A DNA stretch of 64,000 nt from Simplicispira hankyongi (GTDB lineage Bacteria > Pseudomonadota > Gammaproteobacteria > Burkholderiales > Burkholderiaceae_C): assembly GCF_003570885.1 (NCBI RefSeq), contig NZ_QXJC01000003.1, forward strand, positions 62,001-126,000. The letters are read 5' to 3'. Both the position numbers and the translations under genes were made by a program. Of the stretch, positions 1 to 64,000 are shown piece by piece. How positions within the stretch are numbered: the first letter of the stretch is position 1; each line of letters begins with the position of its first letter. The notes beneath the pieces were generated by a model. The model saw nothing but the letters and a program-made list of their open reading frames with translations, was not told the origin of the DNA and searched no databases.

Positions 1-135
1 CTGACGCAGACAAAAGCCGCAGGCGGCCTGGGAATGGGCGCGGCGTGGACCAGCACCCTGTTTTTGAGCGTGATCGTCCTCCTGGTCGGGTTTGCGCAAT
101 GGACTACGCAGCCCGCCGCAGTAGAGCCGCGTTGA
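1..135 (+). CDS. COG4705-type membrane protein, C-terminal end only
   Basis: The first 135 bases are an open frame ending in TGA, 44 codons long, with its start outside the window. The peptide contains a hydrophobic helix and the segment AAGGLGMGAAWTSTLF. This lines up with SAGGLALSRYSASAALF near the end of the next gene, so the two are probably tandem paralogues of the uncharacterised COG4705 membrane family. Function is unknown. Too little is visible to say more. Confidence 0.6.
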   Translation: MTQTKAAGGLGMGAAWTSTLFLSVIVLLVGFAQWTTQPAAVEPR

Positions 136-175
136 TCGCCCCCTTTCACAAGAATTACCACCAACTTCAACCGCT

Positions 176-934
176 ATGAACACCACCACAGGCCAAACTC
201 TCAGCAAGGTGCCGGAAGTCACCCTGCTTTTCTGGATCATCAAAATTGCCGCCACCACGCTGGGCGAAACAGGAGGTGATGCGGTTTCCATGTCTATGCA
301 CCTGGGCTACTTGGTGGCCACCGGCATCTTTGCCGCCGTGTTCGCACTGGCCGTGGTGGCACAGATCAAGGCTAGAAAATTTCATCCTTCTCTGTACTGG
401 GTCACCATCATCACCACCACCACCGTGGGCACCACGCTGGCGGATTTTTCTGACCGCTCGCTGGGCATTGGGTACGCAGGAGGATCGGCCCTGCTTCTGA
501 CCTTGCTGCTGGGCTCGTTGTTCGTCTGGCACCGCACGCTCGGGTCGGTGTCGGTCAACACGGTCAGCTCACCGAAGGCCGAAATGTTCTACTGGGTCAC
601 GATCATGTTTTCACAGACGCTAGGGACGGCGTTGGGAGATTGGACTGCAGACACAGCCGGTCTTGGCTACACCGGGGCAGCCGCAGTGTTTTCTGTATTG
701 CTGGCATTGGTCGTGGCGGCGTATTTCTGGACGCAGGTGTCGCGCACGCTCTTGTTTTGGGCCGCTTTCATCCTGACGCGCCCCCTTGGTGCCGTGGTCG
801 GGGATTTTCTGGACAAGCCTTTGAGCGCTGGTGGCCTGGCGCTCAGCCGCTACTCGGCTTCTGCGGCCCTGTTTGCCTTTATCGTAATCAGCATCGTGGT
901 ATTCCGGCAGCGCGCCGCTGCCACAGCACATTGA
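176..934 (+). CDS. COG4705-type multi-helix membrane protein
   Basis: This 252-residue integral membrane protein is built from four internal repeats. Each pairs a Trp- or Phe-containing helix start (FWIIK, YWVTI, YWVTI, FWAAF) with a TLGxxxGD-like loop and a second helix, giving about eight membrane segments. The repeated T-L-G-T-x-x-G/A-D pattern is typical of the COG4705 family. The reaction or substrate is unknown. It follows a paralogue by about 40 bp and precedes a two-component pair by 22 bp, so the regulators may control these membrane proteins. That link is inferred from position only. Confidence 0.75.
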   Translation: MNTTTGQTLSKVPEVTLLFWIIKIAATTLGETGGDAVSMSMHLGYLVATGIFAAVFALAVVAQIKARKFHPSLYWVTIITTTTVGTTLADFSDRSLGIGYAGGSALLLTLLLGSLFVWHRTLGSVSVNTVSSPKAEMFYWVTIMFSQTLGTALGDWTADTAGLGYTGAAAVFSVLLALVVAAYFWTQVSRTLLFWAAFILTRPLGAVVGDFLDKPLSAGGLALSRYSASAALFAFIVISIVVFRQRAAATAH

Positions 935-956
935 CAGGTCACGAATTGGAGGGCCT

Positions 957-1622
957 ATGCGGGTATTGCTGGTCGAAGACGACGCCATGATCGGCGAAGC
1001 CATCCAGGCCTCGCTGAAAGACGCAGCTTATGCAACCGACTGGGTCAAGGATGGTGCCATAGCCCTTGCCAGCTTGGCGTGCCAGCACTACGACCTGGTA
1101 TTGCTCGACCTGGGGCTTCCCGGCAAGGATGGGCTGGAAGTGCTGCGCCACATTCGCGCCAGGGACAACCCAGTTCCCCTACTCATCATCACCGCACGCG
1201 ATGGCCTGACCGACCGCCTGAGCGGTCTCGACGGTGGGGCTGACGACTACATCGTCAAGCCGTTTGAGGTGGCCGAGCTGCTGGCCCGCATGCGTGCAGT
1301 ACTGCGCCGAAAAGGTGGAAATGCGGTCCCCTTGCTGGGCAATGGAACCGTCTCGCTAGACCCAGCCACCCGGCAAGCGACGGCTGCGGACGGTACGCCG
1401 GTTCAGCTGTCCCACCGGGAGTTTTCCCTCCTGCAGGCACTCCTCGTGCGGCCTGGGGCGATCCTCTCACGCAGCGACCTGGAAGACCGTATCTATGGAT
1501 GGGGCGAAGAGGTGGACAGCAATGCCGTCGAGTTCCTGATCCATGCGCTGCGGCGCAAGCTGGGCAGCGAGGTCATCAAGAATGTCAGGGGAGCGGGATG
1601 GATGGTTTCAAAAAACGCCTGA
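957..1622 (+). CDS. OmpR-family response regulator
   Basis: This is a 221-residue DNA-binding response regulator. The receiver domain (about 1-115) has the acidic pair D8/D9, phospho-acceptor D51 in LLDLGLPG, T79 and K101. A winged-helix effector domain follows (about 125-220). It resembles the QseB/PmrA/TctD branch. The start follows a GGAGG ribosome-binding site. The sensor kinase gene begins inside its 3' end, so the two are translationally coupled. The target is probably the upstream membrane genes, but no operator could be identified. Confidence 0.9.
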   Translation: MRVLLVEDDAMIGEAIQASLKDAAYATDWVKDGAIALASLACQHYDLVLLDLGLPGKDGLEVLRHIRARDNPVPLLIITARDGLTDRLSGLDGGADDYIVKPFEVAELLARMRAVLRRKGGNAVPLLGNGTVSLDPATRQATAADGTPVQLSHREFSLLQALLVRPGAILSRSDLEDRIYGWGEEVDSNAVEFLIHALRRKLGSEVIKNVRGAGWMVSKNA

Positions 1623-2959
1623 ATGCATCCTTGCAACTCAAGCTCTCTGTCGCGCTGTCGCTGACGATTTTGGTCGTCGCAGCGGTGGCAGGTGTGTTTT
1701 CGTTTGTCACCGCATTCAAGCAAGCCCATGAACTGCAGGATGTGACACTGCAACAAGTGGCCACATTGTTTGACCGGCAACACTTGGTCCCCAGCCTGCC
1801 CCAGAACGACAGCCTGGCCCGTCGCAATTACCGCGAGACGCGTGTCGTGGTGCAGTTTCTTTCCGAAGGCGCGCGCGCGGTGGGGCAAGGGCATATGGGC
1901 GCCGTACTACCGTTGCCCCTGCCCTTAGCCGACGGACTGCAGACAGTGGATGTCGAAGGCGAGTCCTTTCGTGTGCTGGTCAAGACAACCCCTTTGGGTG
2001 AGCGCATTGCTGTGGCACAGGAAACCGATGTGCGGGACGACATTGCCGAAATCAGCGCCCTGCGCACCTTGATGCCGTTCCTGATACTGGTACCCGTCCT
2101 GCTCCTGCTTGTCACGAGCCTGGTGAGACAGATGTTTCGGCCGATTGCCGCGCTCTCGGCAGAAGTCGACCGCCGTGCCGAAACAGCACTGCATCCGATT
2201 ATGGAAGACGCCTTGCCCATCGAAGTGCTCCCGTTTGCTGGTGCCATCAACCGCTTGCTGGGCAGAGTGGAACGGTCCATGCAAGCGCAGCGCCGATTTG
2301 TTGCCGACGCCGCGCATGAACTCCGCTCCCCGTTGACCGCCATGTCACTACAGGCCGAGCGGCTGGCCGAAACGGACATGTCGGATCTCGCGCACGAGCG
2401 ACTCACGACATTGCGCTGCGGCATCGAGCGCAGTCGCAGCCTGCTCGACCAGTTGCTTGCCCTGGCGAAGGCACAGACCGCACTCGACCATCCAAAATCG
2501 TCTGTGTCGATACAAAACATCTATCGCCGTGTTCTGGAAGACCTGATGCCGCTGGCCGAGGTGAAACAGATTGATGTGGGAATCGAAGGGTCGAACGATG
2601 CCCAAGTGTGGGTACACGAGCCAGACCTGATGACGCTGGTGAAAAACCTGGTCGATAACGCGATTCGCTACACACCCGCCGGAGGCAAGGTCGATCTCTC
2701 GGTCAGGACGGAAGGCGGTCATGTCGTTCTGCAAATCCGGGACTCTGGTCCGGGTATTCAAATCACCGAGAGAGAGCGCGTGTTCGACCCCTTCTATCGC
2801 ACACTTGGCACCGACCAAATGGGTTCCGGGTTGGGGCTCTCCATTGTCAAGGCCATAGCGAACCGCCTGGGCGCGGAAATCCAAATAGGTTTCGCGGACG
2901 AAGAGAAACAATGCGGCCTGTGTGTCGACGTGCGCATTCAGGCAATTGAGCCGGTGTAA
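1598..2959 (+). CDS. Two-component sensor histidine kinase
   Basis: This 453-residue inner-membrane kinase is the partner of the preceding regulator. Membrane helices lie at about 16-38 and 159-177 and enclose a periplasmic sensor region of about 120 residues. The phospho-acceptor is H240 in the HELRSPL motif. The ATPase domain shows the N box (N350, N354), DSGPG (382-386) and GSGLGLSIVKA (409-419). The ATG at 1598 was chosen because GGGGAGCGGG lies just upstream. The gene overlaps the regulator by 25 bases. The signal sensed is unknown. The N-terminal layout resembles the QseC/PmrB group. Confidence 0.88.
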   Translation: MDGFKKRLNASLQLKLSVALSLTILVVAAVAGVFSFVTAFKQAHELQDVTLQQVATLFDRQHLVPSLPQNDSLARRNYRETRVVVQFLSEGARAVGQGHMGAVLPLPLPLADGLQTVDVEGESFRVLVKTTPLGERIAVAQETDVRDDIAEISALRTLMPFLILVPVLLLLVTSLVRQMFRPIAALSAEVDRRAETALHPIMEDALPIEVLPFAGAINRLLGRVERSMQAQRRFVADAAHELRSPLTAMSLQAERLAETDMSDLAHERLTTLRCGIERSRSLLDQLLALAKAQTALDHPKSSVSIQNIYRRVLEDLMPLAEVKQIDVGIEGSNDAQVWVHEPDLMTLVKNLVDNAIRYTPAGGKVDLSVRTEGGHVVLQIRDSGPGIQITERERVFDPFYRTLGTDQMGSGLGLSIVKAIANRLGAEIQIGFADEEKQCGLCVDVRIQAIEPV

Positions 2960-2973
2960 ACGACGCGATCTAG

Positions 2974-3132
2974 TGACGTGAGTTGGAAGTAGGCTGAAAA
3001 AGTGAAAGATGTCGAAATCGGCGTCAGGCAAGGCGCAAGCCACAGCGATAGCCGGTGCTATCGCGAGGATTTGCAACGCGGCATGGCGGCGATTCTCGGC
3101 AGCTTCCTGAAACGAACTTCCAACTCACGACA
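2974..3132 (+). repeat. Long-hairpin repeat element, copy A
   Basis: This intergenic segment of about 159 bp folds on itself almost end to end. The left arm starts TGACGTGAGTTGGAAGT, and the right arm is its inverted copy with one mismatch in 17. The apex GCGATAGC-CGGT-GCTATCGC is followed by GAGGATTTGCAACGC and preceded by CAAGGCGCAA. The same apex and flanks occur at 26908-26963. CTAG borders the left end (2970-2973) and CTGG the right (3133-3136). No protein is encoded. It is probably a MITE-like or structured-RNA element. Confidence 0.7.
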
Positions 3133-3198
3133 CTGGTGGCCAGCGTACTGGCATTGCTGCGTTGCGTGGCATCATGAAATTTTGTGCAAGGCGGTCCA

Positions 3199-4248
3199 GT
3201 GAACTCCCCTTCTCCAGCACGCAAGGGCGCATCGCTCGCGCTCATGGCGGCTGCCCTGTTTGGGCTCAGCACCCCTTTGGTCCAGCATTTCGGCCAGGGA
3301 CTTGGCATGTTCACGACTGCGGGCTTGCTGTACCTGGGCGCGGCAGGCGTGGCACTGTGGCTGCGCCTGCCTGCCACCCGCGAGGCCCGCGTGACACGCA
3401 GCGATGCCCCGCGCTTGCTGTGGATGTCCTTTTTCGGTGCGGTCCTGGGGCCCGTTGCACTGGCCTGGGGCTTGCAGCGCACCAGTGGTACCAGCGCTTC
3501 CCTGATGCTGACACTGGAAACGGTTTTTACCGCACTGCTGGCCTGGCGCCTATACGGCGAAACCATGGACCGGCGCGTGGTGGCTGCCCTGCTGTTTCTG
3601 GTCGCTGGAGGTGCTGTGCTGGTGTTCGACCAAAGCCTCGCAGGCGACAACCAACTGCTGGGACTGCTGGCGGTTCTTGGTGCTACCGCAGCCTGGGGAG
3701 TGGACAACAGCCTGTCGCGGCAGGTTGCCGAGCGCGATCCAGGCCAAGTGGTTCTCTACAAATCGGGATTGGGCGCGGCCGTTACCCTCGTGCTGGCTCT
3801 GGTCTTTGCCGAACCCATGCCGGCATGGAGCGCAGCCATGGCCTTGCTGGCGGTTGGCGCCACGGGCTACGGCCTGAGCCTGCGTCTGTACCTGTTGGCG
3901 CAGCGGGCATTTGGCGCGGGCCGAACGGGGTCGGTATTTGGGTTTGCACCATTTATTGGCGCGCTGGGCGCGTGGATCATGGGAAGCCACTCAGGCACTT
4001 GGTTGCTGGCCGTCGGCGGGCTCTTGATGCTCGCGGGCGTCGGCCTGCATCTGCTCGAAAGCCACGACCACGAACACATCCACGCATTGCTGGAGCACGA
4101 GCACGCACATTCGCATGACGACGGCCACCATCTCCACCGCCACGAACCGATGCCGACCGGGCCACACAGCCATTGGCACCAGCATCCGCCAGTGCGGCAT
4201 GCGCACCCGCATGTGCCGGATGCCCACCATTTGCACACCCATGTCTGA
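3199..4248 (+). CDS. EamA/DMT-family transporter with histidine-rich C-terminal tail
   Basis: This inner-membrane permease of about 349 residues belongs to the drug/metabolite transporter superfamily, with about ten hydrophobic helices in two EamA halves. The last 63 residues are a hydrophilic tail holding about 23 histidines in HxH runs (HDHEHIH, HSHDDGHH, HWHQH), suggesting metal binding. The GTG at 3199 is preferred because AAGGCGG lies 5 bases upstream; an in-frame GTG at 3184 is the alternative. The substrate is unknown. The tail and the adjacent molybdate genes hint at a metal-related role, but this is only inference. Confidence 0.8.
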   Translation: MNSPSPARKGASLALMAAALFGLSTPLVQHFGQGLGMFTTAGLLYLGAAGVALWLRLPATREARVTRSDAPRLLWMSFFGAVLGPVALAWGLQRTSGTSASLMLTLETVFTALLAWRLYGETMDRRVVAALLFLVAGGAVLVFDQSLAGDNQLLGLLAVLGATAAWGVDNSLSRQVAERDPGQVVLYKSGLGAAVTLVLALVFAEPMPAWSAAMALLAVGATGYGLSLRLYLLAQRAFGAGRTGSVFGFAPFIGALGAWIMGSHSGTWLLAVGGLLMLAGVGLHLLESHDHEHIHALLEHEHAHSHDDGHHLHRHEPMPTGPHSHWHQHPPVRHAHPHVPDAHHLHTHV

Positions 4249-4278
4249 CGACCCATGCAACGCGTGGGCCTATACTTT

Positions 4279-4301
4279 CGCTATTCCATAAATGAATAGC
4301 G
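4279..4301. promoter_or_regulatory. Candidate ModE-type operator upstream of modA
   Basis: There is a perfect inverted repeat, CGCTATTC (4279-4286) and GAATAGCG (4294-4301), with a 7-bp spacer. It lies 18 bp before modA and directly downstream of a TATACT -10-like hexamer (4271-4276). The arm-spacer-arm layout resembles known molybdate-regulator (ModE) boxes, and the position suits repression. A caution: the dispersed 60-bp repeat of this genome ends in a similar AGCTATT...AATAGC module, so this could be a repeat remnant. Confidence 0.45.
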
Positions 4302-4306
4302 CCTGA

Positions 4307-5077
<771 letters not shown>

Positions 5078-5093
5078 GTCGTTTGCGAGCTTC

Positions 5094-5771
5094 ATGGGCT
5101 TCACTGAGACCGACCTGCGCGCCATCGGCCTGACGCTGCGCCTCGCGGTGACGACGATGGCGCTGCTGCTGCTGCTGTGCACACCGCTGGCCTGGTGGCT
5201 GGCGCGCACGCGCTCGCGCTGGCGCGGGCCGGTGTCGGCCGTAGTGGCGTTGCCATTGGTACTACCGCCCACGGTGATTGGCTTTTACATGCTGGCGGCG
5301 CTGGGGCCGAACGGCCCGCTGGGGCAGTTGACCACGGCGCTGGGTCTGGGCACGCTGCCCTTCACCTTCTGGGGGCTGGTGCTGGGCTCGCTCATTTATT
5401 CACTGCCGTTTGCCGTGCAACCGCTGCAGGGTGCGTTTGAGGCCGTGGGCGAGCGGCCCTTGGAAGCCGCCGCCACGCTGGGTGCGGGGCCGCTGGACCG
5501 CTTCCTGACCGTGGCCCTGCCACTGGCGCGCGGCGGTTTCGTCACCGCCGCCATCCTGAGCTTTGCGCACACCGTGGGCGAGTTCGGCGTAGTGCTCATG
5601 CTGGGCGGCAATATCCCCGGTGTGACGCGGGTGGTCTCGGTGCAAATTTACGACCATGTCGAGGCGCTGGAATACGCGCAGGCGCACTGGCTCGCAGGCG
5701 GCATGGTGGTGTTCTCGTTCCTGGTGCTGCTGGGGCTGAACCTGACGCGCCGCACGAGGCTGCTGCCATGA
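5094..5771 (+). CDS. modB: Molybdate ABC transporter permease ModB
   Basis: This 225-residue inner-membrane permease has about five transmembrane helices. It carries the ABC-permease coupling motif [20 protein letters not shown] and the [16 protein letters not shown] segment typical of ModB. The ATG at 5094 gives the standard N-terminus; an open frame extends further upstream into modA but is not needed. It lies 16 bp after modA and overlaps modC by four bases (ATGA). ModB forms a dimer that receives molybdate from ModA. Confidence 0.95.
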
Positions 5772-6877
5772 ATGCGGAAAACCCTGGCATCCAGGCGCGC
5801 CTGCGGCTGGAGCGATCCCCGTTCACGCTGGACGTGGACCTGCAGTTGCCAGGGCACGGCTTTATTGCCCTGTTCGGCCCGTCTGGCTGCGGCAAGACCA
5901 CCTGCCTGCGCGCACTCGCCGGTCTGGAGCGCGCCCACCCTGGCCTGGTGCGCGTGGCGGGCAGCACCTGGCAGGACGACGCGGCCGGCATCTGGCTGCC
6001 CACGCACCAACGGGCACTGGGCTTTGTGTTTCAGGAAGCCAGCCTGTTCGATCACCTCAGCGTGCGCGGCAACATCATGTATGCACAAAAGCGCGTCCAG
6101 TCTACCGGGCGCAGTGCGGTCGCAGGCGCTGCTGTCGCCGTCGAGCAAGCGGTCGATTTGCTCGGCCTTGCCGGCCTGATGGACCGGCGCCCGGCCACGC
6201 TCTCGGGCGGCGAGCGCCAGCGTGTGGCCATTGCGCGGGCGCTCGCCGCGCAGCCGCGCTTGCTGCTGATGGACGAGCCCCTGGCCGCCCTGGACGCCGG
6301 TCGCAAGGCCGAGCTGCTGCCCTATCTCGAAGCCCTGCAGCGCACACTGGCCATTCCGGTGCTGTATGTGAGCCACGCGCTCGACGAAGTCGCGCGCCTG
6401 GCCACGCACATGGTGCTGCTGGACGCCGGCCGCGTGCGCGCCAGCGGCAGCGCCGAAGTCCTGATGGCCCGCCTCGACCTGCCCCTGGCCCAGGGCGACG
6501 CGGCAGCCACCATCATCGAAGGAACACTCGTACGCCACGACAGCGCGGAGCATCTCTCCACCCTGGGCTTTGCCGGCGGCGAGCTGCACGTGATCAGTAC
6601 CACGGCCCGCCCCCTGGGCCAGCGCCTGCGCGTACGCATCCAGGCGCGCGACGTGAGCCTGACACTGGAGCGCCAGAGCGGCACCAGCATTCTGAACATT
6701 GTCCCCGCCACCGTGACCGGCCTGCGCGAAGACAGCCCCGGCCAGTGGATGGTGGCGCTGGACGCCGGCGGCGCGCGGCTGCTGGCGCGCATTACGCAGC
6801 GCTCGGTGACGGCACTCGGCATAGCACCAGGGCGCTCGCTGTTCGCGCAAGTCAAAGGCGTGGCGTTGCTCGATTGA
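5768..6877 (+). CDS. modC: Molybdate ABC transporter ATP-binding protein ModC
   Basis: This 369-residue cytoplasmic ATPase energises ModB. It has Walker [10 protein letters not shown], signature [15 protein letters not shown], Walker [13 protein letters not shown] and the switch histidine in YVSHALDE. The C-terminal third (about 290-365) is a TOBE/Mop-type domain that binds molybdate in this family. The start overlaps the modB stop as ATGA. It is the last gene of the operon. A degenerate repeat lies directly after its stop. Confidence 0.95.
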
Positions 6878-6879
6878 GG

Positions 6880-6935
6880 GGAATGCTATTCAAAGAATAG
6901 CTGCATACGCAGACCCTGCTTGCGCAGAAGGCCGA
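6880..6935 (-). repeat. Dispersed AGCGCTTAT repeat, degenerate copy
   Basis: This lies between the convergent modC and tupA genes. Read on the minus strand it carries GGCCTTCTGCGCAAGCAG and then GCAGCTATTC-TTT-GAATAGCATT. The latter matches the end module of the dispersed repeat. The first stem-loop is eroded. The remaining short inverted repeat (6885-6901) might act as a weak terminator for both genes. Confidence 0.5.
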
Positions 6936-6972
6936 AAACACCTGAAGTTTCTCGGCACTTGGCTTTGGCAGC

Positions 6973-7794
6973 TTACTTGTCCGCGTTCGGGAAGAACAGC
7001 TGCTGCCCGTTGATTTTGTAATCGGCGATGGTGCTTTGGCCCGTGGGGGAGATCACCCAGTCAACGAACTTTTGCGCGTCCTTGAGCTTGACCTGTGGGT
7101 ATTTGGCGGGGTTGACCACCATCACGCCGTACTGGTTGAACAAGCGCTTGTCGCCTTCCACCAGGATGCCCAGGTCGGCGCGGTTCTTGAAGTTCAGCCA
7201 GGTGCCGCGGTCGGTCAGCGCGTAGGCACCGCTGGCGGCAGCCATGTTGAGCGCCGGGCCCATGCCGCAGCCGCAGGCCTTGTAGCCCGTGCCTTTTTCG
7301 GTATCGGCAGCCTTCCAGTAGCGCAGCTCGGCCGCATAGGTGCCGCTCTTATCGCCACGCGAGATGAAGGGCGCGTTGGCGATGGCGATTTTTTTCAGCG
7401 CCGCAACCACATCCTTGCCAGCAATGCCTGCCGGGTCGGCCTGAGGGCCGACGATGACGAAGTCGTTGTACATGACCGGGTAGCGCTTGATTCCCCAACC
7501 CTCGGCTATGAATTTTTCCTCGGCGGCCTGGTCGTGCACGAAGAGCACGTCGGCATCGCCGCGTCTCGCCATGTCGAGCGCCTGGCCAGTCCCCACGGCC
7601 ACCACCTTGATGTCGATGCCGGTGTCTTTCTTGAACGCCGGAAGCAAGTGGGAGAACAAACCAGATTGCTCGGTGGACGTCGTCGAGGCCATGGTGATAG
7701 TGTCGGCCCAAGCGGCGGTTCCAGCTACCAAAGAAATAGCTAGAAACCCTTTACACACAAGCGCTGAAGGGCTGAAAAGCCTGATATTTTTCAC
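6973..7794 (-). CDS. tupA: Tungstate ABC transporter periplasmic binding protein TupA
   Basis: This 273-residue exported binding protein for tungstate has the family motifs TTSTEQSGL, VVAVGTGQALDMARRGDADV, LFVHDQAAEEKFI and NDFVIVGP. The signal peptide ends around TAAWA (residue 30). The start overlaps the tupC stop as ATGA, so it is the last gene of tupB-tupC-tupA. Oddly, codons 2-22, most of the signal peptide, coincide with a copy of the dispersed intergenic repeat. TupA usually binds tungstate far more tightly than molybdate. Confidence 0.93.
   Translation of the reverse strand: MKNIRLFSPSALVCKGFLAISLVAGTAAWADTITMASTTSTEQSGLFSHLLPAFKKDTGIDIKVVAVGTGQALDMARRGDADVLFVHDQAAEEKFIAEGWGIKRYPVMYNDFVIVGPQADPAGIAGKDVVAALKKIAIANAPFISRGDKSGTYAAELRYWKAADTEKGTGYKACGCGMGPALNMAAASGAYALTDRGTWLNFKNRADLGILVEGDKRLFNQYGVMVVNPAKYPQVKLKDAQKFVDWVISPTGQSTIADYKINGQQLFFPNADK
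7728..7793 (-). repeat. Dispersed AGCGCTTAT repeat encoding the TupA signal peptide
   Basis: On the minus strand this stretch reads TTTTCAGCCCTTCAGCGCTTG, then a short divergent arm, and then TTTCTAGCTATTTCTTTGG. This is the order of blocks seen in the intergenic copies. It lies inside tupA and supplies codons 2-22. The resulting peptide is hydrophobic enough to act as a signal sequence. Confidence 0.65.
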
Positions 7795-8513
7795 AGGGTA
7801 TCTCCTTTGACGAACAAACGGGCAGCCTCTGGCAAGGGGCCATTAAAGAAATCGTGAACAGGCAGGTCGGCCAGCACGCGGCCCTGCTCCAGGTAGAGCA
7901 CGCGGGTGGCCAGGCGCTTGACCTGGCCCAGGTTGTGGCTGCTGAACACGGTGGTGACAGGGCCGGCCTGCGCATCCGCCGAGGCCGAGCCAGCGAGCTG
8001 GGCAATCAGCGCCTCGACTTCGCGCTTGGCGTGCGGGTCCAGGCTGGACGTCGGTTCATCGAGCAGCAGTACCTGGGCTTGCAGCGCCCAGACGCGCGCC
8101 AGCGCCACGCGCTGCTGCTGCCCACCCGAGAGCGTGCGGCCGTTCTGCCGTGCGAGCGCCTCCAGGCCCACACGCGCCAGGGCCCGCAGCGCCTGTGCGC
8201 GCGCGTCGCGCCAGGCGTGGCCGCGCAGCCACAGCGCCAGCGCCACGTTGGTCTGCGTGCTGGCGCGCAGCAGGTGTGGGCGCTGAAACAGCATGGCCTG
8301 GCGGTGCGGCGCTCCGTGCACCATCTCGCCACTGGAGAGGCGCTGCAGGCCATGCAGCACGCGCAGCAGGGTGCTTTTCCCGCTGCCGTTGGCGCCTATC
8401 AGTGCCAGGCGCTCGCCGACATGCACGCTCAGGTTGACTTCTTGCAGTGCGTGCAGGGCACCAAAACGCACGCCGGCACTGCGCAGGGCCAGGAGCGGTG
8501 CCGGGTTGGGCAT
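7791..8513 (-). CDS. tupC: Tungstate ABC transporter ATP-binding protein TupC
   Basis: This 240-residue cytoplasmic ATPase has Walker A GANGSGKSTLL, signature LSGGQQQRVALARV, Walker B VLLLDEPTSSLD and a switch histidine in FSSHNLGQ. It is the short form without a TOBE domain, as expected for TupC rather than ModC. The ATG at 8513 shares one base with the tupB stop (TGATG). A GTG one codon upstream is possible. It pairs with TupB and TupA for tungstate uptake. Confidence 0.9.
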   Translation of the reverse strand: MPNPAPLLALRSAGVRFGALHALQEVNLSVHVGERLALIGANGSGKSTLLRVLHGLQRLSSGEMVHGAPHRQAMLFQRPHLLRASTQTNVALALWLRGHAWRDARAQALRALARVGLEALARQNGRTLSGGQQQRVALARVWALQAQVLLLDEPTSSLDPHAKREVEALIAQLAGSASADAQAGPVTTVFSSHNLGQVKRLATRVLYLEQGRVLADLPVHDFFNGPLPEAARLFVKGDTL

Positions 8514-9262
8514 CACGCCGCCACCCCGGCAGCAAGCGTGAGGGCTGCGGCGCCGGTCGCCGCATCGCGCCGGCTGGCCCAGCGCTGCAGCAGCGCCACG
8601 CTGCCATGCAGCGCGAGCACCACAGCCAGCAGCACGGTGCCCAGCGCCAGAGCCAGCGGCAGGTCGCCCTTGCTGGTCTCAAGCGCAATGGCCGTGGTCA
8701 TCACGCGGGTGAAGCCATCGATGTTGCCACCGACGATCATCACCGCGCCCACTTCAGAGATGGCTCGGCCAAAGGCGGCGACCAGGACCGTGAACAAGGC
8801 CAGGCGCGTGTCCCAGGCCAGCAGCAGGCTGCGCAGCATGCGCCCGGCGCCGAGCGACTGGAGCTGCTCGCCGTAGGCGCGTTCGGCGTCTTCCACCGTC
8901 TGGCGGGTCAGCGCCGTCACCACGGGCAGCACCAGCACGGCCTGGGCCAGTACCATGGCCTGGAAAGAAAACAGCCAACCCAGCCAGCCCAGCGGGCCAC
9001 TGCGTGACAGCAGCAAATACACCAGCAGGCCGACCACCACCGACGGCAAGGCCAGCAAGGTGTTCAGCAGCAGCAGCAGCGCGCCACGCCCGCGAAAGCG
9101 CGCGACGCCCAGCCAGGCCCCCAGCGCCAGCCCCGCGCCAAAGGAAATTGCACACGCCGTGGTGCTGACCGCCAGTGAGCGGCCGACGATGCTCCAGAGC
9201 GCTGGATCGAAGCTGGCGATGAGCTGCAGCGCTGTGACGAAACTGGGGTACAGGGTGGACAT
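8513..9262 (-). CDS. tupB: Tungstate ABC transporter permease TupB
   Basis: This 249-residue inner-membrane permease has about five to six helices. The coupling loop is AYGEQLQSLGAGRMLRSLLL, and AISEVGAVMIVGGNIDGFTR is characteristic of TupB/WtpB-type permeases. The ATG at 9262 gives the normal N-terminus and lies 65 bp from the divergent regulator gene. It is the first gene of the tup operon. The ATAGC...GCTAT half-sites in that gap may be regulator contacts. Confidence 0.9.
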   Translation of the reverse strand: MSTLYPSFVTALQLIASFDPALWSIVGRSLAVSTTACAISFGAGLALGAWLGVARFRGRGALLLLLNTLLALPSVVVGLLVYLLLSRSGPLGWLGWLFSFQAMVLAQAVLVLPVVTALTRQTVEDAERAYGEQLQSLGAGRMLRSLLLAWDTRLALFTVLVAAFGRAISEVGAVMIVGGNIDGFTRVMTTAIALETSKGDLPLALALGTVLLAVVLALHGSVALLQRWASRRDAATGAAALTLAAGVAA

Positions 9263-9327
9263 GCCAATAGCAAAATGGGGCTGCGCTATCGTAGGCGCCC
9301 CGTCTGCAAGCCACCATATGAAACACC

Positions 9328-10479
9328 GTGCATAGGATTCAGCTCCACTACACACTGTCGCGCGACGCCGGCAACCGCCTGATCCGCAACCCACTGCCTG
9401 AAATGCTGGCCGCGGTGGCGCAGGAAGGCTCCATCTCGGGCGCCGCGCGCGCCCTGGGCCTGTCGTACCGCCACGTGTGGGGTGCGCTCAAGCGCTGGGA
9501 GATAGAGCTGGGCGGCACGCTCGTTGTCTGGGGCAAGGGCCAGGCCGCACAACTAAGCGAATTTGGCCAGAAGCTCCTGTGGGCCGAACGCCAGGCCCAG
9601 GCCCGCCTGGCGCCGCAGATCGCCGCGCTGCACGCTGACCTGGAGCGCGCCTTTGCCGTCGCCTTCGACCCAAGCGCCCACGTGCTCACGCTCTACGCCA
9701 GCCACGACGACGCCCTGGGGCTGCTGCGCGAAGTCGCTGCGGCGGGCGACCCGACAAGTGGGTCGGTCGGTCAGCCAAGGGCTCGGGGCGCTCTGCACCT
9801 TGACATCCGCTTCACCGGCAGCGTGGACGCCATTCGTGCGCTCAATGAGGGGCGCTGCACGCTCGCGGGCTTTCATACGCTGGAGGGCGCCGCGCCAGGC
9901 TCGGAGACAGCGCGCACGTACAAGCCGCTGCTCAAACCCGGCCTGCACAAGCTGATCGGCTTTGCACGGCGCACGCAAGGCCTTATCGTGGCGCGTGGCA
10001 ACCCACTTGGCCTGCTGCGCCTGGCCGACGTGGCAGCGCGCGGCGCACGCTTTGTGCACCGGCCTTTGGGCACGGGTACGCGCGTGCTGCTGGGTGATTT
10101 GCTGGAGCGCGAAGGGCTGGAGGCCAGCGCCCTGGGCGCAGCCGGGCAAACCGAGCCTTCGCACGCCGCCGTGGCACAGGCCGTCGCTGCGGGCGCGGCC
10201 GATGTTGGCCTGGGCATCGAGATGGCGGCACGCGAACGCGGGCTCGATTTCATTCCCCTGGTGCACGAGCATTACCACCTGGCCTGTCTCAAATCCAGCC
10301 TGGACCAGGCACCCACTCTGGCGCTGCGAACGCTGCTGCAGTCGGCCGCCTGGCAGGCGCGCATGGCACAGCTAGCAGGCTACGCACCCGAGTACTGCGG
10401 CCAGGTTCTGGCCATGAGCGCTGTGCTGCCGTGGTGGAGGTTTTCCGCGCAAAAGCACGTTTTTCGTTCTAAGCGTTAA
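9328..10479 (+). CDS. ModE-like regulator with C-terminal binding-protein domain
   Basis: This 383-residue cytoplasmic regulator has an N-terminal ModE/LysR-type winged helix at about 22-85 (AVAQEGSISGAARALGLSYR). The rest resembles a periplasmic-binding-protein ligand domain (PBP_like; LYASHDDAL, GFHTLEG, GNPLGLL, RPLGTGTRVLL). Such fusions are known beside tungstate and molybdate transporters and probably sense the oxyanion or molybdopterin. The start is GTG at 9328, with no better upstream codon. It is divergent from tupBCA and close to modABC, so it is the likely regulator of one or both. Confidence 0.82.
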   Translation: MHRIQLHYTLSRDAGNRLIRNPLPEMLAAVAQEGSISGAARALGLSYRHVWGALKRWEIELGGTLVVWGKGQAAQLSEFGQKLLWAERQAQARLAPQIAALHADLERAFAVAFDPSAHVLTLYASHDDALGLLREVAAAGDPTSGSVGQPRARGALHLDIRFTGSVDAIRALNEGRCTLAGFHTLEGAAPGSETARTYKPLLKPGLHKLIGFARRTQGLIVARGNPLGLLRLADVAARGARFVHRPLGTGTRVLLGDLLEREGLEASALGAAGQTEPSHAAVAQAVAAGAADVGLGIEMAARERGLDFIPLVHEHYHLACLKSSLDQAPTLALRTLLQSAAWQARMAQLAGYAPEYCGQVLAMSAVLPWWRFSAQKHVFRSKR

Positions 10480-10484
10480 CCCTA

Positions 10485-10520
10485 ATTGCTATATTTTTAG
10501 TAGCTTCTGACGCATACCGC
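10485..10520 (-). repeat. Dispersed AGCGCTTAT repeat, truncated copy
   Basis: The minus strand carries GCGTCAGAAGCTACTAAA followed by AATATAGCAAT, matching the second (AGCTATT...AATAGC) module of the dispersed repeat. The AGCGCTTAT stem is missing. It lies just after the stop of the regulator gene. The rest of the 266-bp gap before the TRAP genes holds no gene I can support. Confidence 0.45.
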
Positions 10521-10745
10521 GCCTAGGGAATACACCGTCACGCTGCTGTCAGCCTGCGCCTACAGTGCTTCGTAGAATCGCTCGACTCGAAAAGTTACAA
10601 GCGCGCGCCGGGAGACTGTCGGGCTTGGAGCGTCAAAAGCGGAAATGGACCACTGCGGCCCATTTTGCAGCCGACGATTCCCAGCTCCGGCAGACTCCCA
10701 TGGCACTCCGCCAGCGATTCGTCACCGTCCATTTTTGGAGACTCC

Positions 10746-11366
10746 ATGCAGGCATTACTCAAACTATCCAGAGGCGTCGACTGGCTCAATGAGCGCGTCG
10801 GTCTCTTTGTCATCTGGCTGATCCTCGCGTCCACGGTGATCAGCGGCATCAACGCCATCGTGCGCAAGATCTTCAACTACAGCTCCAACGGCTTTCTGGA
10901 AGTGCAGTGGTACCTGTTTGCCGCAGCCTTCCTGCTCGCCTCAGGCTATACGTTGCTGCACCGCGAGCATGTGCGCGTGGACGTCGTCTCAAGCCGGTTT
11001 TCCAAGCGCACGCAGATCTGGCTCGACGTATTCGGCTTCGTGGTGTTCCTTACGCCGATGTGCGCGGCGGTACTGTGGTTCGGCATCCCGTTCTTCCTCC
11101 AGGGTTACCAATCCGGCGAAATGTCCAGCAACGCAGGCGGTCTGATCCGCTGGCCGGTGTACCTGATGATGCCGGTGGGCTTCGCGTTGCTGCTGCTGCA
11201 GGGTTGGTCGGAGCTGATCAAGCGCATCGCCTTCCTGAAGGGCCTGGTGCCTGATCCGACCGTCAAATCTGGCGAAAAAACGGCTGAGGAAGAACTGGCC
11301 GAATCCATCCGCCGCCTGGCCGAAGCCGCCAAAGGCGATGGCAACGCAGCCACCCAAGCCGATTGA
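10746..11366 (+). CDS. TRAP transporter small permease (DctQ type)
   Basis: This 206-residue inner-membrane protein has four helices. It has the family pattern of an N-terminal amphipathic stretch, a core EVQWYLFAAAFLLASGYTLL, the charged HREHVRVDVV, and a C-terminal cytoplasmic tail. The ATG at 10746 follows TTGGAG. It is the first gene of a dctQ-dctM operon and 14 bp ahead of the large permease. The matching binding proteins are encoded on the other strand at 13714-16029. The substrate is probably a 2-oxoacid or similar monocarboxylate, judged from those proteins. Confidence 0.9.
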   Translation: MQALLKLSRGVDWLNERVGLFVIWLILASTVISGINAIVRKIFNYSSNGFLEVQWYLFAAAFLLASGYTLLHREHVRVDVVSSRFSKRTQIWLDVFGFVVFLTPMCAAVLWFGIPFFLQGYQSGEMSSNAGGLIRWPVYLMMPVGFALLLLQGWSELIKRIAFLKGLVPDPTVKSGEKTAEEELAESIRRLAEAAKGDGNAATQAD

Positions 11367-11380
11367 GCGGAGACACATTC

Positions 11381-13141
11381 ATGGAATTCTTTACCTCTAA
11401 TCTGGCCCCGATCATGTTCGCGGGGCTGATCGTGTTCCTGCTGATGGGCTTTCCCGTGGCCTTCAGTCTCGGGGCTTGCGGTCTGTTCTTTGGTTTCGTT
11501 GGCATTGAACTGGGCCTGCTGCCCGAAGCACTGCTGCAGGCATTGCCGCTGCGGATCTACGGCATCATGCAGAACGACACACTGCTGGCGATTCCCTTCT
11601 TCACGCTGATGGGGTTGATCCTGGAGCGCAGCGGCATGGCGGAAGACCTGCTGGAGACCATCGGCCAGCTCTTCGGCCCGGTGCGAGGCGGTCTGGCACT
11701 CGCCGTGATCTTTGTGGGTGCGCTGCTCGCTGCAACCACCGGCGTGGTCGCCGCCTCCGTTATTTCCATGGGCCTGATCTCGTTGCCCATCATGCTGCGC
11801 TATGGCTACGACCGGCGCATTGCCACCGGTGTCATCGCCGCCTCCGGAACGCTGGCACAGATCATTCCGCCCTCGCTGGTGCTCATCGTGCTGGCTGACC
11901 AGTTGGGTCGCAGCGTGGGCGACATGTACAAGGGCGCATTCATCCCCGGTTTCATGCTCACGGGTTTCTACACCGGCTACGTGATTCTGCTGGCGATTTT
12001 CAAACCCAAGTGGGTGCCGGCGTTGCCGCCAGCGGCACGCACCATCCGCGAAGACAACGGCAGCAGCGGTCTGCCTTCGTTGCTGATCCTCACCATCGTC
12101 TCCGTGGGCGCCTCGCTGTTCTTCGCGCACCACATTGCCGACATTCACACCTGGTGGTCAGGTGAAACCGTCACCAGCGTCGCCAAGGACGAAACGATCG
12201 TCGTCTCCATGTGCGTTGGCGTGGCGCTGGCTTTTGTACTCTCCATGCTCAACAAGATCACGCACCTGGGCCTGCTCTCGCGTATGGCAGAGCGCGTGAC
12301 CTTCGTGCTGATTCCACCGCTCTTGCTGATCTTCCTGGTGCTGGGCACCATCTTCCTCGGCATCGCCACCCCAACGGAAGGCGGCGCCATGGGTGCACTG
12401 GGCGCGTTCACCATGGCAATGGTTCGCGGGCGCCTGAATTTCAAGCTGCTCAAGCAGGCCCTCATCTCGACCACACGCTTGTCCACCTTCGTGGTGTTCA
12501 TTTTGATCGGCTCGACCGTCTTCAGCCTGGTGTTTCAGGGCGTCGAGGGGCCGCGTTGGGTGGAACACCTGCTCACCGGCCTGCCCGGCGGCCAAGTGGG
12601 CTTCCTGATTCTGGTCAACCTGCTGATTTTCTTCCTGGCATTTTTCCTGGACTTCTTCGAACTGTCCTTCATCGTCGTGCCGCTGCTGGCTCCGGTCGCC
12701 GACAAGCTGGGGGTTGACCTGATCTGGTTTGGCGTGCTGCTGGCGGTGAACATGCAGACTTCATTCATGCACCCGCCGTTTGGCTTTGCGCTGTTCTACC
12801 TGCGCAGCGTGGCACCTGCCACGGCCTACACCGACCGCGTCACCAAGAAGCTGATCCAGCCCATCACTACCATGCAGATCTACTGGGGCGCCGTGCCGTT
12901 CGTGCTGATCCAGGTGATCATGGTCTCGTTGATCATCATCTTCCCAGGCATCGTCTCCAGCGGCCTCGACAAGAAGGAGGTGTACGATCTGGACAAGATT
13001 CGCCTGCAAATGGAATCCCAGATGCGCAAGCTCGACGCGCTGGACGCCGCTGCGCCGGAACCGGCTCCCGGCGAGCAACCCGAAGTCCCGGAAGATCCGA
13101 TGAAGGCGGCACAGGAGGCTATTCAGAGCGAGAAAAAATAA
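11381..13141 (+). CDS. TRAP transporter large permease (DctM type)
   Basis: This 586-residue permease of the TRAP family has 12 or more helices and drives sodium- or proton-coupled uptake. Motifs include MGFPVAFSLGACGLFFG, FFTLMGLILERSGMAEDLLE, LAATTGVVAASVISMGLISLP and GTLAQIIPPSLVLIVLAD. It is longer than typical DctM (about 430) because of a central insert (about 230-310) and a charged tail. The long form is usual for permeases paired with TakP-like proteins. The ATG at 11381 follows GCGGAGA. A strong terminator follows. Confidence 0.92.
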   Translation: MEFFTSNLAPIMFAGLIVFLLMGFPVAFSLGACGLFFGFVGIELGLLPEALLQALPLRIYGIMQNDTLLAIPFFTLMGLILERSGMAEDLLETIGQLFGPVRGGLALAVIFVGALLAATTGVVAASVISMGLISLPIMLRYGYDRRIATGVIAASGTLAQIIPPSLVLIVLADQLGRSVGDMYKGAFIPGFMLTGFYTGYVILLAIFKPKWVPALPPAARTIREDNGSSGLPSLLILTIVSVGASLFFAHHIADIHTWWSGETVTSVAKDETIVVSMCVGVALAFVLSMLNKITHLGLLSRMAERVTFVLIPPLLLIFLVLGTIFLGIATPTEGGAMGALGAFTMAMVRGRLNFKLLKQALISTTRLSTFVVFILIGSTVFSLVFQGVEGPRWVEHLLTGLPGGQVGFLILVNLLIFFLAFFLDFFELSFIVVPLLAPVADKLGVDLIWFGVLLAVNMQTSFMHPPFGFALFYLRSVAPATAYTDRVTKKLIQPITTMQIYWGAVPFVLIQVIMVSLIIIFPGIVSSGLDKKEVYDLDKIRLQMESQMRKLDALDAAAPEPAPGEQPEVPEDPMKAAQEAIQSEKK

Positions 13142-13172
13142 AGCCAGCGGGCCCTCATTCCCGCTCCAAGCC

Positions 13173-13204
13173 AAGAGCCCTGCCGATCGCAGGGCTCTTT
13201 TTTT
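13173..13204 (+). terminator. Rho-independent terminator after dctM
   Basis: An 11-bp perfect stem AAGAGCCCTGC / GCAGGGCTCTT with a 5-base loop runs into seven T residues. It lies 31 bp after the stop of the large TRAP permease and ends the dctQM transcript. Confidence 0.9.
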
Positions 13205-13642
13205 GCCCCTCCTCTTCAAGGAAGCGAGCAAAACTCTCTAGAAACGCATCGCCTCCAGGCCGGAACCATGCTCCAGAGCCATATCGGGCTCGATCCGTCA
13301 AAACCCAACCGATGCCCTGGCCCGTGCCGCTCGCGCGGCCTGCGCACCCCAATGCCGAGTTACTCACCGAACGCAGCAGACCAATGCACGCCACGACACC
13401 CACTTTTGCCGCAGACATTACCGGAATACGGGAGGCCTCTGGGCCATCAAATTCACAGGCACGGGTGCTTGCTGGAGCTTGCCGGTTGGATTAACGCGAT
13501 GCCGCCGCTCCTGGCGCAGTAGGCGCACGCACCGCAGCGCCTTGCCATTGGGCGCCCTTCAGACTCGCCGTCCCCCGTGGAACCCTTGCCATTGCTAACG
13601 CTTCCCCATGCGGGGCGGGAAGAGGACTTTCTCCTCCGAGTA
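13205..13642. other. Gap without a supportable gene
   Basis: Some 440 bp lie between the dctM terminator and the hairpins behind the TakP-like gene. Only short open frames occur on either strand. A minus-strand frame (13155-13418) contains RARYGSGAWFRPGGDAFLES, which looks protein-like, but it runs through the dctM terminator and I cannot name it. This may be a decayed gene remnant. Confidence 0.4.
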
Positions 13643-13664
13643 GGTGCGCCCCGCCGGGCGCACC
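13643..13664. other. Strong GC hairpin
   Basis: A perfect 9-bp stem GGTGCGCCC / GGGCGCACC closes on a CGCC tetraloop. It sits a few bases beyond the T-tract of the terminator of the minus-strand binding-protein gene. It could act as a backup terminator or a transcript-end stabiliser. Confidence 0.5.
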
Positions 13665-13668
13665 ACCC

Positions 13669-13696
13669 AAAAAAAAACCCCGCACCAGGCGGGGTT
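13669..13696 (-). terminator. Rho-independent terminator after the first TakP-like gene
   Basis: On the minus strand an 8-bp stem AACCCCGC / GCGGGGTT with a 5-base loop is followed by nine T residues. It lies 17 bp after the stop of the binding-protein gene. Confidence 0.9.
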
Positions 13697-13713
13697 CTTC
13701 GGGCTGCTTGCGC

Positions 13714-14793
13714 TTAGAGTTTCTGGCGCTGCATGAAGTTGTCGAAGGTACCTTCCGCAAAGCGGAACCACAGCACTTCATCACGCTGGAAGTTCAGGTA
13801 GTCAGCGTAGATCTTCTTCCAGGCGGGGTTCTTCGCGTTCAGGTCGGCATAGACTTCCTTGGCCGCCTTGAACGAGGCGTCCATCACCGACTGCGGGAAC
13901 GGCAGCACCTTGGTTTTGGCGCCAACCAGTTGCTTGAGTGCGCCAGGGTTGCGTGCATCGTAGCGCGCTTGCGTGGTCACATGGGCTTCGTAGGAAGCCG
14001 CCTTGATGATGGCCTTGTTCTCATCTGACAGACCATTGAAGGCCTTGTCATTGGCGTAGAACGACAGGTTCAAGCTGCCTTCCCACCAACCGGGGTAGTA
14101 GTAGAACGGGGCCACCTTGTTGATGCCCAGCTTCTGATCGTCGTAGGGGCCAATCCATTCGGCCGCGTCAATCGTGCCTTTTTCAAGCGCCTGGTAGATT
14201 TCGCCGCCAGGAATGTTTTGCGGCACACCGCCCATGCGTTCGATGACCCTGCCGCCAAAGCCGCCAATGCGGAATTTCAGGCCTTTGATGTCCTCAGGCG
14301 ATTTGACTTCCTTGCGGAACCAGCCGCCCATCTGTGTGCCGGTATTGCCACCAATGAAGTCGATGATGTTGTACTGGGCATAGAACTCGCGCATGAGCTT
14401 TTCGCCGTTGCCGTCCACCATCCAGGCGGTGAGCTGGCGCGAGTTCATGCCGAAGGGAATGGCACCACCGATGGCGAACGCCTCGTTTTTGCCGAAGAAA
14501 TAGTAGGGCGCGGTGTGCGCGATTTCGACGGTGCCGTTCTGCACCCCATCGACCACACCGAACGCAGGCATCAACTCGCCAGCAGCGTGGACCGAAACTT
14601 CAAACTTGCCGCCAGACATGCTCTTGACGGCATTGGAAAACACCTCGGCGGCACCGAAGATGGTATCCAACGATTTGGGGAAACTCGACGCCAGGCGCCA
14701 GCGCACCGCGGCCTGCGCATGCACAGCCGGTGCGACACCTGCCGCGAGCACCCCGGCGATGCCGGCATTTTTGATAAGGGAACGACGATCCAT
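13714..14793 (-). CDS. TRAP transporter substrate-binding protein, TakP-like (first copy)
   Basis: This 359-residue exported binding protein has the N-terminus MDRRSLIKNAGIAGVLAAGV, a twin-arginine-like signal ending at VHAQA. It matches the TakP/DctP family in WRLASSFPKSLDTIFGAAEVF, NTGTQMGGWFRKE, EWIGPYDDQKLG and FYYYPGWWEG. TakP binds 2-oxoacids such as pyruvate, so a similar ligand is likely. It is a close paralogue of the next gene upstream and converges on dctQM, with which it probably works. A terminator follows directly. Confidence 0.9.
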   Translation of the reverse strand: MDRRSLIKNAGIAGVLAAGVAPAVHAQAAVRWRLASSFPKSLDTIFGAAEVFSNAVKSMSGGKFEVSVHAAGELMPAFGVVDGVQNGTVEIAHTAPYYFFGKNEAFAIGGAIPFGMNSRQLTAWMVDGNGEKLMREFYAQYNIIDFIGGNTGTQMGGWFRKEVKSPEDIKGLKFRIGGFGGRVIERMGGVPQNIPGGEIYQALEKGTIDAAEWIGPYDDQKLGINKVAPFYYYPGWWEGSLNLSFYANDKAFNGLSDENKAIIKAASYEAHVTTQARYDARNPGALKQLVGAKTKVLPFPQSVMDASFKAAKEVYADLNAKNPAWKKIYADYLNFQRDEVLWFRFAEGTFDNFMQRQKL

Positions 14794-14844
14794 TGCAAGT
14801 CTCCTGTGGATGAAAAAAGGTGCTGGCGGTGCTGATGCGGTGCC

Positions 14845-14884
14845 AAAAAAAACCGGCGTCAGGCCCGCGCAGGTGCGGGCCTGA
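14845..14884 (-). terminator. Probable terminator after the second TakP-like gene
   Basis: A 10-bp perfect stem TCAGGCCCGC / GCGGGCCTGA is followed on the minus strand, after a 6-base gap, by eight T residues. It separates the two tandem binding-protein genes, suggesting separate transcripts. The gap makes it less than ideal as an intrinsic terminator. Confidence 0.65.
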
Positions 14885-14946
14885 GACTCCGGCTGCTTGG
14901 GCGATCAATGCCGCCATGGCCTGATCGCGACAAGAACGATTGCGGG

Positions 14947-16029
14947 CTACAGCTTGACCGAAGTCATGTAGCTGTCGAAGCGGAACTCGGAGAAACGGCC
15001 CCACAGGATCTGATCGCGCTGGAAGGCTCGCATGTCCTGGTGGATTTTCTTGAACTCGGGCGACTTGGCTTCGTGCTCGGCAAACACTTCCATCGCCGAC
15101 TTGAAGCCGGCGTCCATGAGCTCCTTGGAGAACGCCTTGAGCTGGGTCTTGGCGCCCACGAGCTTCTTGAGCGCAATGGGATTGAAGGCGTCGTACTTGG
15201 CCGTCATGTCGCGGGCTGCGACGGCCGTGGCGGCGTCCACCATGGCCTGGAACTCGGGCGTCAGCGCCGCGTAGGCCTTGGCGTTGATGAAGAATTCCAG
15301 CTCGGCGCCGCCTTCCCACCAGCCGGGGTAATAGTAGTAAGGCGCCACTTTGTTGAAGCCCAGCTTTTCGTCGTCGTAAGGGCCGACGAATTCGCAAGCG
15401 TCCAGCGTGCCCTTTTCCAGCGCCTGGTAGACCTCGCCCGCTGGCATGTTCTGCGACACCACGCCGAGCTTCTGCATGGATTCGCCGAACAGGCCACCGC
15501 CCATGCGCATCTTCAGGCCCTTCAAGTCTTCAGCGGTATTGATTTCCTTGCGGTACCAGCCGCCCATCTGCGTGCCGGTGTTGCCGGCGCTGCGGCTCTT
15601 GATGTTGTATTTGGCGTAGAACTCGTCCATCAGCTTGCGGCCGTTGCCGTGTTCCATCCACGCGTCCATCTGGCGCGCCGTCAGGCCAAAGGGTACCGCG
15701 CAGCCAAAGGCAAAAATGGAGTCTTTCCCGGTGAAGTAGTACGGCGCGGTCTGCGCCATTTCCACCGTGCCGTTTTGAATGGCATCCACCACGCCAAAGG
15801 GAGGCATCAGTTCGCCGGCGGCGTGCACCGAAACTTCAAACTTGCCACCAGACAAGGCCTTGAGCGTCTTGGCGAACATCTCGGCGCTGCCGAAAATGGT
15901 GTCGAGCGACTTGGGGAAACTCGATGCCAGGCGCCAGCGGACAGTGGCCTGGGCGTGCACGGCAGGGGCAACCCCTGCGGCCAGTACGCCAGCGACGCCG
16001 GCATGTTTGATGAGTGAGCGACGATCCAT
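14947..16029 (-). CDS. TRAP transporter substrate-binding protein, TakP-like (second copy)
   Basis: This 360-residue exported binding protein is a clear paralogue of the gene just downstream. It shares MDRRSLIK, WRLASSFPKSLDTIFGSAEM, NTGTQMGGWYRKE, FVGPYDDEKLGFNKVA and YYYYPGWWEGG. The signal peptide ends at VHAQA. The ATG at 16029 gives the conserved signal; a longer open frame upstream is not needed. It differs from the first copy mainly in the C-terminal third, which suggests a different ligand or expression. It probably shares the DctQM permease. Confidence 0.9.
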   Translation of the reverse strand: MDRRSLIKHAGVAGVLAAGVAPAVHAQATVRWRLASSFPKSLDTIFGSAEMFAKTLKALSGGKFEVSVHAAGELMPPFGVVDAIQNGTVEMAQTAPYYFTGKDSIFAFGCAVPFGLTARQMDAWMEHGNGRKLMDEFYAKYNIKSRSAGNTGTQMGGWYRKEINTAEDLKGLKMRMGGGLFGESMQKLGVVSQNMPAGEVYQALEKGTLDACEFVGPYDDEKLGFNKVAPYYYYPGWWEGGAELEFFINAKAYAALTPEFQAMVDAATAVAARDMTAKYDAFNPIALKKLVGAKTQLKAFSKELMDAGFKSAMEVFAEHEAKSPEFKKIHQDMRAFQRDQILWGRFSEFRFDSYMTSVKL

Positions 16030-16262
16030 GAGAACCTCTTGAGAAACGGGGTTGCAATAGTGCCTAACGCGTGGCACATCCGCCGCGCGGCCCAGCCACT
16101 TTAGCAGCCATGGAGGAATTGTAAAAAGGCACTTTCCAGAGCCTCTGCGGGTTTTCCCGCGAAAGCCCGCGGCGAGGCGCATGCCTTCAGGGTTCTGCAA
16201 GCATGCACCTGCAGCCACTGCGCATCGGAAAGCGCAGCACCCCTACCTCCGCAGGGGAATTG

Positions 16263-18179
16263 TCAGGCTGCGCGCTCGCCCATAGCGCGCACCGATGCAC
16301 CAAAGCGCGCCTGCACCGAGGCTGCGATGCCTGGCGCGTCGAGCCCCTGCAAAGACAGGAGCGTGGCCGGGTCACCGTGCTCAATGAAGACGTCGGGCAG
16401 ACCGAGCTGCAGCACCGGTCGCTGCATGCCCGCGGCGGCCAGGGCTTCAAGCACCGCGCTGCCTGCACCGCCCTGGATGCAGCCCTCTTCGAGCGTGACG
16501 AGCGCGTCGTGCTCGGCGGCGAGTTGCAGCAGCAATTCGGTATCCAGCGGCTTGGCCCAGCGCATGTTGGCCACGGTCGCGTCAAACTGCTCGGCGGCTT
16601 CGAGGGCCGGGTACAGCAAGGTGCCAAACGCCAGGATGGCGATGCGTGGCAGGCCGGCTGGCCGCAAGGCACTGCTGCGGGTGCGGCGGATTTCGCCTTT
16701 GCCGTACGGCAAGGCGTCCAGCCCCGGCAACGGCGCGGTGCCGGCACCGCTGCCGCGCGGGTAGCGCACAGCGACCGGGTGGTTCTGGGCGAAGGCGGTG
16801 CAGAGCAACTGGCGACACTCACGTTCGTCGGCCGGGCAGGCCATGGCCATGTTGGGGATGCAGCGCACAAAGGCGATGTCGTAGGCGCCCGCATGGGTCG
16901 CGCCGTCGGCGCCCACCAGACCTGCGCGATCAAGCGCAAAAACCACGGGCAGGTTTTGCAAGGCAACGTCGTGGATCAACTGGTCGTAGGCGCGCTGCAA
17001 GAAGGTGGAATAGATGGCGACCACCGGCTTGACGCCCTCGCAGGCCATGCCCGCAGCGAATGTCACCGCGTGCTGCTCGGCAATGCCCACGTCGTAGTAC
17101 CGATCAGGGAAACGCCGCTCGAACTCCACCATGCCCGAGCCTTCGCGCATCGCCGGTGTGATGCCCACCAGGCGCTCGTCGTGCGCCGCCATGTCGCAGA
17201 GCCACTGGCCGAACACCTGCGTGAAAGTCTGGCGTGGCGGCGTGGCGGGCTTGACCAGGCCAATCTTCGGATCAAACCGCGAGGGGCCGTGGTAGGCCAC
17301 CGGGTCGGCCTCGGCCAGCTTGTAGCCCTGGCCCTTCTTGGTGACCACGTGCAGAAACTGCGGGCCCTTGAGCTCCTGGATATTCTGCAGCGTCGGAATG
17401 AGCGAATCCAGATCGTGCCCATCAATGGGCCCGATGTAATTGAAGCCAAACTTCTCGAACAGCGTCGCCGGCACCACCATGCCCTTGGCCTGCTGCTCAA
17501 GGCGCTTGGCGAGTTCCAGCAGCGGCGGCACAGGGCGCAGCACCGTCTTGCCGACGTTCTTGGCGGCCGCATAGAACTGCCCGCTCATGAGCTGCGCCAG
17601 GTAGCGGTTCAGCGCCCCCACTGGCGGGCTGATGCTCATGTCGTTGTCGTTGAGGATGACCAGCAGGTTGCAATCCGCTACGCCGGCATTGTTCAGCGCC
17701 TCGAAGGCCATACCGGCCGTCATGGCGCCGTCGCCAATGATGGCCACCGCATAGCGCTCATCGCCGCGCCGCTTGGCAGCCATCGCCATGCCCAGGGCGG
17801 CGGAAATGCTGGTGCTCGAATGCGCGGTGCCAAAGGTGTCGTATTCGCTCTCGGCGCGCTGCGGGAAACCCGAGATGCCGCCGAGCTGGCGCAGCGTCCC
17901 CATGCGCTCGCGCCGGCCGGTCAGGATCTTGTGCGGGTAGGTCTGGTGGCCCACATCCCACACCAGGCGGTCGCGCGGGGTGTCGAAGACGTAGTGCAGC
18001 GCCACGGTGAGTTCCACTGTCCCCAGGTTGGAGCTCAGGTGCCCGCCCGTTTTGGAGACGCTGTCAAGCACGAAGGCGCGCAGTTCGTCGGCCAGGCGCT
18101 TGAGCTCGGCGCGTGAGAGCCGGCGCAGATCCGCCGGGTCGTTCACGGTCTCAAGCAGGGGGTAGGCGTTCGTGGACAT
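16263..18179 (-). CDS. dxs: 1-deoxy-D-xylulose-5-phosphate synthase
   Basis: This 638-residue thiamine-diphosphate enzyme condenses pyruvate with glyceraldehyde 3-phosphate, the first step of the MEP isoprenoid pathway. The thiamine-binding signature is GDGAMTAG...NDNDMSIS. The active-site His region is [15 protein letters not shown]. The catalytic Glu is in [15 protein letters not shown]. The C-terminal transketolase domain ends normally. Length matches the family. It is the last gene of xseB-ispA-dxs, with a dispersed repeat in the 64-bp gap to ispA. Confidence 0.97.
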
Positions 18180-18180
18180 T

Positions 18181-18243
18181 CAATACTATATTTTTAATAG
18201 CTTATAGCGCTTACTCCATAAGCGCTAGGAGGCATTTTTACTT
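18181..18243 (-). repeat. Dispersed AGCGCTTAT repeat between ispA and dxs
   Basis: The minus strand shows GCCTCCTAGCGCTTATGG, AGTAAGCGCTATAAGCTATT and then AAAAATATAGTATT. Both hairpin modules are present. It fills the whole gap between the ispA stop and the dxs start and also provides the last bases of ispA. Confidence 0.85.
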
Positions 18244-19182
18244 CTAATTTGAGCGCAGCAGCACCATGTCTGCCAGCGCCGCGAGCCACGTGGTGTCGGG
18301 CAGGCCGCTAGCGTCCAGCCCGGCCAGTGCTTCGCGGTGGAGATTCTGCGCGCATTGCCGCGCAGGCTCCAGGCCGAGCAGTGACACGTAGGTGGGTTTG
18401 GCATCGGCCGCGTCCTTGCCAGCCGTCTTGCCCAGCGTGGCCGAATCCTGCGTCACGTCCAGGATATCGTCGACCACCTGGAACGCCAACCCGAGAGAGG
18501 CCCCGTAACGCGCCAGGCCCGCAAGCGCCAGCGCACCCGGCGTGCCGCAGGCGGCGCCCATCATCACACTGGCTTGCAGGAGCGCGCCGGTCTTGAGCTG
18601 GTGCATGCGCCGCAGTTGAGATTCGTCAAGCTGCAGGCCGACACTGGCCAAATCGATCGCCTGCCCGCCCGCCATGCCCGCCGCGCCCGCCGCGCGCGCG
18701 AGCTGCCGACACAGGGCAGCTTGCACGTTCGCCGGGATGGCGCTGTGCTCGGGTGTGAGCAGCTCGAAGGCCAGCGCCTGCAACGCGTCGCCCGCGAGCA
18801 GTGCGCCGGATTCGCCAAACTGCACATGCACGGTAGGCTTGCCCCGGCGCAGCACGTCGTTGTCCATGCAGGGCATGTCGTCGTGCACCAAGGAGTAGGC
18901 ATGAATGAGCTCAACGGCGCACGCGGCGCGCAGCGCCGCATCGTCGAGCGCTGCGCGCATCGCTGCATTGCCAGGCAAAGCCCCTTCGTCAGCCACCGCC
19001 TCGCGCGCCGCCAGCACCAGCAGCGGCCGCAGACGCTTGCCACCACCTTGCACCGCATAGCGCATGGCTTGGCCCAGGTCTTCAGGTGCGCCCGGCCCCA
19101 CCCACCGAGACAGGGCGGCTTCGGTGCGGGCCAGTTGCGCCGCATTCCAGGCGGCAAATGCCTGATCGGGTACGCCGCTCAT
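18244..19182 (-). CDS. ispA: Polyprenyl synthetase, (2E,6E)-farnesyl diphosphate synthase
   Basis: This 312-residue prenyltransferase condenses isopentenyl and dimethylallyl diphosphates to farnesyl diphosphate. The first aspartate-rich motif is [11 protein letters not shown] and the second is [19 protein letters not shown] and [14 protein letters not shown] are also present. Small residues ahead of the first motif fit a C15 product. Its start overlaps the xseB stop as ATGA. The last codons lie at the edge of a dispersed repeat. Confidence 0.95.
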
Positions 19183-19406
19183 TCGCCGGCCCAGGTTTGG
19201 ATAACGCCGGCGTCCAGCACCTTGATCTGGTCCTGCACGGCTTCAAGCCGCTCGCGACAGAAAGCCAGCAGCACGGCCCCACGCTGGTAGCCGATGAGCA
19301 GTTGCTCGAGCGGCATTTGGCCCGACTCGATCCGCGCGACCAATTGCTCGAGCTCTTCGAGCGCAGTTTCGTAGCTGGCCGGTTCGGTTGTCTTGGGTTT
19401 TGCCAT
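19179..19406 (-). CDS. xseB: Exodeoxyribonuclease VII small subunit
   Basis: This 75-residue, mostly helical protein has the family core [20 protein letters not shown] and [20 protein letters not shown]. It binds the large subunit XseA, encoded elsewhere, to form the single-strand-specific nuclease. The ATG at 19406 gives the usual length; a longer open frame upstream is not required. It is the first gene of the conserved xseB-ispA-dxs operon, overlapping ispA as ATGA. Confidence 0.93.
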
Positions 19407-19547
19407 GGGCGGGAGGTGGTCAACAAGCAAAGCCGGCAATTTTAGGACGAGAGCACAGGCGGCCTCCCCGCAAGGCGATGCTGCCGGCCAGCGCAATACA
19501 CGTGGCACCCCTGCGGGCTTTGCCAGCGCAGCAATAACCCCGCTGCC

Positions 19548-19631
19548 TATAATCCCATTCCATACCGAACCGGCACCACGCCGGTTTCATTTTTTTCACT
19601 GACGCTGTGCGTCTCTCCCTGTGGGGAGTCT
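19548..19631 (+). promoter_or_regulatory. Promoter-like TATAAT with terminator-like leader hairpins
   Basis: A perfect TATAAT (19548-19553) precedes the Rieske oxygenase gene. It is followed by a 7-bp stem AACCGGC / GCCGGTT with a T-rich tail (19568-19596). A second stem, CTCCC / GGGAG, is followed by TCTTT (about 19616-19634). No -35 hexamer sits at the ideal distance. The layout resembles a transcription attenuator. Confidence 0.4.
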
Positions 19632-19645
19632 TTATCAGGTCACCC

Positions 19646-20776
19646 ATGTCTGATGTAAGCCTTCGACTGCAGCCGGCCACGAGCCAACTACCGGTTTCCA
19701 GCTATTTCGACCCCGCGTTGTTCGAGCGCGAGAAGGCCACGCTGTTCCAGCGCGGCCCGCGTTATGTGGGGCATGCGCTCAGCGTGCCGCAAGCGGGCGA
19801 TTACCACGCCCTGCCCCAGGAAGGCGAGGGCCGCGCGCTGGTGCGGGGCCCTGGCGGCCAGGTGGAGCTCATCTCCAACGTCTGCCGCCACCGCCAGGCC
19901 ATCATGCTGGGCGGGCGCGGCACGCTGCAGGAGCAGGCCAAGGGCAGCGCTGGCGGCAACATCGTCTGCCCGGTGCACCGATGGACGTACAGCCCCGGCG
20001 GCGAGCTGCTGGGCGCGCCGCATTTCAAGCACGACCCTTGCCTGAACCTGAAAAACTACCCGCTGCGCGAGTGGAACGGGCTTTTGTTCGAGGACAACGG
20101 CCGCGATATCGAAGCCGACCTCTCGGGCATGGGTCCGCGCAAGGAACTCTCATTCGACGGCTACACGCTGGACCGCATCGAGCTGCACGAGTGCAACTAC
20201 AACTGGAAGACCTTTATCGAGGTCTATCTGGAGGACTACCACGTCGGCCCCTTCCACCCAGGGCTGGGCAACTTCGTCACCTGCGACGACCTGCGCTGGG
20301 AGTTCCAGAACGAATACTCGGTGCAGACCGTGGGAGTCGCGGCCACCTTCGGCCAGCCGGGTTCCCAGGTCTACAAGAAGTGGCACGAGGTGCTGCTCAA
20401 GTACCGGCACGGCAAGCTGCCCGAGCGCGGCGCCATCTGGCTCACCTACTACCCGCACATCATGGTCGAGTGGTACCCGCACGTGCTCACCGTCTCCACG
20501 CTGCACCCGGTTGGCCCGAGCAAGACGCTGAACATGGTCGAATTCTTCTACCCCGAGGAAATCACGGCCTTCGAGCGCGAGTTCGTCGAGGCCCAGCAGG
20601 CCGCCTACATGGAAACCTGCCTTGAAGATGATGAAATCGGCGAGCGCATGGACGCCGGCCGCAAGGCTTTGTTTGAGCGCGGCGACAACGAAGTCGGCCC
20701 CTACCAGAGCCCGATGGAAGACGGCATGCAGCACTTCCACGAGTGGTACCGCCAGCGCATGGGAGCAAGCCTCTGA
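19646..20776 (+). CDS. Rieske [2Fe-2S] aromatic ring-hydroxylating oxygenase, alpha-subunit type
   Basis: This 376-residue oxygenase-type protein has Rieske cluster ligands C80/H82 and C108/H111. The mononuclear iron site is E196-x2-H199-x4-H204 within LEDYHVGPFH, preceded by NYNWKTFIEVY. It therefore has both redox centres of the alpha-subunit family. No ferredoxin or reductase gene is adjacent, so the electron donor lies elsewhere. The substrate cannot be told from sequence. The ATG at 19646 was chosen over an upstream in-frame codon. The leader carries two hairpins. Confidence 0.85.
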   Translation: MSDVSLRLQPATSQLPVSSYFDPALFEREKATLFQRGPRYVGHALSVPQAGDYHALPQEGEGRALVRGPGGQVELISNVCRHRQAIMLGGRGTLQEQAKGSAGGNIVCPVHRWTYSPGGELLGAPHFKHDPCLNLKNYPLREWNGLLFEDNGRDIEADLSGMGPRKELSFDGYTLDRIELHECNYNWKTFIEVYLEDYHVGPFHPGLGNFVTCDDLRWEFQNEYSVQTVGVAATFGQPGSQVYKKWHEVLLKYRHGKLPERGAIWLTYYPHIMVEWYPHVLTVSTLHPVGPSKTLNMVEFFYPEEITAFEREFVEAQQAAYMETCLEDDEIGERMDAGRKALFERGDNEVGPYQSPMEDGMQHFHEWYRQRMGASL

Positions 20777-20836
20777 GGCGCCAGTGGCCGGGCAGGGCCA
20801 GTTCCAGGGCGCCCAATCGCGGGAAGCACGGCCACG

Positions 20837-20900
20837 ATGCTATTGTTACAGTAGCTGAAAACGCTTGCTGAATAAGCGCTAAAAGCCATTTTCATTTAAT
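20837..20900 (-). repeat. Dispersed AGCGCTTAT repeat
   Basis: The minus strand reads AATGGCTTTTAGCGCTTATT, CAGCAAGCGTTTTCAGCTAC and then AACAATAGCAT. Both modules are recognisable. It fills the gap between the Rieske gene and the EamA transporter gene. Confidence 0.8.
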
Positions 20901-20912
20901 TTTCACACGCCC

Positions 20913-21830
20913 ATGCAAGCCCTGTGGATGGTGCTCGCCGCCTTTTTGTTCGCCAGCATGAGCGTGTGCGTCAAGTTTGGCTCGGCGTACTTCACCTCGG
21001 CCGAGCTGGTGCTCGCGCGCGGGCTGATCGGCATGGCGCTGCTCGCCTGGCTGGCGCGTGCGCGCGGCGTGGCGCTGGCCACGCGCTACCCGCGCATGCA
21101 CGCCTGGCGCGCCTTCATCGGCGTGATCTCGCTCGGCGGCTGGTTCTACGCCATCGCCCAGCTGCCGCTGCCCACGGCCGTCACGCTCAACTACATGAGC
21201 AGTGTCTGGATCGCCGCGTTCCTGGTCGGCGGCGCCCTGGTGAACTGGCGCCCCTCGCCCGAAACGCCGCGCCCGGCTTTGCAGGGCCCCCTGCTGCTCA
21301 CCGTGGCCGCTGGTTTCGTTGGTGTGGTCCTGCTGCTGCGCCCCAGCCTCGGGCAGGGGCCTGGGCAGGCGCTGGGGGCTCTGGTGGGTCTGCTTTCAGG
21401 CATGTGCGCGGCGCTGGCCTACATGCAGGTGGTGGCCCTTTCGCGCATCGGCGAGCCCGAGGAGCGCACGGTGTTCTATTTTGGTGTGGGCTCGGTCGTG
21501 GCGGGCGGCGCCGCGGTGCTGGCCACCGGCCACTCGGCGTGGCCTGGCTGGCCGGTGCTGTGGCTGCTGCCCATCGGCGTGCTGGCCGCCGGCGGCCAGT
21601 TGTGCATGACACGCGCCTACGCCAGCGCCCACACCCCGCGCGCCACGCTGGTGGTGGCGAACCTGCAGTATTCGGGCATTGTGTTTGGCGCGCTCTACGG
21701 CATGGCGATCTTTGGCGACATCATCGCGCCTTCAGGCTGGGCCGGCATGGGGCTGATCATCGCCAGCGGCATCGTTGCCACCGCCCTGCGTACCCGCAGC
21801 GTGGCGTCGGCGCCTGCCGAAGAGCTCTGA
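20913..21830 (+). CDS. EamA/DMT-family transporter
   Basis: This 305-residue inner-membrane permease has about ten hydrophobic helices in two EamA repeats (MVLAAFLFASMSVCVKFGS and LGALVGLLSGMCAALAYMQV). It resembles metabolite exporters of the RhaT/YdcZ-like groups. The substrate is unknown. It is transcribed together with the sulfurtransferase 41 bp downstream, and a dispersed repeat separates it from the Rieske gene upstream. Unlike the transporter at 3199 it has no histidine-rich tail. Confidence 0.85.
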   Translation: MQALWMVLAAFLFASMSVCVKFGSAYFTSAELVLARGLIGMALLAWLARARGVALATRYPRMHAWRAFIGVISLGGWFYAIAQLPLPTAVTLNYMSSVWIAAFLVGGALVNWRPSPETPRPALQGPLLLTVAAGFVGVVLLLRPSLGQGPGQALGALVGLLSGMCAALAYMQVVALSRIGEPEERTVFYFGVGSVVAGGAAVLATGHSAWPGWPVLWLLPIGVLAAGGQLCMTRAYASAHTPRATLVVANLQYSGIVFGALYGMAIFGDIIAPSGWAGMGLIIASGIVATALRTRSVASAPAEEL

Positions 21831-21871
21831 CGTGCGCACAATGGAGGCCTGACACGCACTTTTTCCCACCC

Positions 21872-22774
21872 ATGGTCTACACCCACCTCATTTCCGCCGA
21901 GCAGTTGCTGGCCTTGCACGCGGGCGACGCGCCCTGCATGGTGTTCGATTGCAGCTTCGACCTGCCCCAGCCATCGGCCGGCCGCAGCGCCTTTCTCGAA
22001 GCGCATATCCCCGGCGCGGTCTATGCCCACCTGGACGAGGCCCTGAGCGCGCCGCACGGTGCGCCCGGCGCGGGCGGCAGCATCGTCACCGCCCATGCGG
22101 TCGACGGGCCGATGTCCGGCGGGCGCCACCCACTGCCGACACGCGAGCGCTTTGCCGTATGGCTCTCAAGCGTGGGGTTTGCCAACCGCATGCAAGCGGT
22201 GGTCTATGACCGCAACGGCAGCGCCTTCTGCGGCCGCCTGTGGTGGATGCTCAAGTGGATGGGCCACGATGCGGTGGCGGTGCTCGACGGAGGCCTCGCC
22301 GCCTGGCGTACCGCCGGCGGTGGCACCACAACCGGCGAGGAACCGGCGCACTTCCAGTCCAATTTCCACCTGCACCCACCGCTGCGCGAGTTGCGCAGCG
22401 CACTCCAGGTACAGGCGCAACTGGGCACGCCAAGCCAGACGCTGATCGACGCCCGCGCTCCCGAGCGCTACCGGGGCGAAGTCGAGCCACTGGACCCGGT
22501 GGCGGGCCACATCCCGGGCGCGCTCAACCGGCCCTTCTCGCAGAATTTCGGGCCTGGCGGACGCTTCAAGGACGCCGTGCAACTGCGCAGCGAGTTCGAA
22601 GCGCTGCTGGGCGCGCACGACCCCGCCACGGTGGTGCACCACTGCGGCAGCGGCGTCACCGCCAACCCCAACCTGCTGGCCATGGAGCTTGCCGGTTACG
22701 CGCCCACTGCCCTTTTTGCCGGCAGTTGGAGCGAATGGTGCAGCGACCCAACACGGCCCGTGGAACGCGGTTGA
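21872..22774 (+). CDS. sseA: Sulfurtransferase, 3-mercaptopyruvate type
   Basis: This 300-residue protein has two rhodanese domains. The catalytic cysteine is C258 in the loop CGSGVTAN. The CGSGVTA form is typical of 3-mercaptopyruvate sulfurtransferase rather than thiosulfate rhodanese (CRxGxx). The first domain carries SGGRHPLP and VVYDRNGSAFCGRLWW. It transfers sulfur from mercaptopyruvate to thiol acceptors or cyanide. The ATG at 21872 gives family length. It closes the small group begun by the EamA gene. Confidence 0.88.
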   Translation: MVYTHLISAEQLLALHAGDAPCMVFDCSFDLPQPSAGRSAFLEAHIPGAVYAHLDEALSAPHGAPGAGGSIVTAHAVDGPMSGGRHPLPTRERFAVWLSSVGFANRMQAVVYDRNGSAFCGRLWWMLKWMGHDAVAVLDGGLAAWRTAGGGTTTGEEPAHFQSNFHLHPPLRELRSALQVQAQLGTPSQTLIDARAPERYRGEVEPLDPVAGHIPGALNRPFSQNFGPGGRFKDAVQLRSEFEALLGAHDPATVVHHCGSGVTANPNLLAMELAGYAPTALFAGSWSEWCSDPTRPVERG

Positions 22775-22993
22775 CGGAGAAAGCGCAGCAGGTCCGCTCC
22801 TCTGCGCAGTCGGCCAAAAACAGCGGGCGGTGTAAGGCAACTTCCTACAAACCCCACCCCGAAACCAGACACGCTGCGCAGCCGAATGCCGACTTAATTT
22901 CTTTTTAGGCCGGTTTCACAATCCATTTCACCGGATCGCCAAAGCATGCACACGGCATGCAAAGCGCCCCCGGACCTGAAAAGGATGTGCCCC

Positions 22994-23323
22994 ATGACCC
23001 AAGAACAAGTGCTCGCCGAAATCCGCGAAGCCAACCTGACCTACCTGATGCTGGCGCAGACGCTGATCCGCCAGGACAAGGCCGAGGCGGTGTTCCGTCT
23101 CGGGCTCAACGAAGAAGCGGCCGACCTGCTGGCCTCGCTCTCGCCCGCACAGGTGATGAAGATTGCGTCCCGCAACACGCTGCTGTGCAGCTTCCGCGTG
23201 GACGACAGCCTGGTCTGGGGGCTGCTGACCAACCACGATACGCCGCGCAAGGTGGGCAACGAAGCCACCAACACCTTGCACGCCAACATCCTGATGGCCA
23301 GCCGCGTCTCCGAAGTGCTCTGA
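22994..23323 (+). CDS. flhD: Flagellar transcriptional activator FlhD
   Basis: This 109-residue subunit of the FlhD4C2 master activator switches on class II flagellar genes. The family core is present (EIREANLTYLMLAQTLIRQD, EEAADLLASLSPAQVMKIAS). The ATG at 22994 follows AAGGA and matches the usual N-terminus. The 219-bp upstream gap shows no clear promoter that I can call with confidence. flhC follows 43 bp downstream. Its presence implies a motile organism. Confidence 0.95.
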   Translation: MTQEQVLAEIREANLTYLMLAQTLIRQDKAEAVFRLGLNEEAADLLASLSPAQVMKIASRNTLLCSFRVDDSLVWGLLTNHDTPRKVGNEATNTLHANILMASRVSEVL

Positions 23324-23366
23324 GCACCCGGACCTTCGCTCTTCACCCCACCCGCCCGAAACTGCC

Positions 23367-23939
23367 ATGACCGACACCACCGCCAGCACCAGCGCTCCCA
23401 AGCGCGCCGCATCCAAGAGCGTGCTCAACGAATCGCGCCAGATCGAGCGCGCCGCCCTGCTGATCGGCATGGGCGCCCGCATGCAGGTGCTCGAATCGGA
23501 AACCACGCTGTCCTACGAGCGGCTGATCCGCTTGTACAAGGAGATCGCGGGCAAGTCGCCGTCCAAAGGACAGTTGCCGTTCTCGACCGACTGGTTCCTG
23601 ACCTGGCAGGAAAATATCCACAGTTCGCTGTTCCTGAACATTTACGAATACCTGGGCAAGGGCATGGACCTGGACTCGGTGGAACTGCTCACCAAGGCCT
23701 ACCGGCTCTACAGCGAGCAGATCGAAATCGCCCAGGTGGAGCCCCTGTTGTCCTTCACCCGCGCCTGGCGCCTGGTGAAGTTTGTCGACGCCGGCATGCT
23801 CACCCGCACCCAGTGCAGCGACTGCAAGGGCCAGTTTGTCACCGAGCTGTACGAAAACCGCGGCTACACCTGCGGCCTGTGCAACCCGCCGGCGCGCGCG
23901 GGCAAGAGCAAAACCAGCGGCGCCTTGATGCTGCACTGA
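23367..23939 (+). CDS. flhC: Flagellar transcriptional activator FlhC
   Basis: This 190-residue partner of FlhD provides DNA recognition. Four cysteines, C150/C153 and C169/C172 (CSDCKG and CGLC), form the zinc site seen in FlhC structures. The N-terminal tail (about 1-20) is longer than in E. coli. It is the second gene of flhDC. A dispersed repeat and a bidirectional terminator lie just after its stop, facing flgO. Confidence 0.95.
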   Translation: MTDTTASTSAPKRAASKSVLNESRQIERAALLIGMGARMQVLESETTLSYERLIRLYKEIAGKSPSKGQLPFSTDWFLTWQENIHSSLFLNIYEYLGKGMDLDSVELLTKAYRLYSEQIEIAQVEPLLSFTRAWRLVKFVDAGMLTRTQCSDCKGQFVTELYENRGYTCGLCNPPARAGKSKTSGALMLH

Positions 23940-23950
23940 AAATTTCAAGG

Positions 23951-24003
23951 TTTTTTGGCCTCTAGCGCTTATGCAGCAAGCGCTGTAAGCTATCAAAATA
24001 AAA
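23951..24003 (+). repeat. Dispersed AGCGCTTAT repeat
   Basis: This is a near-consensus copy: TTGGCCTCTAGCGCTTATGC, AGCAAGCGCTGTAAGCTATC and then AAAATAAAA. It is very similar to the copy inside hemD at 31069. It sits between flhC and its terminator. Confidence 0.85.
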
Positions 24004-24045
24004 GAAAACCCGGCAAACCCGGCGCATGGCAGCGGCCGGGTTTTC
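24004..24045. terminator. Bidirectional terminator between flhC and flgO
   Basis: An 11-bp perfect stem GAAAACCCGGC / GCCGGGTTTTC encloses a 20-base loop. The T-rich flank is better on the minus strand, where TTTATTTT follows, so it suits flgO. It separates the convergent flhDC and flgO transcripts. Confidence 0.75.
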
Positions 24046-24054
24046 GCTTTCTGG

Positions 24055-24708
24055 TCAACGCAGACCGAGCAGGCTGCGAAGCTCGTCGTCCAGCACCAGC
24101 GCGTAGTCGTGCGCGGCAATGGTCAAGTTGCCTTCCGGGCGCACGAGCTTGAGGCTGACGAACACCTGCCGGCTCGACACGGCATACGTGCCCACCACCA
24201 CGGCCTGCGCTGCATGCGCCCGACTCACCTCACGCAGCTCGCGCGAGAGCAGCAGCGCACCCTCATGCGGCACCAGCGCCACGGATTCGCGCAAGCGCAG
24301 CTCGGGCACGGGCAGACCGCGCTGCGTCAGGCGCCCGGCAATCTGTTCGGAGACCACGCGGCCAAAACGCGACGAAGCACCCAGGTGATCCAGATCGACC
24401 AGCGTCGCCACCAGCACCGGCGCACGCAGGTCCAGCGGCGCGTTTTGCAAAAGTGCATCAGCGGCGGCGTAGCTGCTGCCCACCATATCGGCGTGCGGCG
24501 ACAGGGCCAGTGTTGGGCCGTACTTCTCGCCGTAGTAGTAGCCGGCGCAGCCGGTCAGCGACCCAGCGGCGAGCGAGAGCAGCAGCGCTGAAGCACTGCG
24601 CAGAACCAGTCTTTGGCGCGCCCGTTTCACTGGCGCAAGTTCGGTGCTGCGTATGGCAGTGCAGGCTCGCGCGTCCGACGTACGGGCGCTGGACACAAGA
24701 TATTTCAT
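24055..24708 (-). CDS. flgO: FlgO-family outer-membrane flagellar lipoprotein
   Basis: This protein of up to 217 residues has a lipobox-like SLTGC (cysteine near residue 54). The FlgO domain follows: VLVATLVDLDHLGASSRFGR, VSEQIAGRLTQRGL, LLLSRELREVSRAHAAQAVV and a final AAHDYALVLD. FlgO is needed for normal flagellar assembly or outer-membrane passage in vibrios. The long N-terminus suggests the true start may be a GTG at 24630. The upstream ATG overlaps the preceding lipoprotein stop as ATGA. Its place beside flhDC supports a flagellar role. Confidence 0.82.
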   Translation of the reverse strand: MKYLVSSARTSDARACTAIRSTELAPVKRARQRLVLRSASALLLSLAAGSLTGCAGYYYGEKYGPTLALSPHADMVGSSYAAADALLQNAPLDLRAPVLVATLVDLDHLGASSRFGRVVSEQIAGRLTQRGLPVPELRLRESVALVPHEGALLLSRELREVSRAHAAQAVVVGTYAVSSRQVFVSLKLVRPEGNLTIAAHDYALVLDDELRSLLGLR

Positions 24709-25412
24709 GGCTTGACCACCTGCCAGGTCTTCACCAGCAACGGCGGTGCGGTAGGCGATGCGCTGCGGTAGAGCGCAGCCTCGGCGGGTTCGATGTAGTA
24801 CATGTCGGCAGTGCTGGCGAGATAGCGCCCGCCGCTCTCTAGCGATGTGGTCACCAGCACCTCGGTGCGTGTGGGTCCACCAGCAGCGGTCTCGTTGGGA
24901 TGCAGGTTTGCAGCATCCATGGCCGTCCCAAGCACCAACCCGGTGCCAATGCCCGAGGAATCCGACTCGGGATGTACCGCGATGTCGCGCGCCACCACCA
25001 CGCCAGCGGCCAGGCGCGCATGCGGCAGGCCGATCCTGCTGTCCATCGGCGCTCCGTGCTGCACCAGTTGGGTTTCGAAGTGCAGTTGCACTGCACTGGG
25101 TTCACTGGAAAGCACCACCCCGTGCTCAAGCAAATGCGCAATCAGCAGTTTGTGAAACCCCTGGTTGAAGCTGCTCTCAAGGGGTGGGGCAATGTAGATC
25201 GGATGCTCCCCGACAGGCCACTCGCTGATCTTGTCAGCAATACGCTGTGCCACATCGCCCGCCAGCACATCCCAGTGGTGTACGGCACGCACCGTCTTCT
25301 GGCCGCTGGCTGCAAAATTGTCGGCATGCGGCACGTCGAGCGAGGAGCAGCCTGCCGCAAGCAGCAACAGAGCCCACAGCGCCGGCCGGACAAAGTTCTG
25401 GAGAGATCGCAT
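24705..25412 (-). CDS. Lipoprotein of unknown function, coupled to flgO
   Basis: This is a 235-residue exported protein with signal and lipobox LLLLAAGC (cysteine near residue 21). The mature part is soluble, with no domain I recognise. The ATG at 25412 gives a compact lipoprotein signal; a GTG at 25439 is possible. Its stop overlaps the flgO start, so the two are translationally coupled. By position it may be an outer-membrane partner of FlgO, comparable in role to FlgP or FlgT, but no sequence similarity to those is visible. Confidence 0.7.
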   Translation of the reverse strand: MRSLQNFVRPALWALLLLAAGCSSLDVPHADNFAASGQKTVRAVHHWDVLAGDVAQRIADKISEWPVGEHPIYIAPPLESSFNQGFHKLLIAHLLEHGVVLSSEPSAVQLHFETQLVQHGAPMDSRIGLPHARLAAGVVVARDIAVHPESDSSGIGTGLVLGTAMDAANLHPNETAAGGPTRTEVLVTTSLESGGRYLASTADMYYIEPAEAALYRSASPTAPPLLVKTWQVVKP

Positions 25413-25551
25413 GGCAGCGATGGTAGGTCCAAGCCCCACGCCCCAATCGACGCAACAGCGCGGTATTTACCGCGTATTCCCGCACACGTGACACCGCATT
25501 CTGCGAAGCCGACCTACGCCCGCGCAGCCCTTGGCCGGCGGACAATGCCGC

Positions 25552-26802
25552 ATGCTGCCACCCAACCCTGACCTCATGGCCAGTCCGGCCGATCCGGACG
25601 CGCCCGCAACGCCGGCATCGTCCTCGCCTCCCCCCACACCCTGCCAGCCCTGTGAAGACGCCGGTACGGTGGTGCTCACCCCCACCGAACACCGATCGGA
25701 GGCCGTGTCGCTGCATGTGCCGGTGGGCGCGCGCAGCGCTTCGCTGGCCATCATTGCGCTGTGCGCCTGCCTGGCCGTGCTGCACTGGGCGGCGGCGGTG
25801 TTCATCCCCATCGCCACGAGCGCTCTGCTGATTTGCGCGCTCTCGCCCGTCGTCGGCTGGCTCAATCGCCACCGCGTGCCGCGCAGCATCGCGGCGGCGG
25901 CCCTGCTGCTGGCCCTGAGCGGCGGCCTGGCGGGCACGGTGTACCAACTGAGCGACGGCGCTTCGCAGGTGGTCGATTCGCTGCCAAAAGCCGCCTCCAA
26001 GGTGCGCGACAAGATGCGCGAGCGCGCCCGCCAGCCCAGCCCTATCGAGACGGTGCAAAAGGCGGCTTCGCAGATCGAGCAGGCCGCCGCCGAAACCAGC
26101 GCGCCTTCCGTGGCCCGGCGCGGCGTGCAGCGGGTGCAGATCGAGCGCAGCCCGCTCGACATCCGCGACTACCTCTGGAGCGGCACCATGGGGCTGATGT
26201 CGGTGCTGGGCCAGTTGACCATCGTGCTGTTCCTCACCTTCTTCGCGCTCGCCGCCGGCGACACCTTTCGCCTCAAGCTCATGCGCATCGCCGGCCGCAG
26301 CCTGGCGCGGCGCAAGGTGACGCTGCAGGTCATCGATGAGATCAACGGCCAGGTGCAGCGCTACCTGCTGGTGCAACTGGCGACCAGCGCCATCGTGGGC
26401 CTGGCCACGGGCCTGGTGTACGCCATCTTGGGCCTGGAAAACGCGGCAGTCTGGGGCGTGATCGCCGCGGTTCTCAACCTGGCGCCTTATATCGGCTCGC
26501 TCGCCGTCACGGGCGCGTCGGCGCTGGTGGCGTTTCTGCAGTTCGGCACCCTCGACATGGCCTTTGCCGTGGGCGGCGCGTCGCTGGTGATCCACACCCT
26601 GGTGGGCAGCCTGCTCACGCCCTGGCTCACCAGCCGCGCCAGCAGCCTGAGCCCGGTGGCCGTTTTCGTCAGCGTTCTGGCCTGGGGCTGGCTCTGGGGC
26701 CTGTGGGGGTTGCTGCTGGGCATCCCCATCATGATGGCCGTGAAGGCGGTGTGCGACCGCGTGGAAGACCTGCACGCGGTGGGGGAGCTGCTGGGGAGTT
26801 GA
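25552..26802 (+). CDS. AI-2E/PerM-family membrane transporter
   Basis: This 416-residue inner-membrane protein has helices at the N-terminus (about 65-140) and a C-terminal group (about 205-405). A charged loop of about 100 residues lies between them. Family features are LTIVLFLTFFALAAGDTFRL, GQVQRYLLVQLATSAIVGLA and the terminal WGWLWGLWGLLLGIPIMMAV. The family includes the AI-2 exporter TqsA and sodium-proton antiporters, so the substrate is open. The Pro-rich start is uncertain (25552 or 25576). It is divergent from the lipoprotein-flgO pair. Confidence 0.85.
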   Translation: MLPPNPDLMASPADPDAPATPASSSPPPTPCQPCEDAGTVVLTPTEHRSEAVSLHVPVGARSASLAIIALCACLAVLHWAAAVFIPIATSALLICALSPVVGWLNRHRVPRSIAAAALLLALSGGLAGTVYQLSDGASQVVDSLPKAASKVRDKMRERARQPSPIETVQKAASQIEQAAAETSAPSVARRGVQRVQIERSPLDIRDYLWSGTMGLMSVLGQLTIVLFLTFFALAAGDTFRLKLMRIAGRSLARRKVTLQVIDEINGQVQRYLLVQLATSAIVGLATGLVYAILGLENAAVWGVIAAVLNLAPYIGSLAVTGASALVAFLQFGTLDMAFAVGGASLVIHTLVGSLLTPWLTSRASSLSPVAVFVSVLAWGWLWGLWGLLLGIPIMMAVKAVCDRVEDLHAVGELLGS

Positions 26803-26814
26803 ATTTTGACGAAA

Positions 26815-27035
26815 CTACCCCTCTAGTGCTTACCCAATAAGCGCTAGAGAGCCTCTGCACGAATCGCGTGGCAAGTGGGCGCTGCGGATCGGGATGAGCT
26901 GCAAGGCGCAAACTGCAGCGATAGCCGTAGCTATCGCGAGGATTTGCAACGCTGCAGATCGCCCGAGGCCGCAGATGCACACGGCGCGACGATTCATGCA
27001 GAGGCTCCCTAGCAGCTATAAATCCAATAGCAATC
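26815..27035 (+). repeat. Dispersed AGCGCTTAT repeat interrupted by a hairpin element
   Basis: The left part (26815-26847) reads CCCTCTAGTGCTTACCCAAT AAGCGCTAG. The right part (27009-27035) reads CTAGCAGCTATAAATCCAAT AGCAAT. Together they form one normal repeat. The 161-bp hairpin element copy B splits it at CTAG, which is present on both sides. Confidence 0.75.
26848..27008 (+). repeat. Long-hairpin repeat element, copy B
   Basis: This 161-bp element has inverted ends: AGAGCCTCTGCACGAATCG on the left and, read inverted, GGAGCCTCTGCATGAATCG on the right. The apex GCGATAGC-CGTA-GCTATCGC, the preceding CAAGGCGCAA and the following GAGGATTTGCAACGC are the same as in copy A (2974-3132). The arms are unrelated to those of copy A. 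CTAG flanks both sides, which may be a target duplication. No coding sequence is present. Confidence 0.75.
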
Positions 27036-29835
27036 AACCTGTATTGCGCAACCCCGCCGCAATCCCGTTGATCGAAATGTGAATCCCGGTCTGCACCCGC
27101 TCGTCGCCCTGCCCGGCGCGCCAGCGGCGGATCAGCTCGACCTGCAGGTGGTGCAGCGGGTCGATGTAGGGGAAGCGGTGTTTGATGGAGCGCGCCAGCG
27201 CGGTGTTGTGCGCCAGGCGCTGCTTGTCGCCGGTGATGCGGGTCAGCACGTCGGCCGTGCGGTGCCACTCGGCCTCGATGGCGCCGAACACTTTTTTGCG
27301 CAGGCGGGCGTCCTGCACCAGCTCGCTGTAGCGCGACGCCAGCGCCAGGTCGCTCTTGGCGAGCACCATGTCCATGTTGGACAGCAAGGTGCTGAAGAAG
27401 GGCCATTCGCGCACCATCTTGCGCAAGAGCGCGAGCTGGGCCTTGGGGTCTTTGCCGGGGGCGTTCAAAAACGCCTCCACAGCCGAGCCAAAACCGTACC
27501 AGCCCGGCAGGGTGAGGCGGCACTGGCCCCAGCTGAAGCCCCAGGGAATGGCCCGCAGGTCTTCAATCTTCTGGCTGGGCTTGCGCGACGCAGGGCGCGA
27601 GCCGATGTTGAGTTCGGCAATTTCGCGAATCGGCGTGGAGTTGAAGAAGTAGTCCGTGAAACCGGGCGTCTCGTACACCAGCGCCCGGTAGGCCGCCATG
27701 CTGGCCACCGACAACTGCGCCGCCGCGTCCAGAAATGCGGGTGTGGCCGGCTTGGTGGGCTGCAATAGCGTGGCCTCCAGGGTGGCGGCCACCAGGGTTT
27801 CCAGGTTGCGCCGGCCGATCTCGGGGTTGGCGTACTTCGAGGCGATGACTTCGCCCTGCTCGGTCAGCCGGATCTGGCCGCGCACGGTGCCGGGCGGCTG
27901 CGCCAGGATGGCCTGGTAGCTCGGGCCGCCGCCGCGCCCCACGGTGCCGCCACGGCCGTGGAACATGCGCAGGCGGATGGGGGTGGTGGCAGCCAGCTCG
28001 TCGAAAAACTCCACCAGCGCGATCTCGGCGCGGTACAGCTCCCAGTTGCTGGTGAAGATGCCGCCGTCCTTGTTGCTGTCCGAGTAGCCCAGCATGATGT
28101 CCTGCTGGCCGCCCGAGCGCTGCACCAGCGCGGCGATGCCGGGGGTCTGGTAGAAGCCGCGCATGATGCTGGCGGCGCTCTGCAGGTCTTCAATCGTCTC
28201 GAACAGCGGCACGACGATGAGGTTGGCGCGGGCTTCCGGTGTGCCCAGGCTGCCTTGCATCAGCCCCACTTCCTTTTGCAGCAGCAGCACTTCGAGCAGG
28301 TCGCTCACGGTTTCGGTGTGGCTGATGATGTAGTGAATGATGGCGTCATTGCCAAAGCGCTGGCGCATGGCCAGCGCGGTCTCAAACACCGCAATCTCGC
28401 CCAGCGTGTGCGCGCTGTACTGCGCGCCCATGACGCGCAGCGGCCTGGCATCCTGCAGCAGTTGCAGCAGCAAGGCACAGCGCGCCTCCTCATTCAGCAG
28501 CGTGTAGTCAGGCACCACGCGCGCCGTGGCCAGCAGTTCGGTCAGCACGCGTTCGTGCTGGTCGGAGCTTTGGCGCAAATCCACCGTCGCCAGATGAAAG
28601 CCAAACACCTCCACCGCACGGATCAACGGGTGCAGGCGCTGCGCGCCCAGGGCCTCGCCGTGGTGCGTGGCGAGCGATTGCTCAATGGTGCGCAGCTCGG
28701 CCAGAAACTCGTGTGCGTGCGGGTAGGCATTTTGCGGCGCCACCGCATGGCGCGCCGCCTGGCCGCCGCTCAGCTCGGCCAGCGTGGCCGCCAGGCGCGC
28801 GTAAATGCCGGTGAGCGCGCGGCGGTAGGGTTCGTCCTGGCGGTGCTCGCTGGTGTCGGGCGAGCTTTCCGCCAGGCGCTGCATGTCGTTCGAGACCTCC
28901 ACCAGCCGGGCGGAAAGCGAGAGCTCGGCACCCAGCAAATGCACTTCGGTCAGGTAGTGGCGCAGCGCCACCTCGCTTTGCCGGCGCAGCGCCTGCACCA
29001 GGGTGTCGGCGCCCACGTTGGGGTTGCCGTCGCGGTCGCCGCCAATCCACTGGCCCATGCGCAGAAAGCTGGCCACGCTGCCCTGGCCCAGGGATTGTTC
29101 AAGTTCGGCGTAGATTTTGGGAATCTCGCGCAGGAAAGTGGCTTCGTAATACGACAGCGCGTTCTCGATCTCGTCGGCCACCGTCAGCTTGCTGTAGCGC
29201 AGCAACCGCGTCTGCCAAAGCTGCGTGACGCGGGCGCTCAGCTGCGCCTCGTTGCTTGCCAGTTCGCGGGGCGTGAGGGCGTCGCGGGCGCTGTTGTAGA
29301 GCTGGGCGCGCTCGGCCAGCTCGCCGCGCTCGGCCAGCAGCTTGGCAATGGCGCGTTCGGCGTCCAGAATGCTTTTGCGCTGCACCTCGGTGGGGTGGGC
29401 GGTGAGCACGGGCGAGACGTAGCTGCCGGCCAGGGTTTGCGCCACGGTGCTGGGCGCAATGCCGGCCCAGCGCAGGCGCGCCAGGGCGACGTCGATGCTG
29501 CCTTCCTGAGTGTCGCCCGCGCGCTCGCGGATGGTGCGGCGGCGAATGTGGTGGCGGTCTTCGGCCAGGTTGGCCAAGTGTGAAAAATAGGTGAAGGCGC
29601 GGATCACGCTCACCGTCTGGTCGGCCGAGAGTCCCTTGAGCAACTTCTTGAGCGCCCGGTCGGCCTCGTGGTCGGCGTCCCGCCGGAAGGCGACCGAGAG
29701 CTGGCGCACCTGCTCGATCAGGTCAAAGGCCGCAGCGCCCTCCTGCTCACGAATCACATCGCCCAAAATGCGGCCGAGCAGGCGGATATCGTCGATGAGG
29801 GGTTGGTCTTTGTCGTTCTTGCGCGTGCTGGCCAT
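27034..29835 (-). CDS. ppc: Phosphoenolpyruvate carboxylase
   Basis: This 933-residue cytoplasmic enzyme carboxylates phosphoenolpyruvate to oxaloacetate and so replenishes the citric-acid cycle. Motifs are [15 protein letters not shown] (active-site His), [22 protein letters not shown] and [14 protein letters not shown]. It ends in RNTG, the conserved C-terminus. The ATG at 29835 gives normal length; a longer frame upstream is not needed. It is divergent from hemC across about 92 bp. Hairpin and repeat elements lie behind its stop. Confidence 0.97.
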
Positions 29836-29927
29836 GCATGGTCTCCGAAAGGGGTGCGCCGCGCGGCGGGCGCTGCTGCGGCGCAGCATGCTAGCATCCC
29901 TGGCTCAAGTTTTTCCTCTGCCGCGCC

Positions 29928-30842
29928 GTGAATTCCAAACCCCTGAAGATCGTCATCGCCACGCGCGAAAGCCGTTTGGCCCTGTGGCAGGCCGAACATG
30001 TGCAAGCCCTGCTGGCGGCACGCGGCCACCAAGTCAGCCTGCTGGGCATGACCACGCTGGGCGACCAGATTCTGGACCGCACGCTCTCCAAGGTCGGCGG
30101 CAAAGGCCTGTTCGTGAAAGAGCTGGAAGCCGCGTTGGAGGACGGCCGCGCCGACATCGCCGTGCACTCGCTCAAGGACGTTCCCATGGAATTGCCCGAA
30201 GGCTTTGCCCTGGCCTGCGTGATGGAGCGCGAGGACGCACGCGACGCCTTCGTCTCGCCGCGCCATGCCCGCCTGCAAGACCTGCCCCAGGGCGCGGTGG
30301 TCGGCACGTCGAGCCTGCGCCGCACCGTGCTGCTGCAAGCGCTGCGGCCCGACCTGCGCATCGAGCCACTGCGCGGCAACCTCGACACCCGTTTGCGCAA
30401 GCTCGATGAAGGCCAGTACGAAGCCATCGTGCTGGCGGCCGCTGGCTTGAAACGCCTGGGGCTGCAAGAGCGCATTCGCTGCGAGTTCGACGAGTCCGAA
30501 ATGCTGCCCGCCGCCGGCCAGGGCGCGCTGGGCATCGAAGTCCGCGCCGACCGCAGCGATCTGCTCGAAGCCCTGGCGCCGCTCGCCCACCTGCCCACCT
30601 GGCTGCGCGTGGCGGCCGAGCGCGCCGTGAGCCGCTGCATGGGCGGCAGTTGCTCCATGCCCCTGGCCGCGCACGCCCGGCTCGATGGCGCGCAACTGCA
30701 CATCGACGCCGCCTGGGGCGACCCGGAACTGCGCACGCCCCTGGTGCGTGCCAGCGCGAGCGGGTCGGCGACCACGCTGGCGCAGGCCGACGCGCTGGGC
30801 CAGGCCGTGGCCGCGCAGCTGCGCGAACGCGGCGCGCACTAG
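29928..30842 (+). CDS. hemC: Hydroxymethylbilane synthase (porphobilinogen deaminase)
   Basis: This 304-residue enzyme polymerises four porphobilinogens to hydroxymethylbilane in haem synthesis. Motifs include [58 protein letters not shown] and [10 protein letters not shown]. The dipyrromethane-binding cysteine is in [13 protein letters not shown]. The start is GTG at 29928. It is the first gene of hemC-hemD-hemX-hemY. Confidence 0.96.
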
Positions 30843-30856
30843 GGCCTGTTCCCCAG

Positions 30857-31663
30857 ATGCCAGCTGCCGCGCCCCGCGCCCTCATCACGCGCCCAGAACC
30901 CGAGGCCTCGCAGTGGGTGCAGGCGCTTGCCGCGCGCGGCATTGCGGCGGCGGCGCTGCCGCTGATGGCGATTGCCCCGGCCAGCGACCCGCAGGCGCTG
31001 GCCGCGGTGCAAAGGCGCCTGGCCGATTACACCGCCGTGATGCTTGTCAGCGGCAATGCAGCCCGCCATTTTTTTGAGTCAAATCAGGCCTTAGCGCTTA
31101 TGCAGCAAGCGCAAGCAGCTATCAAAACAAGAGTCTGGTCACCGGGGCCGGGCACCGCCAGCGTGCTGCGCGCCCTGGGCGTTCCTGCCGAGCGCATTGA
31201 CCAGCCCGCAGCCGAGGCCCGCCAGTTCGATTCCGAATCCCTGTGGGAGCGCGTGGGCCCCGGCGTCAGCGCAGGCGACCGGGTATTGGTAGTGCGCGGC
31301 AGCGAACCCGGCGCCAGCACCACCGGCAGCGGGCGCGACTGGCTGAGTGCGCAAATCCGCGCGGCGGGCGGCGAGGTGGATTTTGTCGTCGCCTACACGC
31401 GCGCCGCGCCACAGTTCACCCATGACCAGCTTGCGCTGGCCCGCAGCACCGCAGCCACCGGCGGCCCGCTGTGGGTGCTGAGCAGCGCACAGGCCCTGGG
31501 CCACCTCTGCGCGGCGCTTCCCGACCAGCGTTGGGACGGCGCACGCGCTCTGGCCACGCACCCGCGCATCGCCGAGGCGGCGCGCGCAGCAGGCTTCGGA
31601 GCGGTTTTCGAGTGCCGACCCGCGCTGGCGGACGTGGCGACGTCGATAGAATCCCACGCATGA
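30857..31663 (+). CDS. hemD: Uroporphyrinogen-III synthase
   Basis: This 268-residue enzyme cyclises hydroxymethylbilane with ring-D inversion. The family is poorly conserved, but ALITRPEPEASQWVQAL, VMLVSGNAARHFF, PGPGTASVLRALGV and VLVVRGSEPGA are recognisable. Residues about 71-92 are encoded by an in-frame copy of the dispersed repeat, falling between two core motifs without breaking the frame. It lies 14 bp after hemC and overlaps hemX as ATGA. Confidence 0.93.
   Translation: MPAAAPRALITRPEPEASQWVQALAARGIAAAALPLMAIAPASDPQALAAVQRRLADYTAVMLVSGNAARHFFESNQALALMQQAQAAIKTRVWSPGPGTASVLRALGVPAERIDQPAAEARQFDSESLWERVGPGVSAGDRVLVVRGSEPGASTTGSGRDWLSAQIRAAGGEVDFVVAYTRAAPQFTHDQLALARSTAATGGPLWVLSSAQALGHLCAALPDQRWDGARALATHPRIAEAARAAGFGAVFECRPALADVATSIESHA
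31069..31130 (+). repeat. Dispersed AGCGCTTAT repeat inside hemD
   Basis: The block reads TTTTTTGAGTCAAATCAGGC, CTTAGCGCTTATGCAGCAAG and CGCAAGCAGCTATCAAAACA. It is close to the intergenic copy at 23951. In hemD it is read in the frame giving ALALMQQAQAAIKT, with no stop codon. It adds or replaces about 20 residues of the protein. Confidence 0.8.
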
Positions 31664-32730
31664 GCACACCCGACGAACCGGCCGCAGCCCCTGGCGCCTT
31701 CGCGTCCAGCGCCCGCATGCTGGGCTGGGCACTGGCCCTGGTGGCCGTGCTGGCCGTACTCGGCCTGGCGGGCAGCGCCCTGCTGTGGCAGAGGCTCAGC
31801 GGCATTCAGGAAGCGCTGGCTCGCCAAAGCCAGGACGCCGGCCGCCAGGCGATCGAGGCGCGCGCCCTGGCACGCCAGGCGAGCGACCTGGCGCAGGAAA
31901 CCTCGGCCAAGCTGGCGGTGCAGGAAACACGCGTCAACGAAGTGGCCCTACAGCGCAGCCAGCTCGAAGAATTGATGCAAAGCCTGTCGCGCTCGCGCGA
32001 CGAAAACCTGGTGGTCGATATCGACGCCGGCCTGCGCCTGGCGCAGCAGCAGGCGCAGCTCACCGGCAGCATGCAGCCGCTGGTGGCAGCCATCAAAAGT
32101 GCGCAGCAGCGCATCGAGCGTGCCGCGCAGCCTCGCCTGTCCCCGGTGCAGCGCGCGCTGGCGCTGGACTTGGAGCGCATCTCCAGCGCCAGCGTGACCG
32201 ACACGGCAGGCCTGCTTGCGCGGCTCGATGAGTTGCTGCGCCAAATCGACGACTTGCCGCTGAAGAACGCCGTGGCCCAGGCGGCGGCCACGCAGCGCCT
32301 CGCCGCCAGTGCACACCCCGCGGCGCCAGCGGGCGCGCCTGCGTCCGAGCCCTCTCCCGCCTGGCTGGCGCTGCTCCAGCGCGGCTGGCTGGCGGTGCAG
32401 GACGAACTGCGCAGCCTCGTGCGCATCCGCCGCATCGACCAGCCAGAAGCCATCCTGATATCGCCCGACCAGGCCTTTTTCCTGCGCGAAAACCTCAAGC
32501 TCATGCTGCTCAATGCCCGTTTGGGCATCCTCGCGCGCCAGCTTGACGCCGCGCGCTCCGACATGACCATCGCCAGCAGCGCGCTGAACAAATACTTCGA
32601 CCCGGCATCGCGCCGCACGCAAAACGCCGCCACGGCACTGCAGCAGATTCAGTCGCACCTGAAGACGGCCGAGGCACCCCGCCTGGACGAAACCCTCTCC
32701 GCGCTCGCCACGGCGGCCGCTGGGCGCTGA
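31660..32730 (+). CDS. hemX: HemX-family membrane protein
   Basis: This 356-residue protein has one N-terminal membrane helix (about 22-43), then a coiled-coil-like region (about 50-105) and a helical periplasmic domain. It matches the HemX/uroporphyrinogen-III methyltransferase-associated family (DUF513). It lacks the SAM-binding methyltransferase domain, so it is not a methyltransferase itself. Its exact role in haem synthesis is unclear. The start overlaps hemD as ATGA, and hemY follows after 15 bp. Confidence 0.88.
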   Translation: MSTPDEPAAAPGAFASSARMLGWALALVAVLAVLGLAGSALLWQRLSGIQEALARQSQDAGRQAIEARALARQASDLAQETSAKLAVQETRVNEVALQRSQLEELMQSLSRSRDENLVVDIDAGLRLAQQQAQLTGSMQPLVAAIKSAQQRIERAAQPRLSPVQRALALDLERISSASVTDTAGLLARLDELLRQIDDLPLKNAVAQAAATQRLAASAHPAAPAGAPASEPSPAWLALLQRGWLAVQDELRSLVRIRRIDQPEAILISPDQAFFLRENLKLMLLNARLGILARQLDAARSDMTIASSALNKYFDPASRRTQNAATALQQIQSHLKTAEAPRLDETLSALATAAAGR

Positions 32731-32745
32731 GAACCGGGCCCGCCG

Positions 32746-34026
32746 ATGCGCGCAACCCTCTGGCTCCTGGCGCTGTTTGCCGTGGCGGTGGCCTCGGCCC
32801 TGTTTGCCGGCAACAACCAGGGAACGGTCACCGTCTTCTGGCCGCCCTGGCGGCTCGACCTCTCGCTCAACCTGGTCCTGCTGGGCCTTGCCCTGGCATT
32901 CACGACGCTGTACGCCGCACTGCGCGGATTCGCGGCGCTCATCGCCCTGCCGCGCCAGGCCCAGCGCTGGCGCCTGCAGCAGAAGGAACGCGCCATGCAC
33001 GGCGCCCTGCTGGACGCGCTGGCGCAGCTCATGAGCGGGCGGTTCCTGCGCTCGCGCAAGGCCGCCCAGGTGGCGCTCGACCAGGAGGCAAGCCTGCGCA
33101 GCACCGGCAGTGCGTTGCCGCAGGCCGAATCGGTCCGTGTGCTGGCCAACCTGGTCGCAGCCGATGCCTCGCACGCGTTGCAAGACCGCGGCGAGCGCGA
33201 ACGCCACCTGGAAGCCGCCTTGCTGCCACCCACCGGCATGGCGAGCGCGCTCGCGCAAGACCTGCGCGAGGGCGCCCAACTGCGCGCCGCCCGCTGGTCG
33301 CTCGACGACCGCGAACCCGCTGCGGCGCTGGCGGGTCTCGCTGCACTGCCACAGGGCGCGGCGCGGCGCACGCTGGCCCTGCGCATCAAGCTCAAGGCCA
33401 CGCGGCTGTCGCAGCAAACGCAAGAAGCACTGGAAACGGCACGCCTGCTGGGCAAGCACCGCGCCTTCTCACCGGCCGCTGCGCAAAGCATCGTGCGGGG
33501 CCTGGCCACGGAGCTGATTCGCAGCGCCCACGACCCAGAACAACTCACTGCCAGCTGGCTGGCGCTGGACGCAAGCGAGCGCGCCATGCCCGAGCTGGCC
33601 ATCCATGCCGCGCAGCGCCTGGCCGAACTCGGCGGCGAGCCAGCCCAGGTGCGCCGCTGGCTCGAACCCGTGTGGCAGCAACTGGTGGAGCACCCTGGCA
33701 ATCTGGCCGAACTGGACGCGCGCCGTCTGGTGCGCGCACTCGAGACCGCACTCGATTCGCTCGATGCCACCTGGCTGGCACGCATCGAGGCCGCGCAACT
33801 GGCCAACCCCCGCGACACGCGCCTGCAATACCTCGCGGGCGTCGCCTGCATGCAGCGCCAACTCTGGGGCAAGGCACAGCAACTGCTGGCCCAGGCTGCA
33901 CCTGCGCTGCAGGACTCCGGCCTGCGTGCCAACGCCTGGCGGCATCTGGCGCGCCTGGCCGAGCAGCGCGGCGACACCGAGGGCGCGCTTGCCGCCTGGA
34001 AGCGCGCAGCACTGGACGCGGCCTGA
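32746..34026 (+). CDS. hemY: HemY-family protein of haem biosynthesis
   Basis: This 426-residue inner-membrane protein has two N-terminal helices (about 5-23 and 42-65). A long helical domain of TPR-like repeats runs from about 75 to the end (RFLRSRKAAQVALDQEA, NAWRHLARLAEQRGDTEGAL). Family features are NNQGTVTVFWPPWRLDLSLN. It is the last gene of hemCDXY. The proteobacterial HemY family is distinct from the oxidase also called HemY in Gram-positives; its biochemical role is not settled. Confidence 0.9.
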   Translation: MRATLWLLALFAVAVASALFAGNNQGTVTVFWPPWRLDLSLNLVLLGLALAFTTLYAALRGFAALIALPRQAQRWRLQQKERAMHGALLDALAQLMSGRFLRSRKAAQVALDQEASLRSTGSALPQAESVRVLANLVAADASHALQDRGERERHLEAALLPPTGMASALAQDLREGAQLRAARWSLDDREPAAALAGLAALPQGAARRTLALRIKLKATRLSQQTQEALETARLLGKHRAFSPAAAQSIVRGLATELIRSAHDPEQLTASWLALDASERAMPELAIHAAQRLAELGGEPAQVRRWLEPVWQQLVEHPGNLAELDARRLVRALETALDSLDATWLARIEAAQLANPRDTRLQYLAGVACMQRQLWGKAQQLLAQAAPALQDSGLRANAWRHLARLAEQRGDTEGALAAWKRAALDAA

Positions 34027-34097
34027 TACCGGGGCGCGGTTGATCGCAGGCTGCGGACAACGGCCTAAACTGGTGGTTTTGCTCGCTGGAGGTTTTC

Positions 34098-34661
34098 ATG
34101 CGCACTGCCATCACCCTCGCCGCCCTGCTCGTCACCACGGGTCCCGCCATCGCCGCAGAGTACGCAATCGACCCCGATCACACTTTTGTCACGTTTGCGA
34201 TAGGGCACTTTGGCACCTCGACCAACCGTGCGCAATTCGAGAAGACAAGCGGCAGCGTGCAGTTTGACCGCGCCGCCAGGACCGGCCAGGTGGACGTGCG
34301 CGTCGATACGCACTCGGTGCACAGTGGCAGCCCGGGGTTCAACAAACACCTGCAAAGCGCCGACCTGTTCAACGCCGACAAGTACCCTGAAATGCGCTTT
34401 GTCTCCGACCGCTTCGAATTCGACGGCGACCGGGTTGCCAAGGTGCACGGACAGCTGACGCTGCTGGGAAAAACGGCGCCCCTGGTGCTGAGCAGCACGC
34501 AGTTCAACTGCTACCAGAGCCCGATCCTCAAGGCCGAGGTGTGTGGCGGTGATTTCGAAGGCAGTATCGACCGCACACAGTGGGGCATGGACTACCTCGT
34601 CGCCATGGGCATGCCCAAGACAGTGCAGCTGACGGTGCAGATCGAGGCGGCAAGGAAGTAG
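34098..34661 (+). CDS. YceI-family periplasmic protein
   Basis: This 187-residue exported protein has a signal peptide ending near AIAAE (about residue 21). It then has the YceI lipocalin-like fold: YAIDPDHTFVTFAIGHFGTS, KHLQSADLFNADKYPEMRF and RTQWGMDYLVAMG. Family members bind long isoprenoid or fatty-acid chains in a beta-barrel. The gene stands alone, 71 bp after hemY, with a GGAGG site before its ATG. A specific ligand cannot be inferred. Confidence 0.92.
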   Translation: MRTAITLAALLVTTGPAIAAEYAIDPDHTFVTFAIGHFGTSTNRAQFEKTSGSVQFDRAARTGQVDVRVDTHSVHSGSPGFNKHLQSADLFNADKYPEMRFVSDRFEFDGDRVAKVHGQLTLLGKTAPLVLSSTQFNCYQSPILKAEVCGGDFEGSIDRTQWGMDYLVAMGMPKTVQLTVQIEAARK

Positions 34662-34689
34662 CGCGGCCGGGCCTATATCGCCTACGCTG

Positions 34690-34750
34690 TGAACTACTAT
34701 TTTTATAGCTACTAAGGCTTATTTGATAAGCGATAGAGGCTATTTTTCCA
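34690..34750 (-). repeat. Dispersed AGCGCTTAT repeat at the end of the AraC-type gene
   Basis: The minus strand reads AAAAATAGCCTCTATCGCTT, ATCAAATAAGCCTTAGTAGC and TATAAAAATAGTAG. The first half is translated as the last residues of the AraC-type regulator (NSLYRLSNKP), and its TAG is the stop codon. Confidence 0.75.
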
Positions 34751-35716
34751 TGTTTTTGTGTACTGCGCCGGGGACTCCCCAGTCCAGCGGCGAAAGGCGC
34801 GCGCAAAGGCGTTGTCGTCGGAAAACCCCAGCGCCTGGCCCACGGCACCGATCGCCTGGCCTGAGCGCAGCGCCTGCAGCGCCATGTCGTGCAGCAGCGC
34901 CTCACGCAGACCCTTGAAGGACACGGCTTCCAAGGCCAGCTTGCGGTTGAGGTGGCGCCCGCTCATGCCCAACTGCTCGGCGATGCGCTCTTTTCCCCAG
35001 CGCGGGTGGGCGCGCACCAGTTGCTGGACCCGCGCCGAAACGCCGTCCTGCGCCAGCGACGCCAGCACGCCATCGGCCAGTGCACGCAGGTGCTGGTGCA
35101 GGCTGCTGCCGGCCTGCACCAGGGCATGGTGCAGTTCGGAGGCATCCATGCACACGGCGTTGACCGCCTGGTCAAAATGCACGGGGCACCCCAGCAAGGC
35201 TTCGTAGGCCGCCGGATCGGCGCGCGGCGCGTGCGCCAGCAACACCGCACGCGCCCGGAACCGCCCGTTGGTCATCCAGCGCGCCAGGCTCACCACGCAG
35301 CCCATCACGGCCTCCACCCGCTGCGGCAGGCACAGCACATAGTCTGGCAGGTAGCGCAACTGCACCTCGGCGCCTTGTGGCGCTATTTCGAAGCGCGCGT
35401 TGTCCCCGATGATGGGGGCGTATTCGGTCAGCACCTCCAGGCCATCGCCCAGGGTGTCGCAACTGAGCAGCAGCATGCCGACGATGTCCAGATGCCCGGC
35501 CTGCAGGTCGGTTCCCAGGCGCAGCGCGGCCAGCGGGTCGCCCGGACAGGCGGCGATGAACAGCGCCCACAGGGCCTCCTGGCGCGCCATGTCCACCCGC
35601 CCCTCCTGCGCCGTGTCGTCGCACATGGCTTCGGGCACCTTGCCTCCCTGGCGCTCGATGGCTGCCACCAGAGCATGGGTAAACCGCGCCGTCACGCTGA
35701 AACTCTCGCGCTGCAT
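34712..35716 (-). CDS. AraC-family transcriptional regulator
   Basis: This is a 334-residue regulator. The N-terminal half resembles the Arabinose_bd ligand domain of the OruR/ArgR-type branch (DILG-like GHLDIVGMLLLSCDTLGDGL). The C-terminal AraC DNA-binding domain (about 225-325) has GKERIAEQLGMSGRHLNRKL and the second helix-turn-helix IGAVGQALGFSDDNAFARAF. The last dozen residues come from a dispersed repeat. It is divergent from the BASS-SDR-SDR-cytochrome-MFS operon across 144 bp and is its likely activator. The ligand is unknown. Confidence 0.88.
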   Translation of the reverse strand: MQRESFSVTARFTHALVAAIERQGGKVPEAMCDDTAQEGRVDMARQEALWALFIAACPGDPLAALRLGTDLQAGHLDIVGMLLLSCDTLGDGLEVLTEYAPIIGDNARFEIAPQGAEVQLRYLPDYVLCLPQRVEAVMGCVVSLARWMTNGRFRARAVLLAHAPRADPAAYEALLGCPVHFDQAVNAVCMDASELHHALVQAGSSLHQHLRALADGVLASLAQDGVSARVQQLVRAHPRWGKERIAEQLGMSGRHLNRKLALEAVSFKGLREALLHDMALQALRSGQAIGAVGQALGFSDDNAFARAFRRWTGESPAQYTKTWKNSLYRLSNKP

Positions 35717-35860
35717 GCTGCTCCTTTGCCTCCCGGTCATGAATTGACGTGCCAGTGTCCTGTATGGACCGCCGCGGCGTCCAGTAGCCCTTTTACAGTC
35801 CCATGCAAAACCCGGCAGCAGGCGGTTGCGCGCTGTCCAATAATATTCAGGAGACACACC

Positions 35861-36796
35861 ATGGCGCCCATTGACCAGGTGCAATTGCATTTCAACCCGC
35901 AGACGCTGCAGCTCCTCAACGCCGTTCTGGGTCTGGTGATGTTCGGCGTGGCGCTGGACCTCAAGGTCGAGGATTTTCGCAGCGCCCTCAAAACGCCCAA
36001 GGCGCTGGCCCTGGGCCTGTTCGGGCACCACGTGCTGTTTCCGGCCATGACCTATGTGCTGGTCTGGATGCTGCAACCCCAGCCCAGCATCGCGCTGGGC
36101 ATGATCCTGGTGTCGTCCTGTCCGGCCGGGCACATCTCCAACTTTCTGGTGCATTTCTCGCGCGGCAACACGGCGCTGTCGGTCAGCGTGAGCGCGCTGT
36201 CCACGCTGGTGGCGCTGGTGATGACGCCGCTCAACTTTGCCTTCTGGGGCAACCTGAGCCCGGTCACCAGCGGCCTGATGAAGCAAGTGGCAATGAGCCC
36301 CTGGGAGATGCTTGAAATCGTCGTGCTGTTGCTGGGGGTGCCGCTGGTGCTTGGCATGGCGGTGGCGCACCGCTACCCCGGCTTTGCCGCACGCATTCGC
36401 AAGCCCATGAAATGGCTGTCGCTTCTGGTGCTGCTGGGTTTCATCGTGGGCGCGCTGGCCGCCAACTTCCAGCATTTTCTGGCGTACATCCAGTTTGTGG
36501 TCCTGGTGGTGTTTCTCCACAACCTGCTGGCGCTGGCCACGGGCTATGGCCTTTCGACCGCACTGGGGCTGGCCGAGCGCGACCGGCGCGCCATCACCTT
36601 TGAGATGGGCATCCAGAACTCGGGCCTGGGGCTGATCCTGATCTTCAACTTCTTCAACGGTCTGGGTGGCATGGCCATCGTCACCGCGTGGTGGGGTATC
36701 TGGCACATTGTGGCGGGCATGACGCTGGCCCTGTTCTGGAAGCGCCGCGACCCTGGCGGCGCCCCGGCCACTCAAGCCGCGGCGACTGCACCATGA
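35861..36796 (+). CDS. Bile acid:sodium symporter (BASS) family transporter
   Basis: This 311-residue inner-membrane protein has about nine to ten helices. Family motifs are MILVSSCPAGHISNFLVHFS (crossover motif), ALSVSVSALSTLVALVMTPL and FEMGIQNSGLGLILIFNFF. BASS members carry bile acids, pyruvate, pantoate and other organic anions, usually with sodium. The ATG at 35861 follows CAGGAG. It opens a five-gene operon and overlaps the next gene as ATGA. The substrate may be the compound acted on by the two SDR enzymes, which is an inference. Confidence 0.88.
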   Translation: MAPIDQVQLHFNPQTLQLLNAVLGLVMFGVALDLKVEDFRSALKTPKALALGLFGHHVLFPAMTYVLVWMLQPQPSIALGMILVSSCPAGHISNFLVHFSRGNTALSVSVSALSTLVALVMTPLNFAFWGNLSPVTSGLMKQVAMSPWEMLEIVVLLLGVPLVLGMAVAHRYPGFAARIRKPMKWLSLLVLLGFIVGALAANFQHFLAYIQFVVLVVFLHNLLALATGYGLSTALGLAERDRRAITFEMGIQNSGLGLILIFNFFNGLGGMAIVTAWWGIWHIVAGMTLALFWKRRDPGGAPATQAAATAP

Positions 36797-37770
36797 CCGC
36801 CCTCCGCGTTCTTGTGACGGGTGCCAGCGGCTACCTGGGCCGCCAGGTGGTCGCCCAACTCGCCGACCCGGCCCTGCCCGGCCGCCCGGCGCACATCGTG
36901 GCGCACGACATCCGCTCGCCCGCCGAACACCTGCCCGGCGTGGTGTACGAGGAAGCCGACATCCGCGACCCGCGCATCGCCGATGCCCTGGCAGAGCAGG
37001 CCATCGATACCGTGGTGCACCTGGCCTCCATCGTGACGCCCGGCAAGGGAAGCCGCCGCGACTTTGAATACGACGTCGACGTGAACGGCACCCGCAACCT
37101 GCTGCAAGCCTGCGTGCAGCAAGGCGTGCGGCGCATCGTGGTGTCGTCCAGCGGCGCCGCCTATGGCTACCACGCCGACAACCCGGCCTGGCTGACCGAG
37201 GACATGCCGGTGCGCGGCAACGAGGTGTTTGCCTATGCCCACCACAAGCGGCTGGTGGAAGAGATGCTGGCCGAGTACCGCCACAGCCACCCCGCGCTGG
37301 AACAGGTGGTGCTGCGCATCGGCACCATCCTGGGCGCCACGGTGCACAACCAGATCACCGATCTGTTTGAAAAACCGCGCCTGCTGGCCATCCGGGGCAG
37401 CGACAGCCCGTTCGTCTTCATCTGGGACCAGGATGTGGTGGGCATCATCCTGCGCGCCGTCTCGGGCGGCCCACCGGGCATCTACAACGTGGCGGGCGAT
37501 GGTGCCCTCACCATCCACGAGATTGCAGAGCGCCTGGGAAAACCCACGCTGCAGTTGCCCGCCTGGCTGCTGCAGGGCGCGCTGGCCGGGCTCAAACCGC
37601 TGGGGCTCACGCAATACGGCCCCGAGCAACTGGACTTTCTGCGCTACCGCCCGGTGCTGCTGAACACCAAGCTCAAAACCACGTTTGGCTACACGCCCAC
37701 CTACACCTCGGCCGAGGTGTTCGAGCTGTACCGCCAGGCGCGCATGCAAACCCGCAAGGAGAGTGCCTAA
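36793..37770 (+). CDS. Extended SDR, NAD-dependent epimerase/dehydratase type
   Basis: This 325-residue oxidoreductase has a Rossmann start VLVTGASGYLGRQV. The nucleotide loop DIRSPAEHLPGVVYEEADIRD follows, then HLASIVTP and the active-site pair of YAHHK (Y-x3-K) with Ser in VVSSSGAAYG. The C-terminal part differs from sugar epimerases. Extended SDRs of this shape also act on steroid-like substrates. It is coupled to the BASS gene by ATGA overlap and followed after 2 bp by a second SDR. The substrate is unknown. Confidence 0.85.
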   Translation: MTALRVLVTGASGYLGRQVVAQLADPALPGRPAHIVAHDIRSPAEHLPGVVYEEADIRDPRIADALAEQAIDTVVHLASIVTPGKGSRRDFEYDVDVNGTRNLLQACVQQGVRRIVVSSSGAAYGYHADNPAWLTEDMPVRGNEVFAYAHHKRLVEEMLAEYRHSHPALEQVVLRIGTILGATVHNQITDLFEKPRLLAIRGSDSPFVFIWDQDVVGIILRAVSGGPPGIYNVAGDGALTIHEIAERLGKPTLQLPAWLLQGALAGLKPLGLTQYGPEQLDFLRYRPVLLNTKLKTTFGYTPTYTSAEVFELYRQARMQTRKESA

Positions 37771-37772
37771 AC

Positions 37773-38591
37773 ATGCGCAGCTTTGAAGCACGCGGTGTCG
37801 TCATCACCGGCGCAGCGGGTGGCCTGGGCCAGGCGCTGGTAGCTGCATTCCTGCAAGCCGGCGCACGCGTGCTGGCACTCGACTGCAACGCCACAGCGCT
37901 CGCCGCCATGCAGGAGGCAATGTCCGCCCAGGCAACAGGCCACGCCCTCGCGCTGACGACCCTGGTGTGCGACATCACCCAGCCCCAGGACTGCGACGCT
38001 GCCATCGCCCATGCGGTGGCCCTGTGGGGCGGCGTGGATGTGCTGGTCAACAACGCCGGCATTTCCCACCGCAGCCTGTTCGCCGACACCGACCCGAAGG
38101 TCATTCGCAAAGTGATGGAGGTGAACTTCTTTGGCGCCGTGCACATGACCCATGCCGCCCTGCCCCACATCGTGGCTCGGCGCGGGGTCGTGGCAGCGCT
38201 CTCCAGCGTGGCGGGCTACGCCCCTTTGCTGGGCCGCACCGGCTATTGCGCCAGCAAGCACGCCCTGCACGGCTTCTTTGACACCCTGCGCACCGAGGTG
38301 CAGGAGCGCGGCGTGCAGGTCACGCTCATCTGCCCGTCCTTCATTGCCACGGGCATTGGCGCGGCAGCGCTGGGCGGCTCCGGGGCAGCGGCCACGGCAC
38401 CCCGCATCACCACCGGGGGCGAGTCTGCACCGCAGGACATCGCCCAGCGCATCCTGGCCGCGCTGGCGCAGGGCCGCACGCAGCTTTTGCCTGACCGCAC
38501 CTCACGTATGGCCTGGTGGGCCAGCCGACTGGCCCCCCGCTGGTACGCCCGCGCCATGCAGCGCCGCGTTCGCACCGAATTTGAAAAATGA
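37773..38591 (+). CDS. Classical short-chain dehydrogenase/reductase
   Basis: This 272-residue oxidoreductase has the TGAAGGLG nucleotide site, the VNNAG motif, a catalytic Ser in ALSSVAGYAP and YCASK (Y-x3-K). The acidic residue in ALDCNA suggests NAD(H) preference. The C-terminus has a hydrophobic stretch and a basic end, perhaps membrane-associated. It is the third gene of the operon, with spacing of 2 bp upstream. It probably oxidises an alcohol of the imported compound; the substrate is unknown. Confidence 0.88.
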   Translation: MRSFEARGVVITGAAGGLGQALVAAFLQAGARVLALDCNATALAAMQEAMSAQATGHALALTTLVCDITQPQDCDAAIAHAVALWGGVDVLVNNAGISHRSLFADTDPKVIRKVMEVNFFGAVHMTHAALPHIVARRGVVAALSSVAGYAPLLGRTGYCASKHALHGFFDTLRTEVQERGVQVTLICPSFIATGIGAAALGGSGAAATAPRITTGGESAPQDIAQRILAALAQGRTQLLPDRTSRMAWWASRLAPRWYARAMQRRVRTEFEK

Positions 38592-38611
38592 ACAGTCCAG
38601 GAGACAGCACC

Positions 38612-40411
38612 ATGCACGCACGCATCCCCCACCACGCAGCACCCCTCATGGCGGTATGCCTGGCCTGCGCAGCTCTGCTCGCCGCACCGGCCAGTGCCGT
38701 CCCCATTGCGGTACAAGACCCTGACGGCAAACCGGTTCCCACCGTGATGGTGAGCCGCCAGCCGGTCAACATGGCAGCAGTGGACACCTCCGACAACGGC
38801 TACCCAGCCAGCGGCCAACAGCAGCAAGCCTATGTGGAGCTGGCCCGCTTTACCGATGCGCGGGGGCAGGTCGATATTCCCCCGGCCGAATTCCCCTGGA
38901 AGATTCGCCTGCGCAAGCCCGGTTACAAGGATCGAACGCTCCTGGCCAAGGAGCTTGGCAGCACGGCCGTCGTCATGGCCCCGGAGCATGACCCCGCCGC
39001 CTTGGCCGAGCAGCAGCCAGCCAATGCCTGGTCGTCCACCATCGACTTTGCAAACGCCACGCTGAAAAAGGAGTTCATGCTGCAATGCAATTTCTGCCAC
39101 CAACAGGGCGGGCCTCAGCTGCGCCGCGAACGTTCGGCCGATGAATGGCGCGCCGCCATCCAACGCATGATGCGCTATGGCTCGCGCCTGTCCAGCCAGG
39201 AGCAGAAAGAGATTCCCGCCCTGCTGGAGGCGCACTGGAAGAAGATCCACGCCAACCCCTCACTGGTGCCGGCCGGCACACCCTGGGGGGCATCCCTGGC
39301 CAAAGCCACCATCCGCGAACTGCCCATTGGCGACAGCATGTCGCAAATGCACGATTTGCTGCTGCATTCCAACGGCATGGTGTATGTGGGGGACAACCTG
39401 CAGGACCGGGTCTACGAAGTGGACCCGGCCACGGGCCGGTACACCGTCTACAAGATTCCGCCACGGCCGGGCGACAAGCTCGGCGGCCTGCTGGCGGGTC
39501 GCCTGCGCGATTTCCCCAAGCACGAAACCTACCAGGGCATCCACTCGCTGGCCGAGTCCCCCAAAGACGGGCACATCTTCATCACGCCCTCGTACCAGCG
39601 GCGCCTGATCGAATTCGACCCAAAGACCAAGGCATTCATTTACCACGACATGGACGGCGGCTTTTACCCGCACACCGTGCGTTTCGACGCCAAGAACCGT
39701 GTCTGGTTCACGCTGGCGCTCAGCAACCAGGTCGGCATGTACGACCGTGCAGCGGACAAGTTCACCTTCTACGATCTGCCATTTCGCAGCCTGATGGAAC
39801 GCATCACCGTCAAGCTCACGCCGTTCATCTTCAAGCTGCTGGGCTGGGGCATCCCGATTGCCAACTACGTCAACGTGGACCACGTTTCCACCGGCGTCCC
39901 CCTGCCCTACGGCATTGACATCACCCCAGACGGCAAGGCCTGGATTGCCCGGCTGCACACCGACGAGATCGCCTCGGTGGACCCCGATACCGGCAAAGTG
40001 ACCATGGTCAAAACCCCGTTCAGCGCGCCCCGGCGCCTGCGCAGTGATCGGGAGGGCAACCTGTGGATCACGGCCTTCAACGAATCGCAAATCGTGCGCT
40101 ACACCCCCAGCACCGGTGCGTTCATGCGCCTGGACCTGCCGGTCGTTCCCAAGGGCAGCGACACCCCGTACGCGCTCAATGTGGACCGGGTGCGCAACCA
40201 GGTATGGGTCAACGGCACCAACTCCGATTCGGTCTACCGCTACGACATCGCCACACAGACCTGGAGCATGTTCCCCATGCAGCGCCACGTCACCTTTACC
40301 CGCGACGTGGAAATCTCACCGGCCGGAAAGGTCTATGTCACCAGCGCCTCATTTCCCAGCTGGCAGATCGAGGATGGCCAGCCCACCCTGATCGAAATCA
40401 CCCCGCAATAG
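38612..40411 (+). CDS. Exported fusion protein: c-type haem motif plus Vgb/SMP30-like beta-propeller
   Basis: This 599-residue protein has a signal peptide ending near PASAV (about residue 29). A small beta-domain (about 30-125) is followed by a single haem c motif CNFCH (about 159-163). From about 245 to the end it forms a six-bladed-propeller-like region. Repeated blades include YVGDNLQDRVYEVDPATGRY, GIDITPDGKAWIARLHTDEI and NLWITAFNESQIVRYTPSTG, as in virginiamycin-B-lyase-like proteins. The ATG at 38612 follows AGGAGA. It is probably a periplasmic electron-transferring dehydrogenase or sensor; the reaction is unknown. Confidence 0.75.
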   Translation: MHARIPHHAAPLMAVCLACAALLAAPASAVPIAVQDPDGKPVPTVMVSRQPVNMAAVDTSDNGYPASGQQQQAYVELARFTDARGQVDIPPAEFPWKIRLRKPGYKDRTLLAKELGSTAVVMAPEHDPAALAEQQPANAWSSTIDFANATLKKEFMLQCNFCHQQGGPQLRRERSADEWRAAIQRMMRYGSRLSSQEQKEIPALLEAHWKKIHANPSLVPAGTPWGASLAKATIRELPIGDSMSQMHDLLLHSNGMVYVGDNLQDRVYEVDPATGRYTVYKIPPRPGDKLGGLLAGRLRDFPKHETYQGIHSLAESPKDGHIFITPSYQRRLIEFDPKTKAFIYHDMDGGFYPHTVRFDAKNRVWFTLALSNQVGMYDRAADKFTFYDLPFRSLMERITVKLTPFIFKLLGWGIPIANYVNVDHVSTGVPLPYGIDITPDGKAWIARLHTDEIASVDPDTGKVTMVKTPFSAPRRLRSDREGNLWITAFNESQIVRYTPSTGAFMRLDLPVVPKGSDTPYALNVDRVRNQVWVNGTNSDSVYRYDIATQTWSMFPMQRHVTFTRDVEISPAGKVYVTSASFPSWQIEDGQPTLIEITPQ

Positions 40412-40427
40412 GCGCTGAGTTGCGAGC

Positions 40428-41615
40428 ATGCCAATCTCCCTGCGGCGCTTTTACCTCTCGTGCCTGCTGGCGTTTACCGGCGGGCACATGGTCAACTACA
40501 CCGTCATCCTGTACCTGCAGGAGAAGGTGGGTTCGGACTGGCTCTCCGGCGTGGGGTTTGGCCTGTCGTTCGGCAGCTCGCTCGTGTTTGGCTGGTTTGC
40601 CGGGGTTTTGTGCGACCGCATGGCTCCGGCAAGGGTGATCCACGGCGCCCAGGCTCTGTTTGTGCTGTGCCTGGCAGGCCTGTGGTGGACCGACGCGGCA
40701 ACCACCGGCCAGAGCCGCGTGGCCTGGACCCTGTTCTCGGCATTTCTGGGCGGCCTGGCCTGGTCTTTTGTCGGCCCGGCCCGACTGGCCACTCTGGGGC
40801 AGATTGCCCCGGCGGACAAGCTCAAGCCCGCGACCATCGTCTTCAACCTGCAGGTGCTGCTGGGGTTTGGCCTGGCGCCCGTGGTGATTGGCGTGGTGCG
40901 CAGCCATTTTGGCTGGCCCGCCGTGTTTGCCACGGGCATGGGCTTGTTTGCCGCCTCTTCCCTGCTGCTGCTGGGCACCCGCACCCACGGCAGCGACCGC
41001 CCCCGCCTGGGTGTAGCGCAGGAAATGCGCGAAGGTTTTGCCGCCGTGGGCGCCAACCCCTTGCTGGCACAACTCATCGTGGCCGCCATCGTGGCCTATG
41101 CCATGACCGGCCCCATGCAGATTCTGCTGCCCAAATTGGCGCGTGAAGTGCTCGGCCTGTCGGAACTGCAGCGCGGCGGCTACCTGGGCCTGATGGCGCT
41201 GACGCTGATTGCCGGGGGCGTCACGGCCTTGCTTCTCAGCAAGCACCTGCACCACGGCGCTGCCATCTTCGTCGGCACCGTCACGGCCAGCCTGCTCTTT
41301 GCGTCGCTCAGCCACTGGAGCAGCGCCGCCGCATCGGCCACGGCGCTGAGCGGCATGGGCCTGCTGGGCGGCATGGTCATCAGCTTCGTCATCGCCGGCA
41401 TCCAGGGCCAGGCGCCCGATGCCCTGCGCGGGCGCATCAGGGGCATTTATTCCATCATTTCACAGGTGGTGCCAGCCGCCTCGGGCGTGGCCGCCGGTGC
41501 GCTGGTGCGCAGCACCGGTGTCACAAGCGCCATCGCCATGGCGGGCGTGGGACTGGCGGGCGTGGCATTGCTGGCCGCGCTGGCAATGCCCCAACTGCGC
41601 CGCATGCGGGCCTGA
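40428..41615 (+). CDS. Major facilitator superfamily transporter
   Basis: This 395-residue inner-membrane protein has about 12 helices. The loop 2-3 motif is degenerate (GWFAGVLCDRMAPARVIHGA). It resembles MFS exporters of the EntS/MefA-like group. It is the last gene of the BASS-SDR-SDR-cytochrome operon, 16 bp after the preceding stop. It may import a related compound or export a product. A hairpin with a T-rich tail follows about 60 bp downstream. Confidence 0.85.
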   Translation: MPISLRRFYLSCLLAFTGGHMVNYTVILYLQEKVGSDWLSGVGFGLSFGSSLVFGWFAGVLCDRMAPARVIHGAQALFVLCLAGLWWTDAATTGQSRVAWTLFSAFLGGLAWSFVGPARLATLGQIAPADKLKPATIVFNLQVLLGFGLAPVVIGVVRSHFGWPAVFATGMGLFAASSLLLLGTRTHGSDRPRLGVAQEMREGFAAVGANPLLAQLIVAAIVAYAMTGPMQILLPKLAREVLGLSELQRGGYLGLMALTLIAGGVTALLLSKHLHHGAAIFVGTVTASLLFASLSHWSSAAASATALSGMGLLGGMVISFVIAGIQGQAPDALRGRIRGIYSIISQVVPAASGVAAGALVRSTGVTSAIAMAGVGLAGVALLAALAMPQLRRMRA

Positions 41616-41676
41616 CGCCACTGCATTCGCATAAAATTGCCCGCACCTCCCCACACTGCCACGCCCAGTGGCCCAG

Positions 41677-41706
41677 CGGCATCCCGAGGGATGCCGTTGT
41701 GTTTTT
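41677..41706 (+). terminator. Terminator-like hairpin in the valS leader
   Basis: An 8-bp perfect stem CGGCATCC / GGATGCCG closes on a CGAG tetraloop and is followed by TTGTGTTTTT. It lies between the MFS gene and valS, only 18 bp before the valS start. It may end the upstream operon, act as an attenuator for valS, or both. Confidence 0.6.
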
Positions 41707-41724
41707 CTGAAGACAGCCCCAGCC

Positions 41725-44601
41725 ATGACCGACCCCGCCCGCCAACCCGGCCTGCAATCCCTGTCCAAATCCTTCGAGCCCGCTGCGCTGGAAGCGCACT
41801 GGGGCCCCGAATGGGAAAAGCGCGGCTACGGCAGGGCCGGCGTGCGCGGCACCGGCGTGCCACAGGCCGACGCGCCCTCGTTTGCCATCCAGTTGCCGCC
41901 GCCCAATGTGACGGGCACGCTGCACATGGGGCACGCGTTCAACCAGACCATCATGGACAGCCTGACCCGCTACCACCGCATGCGGGGCTTCAACACCGTG
42001 TGGGTGCCGGGCACCGACCATGCGGGCATTGCCACGCAGATCGTCGTCGAGCGCCAGTTGCAAGAACAAGGCATCAACCGCCACGACATGGGCCCGACGC
42101 CGGATGTGGCGCGCAAGAACTTCGTCGCCAAGGTCTGGGAGTGGAAGGAGCACAGCGGCAACACCATCACCACGCAGATGCGCCGCATGGGCGACAGCGT
42201 GGACTGGAGCCGCGAATACTTCACCATGGACGACAAGCTCTCCAAGGTGGTGACCGACACCTTCGTAAAGCTGTACGAGCAGGGCCTGATCTACCGCGGC
42301 AAGCGCCTGGTGAACTGGGACCCCAAGCTGCAGTCCGCCGTGTCCGACCTCGAAGTGGAAAACGAGGAAAAAGACGGCTCGTTGTGGCACATCGCCTACC
42401 CGCTGGCCGATGGCTCGGGCCAGTTGGTGGTGGCCACCACGCGGCCCGAGACCATGCTGGGCGACGTGGCGGTGATGGTGCACCCCGAGGACGAGCGCTA
42501 CCAGCACCTGATTGGCAAGATGGTGACGCTGCCCCTGGTGGGGCGCGAGATTCCCGTGATTGCCGACGAGTACGTGGACAAGGCATTCGGCACCGGCGTG
42601 GTCAAGGTCACGCCCGCGCACGACCAGAACGACTACGCCGTGGGCCAGCGCCACAAGCTGCCGATGATTTGCGTGCTGACGCTTGCCGCCACCATCAACG
42701 ATGAGGCGCCCGAAAAGTACCGCGGTATGGACCGCTTTGTCGCCCGCAAAGCCGTGGTGGCCGACCTCGAAGCCATTGGCGCGCTGGTCGAGGTGAAGAA
42801 GCACAAGCTCATGGTCCCCATCTGCACGCGCACCGGCCAGGTGGTGGAACCCATGCTGACCGACCAGTGGTTCGTCGCCATGAGCAAGGTGGGCGAAGGC
42901 GATACCACCGGCAAAAGCATCGCGCAAAAGGCCATCGACGCCGTCGCCTCGGGCGAAGTGCAGTTCGTGCCCGAAAACTGGGTCAACACCTACAACCAGT
43001 GGATGAACAACATCCAGGACTGGTGCATCAGCCGCCAGCTCTGGTGGGGCCACCAGATTCCGGCGTGGTACGACGAGGACGGCAACGTGATCGTGGCGCG
43101 CAGCGCAGCCGAAGCGCAAGCCAAGGCGCCCGGCAAAACGCTGCGCCGCGACGAGGACGTGCTCGACACCTGGTACTCATCGGCGCTGGTGCCCTTCAGC
43201 ACCATGGGTTGGCCGAACCAGGGCGACAGCGCCACTGACGACTTCAACCTGTACCTGCCCAGCAGCGTGCTGGTAACGGGCTACGACATCATCTTCTTCT
43301 GGGTGGCCAGGATGATCATGATGACCACGCATTTCACCGGCCGCGTGCCATTCAAGCATGTGTACATCCACGGCCTGGTGCGCGACGCGCAGGGCAAGAA
43401 GATGAGCAAGAGCGAGGGCAACGTGCTCGACCCGGTCGACCTGATCGACGGCATTGCGCTGGAGCCCCTGCTCGGCAAGCGCACCACCGGCCTGCGCAGG
43501 CCCGAGACCGCGCCCACCGTGCGCAAGAACACGCAAAAGGAATTCCCCGAGGGCATTCCGGCCTACGGCGCCGACGCGCTGCGCTTTACCTTTGCGGCGC
43601 TGGCCAGCCTGGGCCGCAGCATCAACTTCGACAGCAAGCGCTGCGAGGGCTACCGCAACTTCTGCAACAAGCTCTGGAACGCCAGCCGCTTCGTGCTGAT
43701 GAACTGCGAGGGCCAGGACTGCGGGCTGGACACCAGCCACGGCTGCACCGAGGACTACCTGCACTTCAGCCCGTGCGACCGCTGGATCGTCTCGACCCTG
43801 CAAAAAACCGAGAGCGACGTCGCCAAGGGCTTTGCCGAATATCGCCTCGACAACGTTGCCAACACGATTTACGACTTCGTCTGGAACGAGTTCTGCGACT
43901 GGTACCTGGAAATCGCCAAGGTGCAGATCCAGACCGGCGATGCAGCGCAGCAGCGCGCCACGCGGCGCACGCTGATTCGGGTGCTCGAAGCCATCCTGCG
44001 CCTCGCCCACCCCGTCATCCCTTTCATTACCGAGGAGCTCTGGCAGAAGGTAGCGCCTGTCGCCGGCCTGGCGGGTGAATCGGTCTCCATCGCCCGCTAC
44101 CCTGAGAGCCAGAGCGAAAAAATCGACCAGGAGGCCGATGCCTATGTCGCGCGCCTGAAAGCCTTGGTGGACGCTTGCCGCACGCTGCGTGGCGAAATGA
44201 ACGTCTCGCCCGCCACGCGCCTGCCGCTGTATGCGCTGGGCGACGCAGAGTTCCTGCGCACGTCGGCACCCGTGCTGCAGGCCCTGGCCAAGCTCTCCGA
44301 AGTGCGGGTGTTTGACCAGGAGGCCACCTGGCAAGCCGCCGCCCAGGCGGCGCCGGTGGCGGTGGTCGGCAGCGCGCGCCTGTGCCTGCACATGGAAATT
44401 GATGTCACGGCCGAGCGCGCGCGTCTGACAAAAGAAGCCGCTCGCATCGAAGGCGAACTGGGCAAGGCGCGTGCCAAACTGGCCAACGAAGCCTTCGTCG
44501 CCAAGGCGCCCGCTGCCGTGCTCGACCAGGAAAGGCGCCGCATGGCCGACTTCACCAGCACGCTTGATCGCCTGCAGGAGCAATTGCAGCGACTGGGCTA
44601 G
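41725..44601 (+). CDS. valS: Valyl-tRNA synthetase
   Basis: This 958-residue class I aminoacyl-tRNA synthetase charges tRNA-Val. The HIGH-type motif is [14 protein letters not shown] and the KMSKS motif is [11 protein letters not shown]. The editing domain carries [13 protein letters not shown] and [15 protein letters not shown]. The C-terminal coiled coil (about 890-958) is intact. The ATG at 41725 gives the usual N-terminus; a longer frame upstream runs through the leader hairpin and is unlikely to be used. galU follows 32 bp downstream. Confidence 0.97.
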
Positions 44602-44633
44602 GCATTGCATTGAAGAACCCGCAAAGGATTGTC

Positions 44634-45527
44634 ATGGCCTCCACCCCACACGCCACCGTTCGCAAAGCCGTCTTCCCCGTCGCCGGCCTGGGCACCCGCT
44701 TTCTGCCGGCCACCAAGGCCAGCCCGAAGGAAATGCTGCCGGTGGTGGACAAGCCGCTGATTCAGTACGCGGTGGAAGAGGCCTACGCCGCCGGCATCCG
44801 CCACATGGTCTTCGTCACCGGGCGCAGCAAGCGCGCCATTGAAGACCATTTCGACACCGCCTATGAGTTGGAAAACGAGCTGGAGACCGCCGGAAAGACC
44901 GATCTGCTCGAACTCGTGCGCTCGGTGCAGCCCCGTGACATGGACTGCGCCTTTGTGCGCCAGCCACGCTCGCTCGGCCTGGGCCACGCCGTGCTGTGCG
45001 CCGAACCGCTCATCGGCAACGAACCCTTTGCCGTGCTGCTGGCCGACGACCTGATGCGCGGCCCGGTGGGCGGCATGCCCGTGCTGGCGCAAATGGTGCA
45101 GGCCTTTCGCCAGCAGGGCCGCTCGGTGATTGCGGTGCAGGAAGTGCCGCAAGAGCAGGTCAACCGCTACGGCATCGTGGCGGGCGAGCCGGCCGGCGGC
45201 CCACTGATCCGCATCGACCGCATCGTGGAAAAACCTGCTCCCAAGGATGCGCCATCCCGCATGGGCGTGGCGGGCCGCTACATCCTCACACCGGCCATCT
45301 TCGATCAGATCCGCAACCAGCCCACAGGCGCGGGCGGCGAGATCCAGCTCACCGATGCCATCGGGCGCCTGATGGAGCATGAGGCGGTGTATGCCTTCCA
45401 GTACGAAGGCAAGCGCTACGACTGCGGCAGCAAGGAAGGCTTCTTGCAGGCCACGGTGGAACTGGCGCTGGAGCACCCGGAAGTGGGGGCTTCGTTTCGC
45501 AGCTACCTCAAGACGCTAACGCTTTGA
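44634..45527 (+). CDS. galU: UTP-glucose-1-phosphate uridylyltransferase
   Basis: This 297-residue enzyme makes UDP-glucose from UTP and glucose 1-phosphate for cell-surface polysaccharides. The nucleotide signature is [20 protein letters not shown]. Other family segments are [35 protein letters not shown] and [14 protein letters not shown]. The ATG at 44634 follows AAAGGA; an in-frame TTG at 44610 is less likely. It follows valS directly. A dispersed repeat lies after its stop. Confidence 0.95.
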
Positions 45528-45540
45528 GGCAGGGCGGTTT

Positions 45541-45605
45541 GCTACTTGTTTGATAGCTTCTAACGCTTGCGTACAAAGCGCTAGAAGCCTATTTGGCTTA
45601 ATATT
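45541..45605 (-). repeat. Dispersed AGCGCTTAT repeat
   Basis: The minus strand reads AATAGGCTTCTAGCGCTTTG, TACGCAAGCGTTAGAAGCTA and TCAAACAAGTAGC. Both stems are present. It lies between the convergent galU and tusA-like genes. Confidence 0.8.
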
Positions 45606-45629
45606 TTCTTCAGCGAAGCCAAGGAAAAT

Positions 45630-45857
45630 CTACCGCCGCCGCAACAGGTGGATGTATTCGTCGCCCACCGTCTCCTGCCCCACCAGCTCGTTGCCGGTCT
45701 GCTTGGCAAAGGCCTGGAAGTCGCGCACCGAGCCGCTGTCGGTCGCCACCACCTTGAGCACTTGGCCGCTGTCCATATCGGCCAAAGCCTTTTTGGCCTT
45801 GAGGATGGGCAGCGGGCAATTGAGGCCCCGGGTATCGATTTCCTTGTCGATGTTCAT
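45630..45857 (-). CDS. TusA/SirA-family sulfurtransferase
   Basis: This 75-residue cytoplasmic sulfur carrier has the TusA-fold motif RGLNCPLPILKAKKAL, with the conserved sulfur-accepting C14 in CPLP. TusA relays persulfide sulfur to tRNA thiolation or molybdenum cofactor maturation; several family members have other or unknown acceptors. It lies 5 bp downstream of the Nudix gene on the same strand, so they are likely co-transcribed. The family assignment is firm, the acceptor is not. Confidence 0.9.
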   Translation of the reverse strand: MNIDKEIDTRGLNCPLPILKAKKALADMDSGQVLKVVATDSGSVRDFQAFAKQTGNELVGQETVGDEYIHLLRRR

Positions 45858-45862
45858 CGTAT

Positions 45863-46429
45863 TCAGTCCTTTGGCGGCAGATCGAGCCCACGGCGCCGCT
45901 CTGCATTTTCTTCGTCCGTGAAAAATACCGGCTCATGCCCGCGGGTGCGCAGCCAGTCGGCCAGCGCGTACCCCGTGCCGGCGGGCCAGCATTTGAGATC
46001 CTGCAGATCGTACAGCCGGTAGTCCACCAGTTCGGGCGACAGCCGCACCTGCCCCGTGGCCACCACGTGGTAGGCAATGATGACCTGGTTCATGCGCAGA
46101 AATTCATAGGAACCGACCAAGGCGCTGCTCTGCACGTCGAGATTGGTTTCCTCCTTGACCTCGCGCGCGATACCGGCTTGGGGAGATTCACCCGCCTCCA
46201 TGAAGCCGGTGATCAGCGCAAACATCTTGCCCGGCCAGGCAGCGTTGCGCGCCAGCAGCACCTTGCCGTCGATCTCGACGATGGCAGCGAGCACCGGCGT
46301 GGGGTTGTTCCAGTGCGTCCAGCCGCAGGCCGGGCAGCGCAGGCGCTCCACATCGCCGCTGTCTTCTGCCTGGGTAATCAGGGCCAATGGCGTGGCGCAG
46401 TGGGTGCAAAAGCGCGTTTCGTACTGCAT
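45863..46429 (-). CDS. Nudix hydrolase with zinc ribbon (NudC-like)
   Basis: This 188-residue hydrolase has an N-terminal zinc ribbon of two CxxC pairs (FCTHC and RCPACGW). A Nudix box follows, GFMEAGESPQAGIAREVKEE, continuing TNL, with Asn where Gly is usual. The NudC-type enzymes cut NADH or NAD-capped RNA, but this protein lacks the full N-terminal domain of E. coli NudC. It precedes the TusA-like gene. The precise substrate is uncertain. Confidence 0.88.
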   Translation of the reverse strand: MQYETRFCTHCATPLALITQAEDSGDVERLRCPACGWTHWNNPTPVLAAIVEIDGKVLLARNAAWPGKMFALITGFMEAGESPQAGIAREVKEETNLDVQSSALVGSYEFLRMNQVIIAYHVVATGQVRLSPELVDYRLYDLQDLKCWPAGTGYALADWLRTRGHEPVFFTDEENAERRRGLDLPPKD

Positions 46430-46435
46430 CGCTTC

Positions 46436-46494
46436 CTTTTTGATAGCCGGTAGCGCTTATGGATTAAGCGCTAGAGGCCGATTTGACTAAAATT
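46436..46494 (-). repeat. Dispersed AGCGCTTAT repeat
   Basis: The minus strand reads AAATCGGCCTCTAGCGCTTA, ATCCATAAGCGCTACCGGCT and ATCAAAAAG. It is close to consensus and fills the gap between cysM and the Nudix gene. Confidence 0.82.
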
Positions 46495-47397
46495 CTAGGC
46501 GGGAAAAACGCCGGTGGAGAGGTAGCGATCGCCCCGATCGCACACCACAAAGGCAATCGTCGCATCGTGCTCGCGCAGCGCAATCTGCTGCGCCACCCAG
46601 CAGGCGCCCGCCGCCGAGATGCCCGCAAAAATGCCCTCTTCGCGCGCCATGCGGCGGCACATGTCTTCGGCGTCGTCCTGGCTGACCAGTACCAGCTCGT
46701 CAATGGCTTTGGCGTCGTAGATGGCAGGCATGTAGGCCTCGGGCCACTTGCGGATGCCGGGAATGCGCGAGCCCTCTTGCGGCTGCGCGCCGATCACCAG
46801 AATCTTCGGGTTTTTTTCTTTGAGAAAGCGCGACACCCCGGTGATGGTGCCTGTCGTCCCCATGGCGCTGACGAAGTGCGTGATGCGGCCTTCGGTCTGC
46901 TCCCACAGCTCAGGCCCGGTGGTCTCATAGTGGATGCGGGGATTGTCGGGGTTGGCAAATTGGTCCAGCACGCGCCCCTTGCCTTGCTTTTGCATGCCGA
47001 CCGCCAGATCGCGCGCGTATTCCATGCCGCCGCTCTTGGGCGTGAGGATCAGCTCGGCGCCAAACGCCTTCATGGCCTGGGCACGCTCGGCCGAACCATC
47101 TTCGGGCATGACCAGCACCATGCGGTAACCGCGAATCGCCGCCGCCATGGCCAGGGCAATGCCGGTATTGCCCGAGGTCGCCTCGATCAGCGTGTCGCCA
47201 GGGCGGATATCGCCGCGCTCCTCGGCACGCCGGATCATCGAGAGCGCCGGCCGATCCTTGACCGAACCGGCAGGGTTGTTGCCTTCGAGCTTGGCCAGCA
47301 CCACGTTGCGCCGCTCGGCGTTGTCTTGCACACCAATGCGCTGCAGTGCCACCAAGGGCGTTTTTCCTACCGTGTCCTCAATTGTTGGGTATTGCAT
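46495..47397 (-). CDS. cysM: Cysteine synthase B
   Basis: This 300-residue pyridoxal-phosphate enzyme makes cysteine (or S-sulfocysteine) from O-acetylserine and sulfide (or thiosulfate). The cofactor lysine is K47 in NNPAGSVKDRP. The substrate loop is EATSGNTGIALA and the phosphate loop GTTGTITG. The shorter loop pattern favours CysM over CysK. The ATG at 47397 gives normal length; the frame continues upstream through the tRNA gene and is not used there. It is divergent from tRNA-Leu. Confidence 0.93.
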   Translation of the reverse strand: MQYPTIEDTVGKTPLVALQRIGVQDNAERRNVVLAKLEGNNPAGSVKDRPALSMIRRAEERGDIRPGDTLIEATSGNTGIALAMAAAIRGYRMVLVMPEDGSAERAQAMKAFGAELILTPKSGGMEYARDLAVGMQKQGKGRVLDQFANPDNPRIHYETTGPELWEQTEGRITHFVSAMGTTGTITGVSRFLKEKNPKILVIGAQPQEGSRIPGIRKWPEAYMPAIYDAKAIDELVLVSQDDAEDMCRRMAREEGIFAGISAAGACWVAQQIALREHDATIAFVVCDRGDRYLSTGVFPA

Positions 47398-47435
47398 GCG
47401 CCCTACTGTGCCATAATTTGCGGCTGCATACATTT

Positions 47436-47520
47436 GCCCGGGTGGTGAAATTGGTAGACGCAGGGGACTCAAAATCCCCCGCCGCAAGGCGTGCCGGTTC
47501 GATTCCGGCCCCGGGCACCA
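47436..47520 (+). tRNA. tRNA-Leu (anticodon CAA)
   Basis: The 85-nt gene has a full cloverleaf. The acceptor stem is GCCCGGG / CCCGGGC with ACCA encoded at the 3' end. The D arm is GGTGAAATTGGTAGACGC. The anticodon arm GGGGA-CTCAAAA-TCCCC gives CAA, which reads UUG. A long class II variable arm (GCCGCAAGGCGTG) and the T loop GGTTCGATTCC are present. A CATAAT box (47412-47417) may be its -10. A terminator follows 8 bp later. Confidence 0.96.
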
Positions 47521-47528
47521 AATTGAAT

Positions 47529-47563
47529 AAGGCCAGCACTTTTCCAAGTGCTGGCCTTTTTTT
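47529..47563 (+). terminator. Rho-independent terminator after tRNA-Leu
   Basis: A 13-bp stem AAGGCCAGCACTT / AAGTGCTGGCCTT with a 4-base loop is followed by a run of T residues. It ends the tRNA transcript and may also serve the convergent small gene at 47583-47801. Confidence 0.92.
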
Positions 47564-47582
47564 GTTGACTACAGCGGGGTGC

Positions 47583-47801
47583 TTAGCTGTCCTGGCGCCG
47601 GATCAGCGTTCGGCCCTTGGGCGTGATGACAAACTCATTGCGCGTATCGCGTGCCACGTAACCGTATTCCAGCAGGCGCCCCGACAAATGCCGGTGCAAA
47701 GCCTCAGGAATGCTCAGGGCCTCGCCCATTTCCAGGCGCTTGAGGGCTTCGAGCTCATCGACCGTGGGGTCGTCGTGTACGGGGGTTTGTGTGTGCGGCA
47801 T
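47583..47801 (-). CDS. Small protein of unknown function
   Basis: This is a 72-residue soluble protein, acidic at the N-terminus and basic at the C-terminus. The ATG at 47801 is fixed by AAGGAG about 6 bases upstream. Residues about 20-70 (ALHRHLSGRLLEYGYVARDT and FVITPKGRTLIRRQ) look like a small winged-helix fold, but I do not recognise a family. It follows the unknown gene at 47829-48143 by 27 bp and is probably co-transcribed with it. Confidence 0.65.
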   Translation of the reverse strand: MPHTQTPVHDDPTVDELEALKRLEMGEALSIPEALHRHLSGRLLEYGYVARDTRNEFVITPKGRTLIRRQDS

Positions 47802-47828
47802 GTTTTCTCCTTGTAGATACCTGCCCAA

Positions 47829-48143
47829 TCAAAAGCGAGGCAGATCGCGCAGACCCGGGGTCTTTCCATCGTCTGGAAAGGCAATACTTTCTTCCCAGCC
47901 GCCGTGCAGGCTGTCCTGCACTTGCAAAGCCGCAGGCCCGCTGTGCACCAGTTTGCCACCAGACGCCTCGCACACCGCCACTATTTCATCGCCTTCGAGC
48001 AACCGGTCAATCACTGCCGCAAGCGGAACGGAGGCTGGCGGCAGATCCCATCCACTGCCATCGCGGGCCAATAAGCCCATCAACACCTGATCGATACGCG
48101 GTGCGCCCGAAGGTTCAAAACGCACTGCCGTGATTCCGTACAT
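47829..48143 (-). CDS. Conserved-looking protein of unknown function
   Basis: This is a 104-residue soluble protein with no signal peptide or membrane helix. It begins MYGITAVRFEPSGAPRIDQV and contains LEGDEIVAVCEASGGKLV. I do not recognise the family. Codon use and length suggest a real gene. It is the first of two small genes on the minus strand. A CGCTTCCTTCCC tract precedes the start, giving a GGGAAGGAAGCG ribosome-binding site. Confidence 0.65.
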   Translation of the reverse strand: MYGITAVRFEPSGAPRIDQVLMGLLARDGSGWDLPPASVPLAAVIDRLLEGDEIVAVCEASGGKLVHSGPAALQVQDSLHGGWEESIAFPDDGKTPGLRDLPRF

Positions 48144-48242
48144 TCGCTTCCTTCCCTTGGTCTTTGGAACCAGACGCAGCCTACGCGGCTCGCCCGAACG
48201 TCGGTGTAGGAAGAGCAGCCGACCGCGAGCTAATGCGTACGG

Positions 48243-49160
48243 CTACGCCTGCCCCTGCAGCCACTGCAAAAACGCACCGAGTGCCGGGGTGCTTGCCTGG
48301 ACTGGGGTCACGAGGTAGTAGCCACGCTCACCGCGCAGCGGCTGCGGGCACGCCACCACCAATTCACCGCGCGCCAATTCGGCTTCGATCAGCATGGCCG
48401 GCATGAGCGCCACCCCCAGGCCATGCGTGGCGGCGACGGCGAGCATGGAGAACAGCTCGTAGCGCGGGCCTTCCAGCGCGCGTGGTGCCGGCGTTCCCAT
48501 GGCTTCGAACCACTGGCGCCAGCCGTAGGGGCGCGTGCTTTGCTGAAGCAGCGGCAGTTCGGCCAGCACCTGCGGTGAGACGCCTTGGTGGGCGCGCCCA
48601 CGGCCGCGCTGCTCAGCGGCCTCCAGCAGCCTGGGGCTGCAGACGGGCAGCACGTCCTCGTGCATCAGCCAATGCGCCTGCGTGCCCGGCCAGTGGGCGA
48701 CCTGCTCGGGTGTACCGGCATAGAGCGCGGCATCAAAACCGGTATCGGCAAACAAAAAGGGACGTGTGCGGGTGTCGATATGCACCACGATGTCGGGGTG
48801 CACGGCGGCAAATTCCGGCAAGCGTGGAATAAGCCAGCGGGTGGCAAAGGTCGGCACCGCCGCCAGCGTGAGCGCGCCGCCATGGCCCTGGTGCGCCATC
48901 ACGTCGAGCGTGTCGCGCTCAAGCGCCTGCAGGCGCGGGCCGACCTGGCGGGCGTAGCTGCGGCCGGCCGGCGTCAAGGCCACGCCGTGGCGGGTGCGGC
49001 GAAACAGCGCCACGCCCAAAAAGTCTTCCAGGCCAAGAATCTGGCGCGACACGGCGCTTTGCGTGAGCGCAAGCTCATCGGCGGCGCGGGTGTAACTTTC
49101 GTGGCGCGCAGCGGCGTCGAAACAGGCCAGGGCCTGGGTAGAGGGAAGGGTGCGGCGCAT
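48243..49160 (-). CDS. LysR-family regulator, probable GcdR
   Basis: This 305-residue regulator has an N-terminal winged helix (about 6-65; ACFDAAARHESYTRAADELA, LTQSAVSRQI). The LysR effector domain follows (about 90-300). It is divergent from the glutaryl-CoA dehydrogenase gene across 190 bp. That arrangement is typical of GcdR, the LysR activator of glutarate catabolism, or of GcvA-like relatives. Two CCATATTCT repeats lie in the gap. The inducer is probably glutarate or a related acid. Confidence 0.88.
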   Translation of the reverse strand: MRRTLPSTQALACFDAAARHESYTRAADELALTQSAVSRQILGLEDFLGVALFRRTRHGVALTPAGRSYARQVGPRLQALERDTLDVMAHQGHGGALTLAAVPTFATRWLIPRLPEFAAVHPDIVVHIDTRTRPFLFADTGFDAALYAGTPEQVAHWPGTQAHWLMHEDVLPVCSPRLLEAAEQRGRGRAHQGVSPQVLAELPLLQQSTRPYGWRQWFEAMGTPAPRALEGPRYELFSMLAVAATHGLGVALMPAMLIEAELARGELVVACPQPLRGERGYYLVTPVQASTPALGAFLQWLQGQA

Positions 49161-49185
49161 GGGCGAGCAACGAGGGTTTGGCGGA

Positions 49186-49247
49186 CCATATTCTGAGGCA
49201 AACAGGCCGCTTGTATGACACAACCGCATAACTGAGTTCCATATTCT
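49186..49247. promoter_or_regulatory. Direct repeats in the LysR/gcdH divergent promoter region
   Basis: CCATATTCT occurs at 49186-49194 and again at 49239-49247, start points 53 bp apart (about five DNA turns). They lie in the gap between the divergent LysR and gcdH genes, where a LysR tetramer would bind. No direct evidence of binding exists. Confidence 0.35.
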
Positions 49248-49350
49248 CGCTTGCGGCGTATGGCACAAGGCTTCTACCATGGCGCACCATTCGCATTTAA
49301 TGCGTTTTTTGCACATCAACCCACTCACCCAAAACCCACCGGAGACCACC

Positions 49351-50547
49351 ATGGCCCACGCCACTTTTCATTGGGACGACCCCTTCTTGCTCGACCAGCA
49401 ACTGAGCGACGACGAGCGCATGGTGCGCAATGCCGCTGCCGCCTACTGCCAGGACAAGCTGGCACCGCGCGTGCTCGAAGCCTTCCGCCACGAACGCATG
49501 GACACCGGCATCTTTCGCGAGATGGGCGAAGTCGGCCTGCTCGGCCCCACCATCCCCGAGCAGTACGGCGGCCCGGGGCTGAATTACGTGGCCTATGGGC
49601 TGATTGCCCGCGAAATCGAGCGCGTCGATTCGGGCTACCGCTCCATGGCCAGCGTGCAGAGTTCATTGGTGATGGTGCCAATATTTGAATTCGGCACCGA
49701 GGCGCAGCGCCAGAAATACCTGCCCAAACTGGCCAGCGGCGAATGGATCGGCTGCTTCGGCCTGACCGAGCCCGACCACGGCTCGGACCCTGGCAGCATG
49801 GCCAGCCGCGCGAAGAAGGTGGCGGGCGGCTATGAGCTTTCGGGCAGCAAGATGTGGATCACCAACAGCCCGGTGGCCGACGTGTTTGTCGTTTGGGCCA
49901 AGGAAGTGAGCGAGGCCGGTGCCGTCGGGCCGATTCGCGGCTTCATTCTCGACAAGGGCATGAAAGGCCTCTCAGCCCCCGCCATCCACGGCAAGGTGGG
50001 CTTGCGGGCCAGCGTGACGGGTGAGATCGTCATGGACAAGGTGTTTGTGCCTGAAGACAACGCCTTCCCTGAGGTGCAGGGTTTGAAGGGCCCTTTCACC
50101 TGCCTCAACAGTGCGCGCTACGGCATCGCCTGGGGCGCATTGGGCGCGGCAGAGTTCTGCTGGCACACCTCGCGCCAGTACACGCTGGACCGCAAACAGT
50201 TCGGCCGGCCCCTGGCCGCCAACCAGCTGATCCAGAAAAAGCTCGCCGACATGCAGACCGAAATCGCCCTGGGCCTGCAAGGGTGCCTGCGCCTGGGGCG
50301 CATGAAGGACGAAGGCACGGCCGCCGTCGAAGCCACTTCGATCATCAAGCGCAACAGTTGCGGCAAGGCGCTCGACATTGCCCGCATGGCACGCGACATG
50401 ATGGGCGGCAACGGCATCAGCGACGAGTTCGGCGTGGCCCGGCATCTGGTGAACCTGGAAGTGGTCAACACCTACGAGGGCACGCACGATGTGCACGCGC
50501 TGATCCTGGGCCGCGCTATCACGGGCATTGCCGCCTTTGCGAATTAA
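49351..50547 (+). CDS. gcdH: Glutaryl-CoA dehydrogenase
   Basis: This 398-residue FAD enzyme of the acyl-CoA dehydrogenase family oxidises and decarboxylates glutaryl-CoA to crotonyl-CoA in lysine, tryptophan and benzoate breakdown. The N-terminus [20 protein letters not shown] is typical. FAD-binding segments are [16 protein letters not shown] and [16 protein letters not shown]. The catalytic base is E376 in [15 protein letters not shown]. The ATG at 49351 follows GGAG. It is linked to the CoA-transferase downstream by a gap made of a dispersed repeat. Confidence 0.94.
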
Positions 50548-50552
50548 AACTT

Positions 50553-50612
50553 TAAGAGAAATTGGCCTCTAGCGCTTACCCCATAAGCGCAGTCAGCTAT
50601 CTTTTTAAAAGC
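50553..50612 (+). repeat. Dispersed AGCGCTTAT repeat between gcdH and the CoA-transferase
   Basis: It reads AAATTGGCCTCTAGCGCTTA, CCCCATAAGCGCAGTCAGCT and ATCTTTTTAAAAGC. It fills nearly the entire gap between gcdH and the next gene and ends 3 bp before the CoA-transferase ATG, replacing the normal ribosome-binding region. Confidence 0.85.
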
Positions 50613-50615
50613 ATC

Positions 50616-51875
50616 ATGAGCCCTACTTCCAACCCCGCAGGCGCCCTGGACGGCATCCGCGTGCTCGACCTCTCACGCGTGCTGGCCGGCCCCTGGTGCA
50701 CGCAAATACTGGCGGACCTGGGCGCCGACGTGGTCAAGATCGAGCGGCCCGGCGCCGGGGACGACACGCGCCACTGGGGCCCGCCCTTTCTGAAGGACGC
50801 CGACGGCCACGACACCGACCAGGCCAGCTACTACACCGCCTGCAACCGCAACAAGCGCTCGGTCACGCTGGACATCGCGACGCCCGAGGGCCAGGCGCTG
50901 ATCCGCCAGATGGCACTGCAGGCCGACGTGCTGGTGGAGAACTTCAAGGTGGGCGGGCTGGCGCAGTACGGCCTGGACCACGCCAGCCTGATGGCGCTGA
51001 ACCCGCGCCTGATCTACTGCTCGGTCACCGGCTTCGGCCAGGATGGGCCCTATGCCGAGCGCGCCGGCTACGACCTGATGATCCAGGCCATGACCGGGAT
51101 GATGAGCATCACCGGTCGGCCGGACAGCGAGAGTGGCGGCGGGCCACTGCGGGTCGGCGTGGCGCTGACGGACCTATTCACCGGCGTTTATGCCAGCAGC
51201 GCCATCCTGGCCGCCATCCACGTGCGCCACAGCACCGGGCAGGGGCAGCACATCGATATGGCCTTGCTCGACGTGGGCATGGCCATCCTTGCCAACCAGG
51301 CATCCGGCTTTTTGGCTACGGGCGTGGCCCCCATGCGGCAGGGCAACAGCCACCCCAGCCTGGCGCCCTATCAGGACTTCGCCACGCTGGACGGCGCCAT
51401 GCTGCTGGCCATCGGCAACGACGGCCAATTCGCCCGTTTCTGCCAGGCCGCCGGCCACCCGGAATGGGCCAAAGACCCCCGCTTTGCCAGCAACACCTTG
51501 CGCGTGCGCCACCGCGGCGACCTGATCCCCGCGATGGAAGCAGTCACGCGCACCCGCAGCACCGCCGACTGGGTGACGCTGTTGGAGGGCATTGCCGTTC
51601 CCTGCGGCCCCATCAACGACATTGCCCAGGCGTTTGCCGACCCCCAGGTGCAAGCGCGCGGCCTGGCCGTTGCGCTGCCCCGCTGGAAGAGCGGCGACGC
51701 GCCCGATGGTGTGGCGACGATCACCGGCGTGGCCAGCCCGCTGCGCCTCTCCGGCAACCCGCCGGTGCTGCGCAACGCACCGCCGGCGCTGGGCCAGCAC
51801 ACCGAGGAAGTGCTGCAGGAGCTGGGGCTGGATGCCACGCGCATCGAACAACTGCGCGCCAGCGGAGTGATTTGA
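50616..51875 (+). CDS. CaiB/BaiF-family CoA-transferase, probable glutarate CoA-transferase
   Basis: This 419-residue class III CoA-transferase has the family start LDGIRVLDLSRVLAGPWCTQ and ADLGADVVKIERPGAGDDTR. NRNKRSVTLDI and GYDLMIQAMTGMM follow; the Asp of GYD (about 153) is probably the catalytic residue. Next to gcdH it most likely activates glutarate to glutaryl-CoA, as SUGCT does. The ATG at 50616 has no good ribosome-binding site because a repeat precedes it. An in-frame extension through the repeat is possible but unlikely. Confidence 0.88.
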   Translation: MSPTSNPAGALDGIRVLDLSRVLAGPWCTQILADLGADVVKIERPGAGDDTRHWGPPFLKDADGHDTDQASYYTACNRNKRSVTLDIATPEGQALIRQMALQADVLVENFKVGGLAQYGLDHASLMALNPRLIYCSVTGFGQDGPYAERAGYDLMIQAMTGMMSITGRPDSESGGGPLRVGVALTDLFTGVYASSAILAAIHVRHSTGQGQHIDMALLDVGMAILANQASGFLATGVAPMRQGNSHPSLAPYQDFATLDGAMLLAIGNDGQFARFCQAAGHPEWAKDPRFASNTLRVRHRGDLIPAMEAVTRTRSTADWVTLLEGIAVPCGPINDIAQAFADPQVQARGLAVALPRWKSGDAPDGVATITGVASPLRLSGNPPVLRNAPPALGQHTEEVLQELGLDATRIEQLRASGVI

Positions 51876-51915
51876 GCCAGCCTGTCGCACGCTCCCCCAA
51901 CGCCAGGACCACGCC

Positions 51916-52128
51916 ATGCCTTCAAGCTTCAAAGTGGGTGACCACGTCACCTGGAATTCCGAAGCCGGCCACGTCAGCGGCCACATCACCAAGGTGCACA
52001 CAAAGGACTTCGACTACAAAGGCCACACGCACCGCGCCAGTGAAGATGAGCCGCAGTACGAAATCAAGAGCGACAAAACGGACCACATCGCCGCGCACAA
52101 GGGCGCAGCGTTGAAGAAAATCGCGTAA
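51916..52128 (+). CDS. DUF2945 (HVA1/TUDOR-like) small protein
   Basis: This 70-residue basic protein has the DUF2945 pattern: FKVGDHVTWNSEAGHVSGHI, DYKGHTHRASEDEPQYEIKS and HKGAALKKI. This is a small SH3-like fold named after a fungal hypervirulence-associated protein. Its function in bacteria is unknown. It lies 40 bp after the CoA-transferase and is convergent with the next gene. It is short but its pattern is clear. Confidence 0.85.
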   Translation: MPSSFKVGDHVTWNSEAGHVSGHITKVHTKDFDYKGHTHRASEDEPQYEIKSDKTDHIAAHKGAALKKIA

Positions 52129-52138
52129 ATCCTGGCGC

Positions 52139-52624
52139 TCAGCGCGGGCGCTCAAACCCGCTGTGCGCCCACTGCAGGGCACTGTCCACGGTCAGCTTGA
52201 AGGTGGGCGGGACGGCTACCCGCGCCAGCTCCAAGCCCAAGGCATCCTCCGCGCTCAGCGTGGCCGTGGCGCCCTCTTCGTCGGGCACGATCGCAAGCAG
52301 CACCCGGACGCGCTCGCCCCCAAACGTGACCGTGACGTTCTTGTTCAGCTGCGCATGCAACTGTTGCTCGTGGCGGCGCAGCACTTCGCTGGCGGTCTTG
52401 ACCAGGGTGTTGAAGGCGTTCACATCCAGCGGCTTGGGGTTTTTCTTGTCGCGCCCCATGGTCCAGGGGCCCACCAGCGCAGGTTCGTCTTCGCCCTGCA
52501 AGGTCATGGCCACGGCCCAGCCGTCGTCGTCTTCGTTCTTGATGACCTGCGCTGTCCAGCGCCCATCGCTCCACTGGCGGGCTTCCTGGATGGGGGGCGG
52601 TGTGTCGTGGGGGGTATCGGGCAT
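52139..52624 (-). CDS. Protein of unknown function
   Basis: This is a 161-residue soluble, acidic protein with no signal peptide. It starts with a proline-rich stretch (MPDTPHDTPPPIQEARQWSD) and contains GWAVAMTLQGEDEPALVGPW and FNTLVKTASEVLRRHEQQLH. I do not recognise the family. The ATG at 52624 is preferred over one at 52663. It is encoded tail to tail with the DUF2945 gene and 82 bp downstream of the reductase gene. Confidence 0.65.
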   Translation of the reverse strand: MPDTPHDTPPPIQEARQWSDGRWTAQVIKNEDDDGWAVAMTLQGEDEPALVGPWTMGRDKKNPKPLDVNAFNTLVKTASEVLRRHEQQLHAQLNKNVTVTFGGERVRVLLAIVPDEEGATATLSAEDALGLELARVAVPPTFKLTVDSALQWAHSGFERPR

Positions 52625-52706
52625 AAGAAAAGGCGCGCAGAACGGGGCAAAGGTGCAGAGCATACGCACCACCGCAGCGCCCACCCTGTCGCCGGGCGCC
52701 CGTGGC

Positions 52707-53348
52707 TCAGCTGGCCACGGTAAACCGCTGCTGCACGTGGCGGGGCGTTTCGAGTTCATCGACGATGGCCACGGCAAGGTCTGCCACGCTGATGCCACCG
52801 GGCTGGTCGCCGTTCATCAGGGGCGCGTCAACGCCCAGGCGGTACTGGCCCGTGCGCTCACCCGGGGCCAGCAGGATGGGAGGCGAGAGAAACGTCCAGG
52901 CTAGGGTGCTCTCGCTGCGGATCAGGTTCAGCGCTTCGCGCGCCGCAAGCGCACCCTGTTTGTAGTCAGCCGGGAAACCGGGGGTGTCCACCAACTGCAC
53001 ACCAGGCGCCACAAACAGGCTGCCCGCACCGCCCACCACCAGCAGGCGGCGCACGCCCGACTGCCGGGTGCCCGCGTAAATGGCGCGCGTGCCCTTGAGA
53101 AACTCGTCATAAATGTCGGGGCGGCCCCAGCCCGGGTTGTAAGCGCTGACGACGGCATCGTGGCCCGCCACGGCCTTGGCGACCTGGGCGGTGTCTTGCG
53201 CATCGGCGGCCACCACGGAAAGGCCTTCGCGGGCAGAGAGCTTGGCGGGGTTGCGCGCCAGCACGGTCACGCGGTGGCCGCGTTGCAGCAACTCCGTGAG
53301 TACGGCCGTGCCGACAAAGCCGGTGGCACCAATCAAGGCGATGTTCAT
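52707..53348 (-). CDS. NAD(P)-binding atypical SDR reductase
   Basis: This 213-residue Rossmann-fold protein has the nucleotide motif IALIGATGFVGTAVL at the N-terminus. ARNPAKL follows for NADP-type recognition, with VVGGAGSLFVAPG and TFLSPPILLAPGERTG. It resembles NAD(P)H-binding proteins of the YwnB/NmrA-like group, which act as reductases or redox sensors. It is divergent from a LysR regulator across 122 bp and is probably its target. The substrate is unknown. Confidence 0.85.
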   Translation of the reverse strand: MNIALIGATGFVGTAVLTELLQRGHRVTVLARNPAKLSAREGLSVVAADAQDTAQVAKAVAGHDAVVSAYNPGWGRPDIYDEFLKGTRAIYAGTRQSGVRRLLVVGGAGSLFVAPGVQLVDTPGFPADYKQGALAAREALNLIRSESTLAWTFLSPPILLAPGERTGQYRLGVDAPLMNGDQPGGISVADLAVAIVDELETPRHVQQRFTVAS

Positions 53349-53470
53349 AGGGGTTCCTCATTCATTAAAAAGTGCTGATGCGTGAGAATAAGAGCTTGTC
53401 AAAGCCGGCGGTAGGCGGCTAAAAACACCTTTTGTTTGAAGCTGTACTTCACAATCAACGCACCAACCCC

Positions 53471-54376
53471 ATGGATGACCTCAAACGCATGGCCGTTTTT
53501 GCGGCCGTGGTGCAGCACGGTTCGATGAGTGGCGCTGCCCGGGCACTGGGCATGAGCACGTCGGCCGTGAGCCAGCAGGTGCGCAAGCTCGAACGCGATG
53601 GCGGCGTCACGCTGCTGCACCGCTCCACGCGCAAGCTGGCGCTGACCGACGCCGGCCAGCGCTACCACGCAGGCTGCGCAGCCATGTGGGCGGCGGCCGA
53701 GCAGGCACGGGCCGAGCTGGCAGCCTCGCGCGACGCACCCAGCGGCGAGCTGCGCCTGTCGGCCACGGTGGGTTTTGCGCGCCACGTGGCTCCCGCACTG
53801 GGCGCTCTGCTGGCAGCCCACCCAGCCCTGCGACTGCGGCTGCTGGTGGACGACGCGCCGATCGACCTCATCAACACCCGCATTGACCTGGCCGTGCGCT
53901 TTGGCCGCCTGCAGGACTCCACCTGGGCAGCCCGGCGTCTGGGCGGTATGCAGTGGTGGCTGTGCGCAGCACCCGCCTGGGTGGCCACGCACGGCCTGCC
54001 GCAGCACCCGGACGCGCTGCTCTCACAAAGCTGGCTGGGCTTTGCGCGCGAGGGCAGAGGGCTGGTGATGGATCTGCACAGCCCCACAGGTGAACCACGG
54101 GCGCTGCGCGTGGAGCCACGCATTGCCAGCAACAACCAGTTGTCGATCCAGCAGATGTGCGAGGCCGGGCTGGGCCTGGCACTGATGGGCAGCATGGACG
54201 TGCAAGAGGCGCTGCAGGCCGGCCGGCTGGTGCGGCTGCTGCCCGATTGGTCGTTTGGCACGCTCGCCATCTGGGCCGTGACGCCCCAGCGCGACGCCCA
54301 ACCGGCCAAGGTCCGCATGGCGATTGCCGCCCTGCACCGCTATTTCCAGCAACTGCCTGGTGCAGGTTATTTCTGA
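53471..54376 (+). CDS. LysR-family transcriptional regulator
   Basis: This 301-residue regulator begins MDDLKRMAVFAAVVQHGSMS, followed by the helix-turn-helix AARALGMSTSAVSQQVRKLE. The effector domain (about 88-295) is of the CrgA/DsdC-like type common in beta-proteobacteria. The ATG at 53471 is the conserved start. It is divergent from the NAD(P)-binding reductase and probably controls it. The inducer is unknown. Its 3' end converges on the metal-type sensor kinase gene. Confidence 0.88.
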   Translation: MDDLKRMAVFAAVVQHGSMSGAARALGMSTSAVSQQVRKLERDGGVTLLHRSTRKLALTDAGQRYHAGCAAMWAAAEQARAELAASRDAPSGELRLSATVGFARHVAPALGALLAAHPALRLRLLVDDAPIDLINTRIDLAVRFGRLQDSTWAARRLGGMQWWLCAAPAWVATHGLPQHPDALLSQSWLGFAREGRGLVMDLHSPTGEPRALRVEPRIASNNQLSIQQMCEAGLGLALMGSMDVQEALQAGRLVRLLPDWSFGTLAIWAVTPQRDAQPAKVRMAIAALHRYFQQLPGAGYF

Positions 54377-54405
54377 AAATCCTGCGCCGCCCGGTCAACC
54401 CGCCG

Positions 54406-55767
54406 TCAGAACGGAAAGCGCAGGCTAAAAGAAGTGCTGCCCGGCTGCGAGGCGACCGCTACATCGCCCTTGTGCGCACGCAGGATCGCCTGCGTGATGG
54501 CCAGGCCCAGCCCGGTTCCCTCGCCCGAGGCGTGCTGGCGCGACGGATCGGCCCGGTAAAAGCGCTCGAACAGCCGGGCCAGGTGCTGCGCGGGAATCAT
54601 CTCACCTGTGTTCTCCACCGTGAGCGACAGTAGGCCTTCCTGCCGAACGATGGTCACGGCAACATGCCCCCCGGCTGGGGTATGGCGCAGCGCGTTGGAC
54701 AGCAGGTTGTTCAGCGCCCTGCGCAGCATGAGCCGGTCGCCCTGCACCACGCCCGCGCCTTGCATTTCCAGCCGAATCGTTCTTTCGTCGGCCAGCGCCT
54801 CGTAGAAGTCAAACAGGTCATGCACCTCACGGGCCAAATCCACCGGCTCGCGGTGCACGATGGCCAGGCCGTTCTCGGCCTTGGCCAGAAACAACATGTC
54901 GGAAATCATCCGGGCCAGGCGCTCATGCTCCTCTGCATTCGACTCCAGGATGTCGCGGTAGCTGTCCGCGTCACGTGGCCGGCTCAATGCCACCTGGGTC
55001 TGCATCATCAGGTTGCTGATGGGGGTGCGCAACTCGTGCGCCAGATCCGAAGAAAAATCGGACAGCCGCCGAAAGGCATCCTCCAGGCGTTCGAGCATCT
55101 CGTTCAGCGTGGTGGCCAGGTCGGCCAGCTCGGCCGGTACGGCCTGGGTCGGCAGCCGCCGGTCCAGGCTTTGTGCCGTGACAGCGGCGGCCTGCTCGCG
55201 CATGGCGCGCAAAGGCGCCAGCCCGCGCCGCGCGGCCACCCAGCCGAGCAGCCCCATCAAGAGCATGGCCCCGGCAATGAAGCGCCAGAGCGTACGCCGG
55301 AAGCTGCGCATGAACCTATCGTGGTGCGCGGTATCGACGGCAAGAATCAGTTCGATGGGCCCATCGCCAGCACCCGGCAGCACCCTGGCCAGGCCGTGGA
55401 AGCTGCGGCCCCCGGCGTTCCAGCGCAAAACCTCGGTGGCATTACCCAACGGGGCCGGGAACTGGACGCCAGGCGAAGCCAACCACAGGCGGCCCTGCGG
55501 CCCGCGCACCTGCATCACCAGCTCGCTGTGGCCCGCAAACGTCGCCGAGAGGCGCTCGGCCACCACCTCGCGCCGCAGGGGCTGCTCCATCGCCGCGATG
55601 ACATGCGCGGCATGCTCGATCTTGCCCGCCACCTCTTCGCGGTCGAGGTCCTCGAAATGCGAGGCGATGGTGCTGGCCACCAGCCAGCCCAAGGCCAGCA
55701 GCACCGCGCCCGAGCCCAGGGTGAACAGCAGCGTCAGGCGCACCGTCAGCGGAACGCGCCAGCGCAT
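54406..55767 (-). CDS. Heavy-metal-type sensor histidine kinase (CusS-like)
   Basis: This is a 453-residue inner-membrane kinase. Helices at about 10-34 and 158-178 enclose a periplasmic sensor domain. A HAMP domain follows. The phospho-acceptor is H244 in LAHELRTPI. The ATPase part has NNLLSNALRHTPAGG, VENTGEMI and GEGTGLGLAITQAI. The pattern is of the CusS/CopS/CzcS group. It overlaps the regulator gene as ATGA. The metal sensed is unknown but should match the divergent RND pump. Confidence 0.92.
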   Translation of the reverse strand: MRWRVPLTVRLTLLFTLGSGAVLLALGWLVASTIASHFEDLDREEVAGKIEHAAHVIAAMEQPLRREVVAERLSATFAGHSELVMQVRGPQGRLWLASPGVQFPAPLGNATEVLRWNAGGRSFHGLARVLPGAGDGPIELILAVDTAHHDRFMRSFRRTLWRFIAGAMLLMGLLGWVAARRGLAPLRAMREQAAAVTAQSLDRRLPTQAVPAELADLATTLNEMLERLEDAFRRLSDFSSDLAHELRTPISNLMMQTQVALSRPRDADSYRDILESNAEEHERLARMISDMLFLAKAENGLAIVHREPVDLAREVHDLFDFYEALADERTIRLEMQGAGVVQGDRLMLRRALNNLLSNALRHTPAGGHVAVTIVRQEGLLSLTVENTGEMIPAQHLARLFERFYRADPSRQHASGEGTGLGLAITQAILRAHKGDVAVASQPGSTSFSLRFPF

Positions 55768-56444
55768 CAGCCAGGTACCTCCAGCACATAGCCCATGCCG
55801 CGCACGGTGCGGATCAACTTGGGCTCAAAGGCGTCGTCCATCTTGGCGCGCAGGCGCCGCATGGCCACCTCGATCACGTTGGTGTCGCTGTCGAAATTCA
55901 TGTCCCAGACCTGCGAGGCAATCAGCGAACGCGGCAGCACTTCGCCCTGCCGGCGCAGCAGCAATTCAAGCAGCGCGAATTCCTTGGCTGTCAAATCAAT
56001 GCGGTGCCCGGCACGCTGGGCGCGTCGGCGCAGCAGGTCCAGCTCCAGGTCGGCGATGCGCAGCACCGTGGCTTCGAGCCCGGCTTTGCCGCGCCGCAGC
56101 AGCGTACGCACCCGCGCCAGGAACTCGGAAAATGCAAACGGCTTGACGAGATAGTCGTCTGCGCCCAGCTCCAGTCCCTTGACGCGGTCCTCCACCTGGT
56201 CACGCGCCGTCAGAAACAACACCGGCAGCTCGCTGCCGCTGCGCCGCAGGGCTTCGAGCAGTTGCCAGCCGTTCAGGCCGGGCAGCATGACATCGAGGAT
56301 CAAAAGGTCGTGATCGCCCGTGAGTGCCAGGTGCAGGCCATCGGTGCCGGTGCGCGCCAGATCGACCAGGAAGCCGGCTTCCGACAGTCCCTGGCGCAGG
56401 TAGTCCCCGGTTTTGGTCTCGTCTTCGACGATCAGCACTTTCAT
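55767..56444 (-). CDS. Heavy-metal-type response regulator (CusR/CopR-like)
   Basis: This 225-residue OmpR-type regulator has receiver residues E8/D9, D51 in [11 protein letters not shown] in FLTARD and K in DDYLVKPF. A winged-helix domain ends [12 protein letters not shown]. This is the heavy-metal response regulator subfamily. The ATG at 56444 gives the standard start MKVLIVEDE. It is divergent from the RND operon, and a near-palindrome between them fits the CusR/CopR box. Confidence 0.93.
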
Positions 56445-56485
56445 GCGCCAGATTGTGCCGGCCCGCGGCAGCAAGCGGCGCCACC

Positions 56486-56499
56486 TTACCAATTTGTAA
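56486..56499. promoter_or_regulatory. CusR/CopR-type operator
   Basis: TTACCAATTTGTAA is palindromic with one mismatch in seven pairs. It closely resembles the ATTACAAATTTGTAAT-like boxes bound by copper- and silver-type response regulators. It lies midway between the regulator gene and the outer-membrane gene of the RND operon, where it could control both. Confidence 0.6.
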
Positions 56500-56617
56500 T
56501 GCGGCGGAAATCTGGCCGTGGGGGTCGCCCCGGCACCATCGCGTTCGCCTTGAAACCCGTGGCATCGCCGGCCCAGCGCCCGCTGATGCCACCAAGAACA
56601 ACGAGCCAGGAACCCTT

Positions 56618-57823
56618 ATGAAAACTGCGAGCGCCCTGGCCCTTGGCCTGGTGGCCGTCCTTGTCTCCCTACCGCTGGGCGCGCAGACCCTGGGCGATGC
56701 CTTGTCCAACGCGCTGGCCAGCCACCCTGCGGCCGTTGCCGGCGCGGCGCGTGCCGAAGCTGCCGATCTGCTCGTCGAAGCGGCAGACAGCCTGACACCG
56801 CGCCCGCCGTCCGCCTCGCTGGCCACGCTCAGCGACCGCCTGGGCTCCCACTACGGAAGGCAGGAATGGGAGCTGGAACTTGCCGCCCCGCTGTGGCTGC
56901 CGGGCCAGAAGGCCAGCCAGGCAGCACTTGCCGCAAGCGCCCGCGACGCGCTGCGCGCCAGCCAGCAACTGCTGCGCCTGCAACTGGCCGGCGAGCTGCG
57001 CGAAGCCTGGTGGGCGGTGGCGGCCGCGCGCAATGGCGAGCAACTGGCACAGCGCCGTGCGCACACCGCCGCCAGCCTGGAGGCGGACGTGCAGCGCCGC
57101 TTTCAGGCAGGTGAGCTCGCGCGCGTGGACGCCAACCTGGCACAGAGTGAAAACCTGGACGCCCAAGCCGCATTGGCCACGGCCCGCTCAGAGCGTCTGC
57201 AGGCCGAGCAGGTTTTCCACACCTTGAGCGGCATGGCCGCGCCCGCCGTGCTGGCGCCCGAACCAGCGCCGACAGTGGGCGTCGCCCCTGCGGCGATACA
57301 TCCCCAACTCGCTGTCGACCGGGCCGCTGTGCAACTGGCGCGCGCCCGGTTGGTGGTGGCCGACGCGACACCGCGGGAAGCGCCCGAACTGGCGCTGCGC
57401 GTGCTGCGCGAGCGCAGTGCCCGCAGCGACCCGTATGCGAATGCGCTGGGCATCAAGCTCACCATCCCCTTTTCGCCGGGCCCGCGCGCCCGCCAGGAAA
57501 GTGCGGCCGCGCGCGCCGAACTTGTACAGGCCGAAGCCCAGGTGGCGCTGCAGGAGCGCAAGCTGACCCAGGAGACGGCCAAGGCCCACCGCGAGCGGGC
57601 GGTGGCCCAACAGCAACTGGGCATGGCCCGCGAGCGCCTGGCGCTCACGGCGGACAGCCTAGCGCTGGCCGAAAAGAGCTTTCACCTGGGTGAATCTGAT
57701 CTCGTGGCCTTGCTGCGCGCCCGCGCCGTGGCGCAGGAAGCCGAGGCAAGCCTGCAGCGCGAGGAGATCGCGCTGGCCGCCTCGCAGTCCCGTTTGAACC
57801 AGTCCCTGGGAGTTCTTCCGTGA
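56618..57823 (+). CDS. Outer-membrane efflux protein (CzcC/TolC family)
   Basis: This 401-residue exported protein has a signal peptide ending near LGAQT (about residue 22). It has the two-fold OEP architecture of long helices with strands (AALAASARDALRASQQLLRL, REAWWAVAAARNGEQLAQ and RAHTAASLEADVQRRFQAGE). It forms the outer-membrane channel of the RND pump. The ATG at 56618 follows CCAGGA. It is the first gene of a five-gene operon and overlaps the next by GTGA. Confidence 0.9.
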   Translation: MKTASALALGLVAVLVSLPLGAQTLGDALSNALASHPAAVAGAARAEAADLLVEAADSLTPRPPSASLATLSDRLGSHYGRQEWELELAAPLWLPGQKASQAALAASARDALRASQQLLRLQLAGELREAWWAVAAARNGEQLAQRRAHTAASLEADVQRRFQAGELARVDANLAQSENLDAQAALATARSERLQAEQVFHTLSGMAAPAVLAPEPAPTVGVAPAAIHPQLAVDRAAVQLARARLVVADATPREAPELALRVLRERSARSDPYANALGIKLTIPFSPGPRARQESAAARAELVQAEAQVALQERKLTQETAKAHRERAVAQQQLGMARERLALTADSLALAEKSFHLGESDLVALLRARAVAQEAEASLQREEIALAASQSRLNQSLGVLP

Positions 57824-58377
57824 AGTTTTTGCGCATCTTTTGTGTCGCCGTGGCCCTGGCGGTCCCGCCCCTCACAAGCCATGCCCATGGCGGTGAGGAC
57901 CACGGTAACGCCCCGGCACCGGCCCCAGTGGCCTCGGCCGCCCCGCGCGCCCAGGCACAGTCGGAAGACTTTGAACTGGTAGCCGAAGTGCAGGGGCAGG
58001 GGCAAGCGCTGGTGCTGTTTCTGGACCGATTTGACAGCAACGCACCTGTCGTCGGAGCCCAGGTGGAGGTAGACGGTGGTGGCCCGCCGACCATGGCTGC
58101 CGAGACGGCGCCAGGCGTCTACCGCGTGGCGGCTGGCCCCTGGACCCAGCCAGGTCGCCACGCGCTCACCGTGTCGGTGCAGGCCGGCGACACCGCAGAC
58201 CTGCTCAGCGCCACGCTGGACGTTCCCGCTGCGGCGGCCGCCGCGCCCGCGGCACCCCTGGCCGTTGGCTCGCCCGCGACCACCAAGCGCAGCCTCTGGG
58301 CGCTTGCCGGAGCACTGGCACTGGCTGCGCTGGGCGGTTTCACCTGGCTGCGCCGCCGCACCTCCACCTCTTCCTGA
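57820..58377 (+). CDS. Exported protein of the RND operon, function unknown
   Basis: This 185-residue protein has a signal peptide followed by the metal-ligand-rich start HAHGGEDHG. An Ig-like or FixH-like beta domain (about 50-130) comes next. An Ala-Pro linker and a C-terminal membrane helix (about 158-177) with basic end RRRTSTSS follow. It is probably a periplasmic, membrane-anchored metal handler or adaptor. The start GTG overlaps the previous stop. It is not part of the classical CzcCBA set, and I do not recognise the family by name. Confidence 0.75.
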   Translation: MKFLRIFCVAVALAVPPLTSHAHGGEDHGNAPAPAPVASAAPRAQAQSEDFELVAEVQGQGQALVLFLDRFDSNAPVVGAQVEVDGGGPPTMAAETAPGVYRVAAGPWTQPGRHALTVSVQAGDTADLLSATLDVPAAAAAAPAAPLAVGSPATTKRSLWALAGALALAALGGFTWLRRRTSTSS

Positions 58378-58390
58378 CGCAGGACATCCC

Positions 58391-59536
58391 ATGAAGAACC
58401 CCCACCTCGCCCTCATGGCGGGCAGCGCACTGCTCGTGCTCACCGGCCACGCTGGGGCCCACGGCGACGAAGACCACAACCAGAGCACGCCGCCCGCCGC
58501 CATCGCCACCGTGACCACCGCCGCCGCGATGCCCGGAACATCTACCGCGCCCCAGCGCCTGGAGGATGGCAGCTTGTTCGTCCCCAAGGCGGTGCAGCGG
58601 CAACTGGGTCTGCGCACCCGCGTGGCGGTGGTGCAGGAGCTGGCGGTCACAGTGGAATTGGCCGGCAAGGTCGTGGCCGACGCACGTGCCGGGGGCCTGG
58701 TGCAGGCGGGCCAGGCCGGGCGCGTGGAGGCCACCAGTGCCGGCCTGCCGGTACTGGGCCAGGCCGTGCACAAAGGCGAACTGCTGGCGCAACTGCGGCC
58801 GGTGCTCAGCAGCATGGAGCGCGGCAGCAATCTGGCGCAGATCGCCGAGATCACGGCCCAACTCGCGATTGCCGAGCGCAAGGTGGCGCGCTACGCGCAA
58901 CTCGAAGGCGCTGTGCCGCAGGCCACCATAGACGCGGCACGCCTGGAACGCGACGCCCTGCGCCAGCGCCGCAGCGCGCTGGGCAGCGGTCTGAACCAGG
59001 CCGAAGCCCTGCGCGCGCCCATTTCGGGCGTGGTGAGCGCCGCCCACGCCGTCGCCGGCCAGGTGGTGGACGCAAAAGACGTGCTGTTCGAGGTGGTTGA
59101 CCCGGCGCGGCTGTCGGTCGAAGCCCTGGCCTATGACCCCCTGCCGGCCAGCGGTGTGGCCCGGGCCAGCGCCGCCGTGCCCGGCGGCGCACTCGATCTG
59201 GCCTACGTGGGCAGCGGGCAGCAACTGCGCGAGCAGGCCCAGGTGCTGCTGTTTCGCGTGCAGCCGGGTGGCCCGGCCGTGGCGGTGGGGCAGCCGCTGA
59301 CGGTGCTCGCCACCACGGCAGGGCGCGTACACGGCGCGGCGGTTCCGCGCAGTGCGCTCGTCAAGACCGCCACCGGAGGGGCCGCCGTGTGGGTGCACAC
59401 CGCGGCCGAGCGCTTCGTGCAACGCCCGGTGACAGCGCAGGCGCTGGGCGCCCTGGAGCTTGCCGTCACCCAGGGCCTGGCCCAAGGCGAGCGTGTGGTG
59501 ACCGATGGGGCCGCGCTGCTGGCCCAGGTGCGCTGA
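58391..59536 (+). CDS. RND efflux membrane-fusion protein (CzcB/CusB family)
   Basis: This 381-residue periplasmic adaptor has a signal peptide followed by AHGDEDHNQ, a likely metal-binding start. The barrel-sandwich hybrid and helical hairpin (about 100-215; AGRVEATSAGLPVLGQAVHK) come next, then beta-barrel and membrane-proximal domains. It links the RND pump to the outer-membrane channel. It is 13 bp after the preceding gene and 1 bp before the RND pump gene. Confidence 0.9.
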   Translation: MKNPHLALMAGSALLVLTGHAGAHGDEDHNQSTPPAAIATVTTAAAMPGTSTAPQRLEDGSLFVPKAVQRQLGLRTRVAVVQELAVTVELAGKVVADARAGGLVQAGQAGRVEATSAGLPVLGQAVHKGELLAQLRPVLSSMERGSNLAQIAEITAQLAIAERKVARYAQLEGAVPQATIDAARLERDALRQRRSALGSGLNQAEALRAPISGVVSAAHAVAGQVVDAKDVLFEVVDPARLSVEALAYDPLPASGVARASAAVPGGALDLAYVGSGQQLREQAQVLLFRVQPGGPAVAVGQPLTVLATTAGRVHGAAVPRSALVKTATGGAAVWVHTAAERFVQRPVTAQALGALELAVTQGLAQGERVVTDGAALLAQVR

Positions 59537-59537
59537 C

Positions 59538-62500
59538 ATGTTCGCCTTTCTGATCCAGACCAGCCTGCGCCAGCGGCTGATCGTACTCGGGGTCTCGCTG
59601 CTGCTGGTGGTCTACGGCGTGCTCACCGTGCGCCAAATGCCGGTGGACGTATTCCCCGACCTGAACAAGCCTACCGTGACGCTGATGATCGAAGCCGGCG
59701 GCATGGCCCCCGAAGAGGTCGAGCAGCTCGTCACCTTCCCCATCGAGTCGGGCATGAACGGCATGCCGGGCGTGACGCGGGTGCGCTCGGTCTCGGGCGT
59801 CGGCCTGTCCATCGTCTACGTCGAGTTTGAATGGGGCTCGGACATCTACAAGAACCGCCAGCAGATCGCCGAGCGCCTGAACCTGGTGCGCGAACAATTG
59901 CCACCTGGCGTGGTGGCGCAAATGGGGCCGATCTCGTCCATCATGGGCGAAATCCTGCTCATCGCCTTGCCCGCCGACCCCGCCAAGGTCAGCGCCATGC
60001 AGGTGCGCGAGTACGCCGACTGGGTGATGCGCCCGCGCCTGCTGACGATTCCGGGCATTGCCCAGGTCACGCCCATAGGCGGCGAGGTGCGCCAGTACCG
60101 GGTCGAAATAAAGCAAGCGCAGCTCCAGGCACTGGGCGTGGAGCGCGAAAAACTCGAAGCCGCGCTGCGCGACTTTGGTGCCAACACCAGCGGCGGTTTT
60201 CTGGAGTCCGAGGGACGCGAATACCTGATCCGCCAGATCGGCCGCACCAGCCGTCTGCGGGACCTGCAAAACGTGGTGGTCGCCGTCAAGAACGGCCAAG
60301 CCATCCTGCTGCACCAACTGGCCGATGTGAAGATAGCACCGGCCGCCAAGCGTGGTGACGGCGGCTACAACGGCAAGCCGGCGGTCATCCTGTCGGTACA
60401 GAAGCAGCCCGGCGCCGACAGCGTGACGCTGACGCGCGAGGTCGAGCAGGCGCTGGGCGAACTGAAAAAAAACCAGCCCGCTGGCATCGAGGCTCCGAAG
60501 TTCCTGTTCAAGCAGGCCGATTTCATCGAACACTCGGTGCGCAACGTCCAGGAAGCCCTGCGCGACGGCGCCATCCTGGTGGCGGTGGTGCTGTTCCTGT
60601 TCCTGCTCAACGTGCGCACCACGCTGATCTCGCTGACCGCGATTCCGGTGTCCCTGCTGGCGACGGCGCTGGTGTTCCACTACTTCGGCCTGTCCATCAA
60701 CACCATGACGCTGGGCGGCCTGGCCATTGCCATTGGCGAGCTGGTGGACGACGCGGTGGTCGGGGTGGAAAACGTGCTGCGCCGGCTCAAGCTCAACAGC
60801 GCCCTGCCCCAGCCGCGCCCCGCAGCGGCGGTGATCGCCAGCGCCACGCTGGAAGTGCGCTCGGCCATCGTCTATGCCACCGCCATCATCGTGCTGGTGT
60901 TCGTCCCACTGTTCGTGCTCCCGGGCATCGAGGGGCGCTTGTTCACCCCGCTGGGCGTGGCCTACATCGTCTCGATCCTGGCGAGCATGGTGGTGTCCGT
61001 CACGCTCACGCCAGTGATGGCGTACTACCTGCTGCCGCGCATGAAGCAGATGGGCCATGGCGACAGCGCCCTGGTGGCCCATCTCAAGCGCTGGGACGCA
61101 CGGCTGCTGCACTGGTCTTTCGGCCACTCGGGCATGCTGCTGGCCGCGGCGCTGCTGGCCGTGGTGCTGGCGGCCGCCACGGTGCCCTTCTTTCCGCGCG
61201 CCTTCCTGCCCGATTTCAACGAGGGCACGCTGACGGTGAACGTGGTGCTCAACCCCGGCACCTCGCTGGCCGAATCCAACCGCATCGGCGCGCTGGCCGA
61301 GGAGATCGTGGCCGGAGTTCCCGAAGTCACGCAGGTGGGCCGGCGCACCGGCCGCGCCGAACTCGACGAACACGCCGAAGGGGTGCACTACACCGAGATG
61401 GACGTGGATCTCAAGCCCTCGGCACGCAGCCGCAGCGCCATCATCCAGGACATCCGCACGCGCCTGGGCGTTCTGCCGGCGGCAAGCAACGTCGGCCAGC
61501 CCATCTCGCACCGGCTTGACCACCTGCTCTCGGGGGTGCGGGCGCAGATCGCGCTCAAGGTGTACGGCGACGACCTGGCCACCCTGCGCACGCTGGCGGC
61601 CGAGCTGCGCACGCGCCTGGCCAGCGTGCCGGGCCTGACCGATCTGCAGATCGAGAAGCAGGTGCTGATCCCTGAGATCAAGATCCATGTGGATTACGAT
61701 CAGGCCGCGCGCTACGGCGTGGCGCCGGGCACACTCCTGCGCTCACTCCAGCAAATGGTCGAAGGCGAACGCATCACGCAGATCGTCGAAGGCAACCGGC
61801 GTTTCGACCTGGTGGTGCGCCTGCCCGAAAGCGGTCGGGGCCTGATGGCGTTGCAAAACCTGCTCATCGAAACCCCCATGGGCGCTGTGCCGCTCGCCAA
61901 GCTCGCGACGATCGAGGACGGCGACGGCCCCAACCAGGTCAGCCGCGAGAACGCGCGCCGCCGCATCGTGCTCTCGGCCAACACCGACGGCAGCGACATG
62001 GCGCGCGTGGTCGCCGGCATTCGCGCGGAAATCGCCGCCAAGGTGCTTCCCGAAGGCTATTCGGTAGCACTTGAAGGCCAGTTCCAAGCGCAGGAGCAGG
62101 CCTCACGGCTGATTGCCCTGCTGGCACTGCTGTCGCTGACCATGGTCTTCCTGGTGCTGTACAGCCGGTACCGTTCGACGGCGCTCACCCTCATCATCAT
62201 GGGCAACATTCCGCTGGCACTGGTGGGCAGCGTGATCGCGCTGTGGATTTCCGGCCAGCCGCTGTCGGTGGCGGCGCTGGTGGGCTTCATCACGCTCACC
62301 GGCATCGCCACGCGCAACGGCATTCTCAAGATCAGCCACTACATCAACCTGTGTGCCTTCGAAGGCGAACACTTTGGCCGGGCGCTCATCGTGCGCGGCT
62401 CGCTTGAGCGCCTGACGCCGGTGCTGATGACCGCGCTGGTGGCCGCGTTCGCGCTGGTACCGCTCCTGGTCTCGGCCGACGCGCCCGGCAAGGAGGTGCT

Positions 62501-62654
62501 GCACCCAGTGGCCGTCGTGATCTTCGGCGGCCTGGTCAGCTCCACGCTGCTCGACACCTTCCTGACGCCGCTGATGTTCTGGCGCTGGGGCCAAAAGCCC
62601 CTGGCACGTCTGCTCGCCGCGCGCAGCACCGATGGCCCGCAAGAGAGTTTCTGA
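59538..62654 (+). CDS. Heavy-metal-efflux RND pump (CzcA/CusA family)
   Basis: This 1038-residue inner-membrane proton antiporter has twelve helices and two periplasmic loops. TM1 lies at about 11-30. The helix-4 proton motif is GELVDDAVVGVEN (D404, D405, E411). This differs from the DFGxxxDGA form I recall for CzcA and the AMVDAA form of CusA, so the metal is uncertain. Other HME motifs are NKPTVTLMIEAGGMAPEEVE and GFITLTGIATRNGILKISHY. Full length is intact. Confidence 0.92.
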   Translation: MFAFLIQTSLRQRLIVLGVSLLLVVYGVLTVRQMPVDVFPDLNKPTVTLMIEAGGMAPEEVEQLVTFPIESGMNGMPGVTRVRSVSGVGLSIVYVEFEWGSDIYKNRQQIAERLNLVREQLPPGVVAQMGPISSIMGEILLIALPADPAKVSAMQVREYADWVMRPRLLTIPGIAQVTPIGGEVRQYRVEIKQAQLQALGVEREKLEAALRDFGANTSGGFLESEGREYLIRQIGRTSRLRDLQNVVVAVKNGQAILLHQLADVKIAPAAKRGDGGYNGKPAVILSVQKQPGADSVTLTREVEQALGELKKNQPAGIEAPKFLFKQADFIEHSVRNVQEALRDGAILVAVVLFLFLLNVRTTLISLTAIPVSLLATALVFHYFGLSINTMTLGGLAIAIGELVDDAVVGVENVLRRLKLNSALPQPRPAAAVIASATLEVRSAIVYATAIIVLVFVPLFVLPGIEGRLFTPLGVAYIVSILASMVVSVTLTPVMAYYLLPRMKQMGHGDSALVAHLKRWDARLLHWSFGHSGMLLAAALLAVVLAAATVPFFPRAFLPDFNEGTLTVNVVLNPGTSLAESNRIGALAEEIVAGVPEVTQVGRRTGRAELDEHAEGVHYTEMDVDLKPSARSRSAIIQDIRTRLGVLPAASNVGQPISHRLDHLLSGVRAQIALKVYGDDLATLRTLAAELRTRLASVPGLTDLQIEKQVLIPEIKIHVDYDQAARYGVAPGTLLRSLQQMVEGERITQIVEGNRRFDLVVRLPESGRGLMALQNLLIETPMGAVPLAKLATIEDGDGPNQVSRENARRRIVLSANTDGSDMARVVAGIRAEIAAKVLPEGYSVALEGQFQAQEQASRLIALLALLSLTMVFLVLYSRYRSTALTLIIMGNIPLALVGSVIALWISGQPLSVAALVGFITLTGIATRNGILKISHYINLCAFEGEHFGRALIVRGSLERLTPVLMTALVAAFALVPLLVSADAPGKEVLHPVAVVIFGGLVSSTLLDTFLTPLMFWRWGQKPLARLLAARSTDGPQESF

Positions 62655-62688
62655 TTCTTCGACCCCCGACTTCTACAAGGAGCAACCC

Positions 62689-63123
62689 ATGAAAAAGATC
62701 TTCTGGTTCCCCACCCTGGCCATGGCCAGTCTGCTTGCCGCCGGCAGCGCCCTGGCGCACGACGACGCCTACCTCGACACCCAGCAGGCCCCCCATGGCG
62801 GCCAACTGCGCATGGCGGGCGTGTACCACTTTGAACTGGTGCTGGACCACAGCAGCCCCGAACCCAAGGACAAGCCGGTGCGGGTCTACCTGACCGACCA
62901 TGCGGGCCAGAAGATCAGCACGGCGGGCGCCACCGGCACCGTCACGCTGCTCTCGGGCAAGACCCGCGCCACCGTAGCGCTCACACCCGACGGGGACAAC
63001 CGCCTGAAGGGCGCCGGCACCTACGCGTCCCCCCCCGGGCTCAAGGCCGTGGTGTCGGTCACACTGGCTGGCAAGGCACCCGAGCAGGCGCGCTTCACGC
63101 CGCTGGCCGGCGCCGCGAAGTAG
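62689..63123 (+). CDS. Periplasmic protein of the RND operon
   Basis: This 144-residue protein has a signal peptide ending near ALAHD (about residue 23). The mature part starts with Asp- and His-rich DDAYLDTQQAPHGGQLRMAG. A beta-rich domain with VYLTDHAGQKISTAGATGTV follows. It resembles small proteins at the end of Comamonadaceae RND operons and could bind metal, like CusF in role but not in sequence. The ATG at 62689 follows AAGGAG. Confidence 0.8.
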   Translation: MKKIFWFPTLAMASLLAAGSALAHDDAYLDTQQAPHGGQLRMAGVYHFELVLDHSSPEPKDKPVRVYLTDHAGQKISTAGATGTVTLLSGKTRATVALTPDGDNRLKGAGTYASPPGLKAVVSVTLAGKAPEQARFTPLAGAAK

Positions 63124-63154
63124 ACAAGTGCCTTCCAGAGGCTGAGAATATGAG

Positions 63155-63212
63155 CAAAAATAGCCTCTAGCGCACTGTTTATATGCAGTTGCAGCTATTT
63201 TTTCAATAGCAA
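63155..63212 (+). repeat. Dispersed AGCGCTTAT repeat
   Basis: It reads AAATAGCCTCTAGCGCACTG, TTTATATGCAGTTGCAGCTA and TTTTTTCAATAGCAA. The first stem is partly eroded, the second is clear. It lies between the RND operon and the OsmC gene. Confidence 0.7.
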
Positions 63213-63224
63213 ATGGAGAACTGC

Positions 63225-63701
63225 ATGGCGGAACATGGGGCCGACATCCTGTGGGAACGGGGCGAACAGGACTTTTTGGGCCAGCGCTACAGCCGCCGGC
63301 ACCACATCCGTTTCGATGGGGGTATCGAGATCGCCGGCTCGTCGTCCCCGCATGTGGTGCCGCCGCCCTGGTCCGACGCATCGGCGGTAGACCCTGAAGA
63401 GGCCTTCGTAGCGTCTCTGTCGAGTTGCCACATGCTCTGGTTCCTCTCGATCGCCGCCCAGCACGGCTTCTGCGTGGACCGCTATGCCGACGCTGCCTGC
63501 GGCGTCATGCAGAAGAACGCCGAGGGCAGAATGGCCATGACCGTCGTCACGCTGCGCCCCGAGGTCAGGTTTTCCGGCACTACCCTGCCCACGCGCGACC
63601 AAATCGACACCCTACACCATGAAGCCCACGAAGCCTGCTTCATTGCCAACTCGGTCAAGACCGAGGTGCGCTGCGAACCGGTCTACCAGCCGGCGCCGTA
63701 G
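63225..63701 (+). CDS. OsmC/Ohr-family thiol peroxidase-like protein
   Basis: This is a 158-residue OsmC-fold protein. The two conserved cysteines are C68 in SLSSCHMLWFL and C138 in HEACFIANSVKTEV. This family reduces organic hydroperoxides with these cysteines. The ATG at 63225 is preferred because GGAG precedes it; the ATG at 63213 borders a repeat and lacks a site. The gene stands alone between two dispersed repeats. Confidence 0.88.
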   Translation: MAEHGADILWERGEQDFLGQRYSRRHHIRFDGGIEIAGSSSPHVVPPPWSDASAVDPEEAFVASLSSCHMLWFLSIAAQHGFCVDRYADAACGVMQKNAEGRMAMTVVTLRPEVRFSGTTLPTRDQIDTLHHEAHEACFIANSVKTEVRCEPVYQPAP

Positions 63702-63724
63702 CCATGCTTACGGAATAAGTAAGC

Positions 63725-63777
63725 AAAATCAGCATCCAGCGCTTACTCCATATGGTTTCAGCGCTATCAAATCACCA
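63725..63777 (+). repeat. Dispersed AGCGCTTAT repeat, diverged copy
   Basis: It reads AAAATCAGCATCCAGCGCTT, ACTCCATATGGTTTCAGCGC and TATCAAATCA. The AGCGCTTA block and the final TATCAAA are conserved. It lies between the OsmC gene and cheV, in a gap of about 220 bp with no other recognisable feature. Confidence 0.6.
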
Positions 63778-63920
63778 TAGAAGCCGTATGCAGCGCCACC
63801 GTGGTCACATGCATGGGCTCCGGCACACGCGGGTATTGCCTGAGAATCTCCCGCGCCGTGCTCGGCTGGCGCCCCTAGAATTTGCCTATTCGCGTCCATA
63901 GCGCGCAAAGGACCTCTTCC

Positions 63921-64000
63921 ATGAAAACAGCCCAGCAAGAAATCGACGAGCGGACCAACCTCACCGGCAGCAACAAATTCGAGCTGTTGCTGTTTCGCCT
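63921..64000 (+). CDS. cheV: Chemotaxis protein CheV, N-terminal end only
   Basis: The last 80 bases encode 26 complete codons, beginning MKTAQQEIDERTNLTGSNKF, then ELLLFR. This is the characteristic start of CheV, a coupling protein with a CheW-like domain and a receiver domain. The ATG at 63921 follows AAAGGA. The gene continues beyond the window. It fits with flhDC in indicating a motile, chemotactic organism. Confidence 0.8.
   Translation, partial: MKTAQQEIDERTNLTGSNKFELLLFR

Follow-up and report, generated by a model that had tools for sequence, protein, structure and literature searches.

The usual view of MITEs is that of defective leftovers from a single parent IS, retained by their ends alone. 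REP/REPIN sequences are high-copy hairpins associated with RAYT transposases, and integron attC sites are recognized by structure as a folded single strand, the stem sequence being free while extrahelical bases and the conserved R/L boxes at the ends are kept. The hairpins described here, two of which lie in a stretch of 64,000 nucleotides from Simplicispira hankyongi (below, the window), are likewise present in high copy number; unlike REP/REPIN, they display no requirement for a Y1 transposase and have ends that suit DDE transposases. Whereas attC keeps its ends and varies its inner stem, these hairpins keep the tip and vary the ends, and since the ends differ between families, membership in the attC class is unlikely.

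Among described MITEs, MITEPsy1 of Pseudomonas syringae is a 100-bp element with IS5-like ends and a 4-nt duplication of CTAG or YTAA, whose insertions have been trapped (PMC3189936). The present hairpins are, like MITEPsy1, small and non-coding with terminal repeats, and the MITEPsy1 ends (GGAAGGTCTGAAAAAGCC) resemble by eye the IS5-type ends found here; however, they are ~160 bp long and combine a common folded core with the ends of unrelated transposases, which the accessible parts of that account do not describe for MITEPsy1 (PMC3189936). ERIC, NEMIS/Correia, YPAL, CIR, and QMITE are also long, stable stem-loops, partly with target duplications, but a conserved tip with exchanged ends is not described for them in the accessible parts of the corresponding reports (PMC2229807, PMC10969869, PMC5896051). 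According to the same parts of this group of reports, the stem of QMITE2 in alphaproteobacteria is conserved and its tip diverges more, the reverse of the situation here. Open-access papers, in which sequences held in figures are unsearchable, yielded no description of the core sequence or of such a family.

The two hairpins and their arm families

The earlier note had placed two hairpins with common central motifs in the window, and both are located as it claimed (Table 1). The CAAGGCGCAA-gap-GCGATAGC pattern has two occurrences in the window, where 0.00 would be expected by chance, and GAGGATTTGCAACGC is matched exactly in both copies. As had also been stated, the arms pair with each other within each copy and are unrelated between the copies; both copies fold better than shuffled sequences, whether as RNA (z = -6.5 for copy 1 and -9.1 for copy 2, with 0 of 200 shuffles as stable) or as DNA (z = -8.3 and -8.2). 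The pairing of the arms is broken by mismatches and loops, and the same interruptions are conserved in relatives. Copy 1 begins 14 bp after a histidine kinase gene ends and is upstream of a gene for an EamA transporter; copy 2 sits between two convergent genes, one for an AI-2E transporter and the other for a phosphoenolpyruvate carboxylase. The flanks of copy 2 are palindromic and thus alone are no proof of target duplication. A scan of copy 1 recovered no promoter-like site, a search of Rfam 15 with copy 1 gave no match up to an E value of 5, the sole Rfam match over the whole window was a tRNA, six hairpin loci gave no Rfam match at the gathering score, and a phage search with copy 2 gave no match.

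Table 1. Features of the two hairpin elements (positions in the window)
Feature	Positions	Strand	Remarks
Left target flank, copy 1	2970-2973	.	CTAG; the L249 IS630 element lies in the same CTAG context
Right flank, copy 1	3133-3136		CTGG
Copy 1, hairpin element with IS630-type ends (family B)	2974-3132	+	159 bp
Left terminal repeat, copy 1	2974-2989	+	Pairs with 3117-3132; helix 1 of alignment A2
Right terminal repeat, copy 1	3117-3132	+	Likeness to the L249 IS630 end
Conserved folded core (apex), copy 1	3027-3084	+	Row L008 of core alignment A1; covariation
Tip stem, copy 1	3045-3052 / 3057-3064	+	
Left flank, copy 2	26844-26847	.	CTAG; 27009-27012 likewise CTAG
Copy 2, hairpin element with IS5-type ends (family A)	26848-27008	+	161 bp
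Left terminal repeat, copy 2	26848-26866	+	Pairs with 26990-27008; helix 1 of alignment A3
Right terminal repeat, copy 2	26990-27008	+	Helix 1 of alignment A3
Conserved folded core (apex), copy 2	26900-26957	+	
Tip stem, copy 2	26918-26925 / 26930-26937	+	

Both hairpins are members of a large family of ~160-bp non-autonomous transposons. When up to 3 mismatches are allowed, the genome to which the window belongs (3.7 Mb in 19 contigs) holds 28 copies of the apex and no match to a reversed control pattern; 32 copies were recovered with a looser pattern. These copies group by common arms into family A (including copy 2), family B (including copy 1), family C, and others. Because arms are common within families, copies 1 and 2 simply belong to two families and are no proof of arms that are free in each copy. 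The claim that arm sequence is free while pairing is kept hence survives in that pairing persists as the arms change, and fails in that families share arms and ends; nor does the contrast that the earlier note drew with ordinary MITEs, which keep their ends, hold, as each arm family here keeps its own. Among 154 elements, the median identity between elements is 0.32 in the outer arms and 0.90 in the core, the latter being the search pattern itself. Four shortened copies in this genome lack the apex (L179, L186, L188, and L199), each with a distinct breakpoint, while full copies were amplified; so small a number does not establish a need for the apex.

Terminal repeats and the transposases that they resemble

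As judged from sequence, a folded core of ~58 nt is combined in these elements with the ends of unrelated transposases. The terminal repeats of copy 1 match those of an IS630 element (L249), as expected of a MITE of IS630: the right repeat with its flank agrees at 24 of 26 bases, and the left repeat with its CTAG flank agrees at 21 of 26. In Acidovorax carolinensis pACP3.2, the IS630 transposase (NF033545; 259.5 bits, cut-off 100) is encoded between two family B ends that are each off by 1 base in 18, the final bases of the gene overlapping the right end. IS630 and hairpin ends were compared within the same genome in three cases; the closest is G498, where the IS630 end and hairpin L228 share 20 of 22 bases, and the less close ones are G142 (element L261 and hairpin L279, alike by eye) and G135 (agreement over the first 14 bases). 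A search for DDE_3 in 16 apex-bearing genomes gave a match in 11 and none in 5. In the genome of the window, no protein matched DDE_3 at an E value of 0.001, and thus, family B, to which copy 1 belongs, looks orphaned there. The target of IS630 is TA within CTAG; CTAG is frequent at IS630-type ends, but the rules that identified these ends required CTAG or TA, and copy 1 itself has CTAG and CTGG.

For the IS5-type ends, the counterpart is found in G025, whose 1,171-bp IS5 element has TTAA on either side, encodes a 320-residue protein (NF033581; 338 bits, cut-off 140), and at either end shares 16 of 18 bases with the local hairpin L247. Beyond the end (up to 17 bp), the stretches that this IS5 element has in common with hairpins L246 and L247 measure at most 11 bp (E value of at least 0.07). 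An origin of the hairpins as internal-deletion derivatives of the IS was therefore rejected for this pair, since they do not share the internal sequence of the parent. Three proteins of the genome of the window match PF01609, one of them in an IS5-like element (L143) that lacks the core and whose ends are similar to those of the hairpins without matching them. When flanks were called blind to their sequence, 10 of 42 GG-ended (IS5-type) elements had identical, non-palindromic 4-nt flanks, for which chance is about 1 in 256, and the other 32 did not; the 10 were CTAA (four), TTAG (two), CTGA, CGAA, TTTA, and TTTT, and the expected 4-bp YTAR-type duplication of IS5 is thus found. CAAG flank pairs are also present, in a selection that required equal flanks. 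The blind calling covered 194 elements, 30 of which had no clear ends, and misplaces palindromic CTAG ends; its TG class has identical flanks in 1 of 41 elements and its TA class in 1 of 81, so that the GG class alone is relied on here. A DDE_Tnp_1 protein occurs in 44 of 53 apex-positive and 57 of 97 apex-negative genomes (P = 0.003), 9 of the 53 being without a match.

The apex was absent from every IS5 and IS630 element read, and no autonomous element with ends matching the hairpins was recovered in the genome of the window. There, exact matches to the family C end pair at 161 bp, lie in shortened copies, or stand alone (14 places read). Matches to the family A end occur in 7 of 150 genomes, among which no IS carrying such an end was found; in 14 stretches flanking these ends, hairpins, shortened or degenerate copies, or lone ends were seen and no autonomous element was recognized, the lone ends without a partner being L200, L205, L209, L210, and L212. 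Plasmid searches with three further end types (TAC, TCA, and GAACGTG) gave no recognizable transposase, and 200 of the 373 kb of a Comamonas record, covered in four 50-kb stretches, held no autonomous copy with GAACGTG ends but one 268-bp element that has such ends and the core. In that element (L274, 23953-24221; Comamonas odontotermitis NZ_CP083452.1), the ends are GAACGTGTTTACGATC and the core is off center, which suggests a further end type. IS630 ends of G049 are similar to the TAC type, in a comparison that covered IS ends only. Related genomes, in which the earlier note had proposed to look for empty sites, were queried with 173 joined flanks; 8 hits crossed the joint, with certain places hit more than once. 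Three places were then aligned to a relative, and one of them proved to be a clean empty site.

Covariation, strand bias, and competing readings

The pairing looks to be kept by selection on the fold. The compensatory changes that the earlier note had proposed to seek were found as double changes in three alignments: A1 for the core (49 rows; 49 of 51 distinct cores from 198 counted matches, leaving out L212 and the homogenized L026), A2 for IS630-type elements (23; 22 of 25 elements plus the window copy, leaving out L028 as miscalled, L096 with misplaced ends, and the truncated L218), and A3 for IS5-type elements (12; 11 of 12 elements plus the window copy, leaving out L244 with an altered core). 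In A1, 94.7% of the cells are paired and 9 of 20 pairs are double-changed, in 64 cells. The corresponding values are 95.0%, 42 of 57, and 310 for A2 and 94.8%, 24 of 55, and 70 for A3, the structures of these two being derived by RNAalifold from the same alignments, which favors their percentages of paired cells. For each alignment, the result was reached in 0 of 500 shuffles, and the covariation of A2 is 0.621, compared with 0.187 for shuffled alignments and no more than 0.114 after sliding. Double changes affect 23 of 25 pairs in helices 2 to 4 of A2, which lie inside the terminal repeats. An asymmetric loop (columns 39 to 43 and 123 to 126 of A2), with one invariant and two near-invariant columns, is kept between the covarying helices, and loops and tip are conserved across relatives. 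The native paired fraction is 0.78 to 0.79, versus 0.22 for joined halves of different elements. A reading of the internal loop as a k-turn gave no fit.

A further line of evidence is the type of mismatch between the arms, which were aligned by sequence identity in a strand-blind manner. This test covered 73 of 85 representatives, the remaining 12 having too little pairing. On the strand read, there are 292 G-T against 100 A-C mismatches, with G-T in excess in 57 elements and A-C in 7; the inner arms alone, over all representatives, have 179 against 73, and G-A outnumbers T-C by 265 to 40. There is also a general keto excess (GG plus TT, 99; AA plus CC, 64; P = 0.008), which the G-T/A-C ratio over all representatives exceeds (odds of 1.9; P = 0.0015, an optimistic value given shared ancestry). 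The 19 IS5-type representatives have nothing beyond the general G/T excess (G-T to A-C, 65 to 37; keto-keto to amino-amino, 34 to 13). The respective ratios are 109 to 28 and 27 to 13 in the IS630-type set and 118 to 35 and 38 to 38 in the remainder, and thus, the strand signal comes from these two sets. Private changes of close copies at 93% identity or more number 24 to 19 (43 changes; P = 0.54), those at looser thresholds number 51 to 31 (P = 0.035) and 64 to 35 (P = 0.005), and all departures within 72% clusters number 155 to 60. The recent ratio differs from the overall one (24 to 19 versus 292 to 100; P = 0.012), and all of these printed P values are too small, as the representatives are related by descent. 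Because the bias is not significant among recent changes, it seems to accumulate during propagation, which points to selection rather than plain mutation bias. G-T, G-G, and G-A are among the better tolerated mismatches in DNA, as is G-U in RNA; since tolerance is alike in the two, the G-T bias does not separate RNA from single-stranded DNA. The data are best read as selection on one folded strand, although the IS5-type subset shows no extra excess. Thus, the idea of the earlier note that structure is selected looks right in view of covariation and strand bias, while the per-copy freedom of the arms does not.

We favor, with a probability of roughly 0.57, an interpretation as two-part MITE-like elements, with transposase-specific ends and a folded core and arms under selection for the fold of one strand. 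The outer 16 to 26 bp would be terminal repeats resembling the ends of the transposase that moves the element (IS630 for copy 1, IS5 for copy 2, and probably others elsewhere), and the matching ends and target flanks suggest that this transposase would work on them in trans. The inner part would consist of the ~58-nt core and of paired arms with conserved asymmetric loops, in which the statistics above support a maintenance of pairing by one-strand fold selection during propagation. The step that depends on the fold would take place when the strand is single-stranded, either as replication-fork DNA or as the element's own RNA, and would be common to the use of IS5 and IS630, whichever transposase acts. 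The ends may have been exchanged by recombination within the core, or they may have adapted to a resident transposase with subsequent compensatory change. More tentatively, and as something that we rather doubt than assert, these could be mobile folded nucleic acids that need the fold of one strand for their spread and switch transposase by swapping the outermost 16 to 26 bp, thereby parasitizing unrelated DDE transposases (at least IS5 and IS630) in at least two proteobacterial classes by way of a fold step independent of the transposase. Were spread to require the fold, cut-and-paste movement would have an unrecognized single-strand step or host factor. By keeping core and fold while its ends differ by lineage, the family could outlive any single transposase.

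These elements could instead be ordinary MITEs in which only the terminal repeats matter, both fitting one transposase, with inner pairing and core as relics of an old palindromic ancestor. The match of the hairpin ends to IS630 and IS5 elements, the partly identical target flanks, the high-copy families, and an IS5-type strand bias no greater than the general G/T excess all agree with this, and the likeness of the cores makes common descent very likely. We nevertheless consider it unlikely: the A2 helices inside the terminal repeats covary equally strongly, asymmetric loops are retained between inner helices, and recognition of double-stranded ends leaves the G-T excess of the inner arms unexplained. 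Less probable still is that quasi-palindrome correction by template switching restores pairing without selection, a form of the arm regeneration by copying that the earlier note had raised. In L026 (G000:C18, near 35056), a portion of the left core half repeats the right one in reverse complement, and the tip at G102:C195:3271 is homogenized in the same way; together with these tips, the near-perfect arms of L042, L064, and L219 would fit such a process. The two tips suggest that template switching occurs, though not as the rule, as a general process would erase the asymmetric core and the internal loops, which persist across families, and would not favor G-T over A-C on one strand.

A role in host transcripts, whereby structure would be selected at insertion sites as a terminator, message stabilizer, or RNase III site, appears improbable to a high degree. 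Among 148 insertion contexts, defined by a simple open-frame rule with both neighbors within 500 bp, convergent sites outnumber divergent ones by 48 to 26 (P = 0.014), and in 54 of the 85 cases with an upstream gene directed toward the element, the stop codon of that gene is no more than 60 bp away, as such a role would have it. Against it, the folded strand is sense in 37 and antisense in 37 tandem gene pairs, copy 1 has no terminator-like site, and the Rfam searches above recovered no match to the hairpins. An informal look at replication strand, using the listed positions in G317, G529, and G004 and an assumed origin, found no consistent trend. Mobilization as REP/REPIN-like hairpins by a single-strand Y1 (RAYT) transposase is disfavored and carries very little probability. 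It would account for long, high-copy hairpins with strand-specific features, but G025, for all its copies, has no Y1 match at an E value of 0.001, at least 10 apex-positive genomes are without one (among the 20 listed of 38 lacking a match), and both ends and target flanks suit DDE transposases.

Occurrence across genomes and variant copies

The looser apex pattern found matches in 53 of the 150 genomes scanned from the same bacterial family, including that of the window, with the highest copy number (115) in G025; the control pattern over these 150 genomes gave 0 among the matches listed. A scan of named genomes recovered at least 114 stretches with the core, some from bins named to phylum or class only, and the named genera belong mainly to Comamonadaceae or other Burkholderiales. 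With a covariance model (R1) built from the 49 cores, matches with E values of 0.01 or less were obtained in 48 of 398 genomes drawn from the whole phylum, again including that of the window; these matches reach other families of the order, the class outside the order, and the phylum outside the class, and their copy numbers are lower bounds, as up to 14 candidates were scored per genome. The model offers a means of annotating a widespread repeat that has no Rfam match here. On the alphaproteobacterial plasmid pMM593 of Martelella, the core is present with unrelated arms.

Several individual loci deserve mention. Two adjacent hairpins lie on pMM593 (L196, 3000-3180), the second of which apparently has, by eye, a variant core in reverse orientation. 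Genes between neighboring copies at L006, L066, and L067 look ordinary; at L006 (G000:C1:1403885-1405829), three cores share a 2-kb stretch, the ends of one being IS5-type and those of the other two IS630-type, around a putative metalloprotease gene and a putative dcd gene (both named by eye). The so-called plasmid NZ_CP083452.1 contains a ribosomal protein operon (L277; 180001-230000) and may be part of a chromosome or a chromid. Finally, family f39, of the same phylum but outside the class, has a diverged core in several genera with genomes of ~1 to 3 Mb, and the ends of its copies L225, L226, and L233 are IS5-like by eye.
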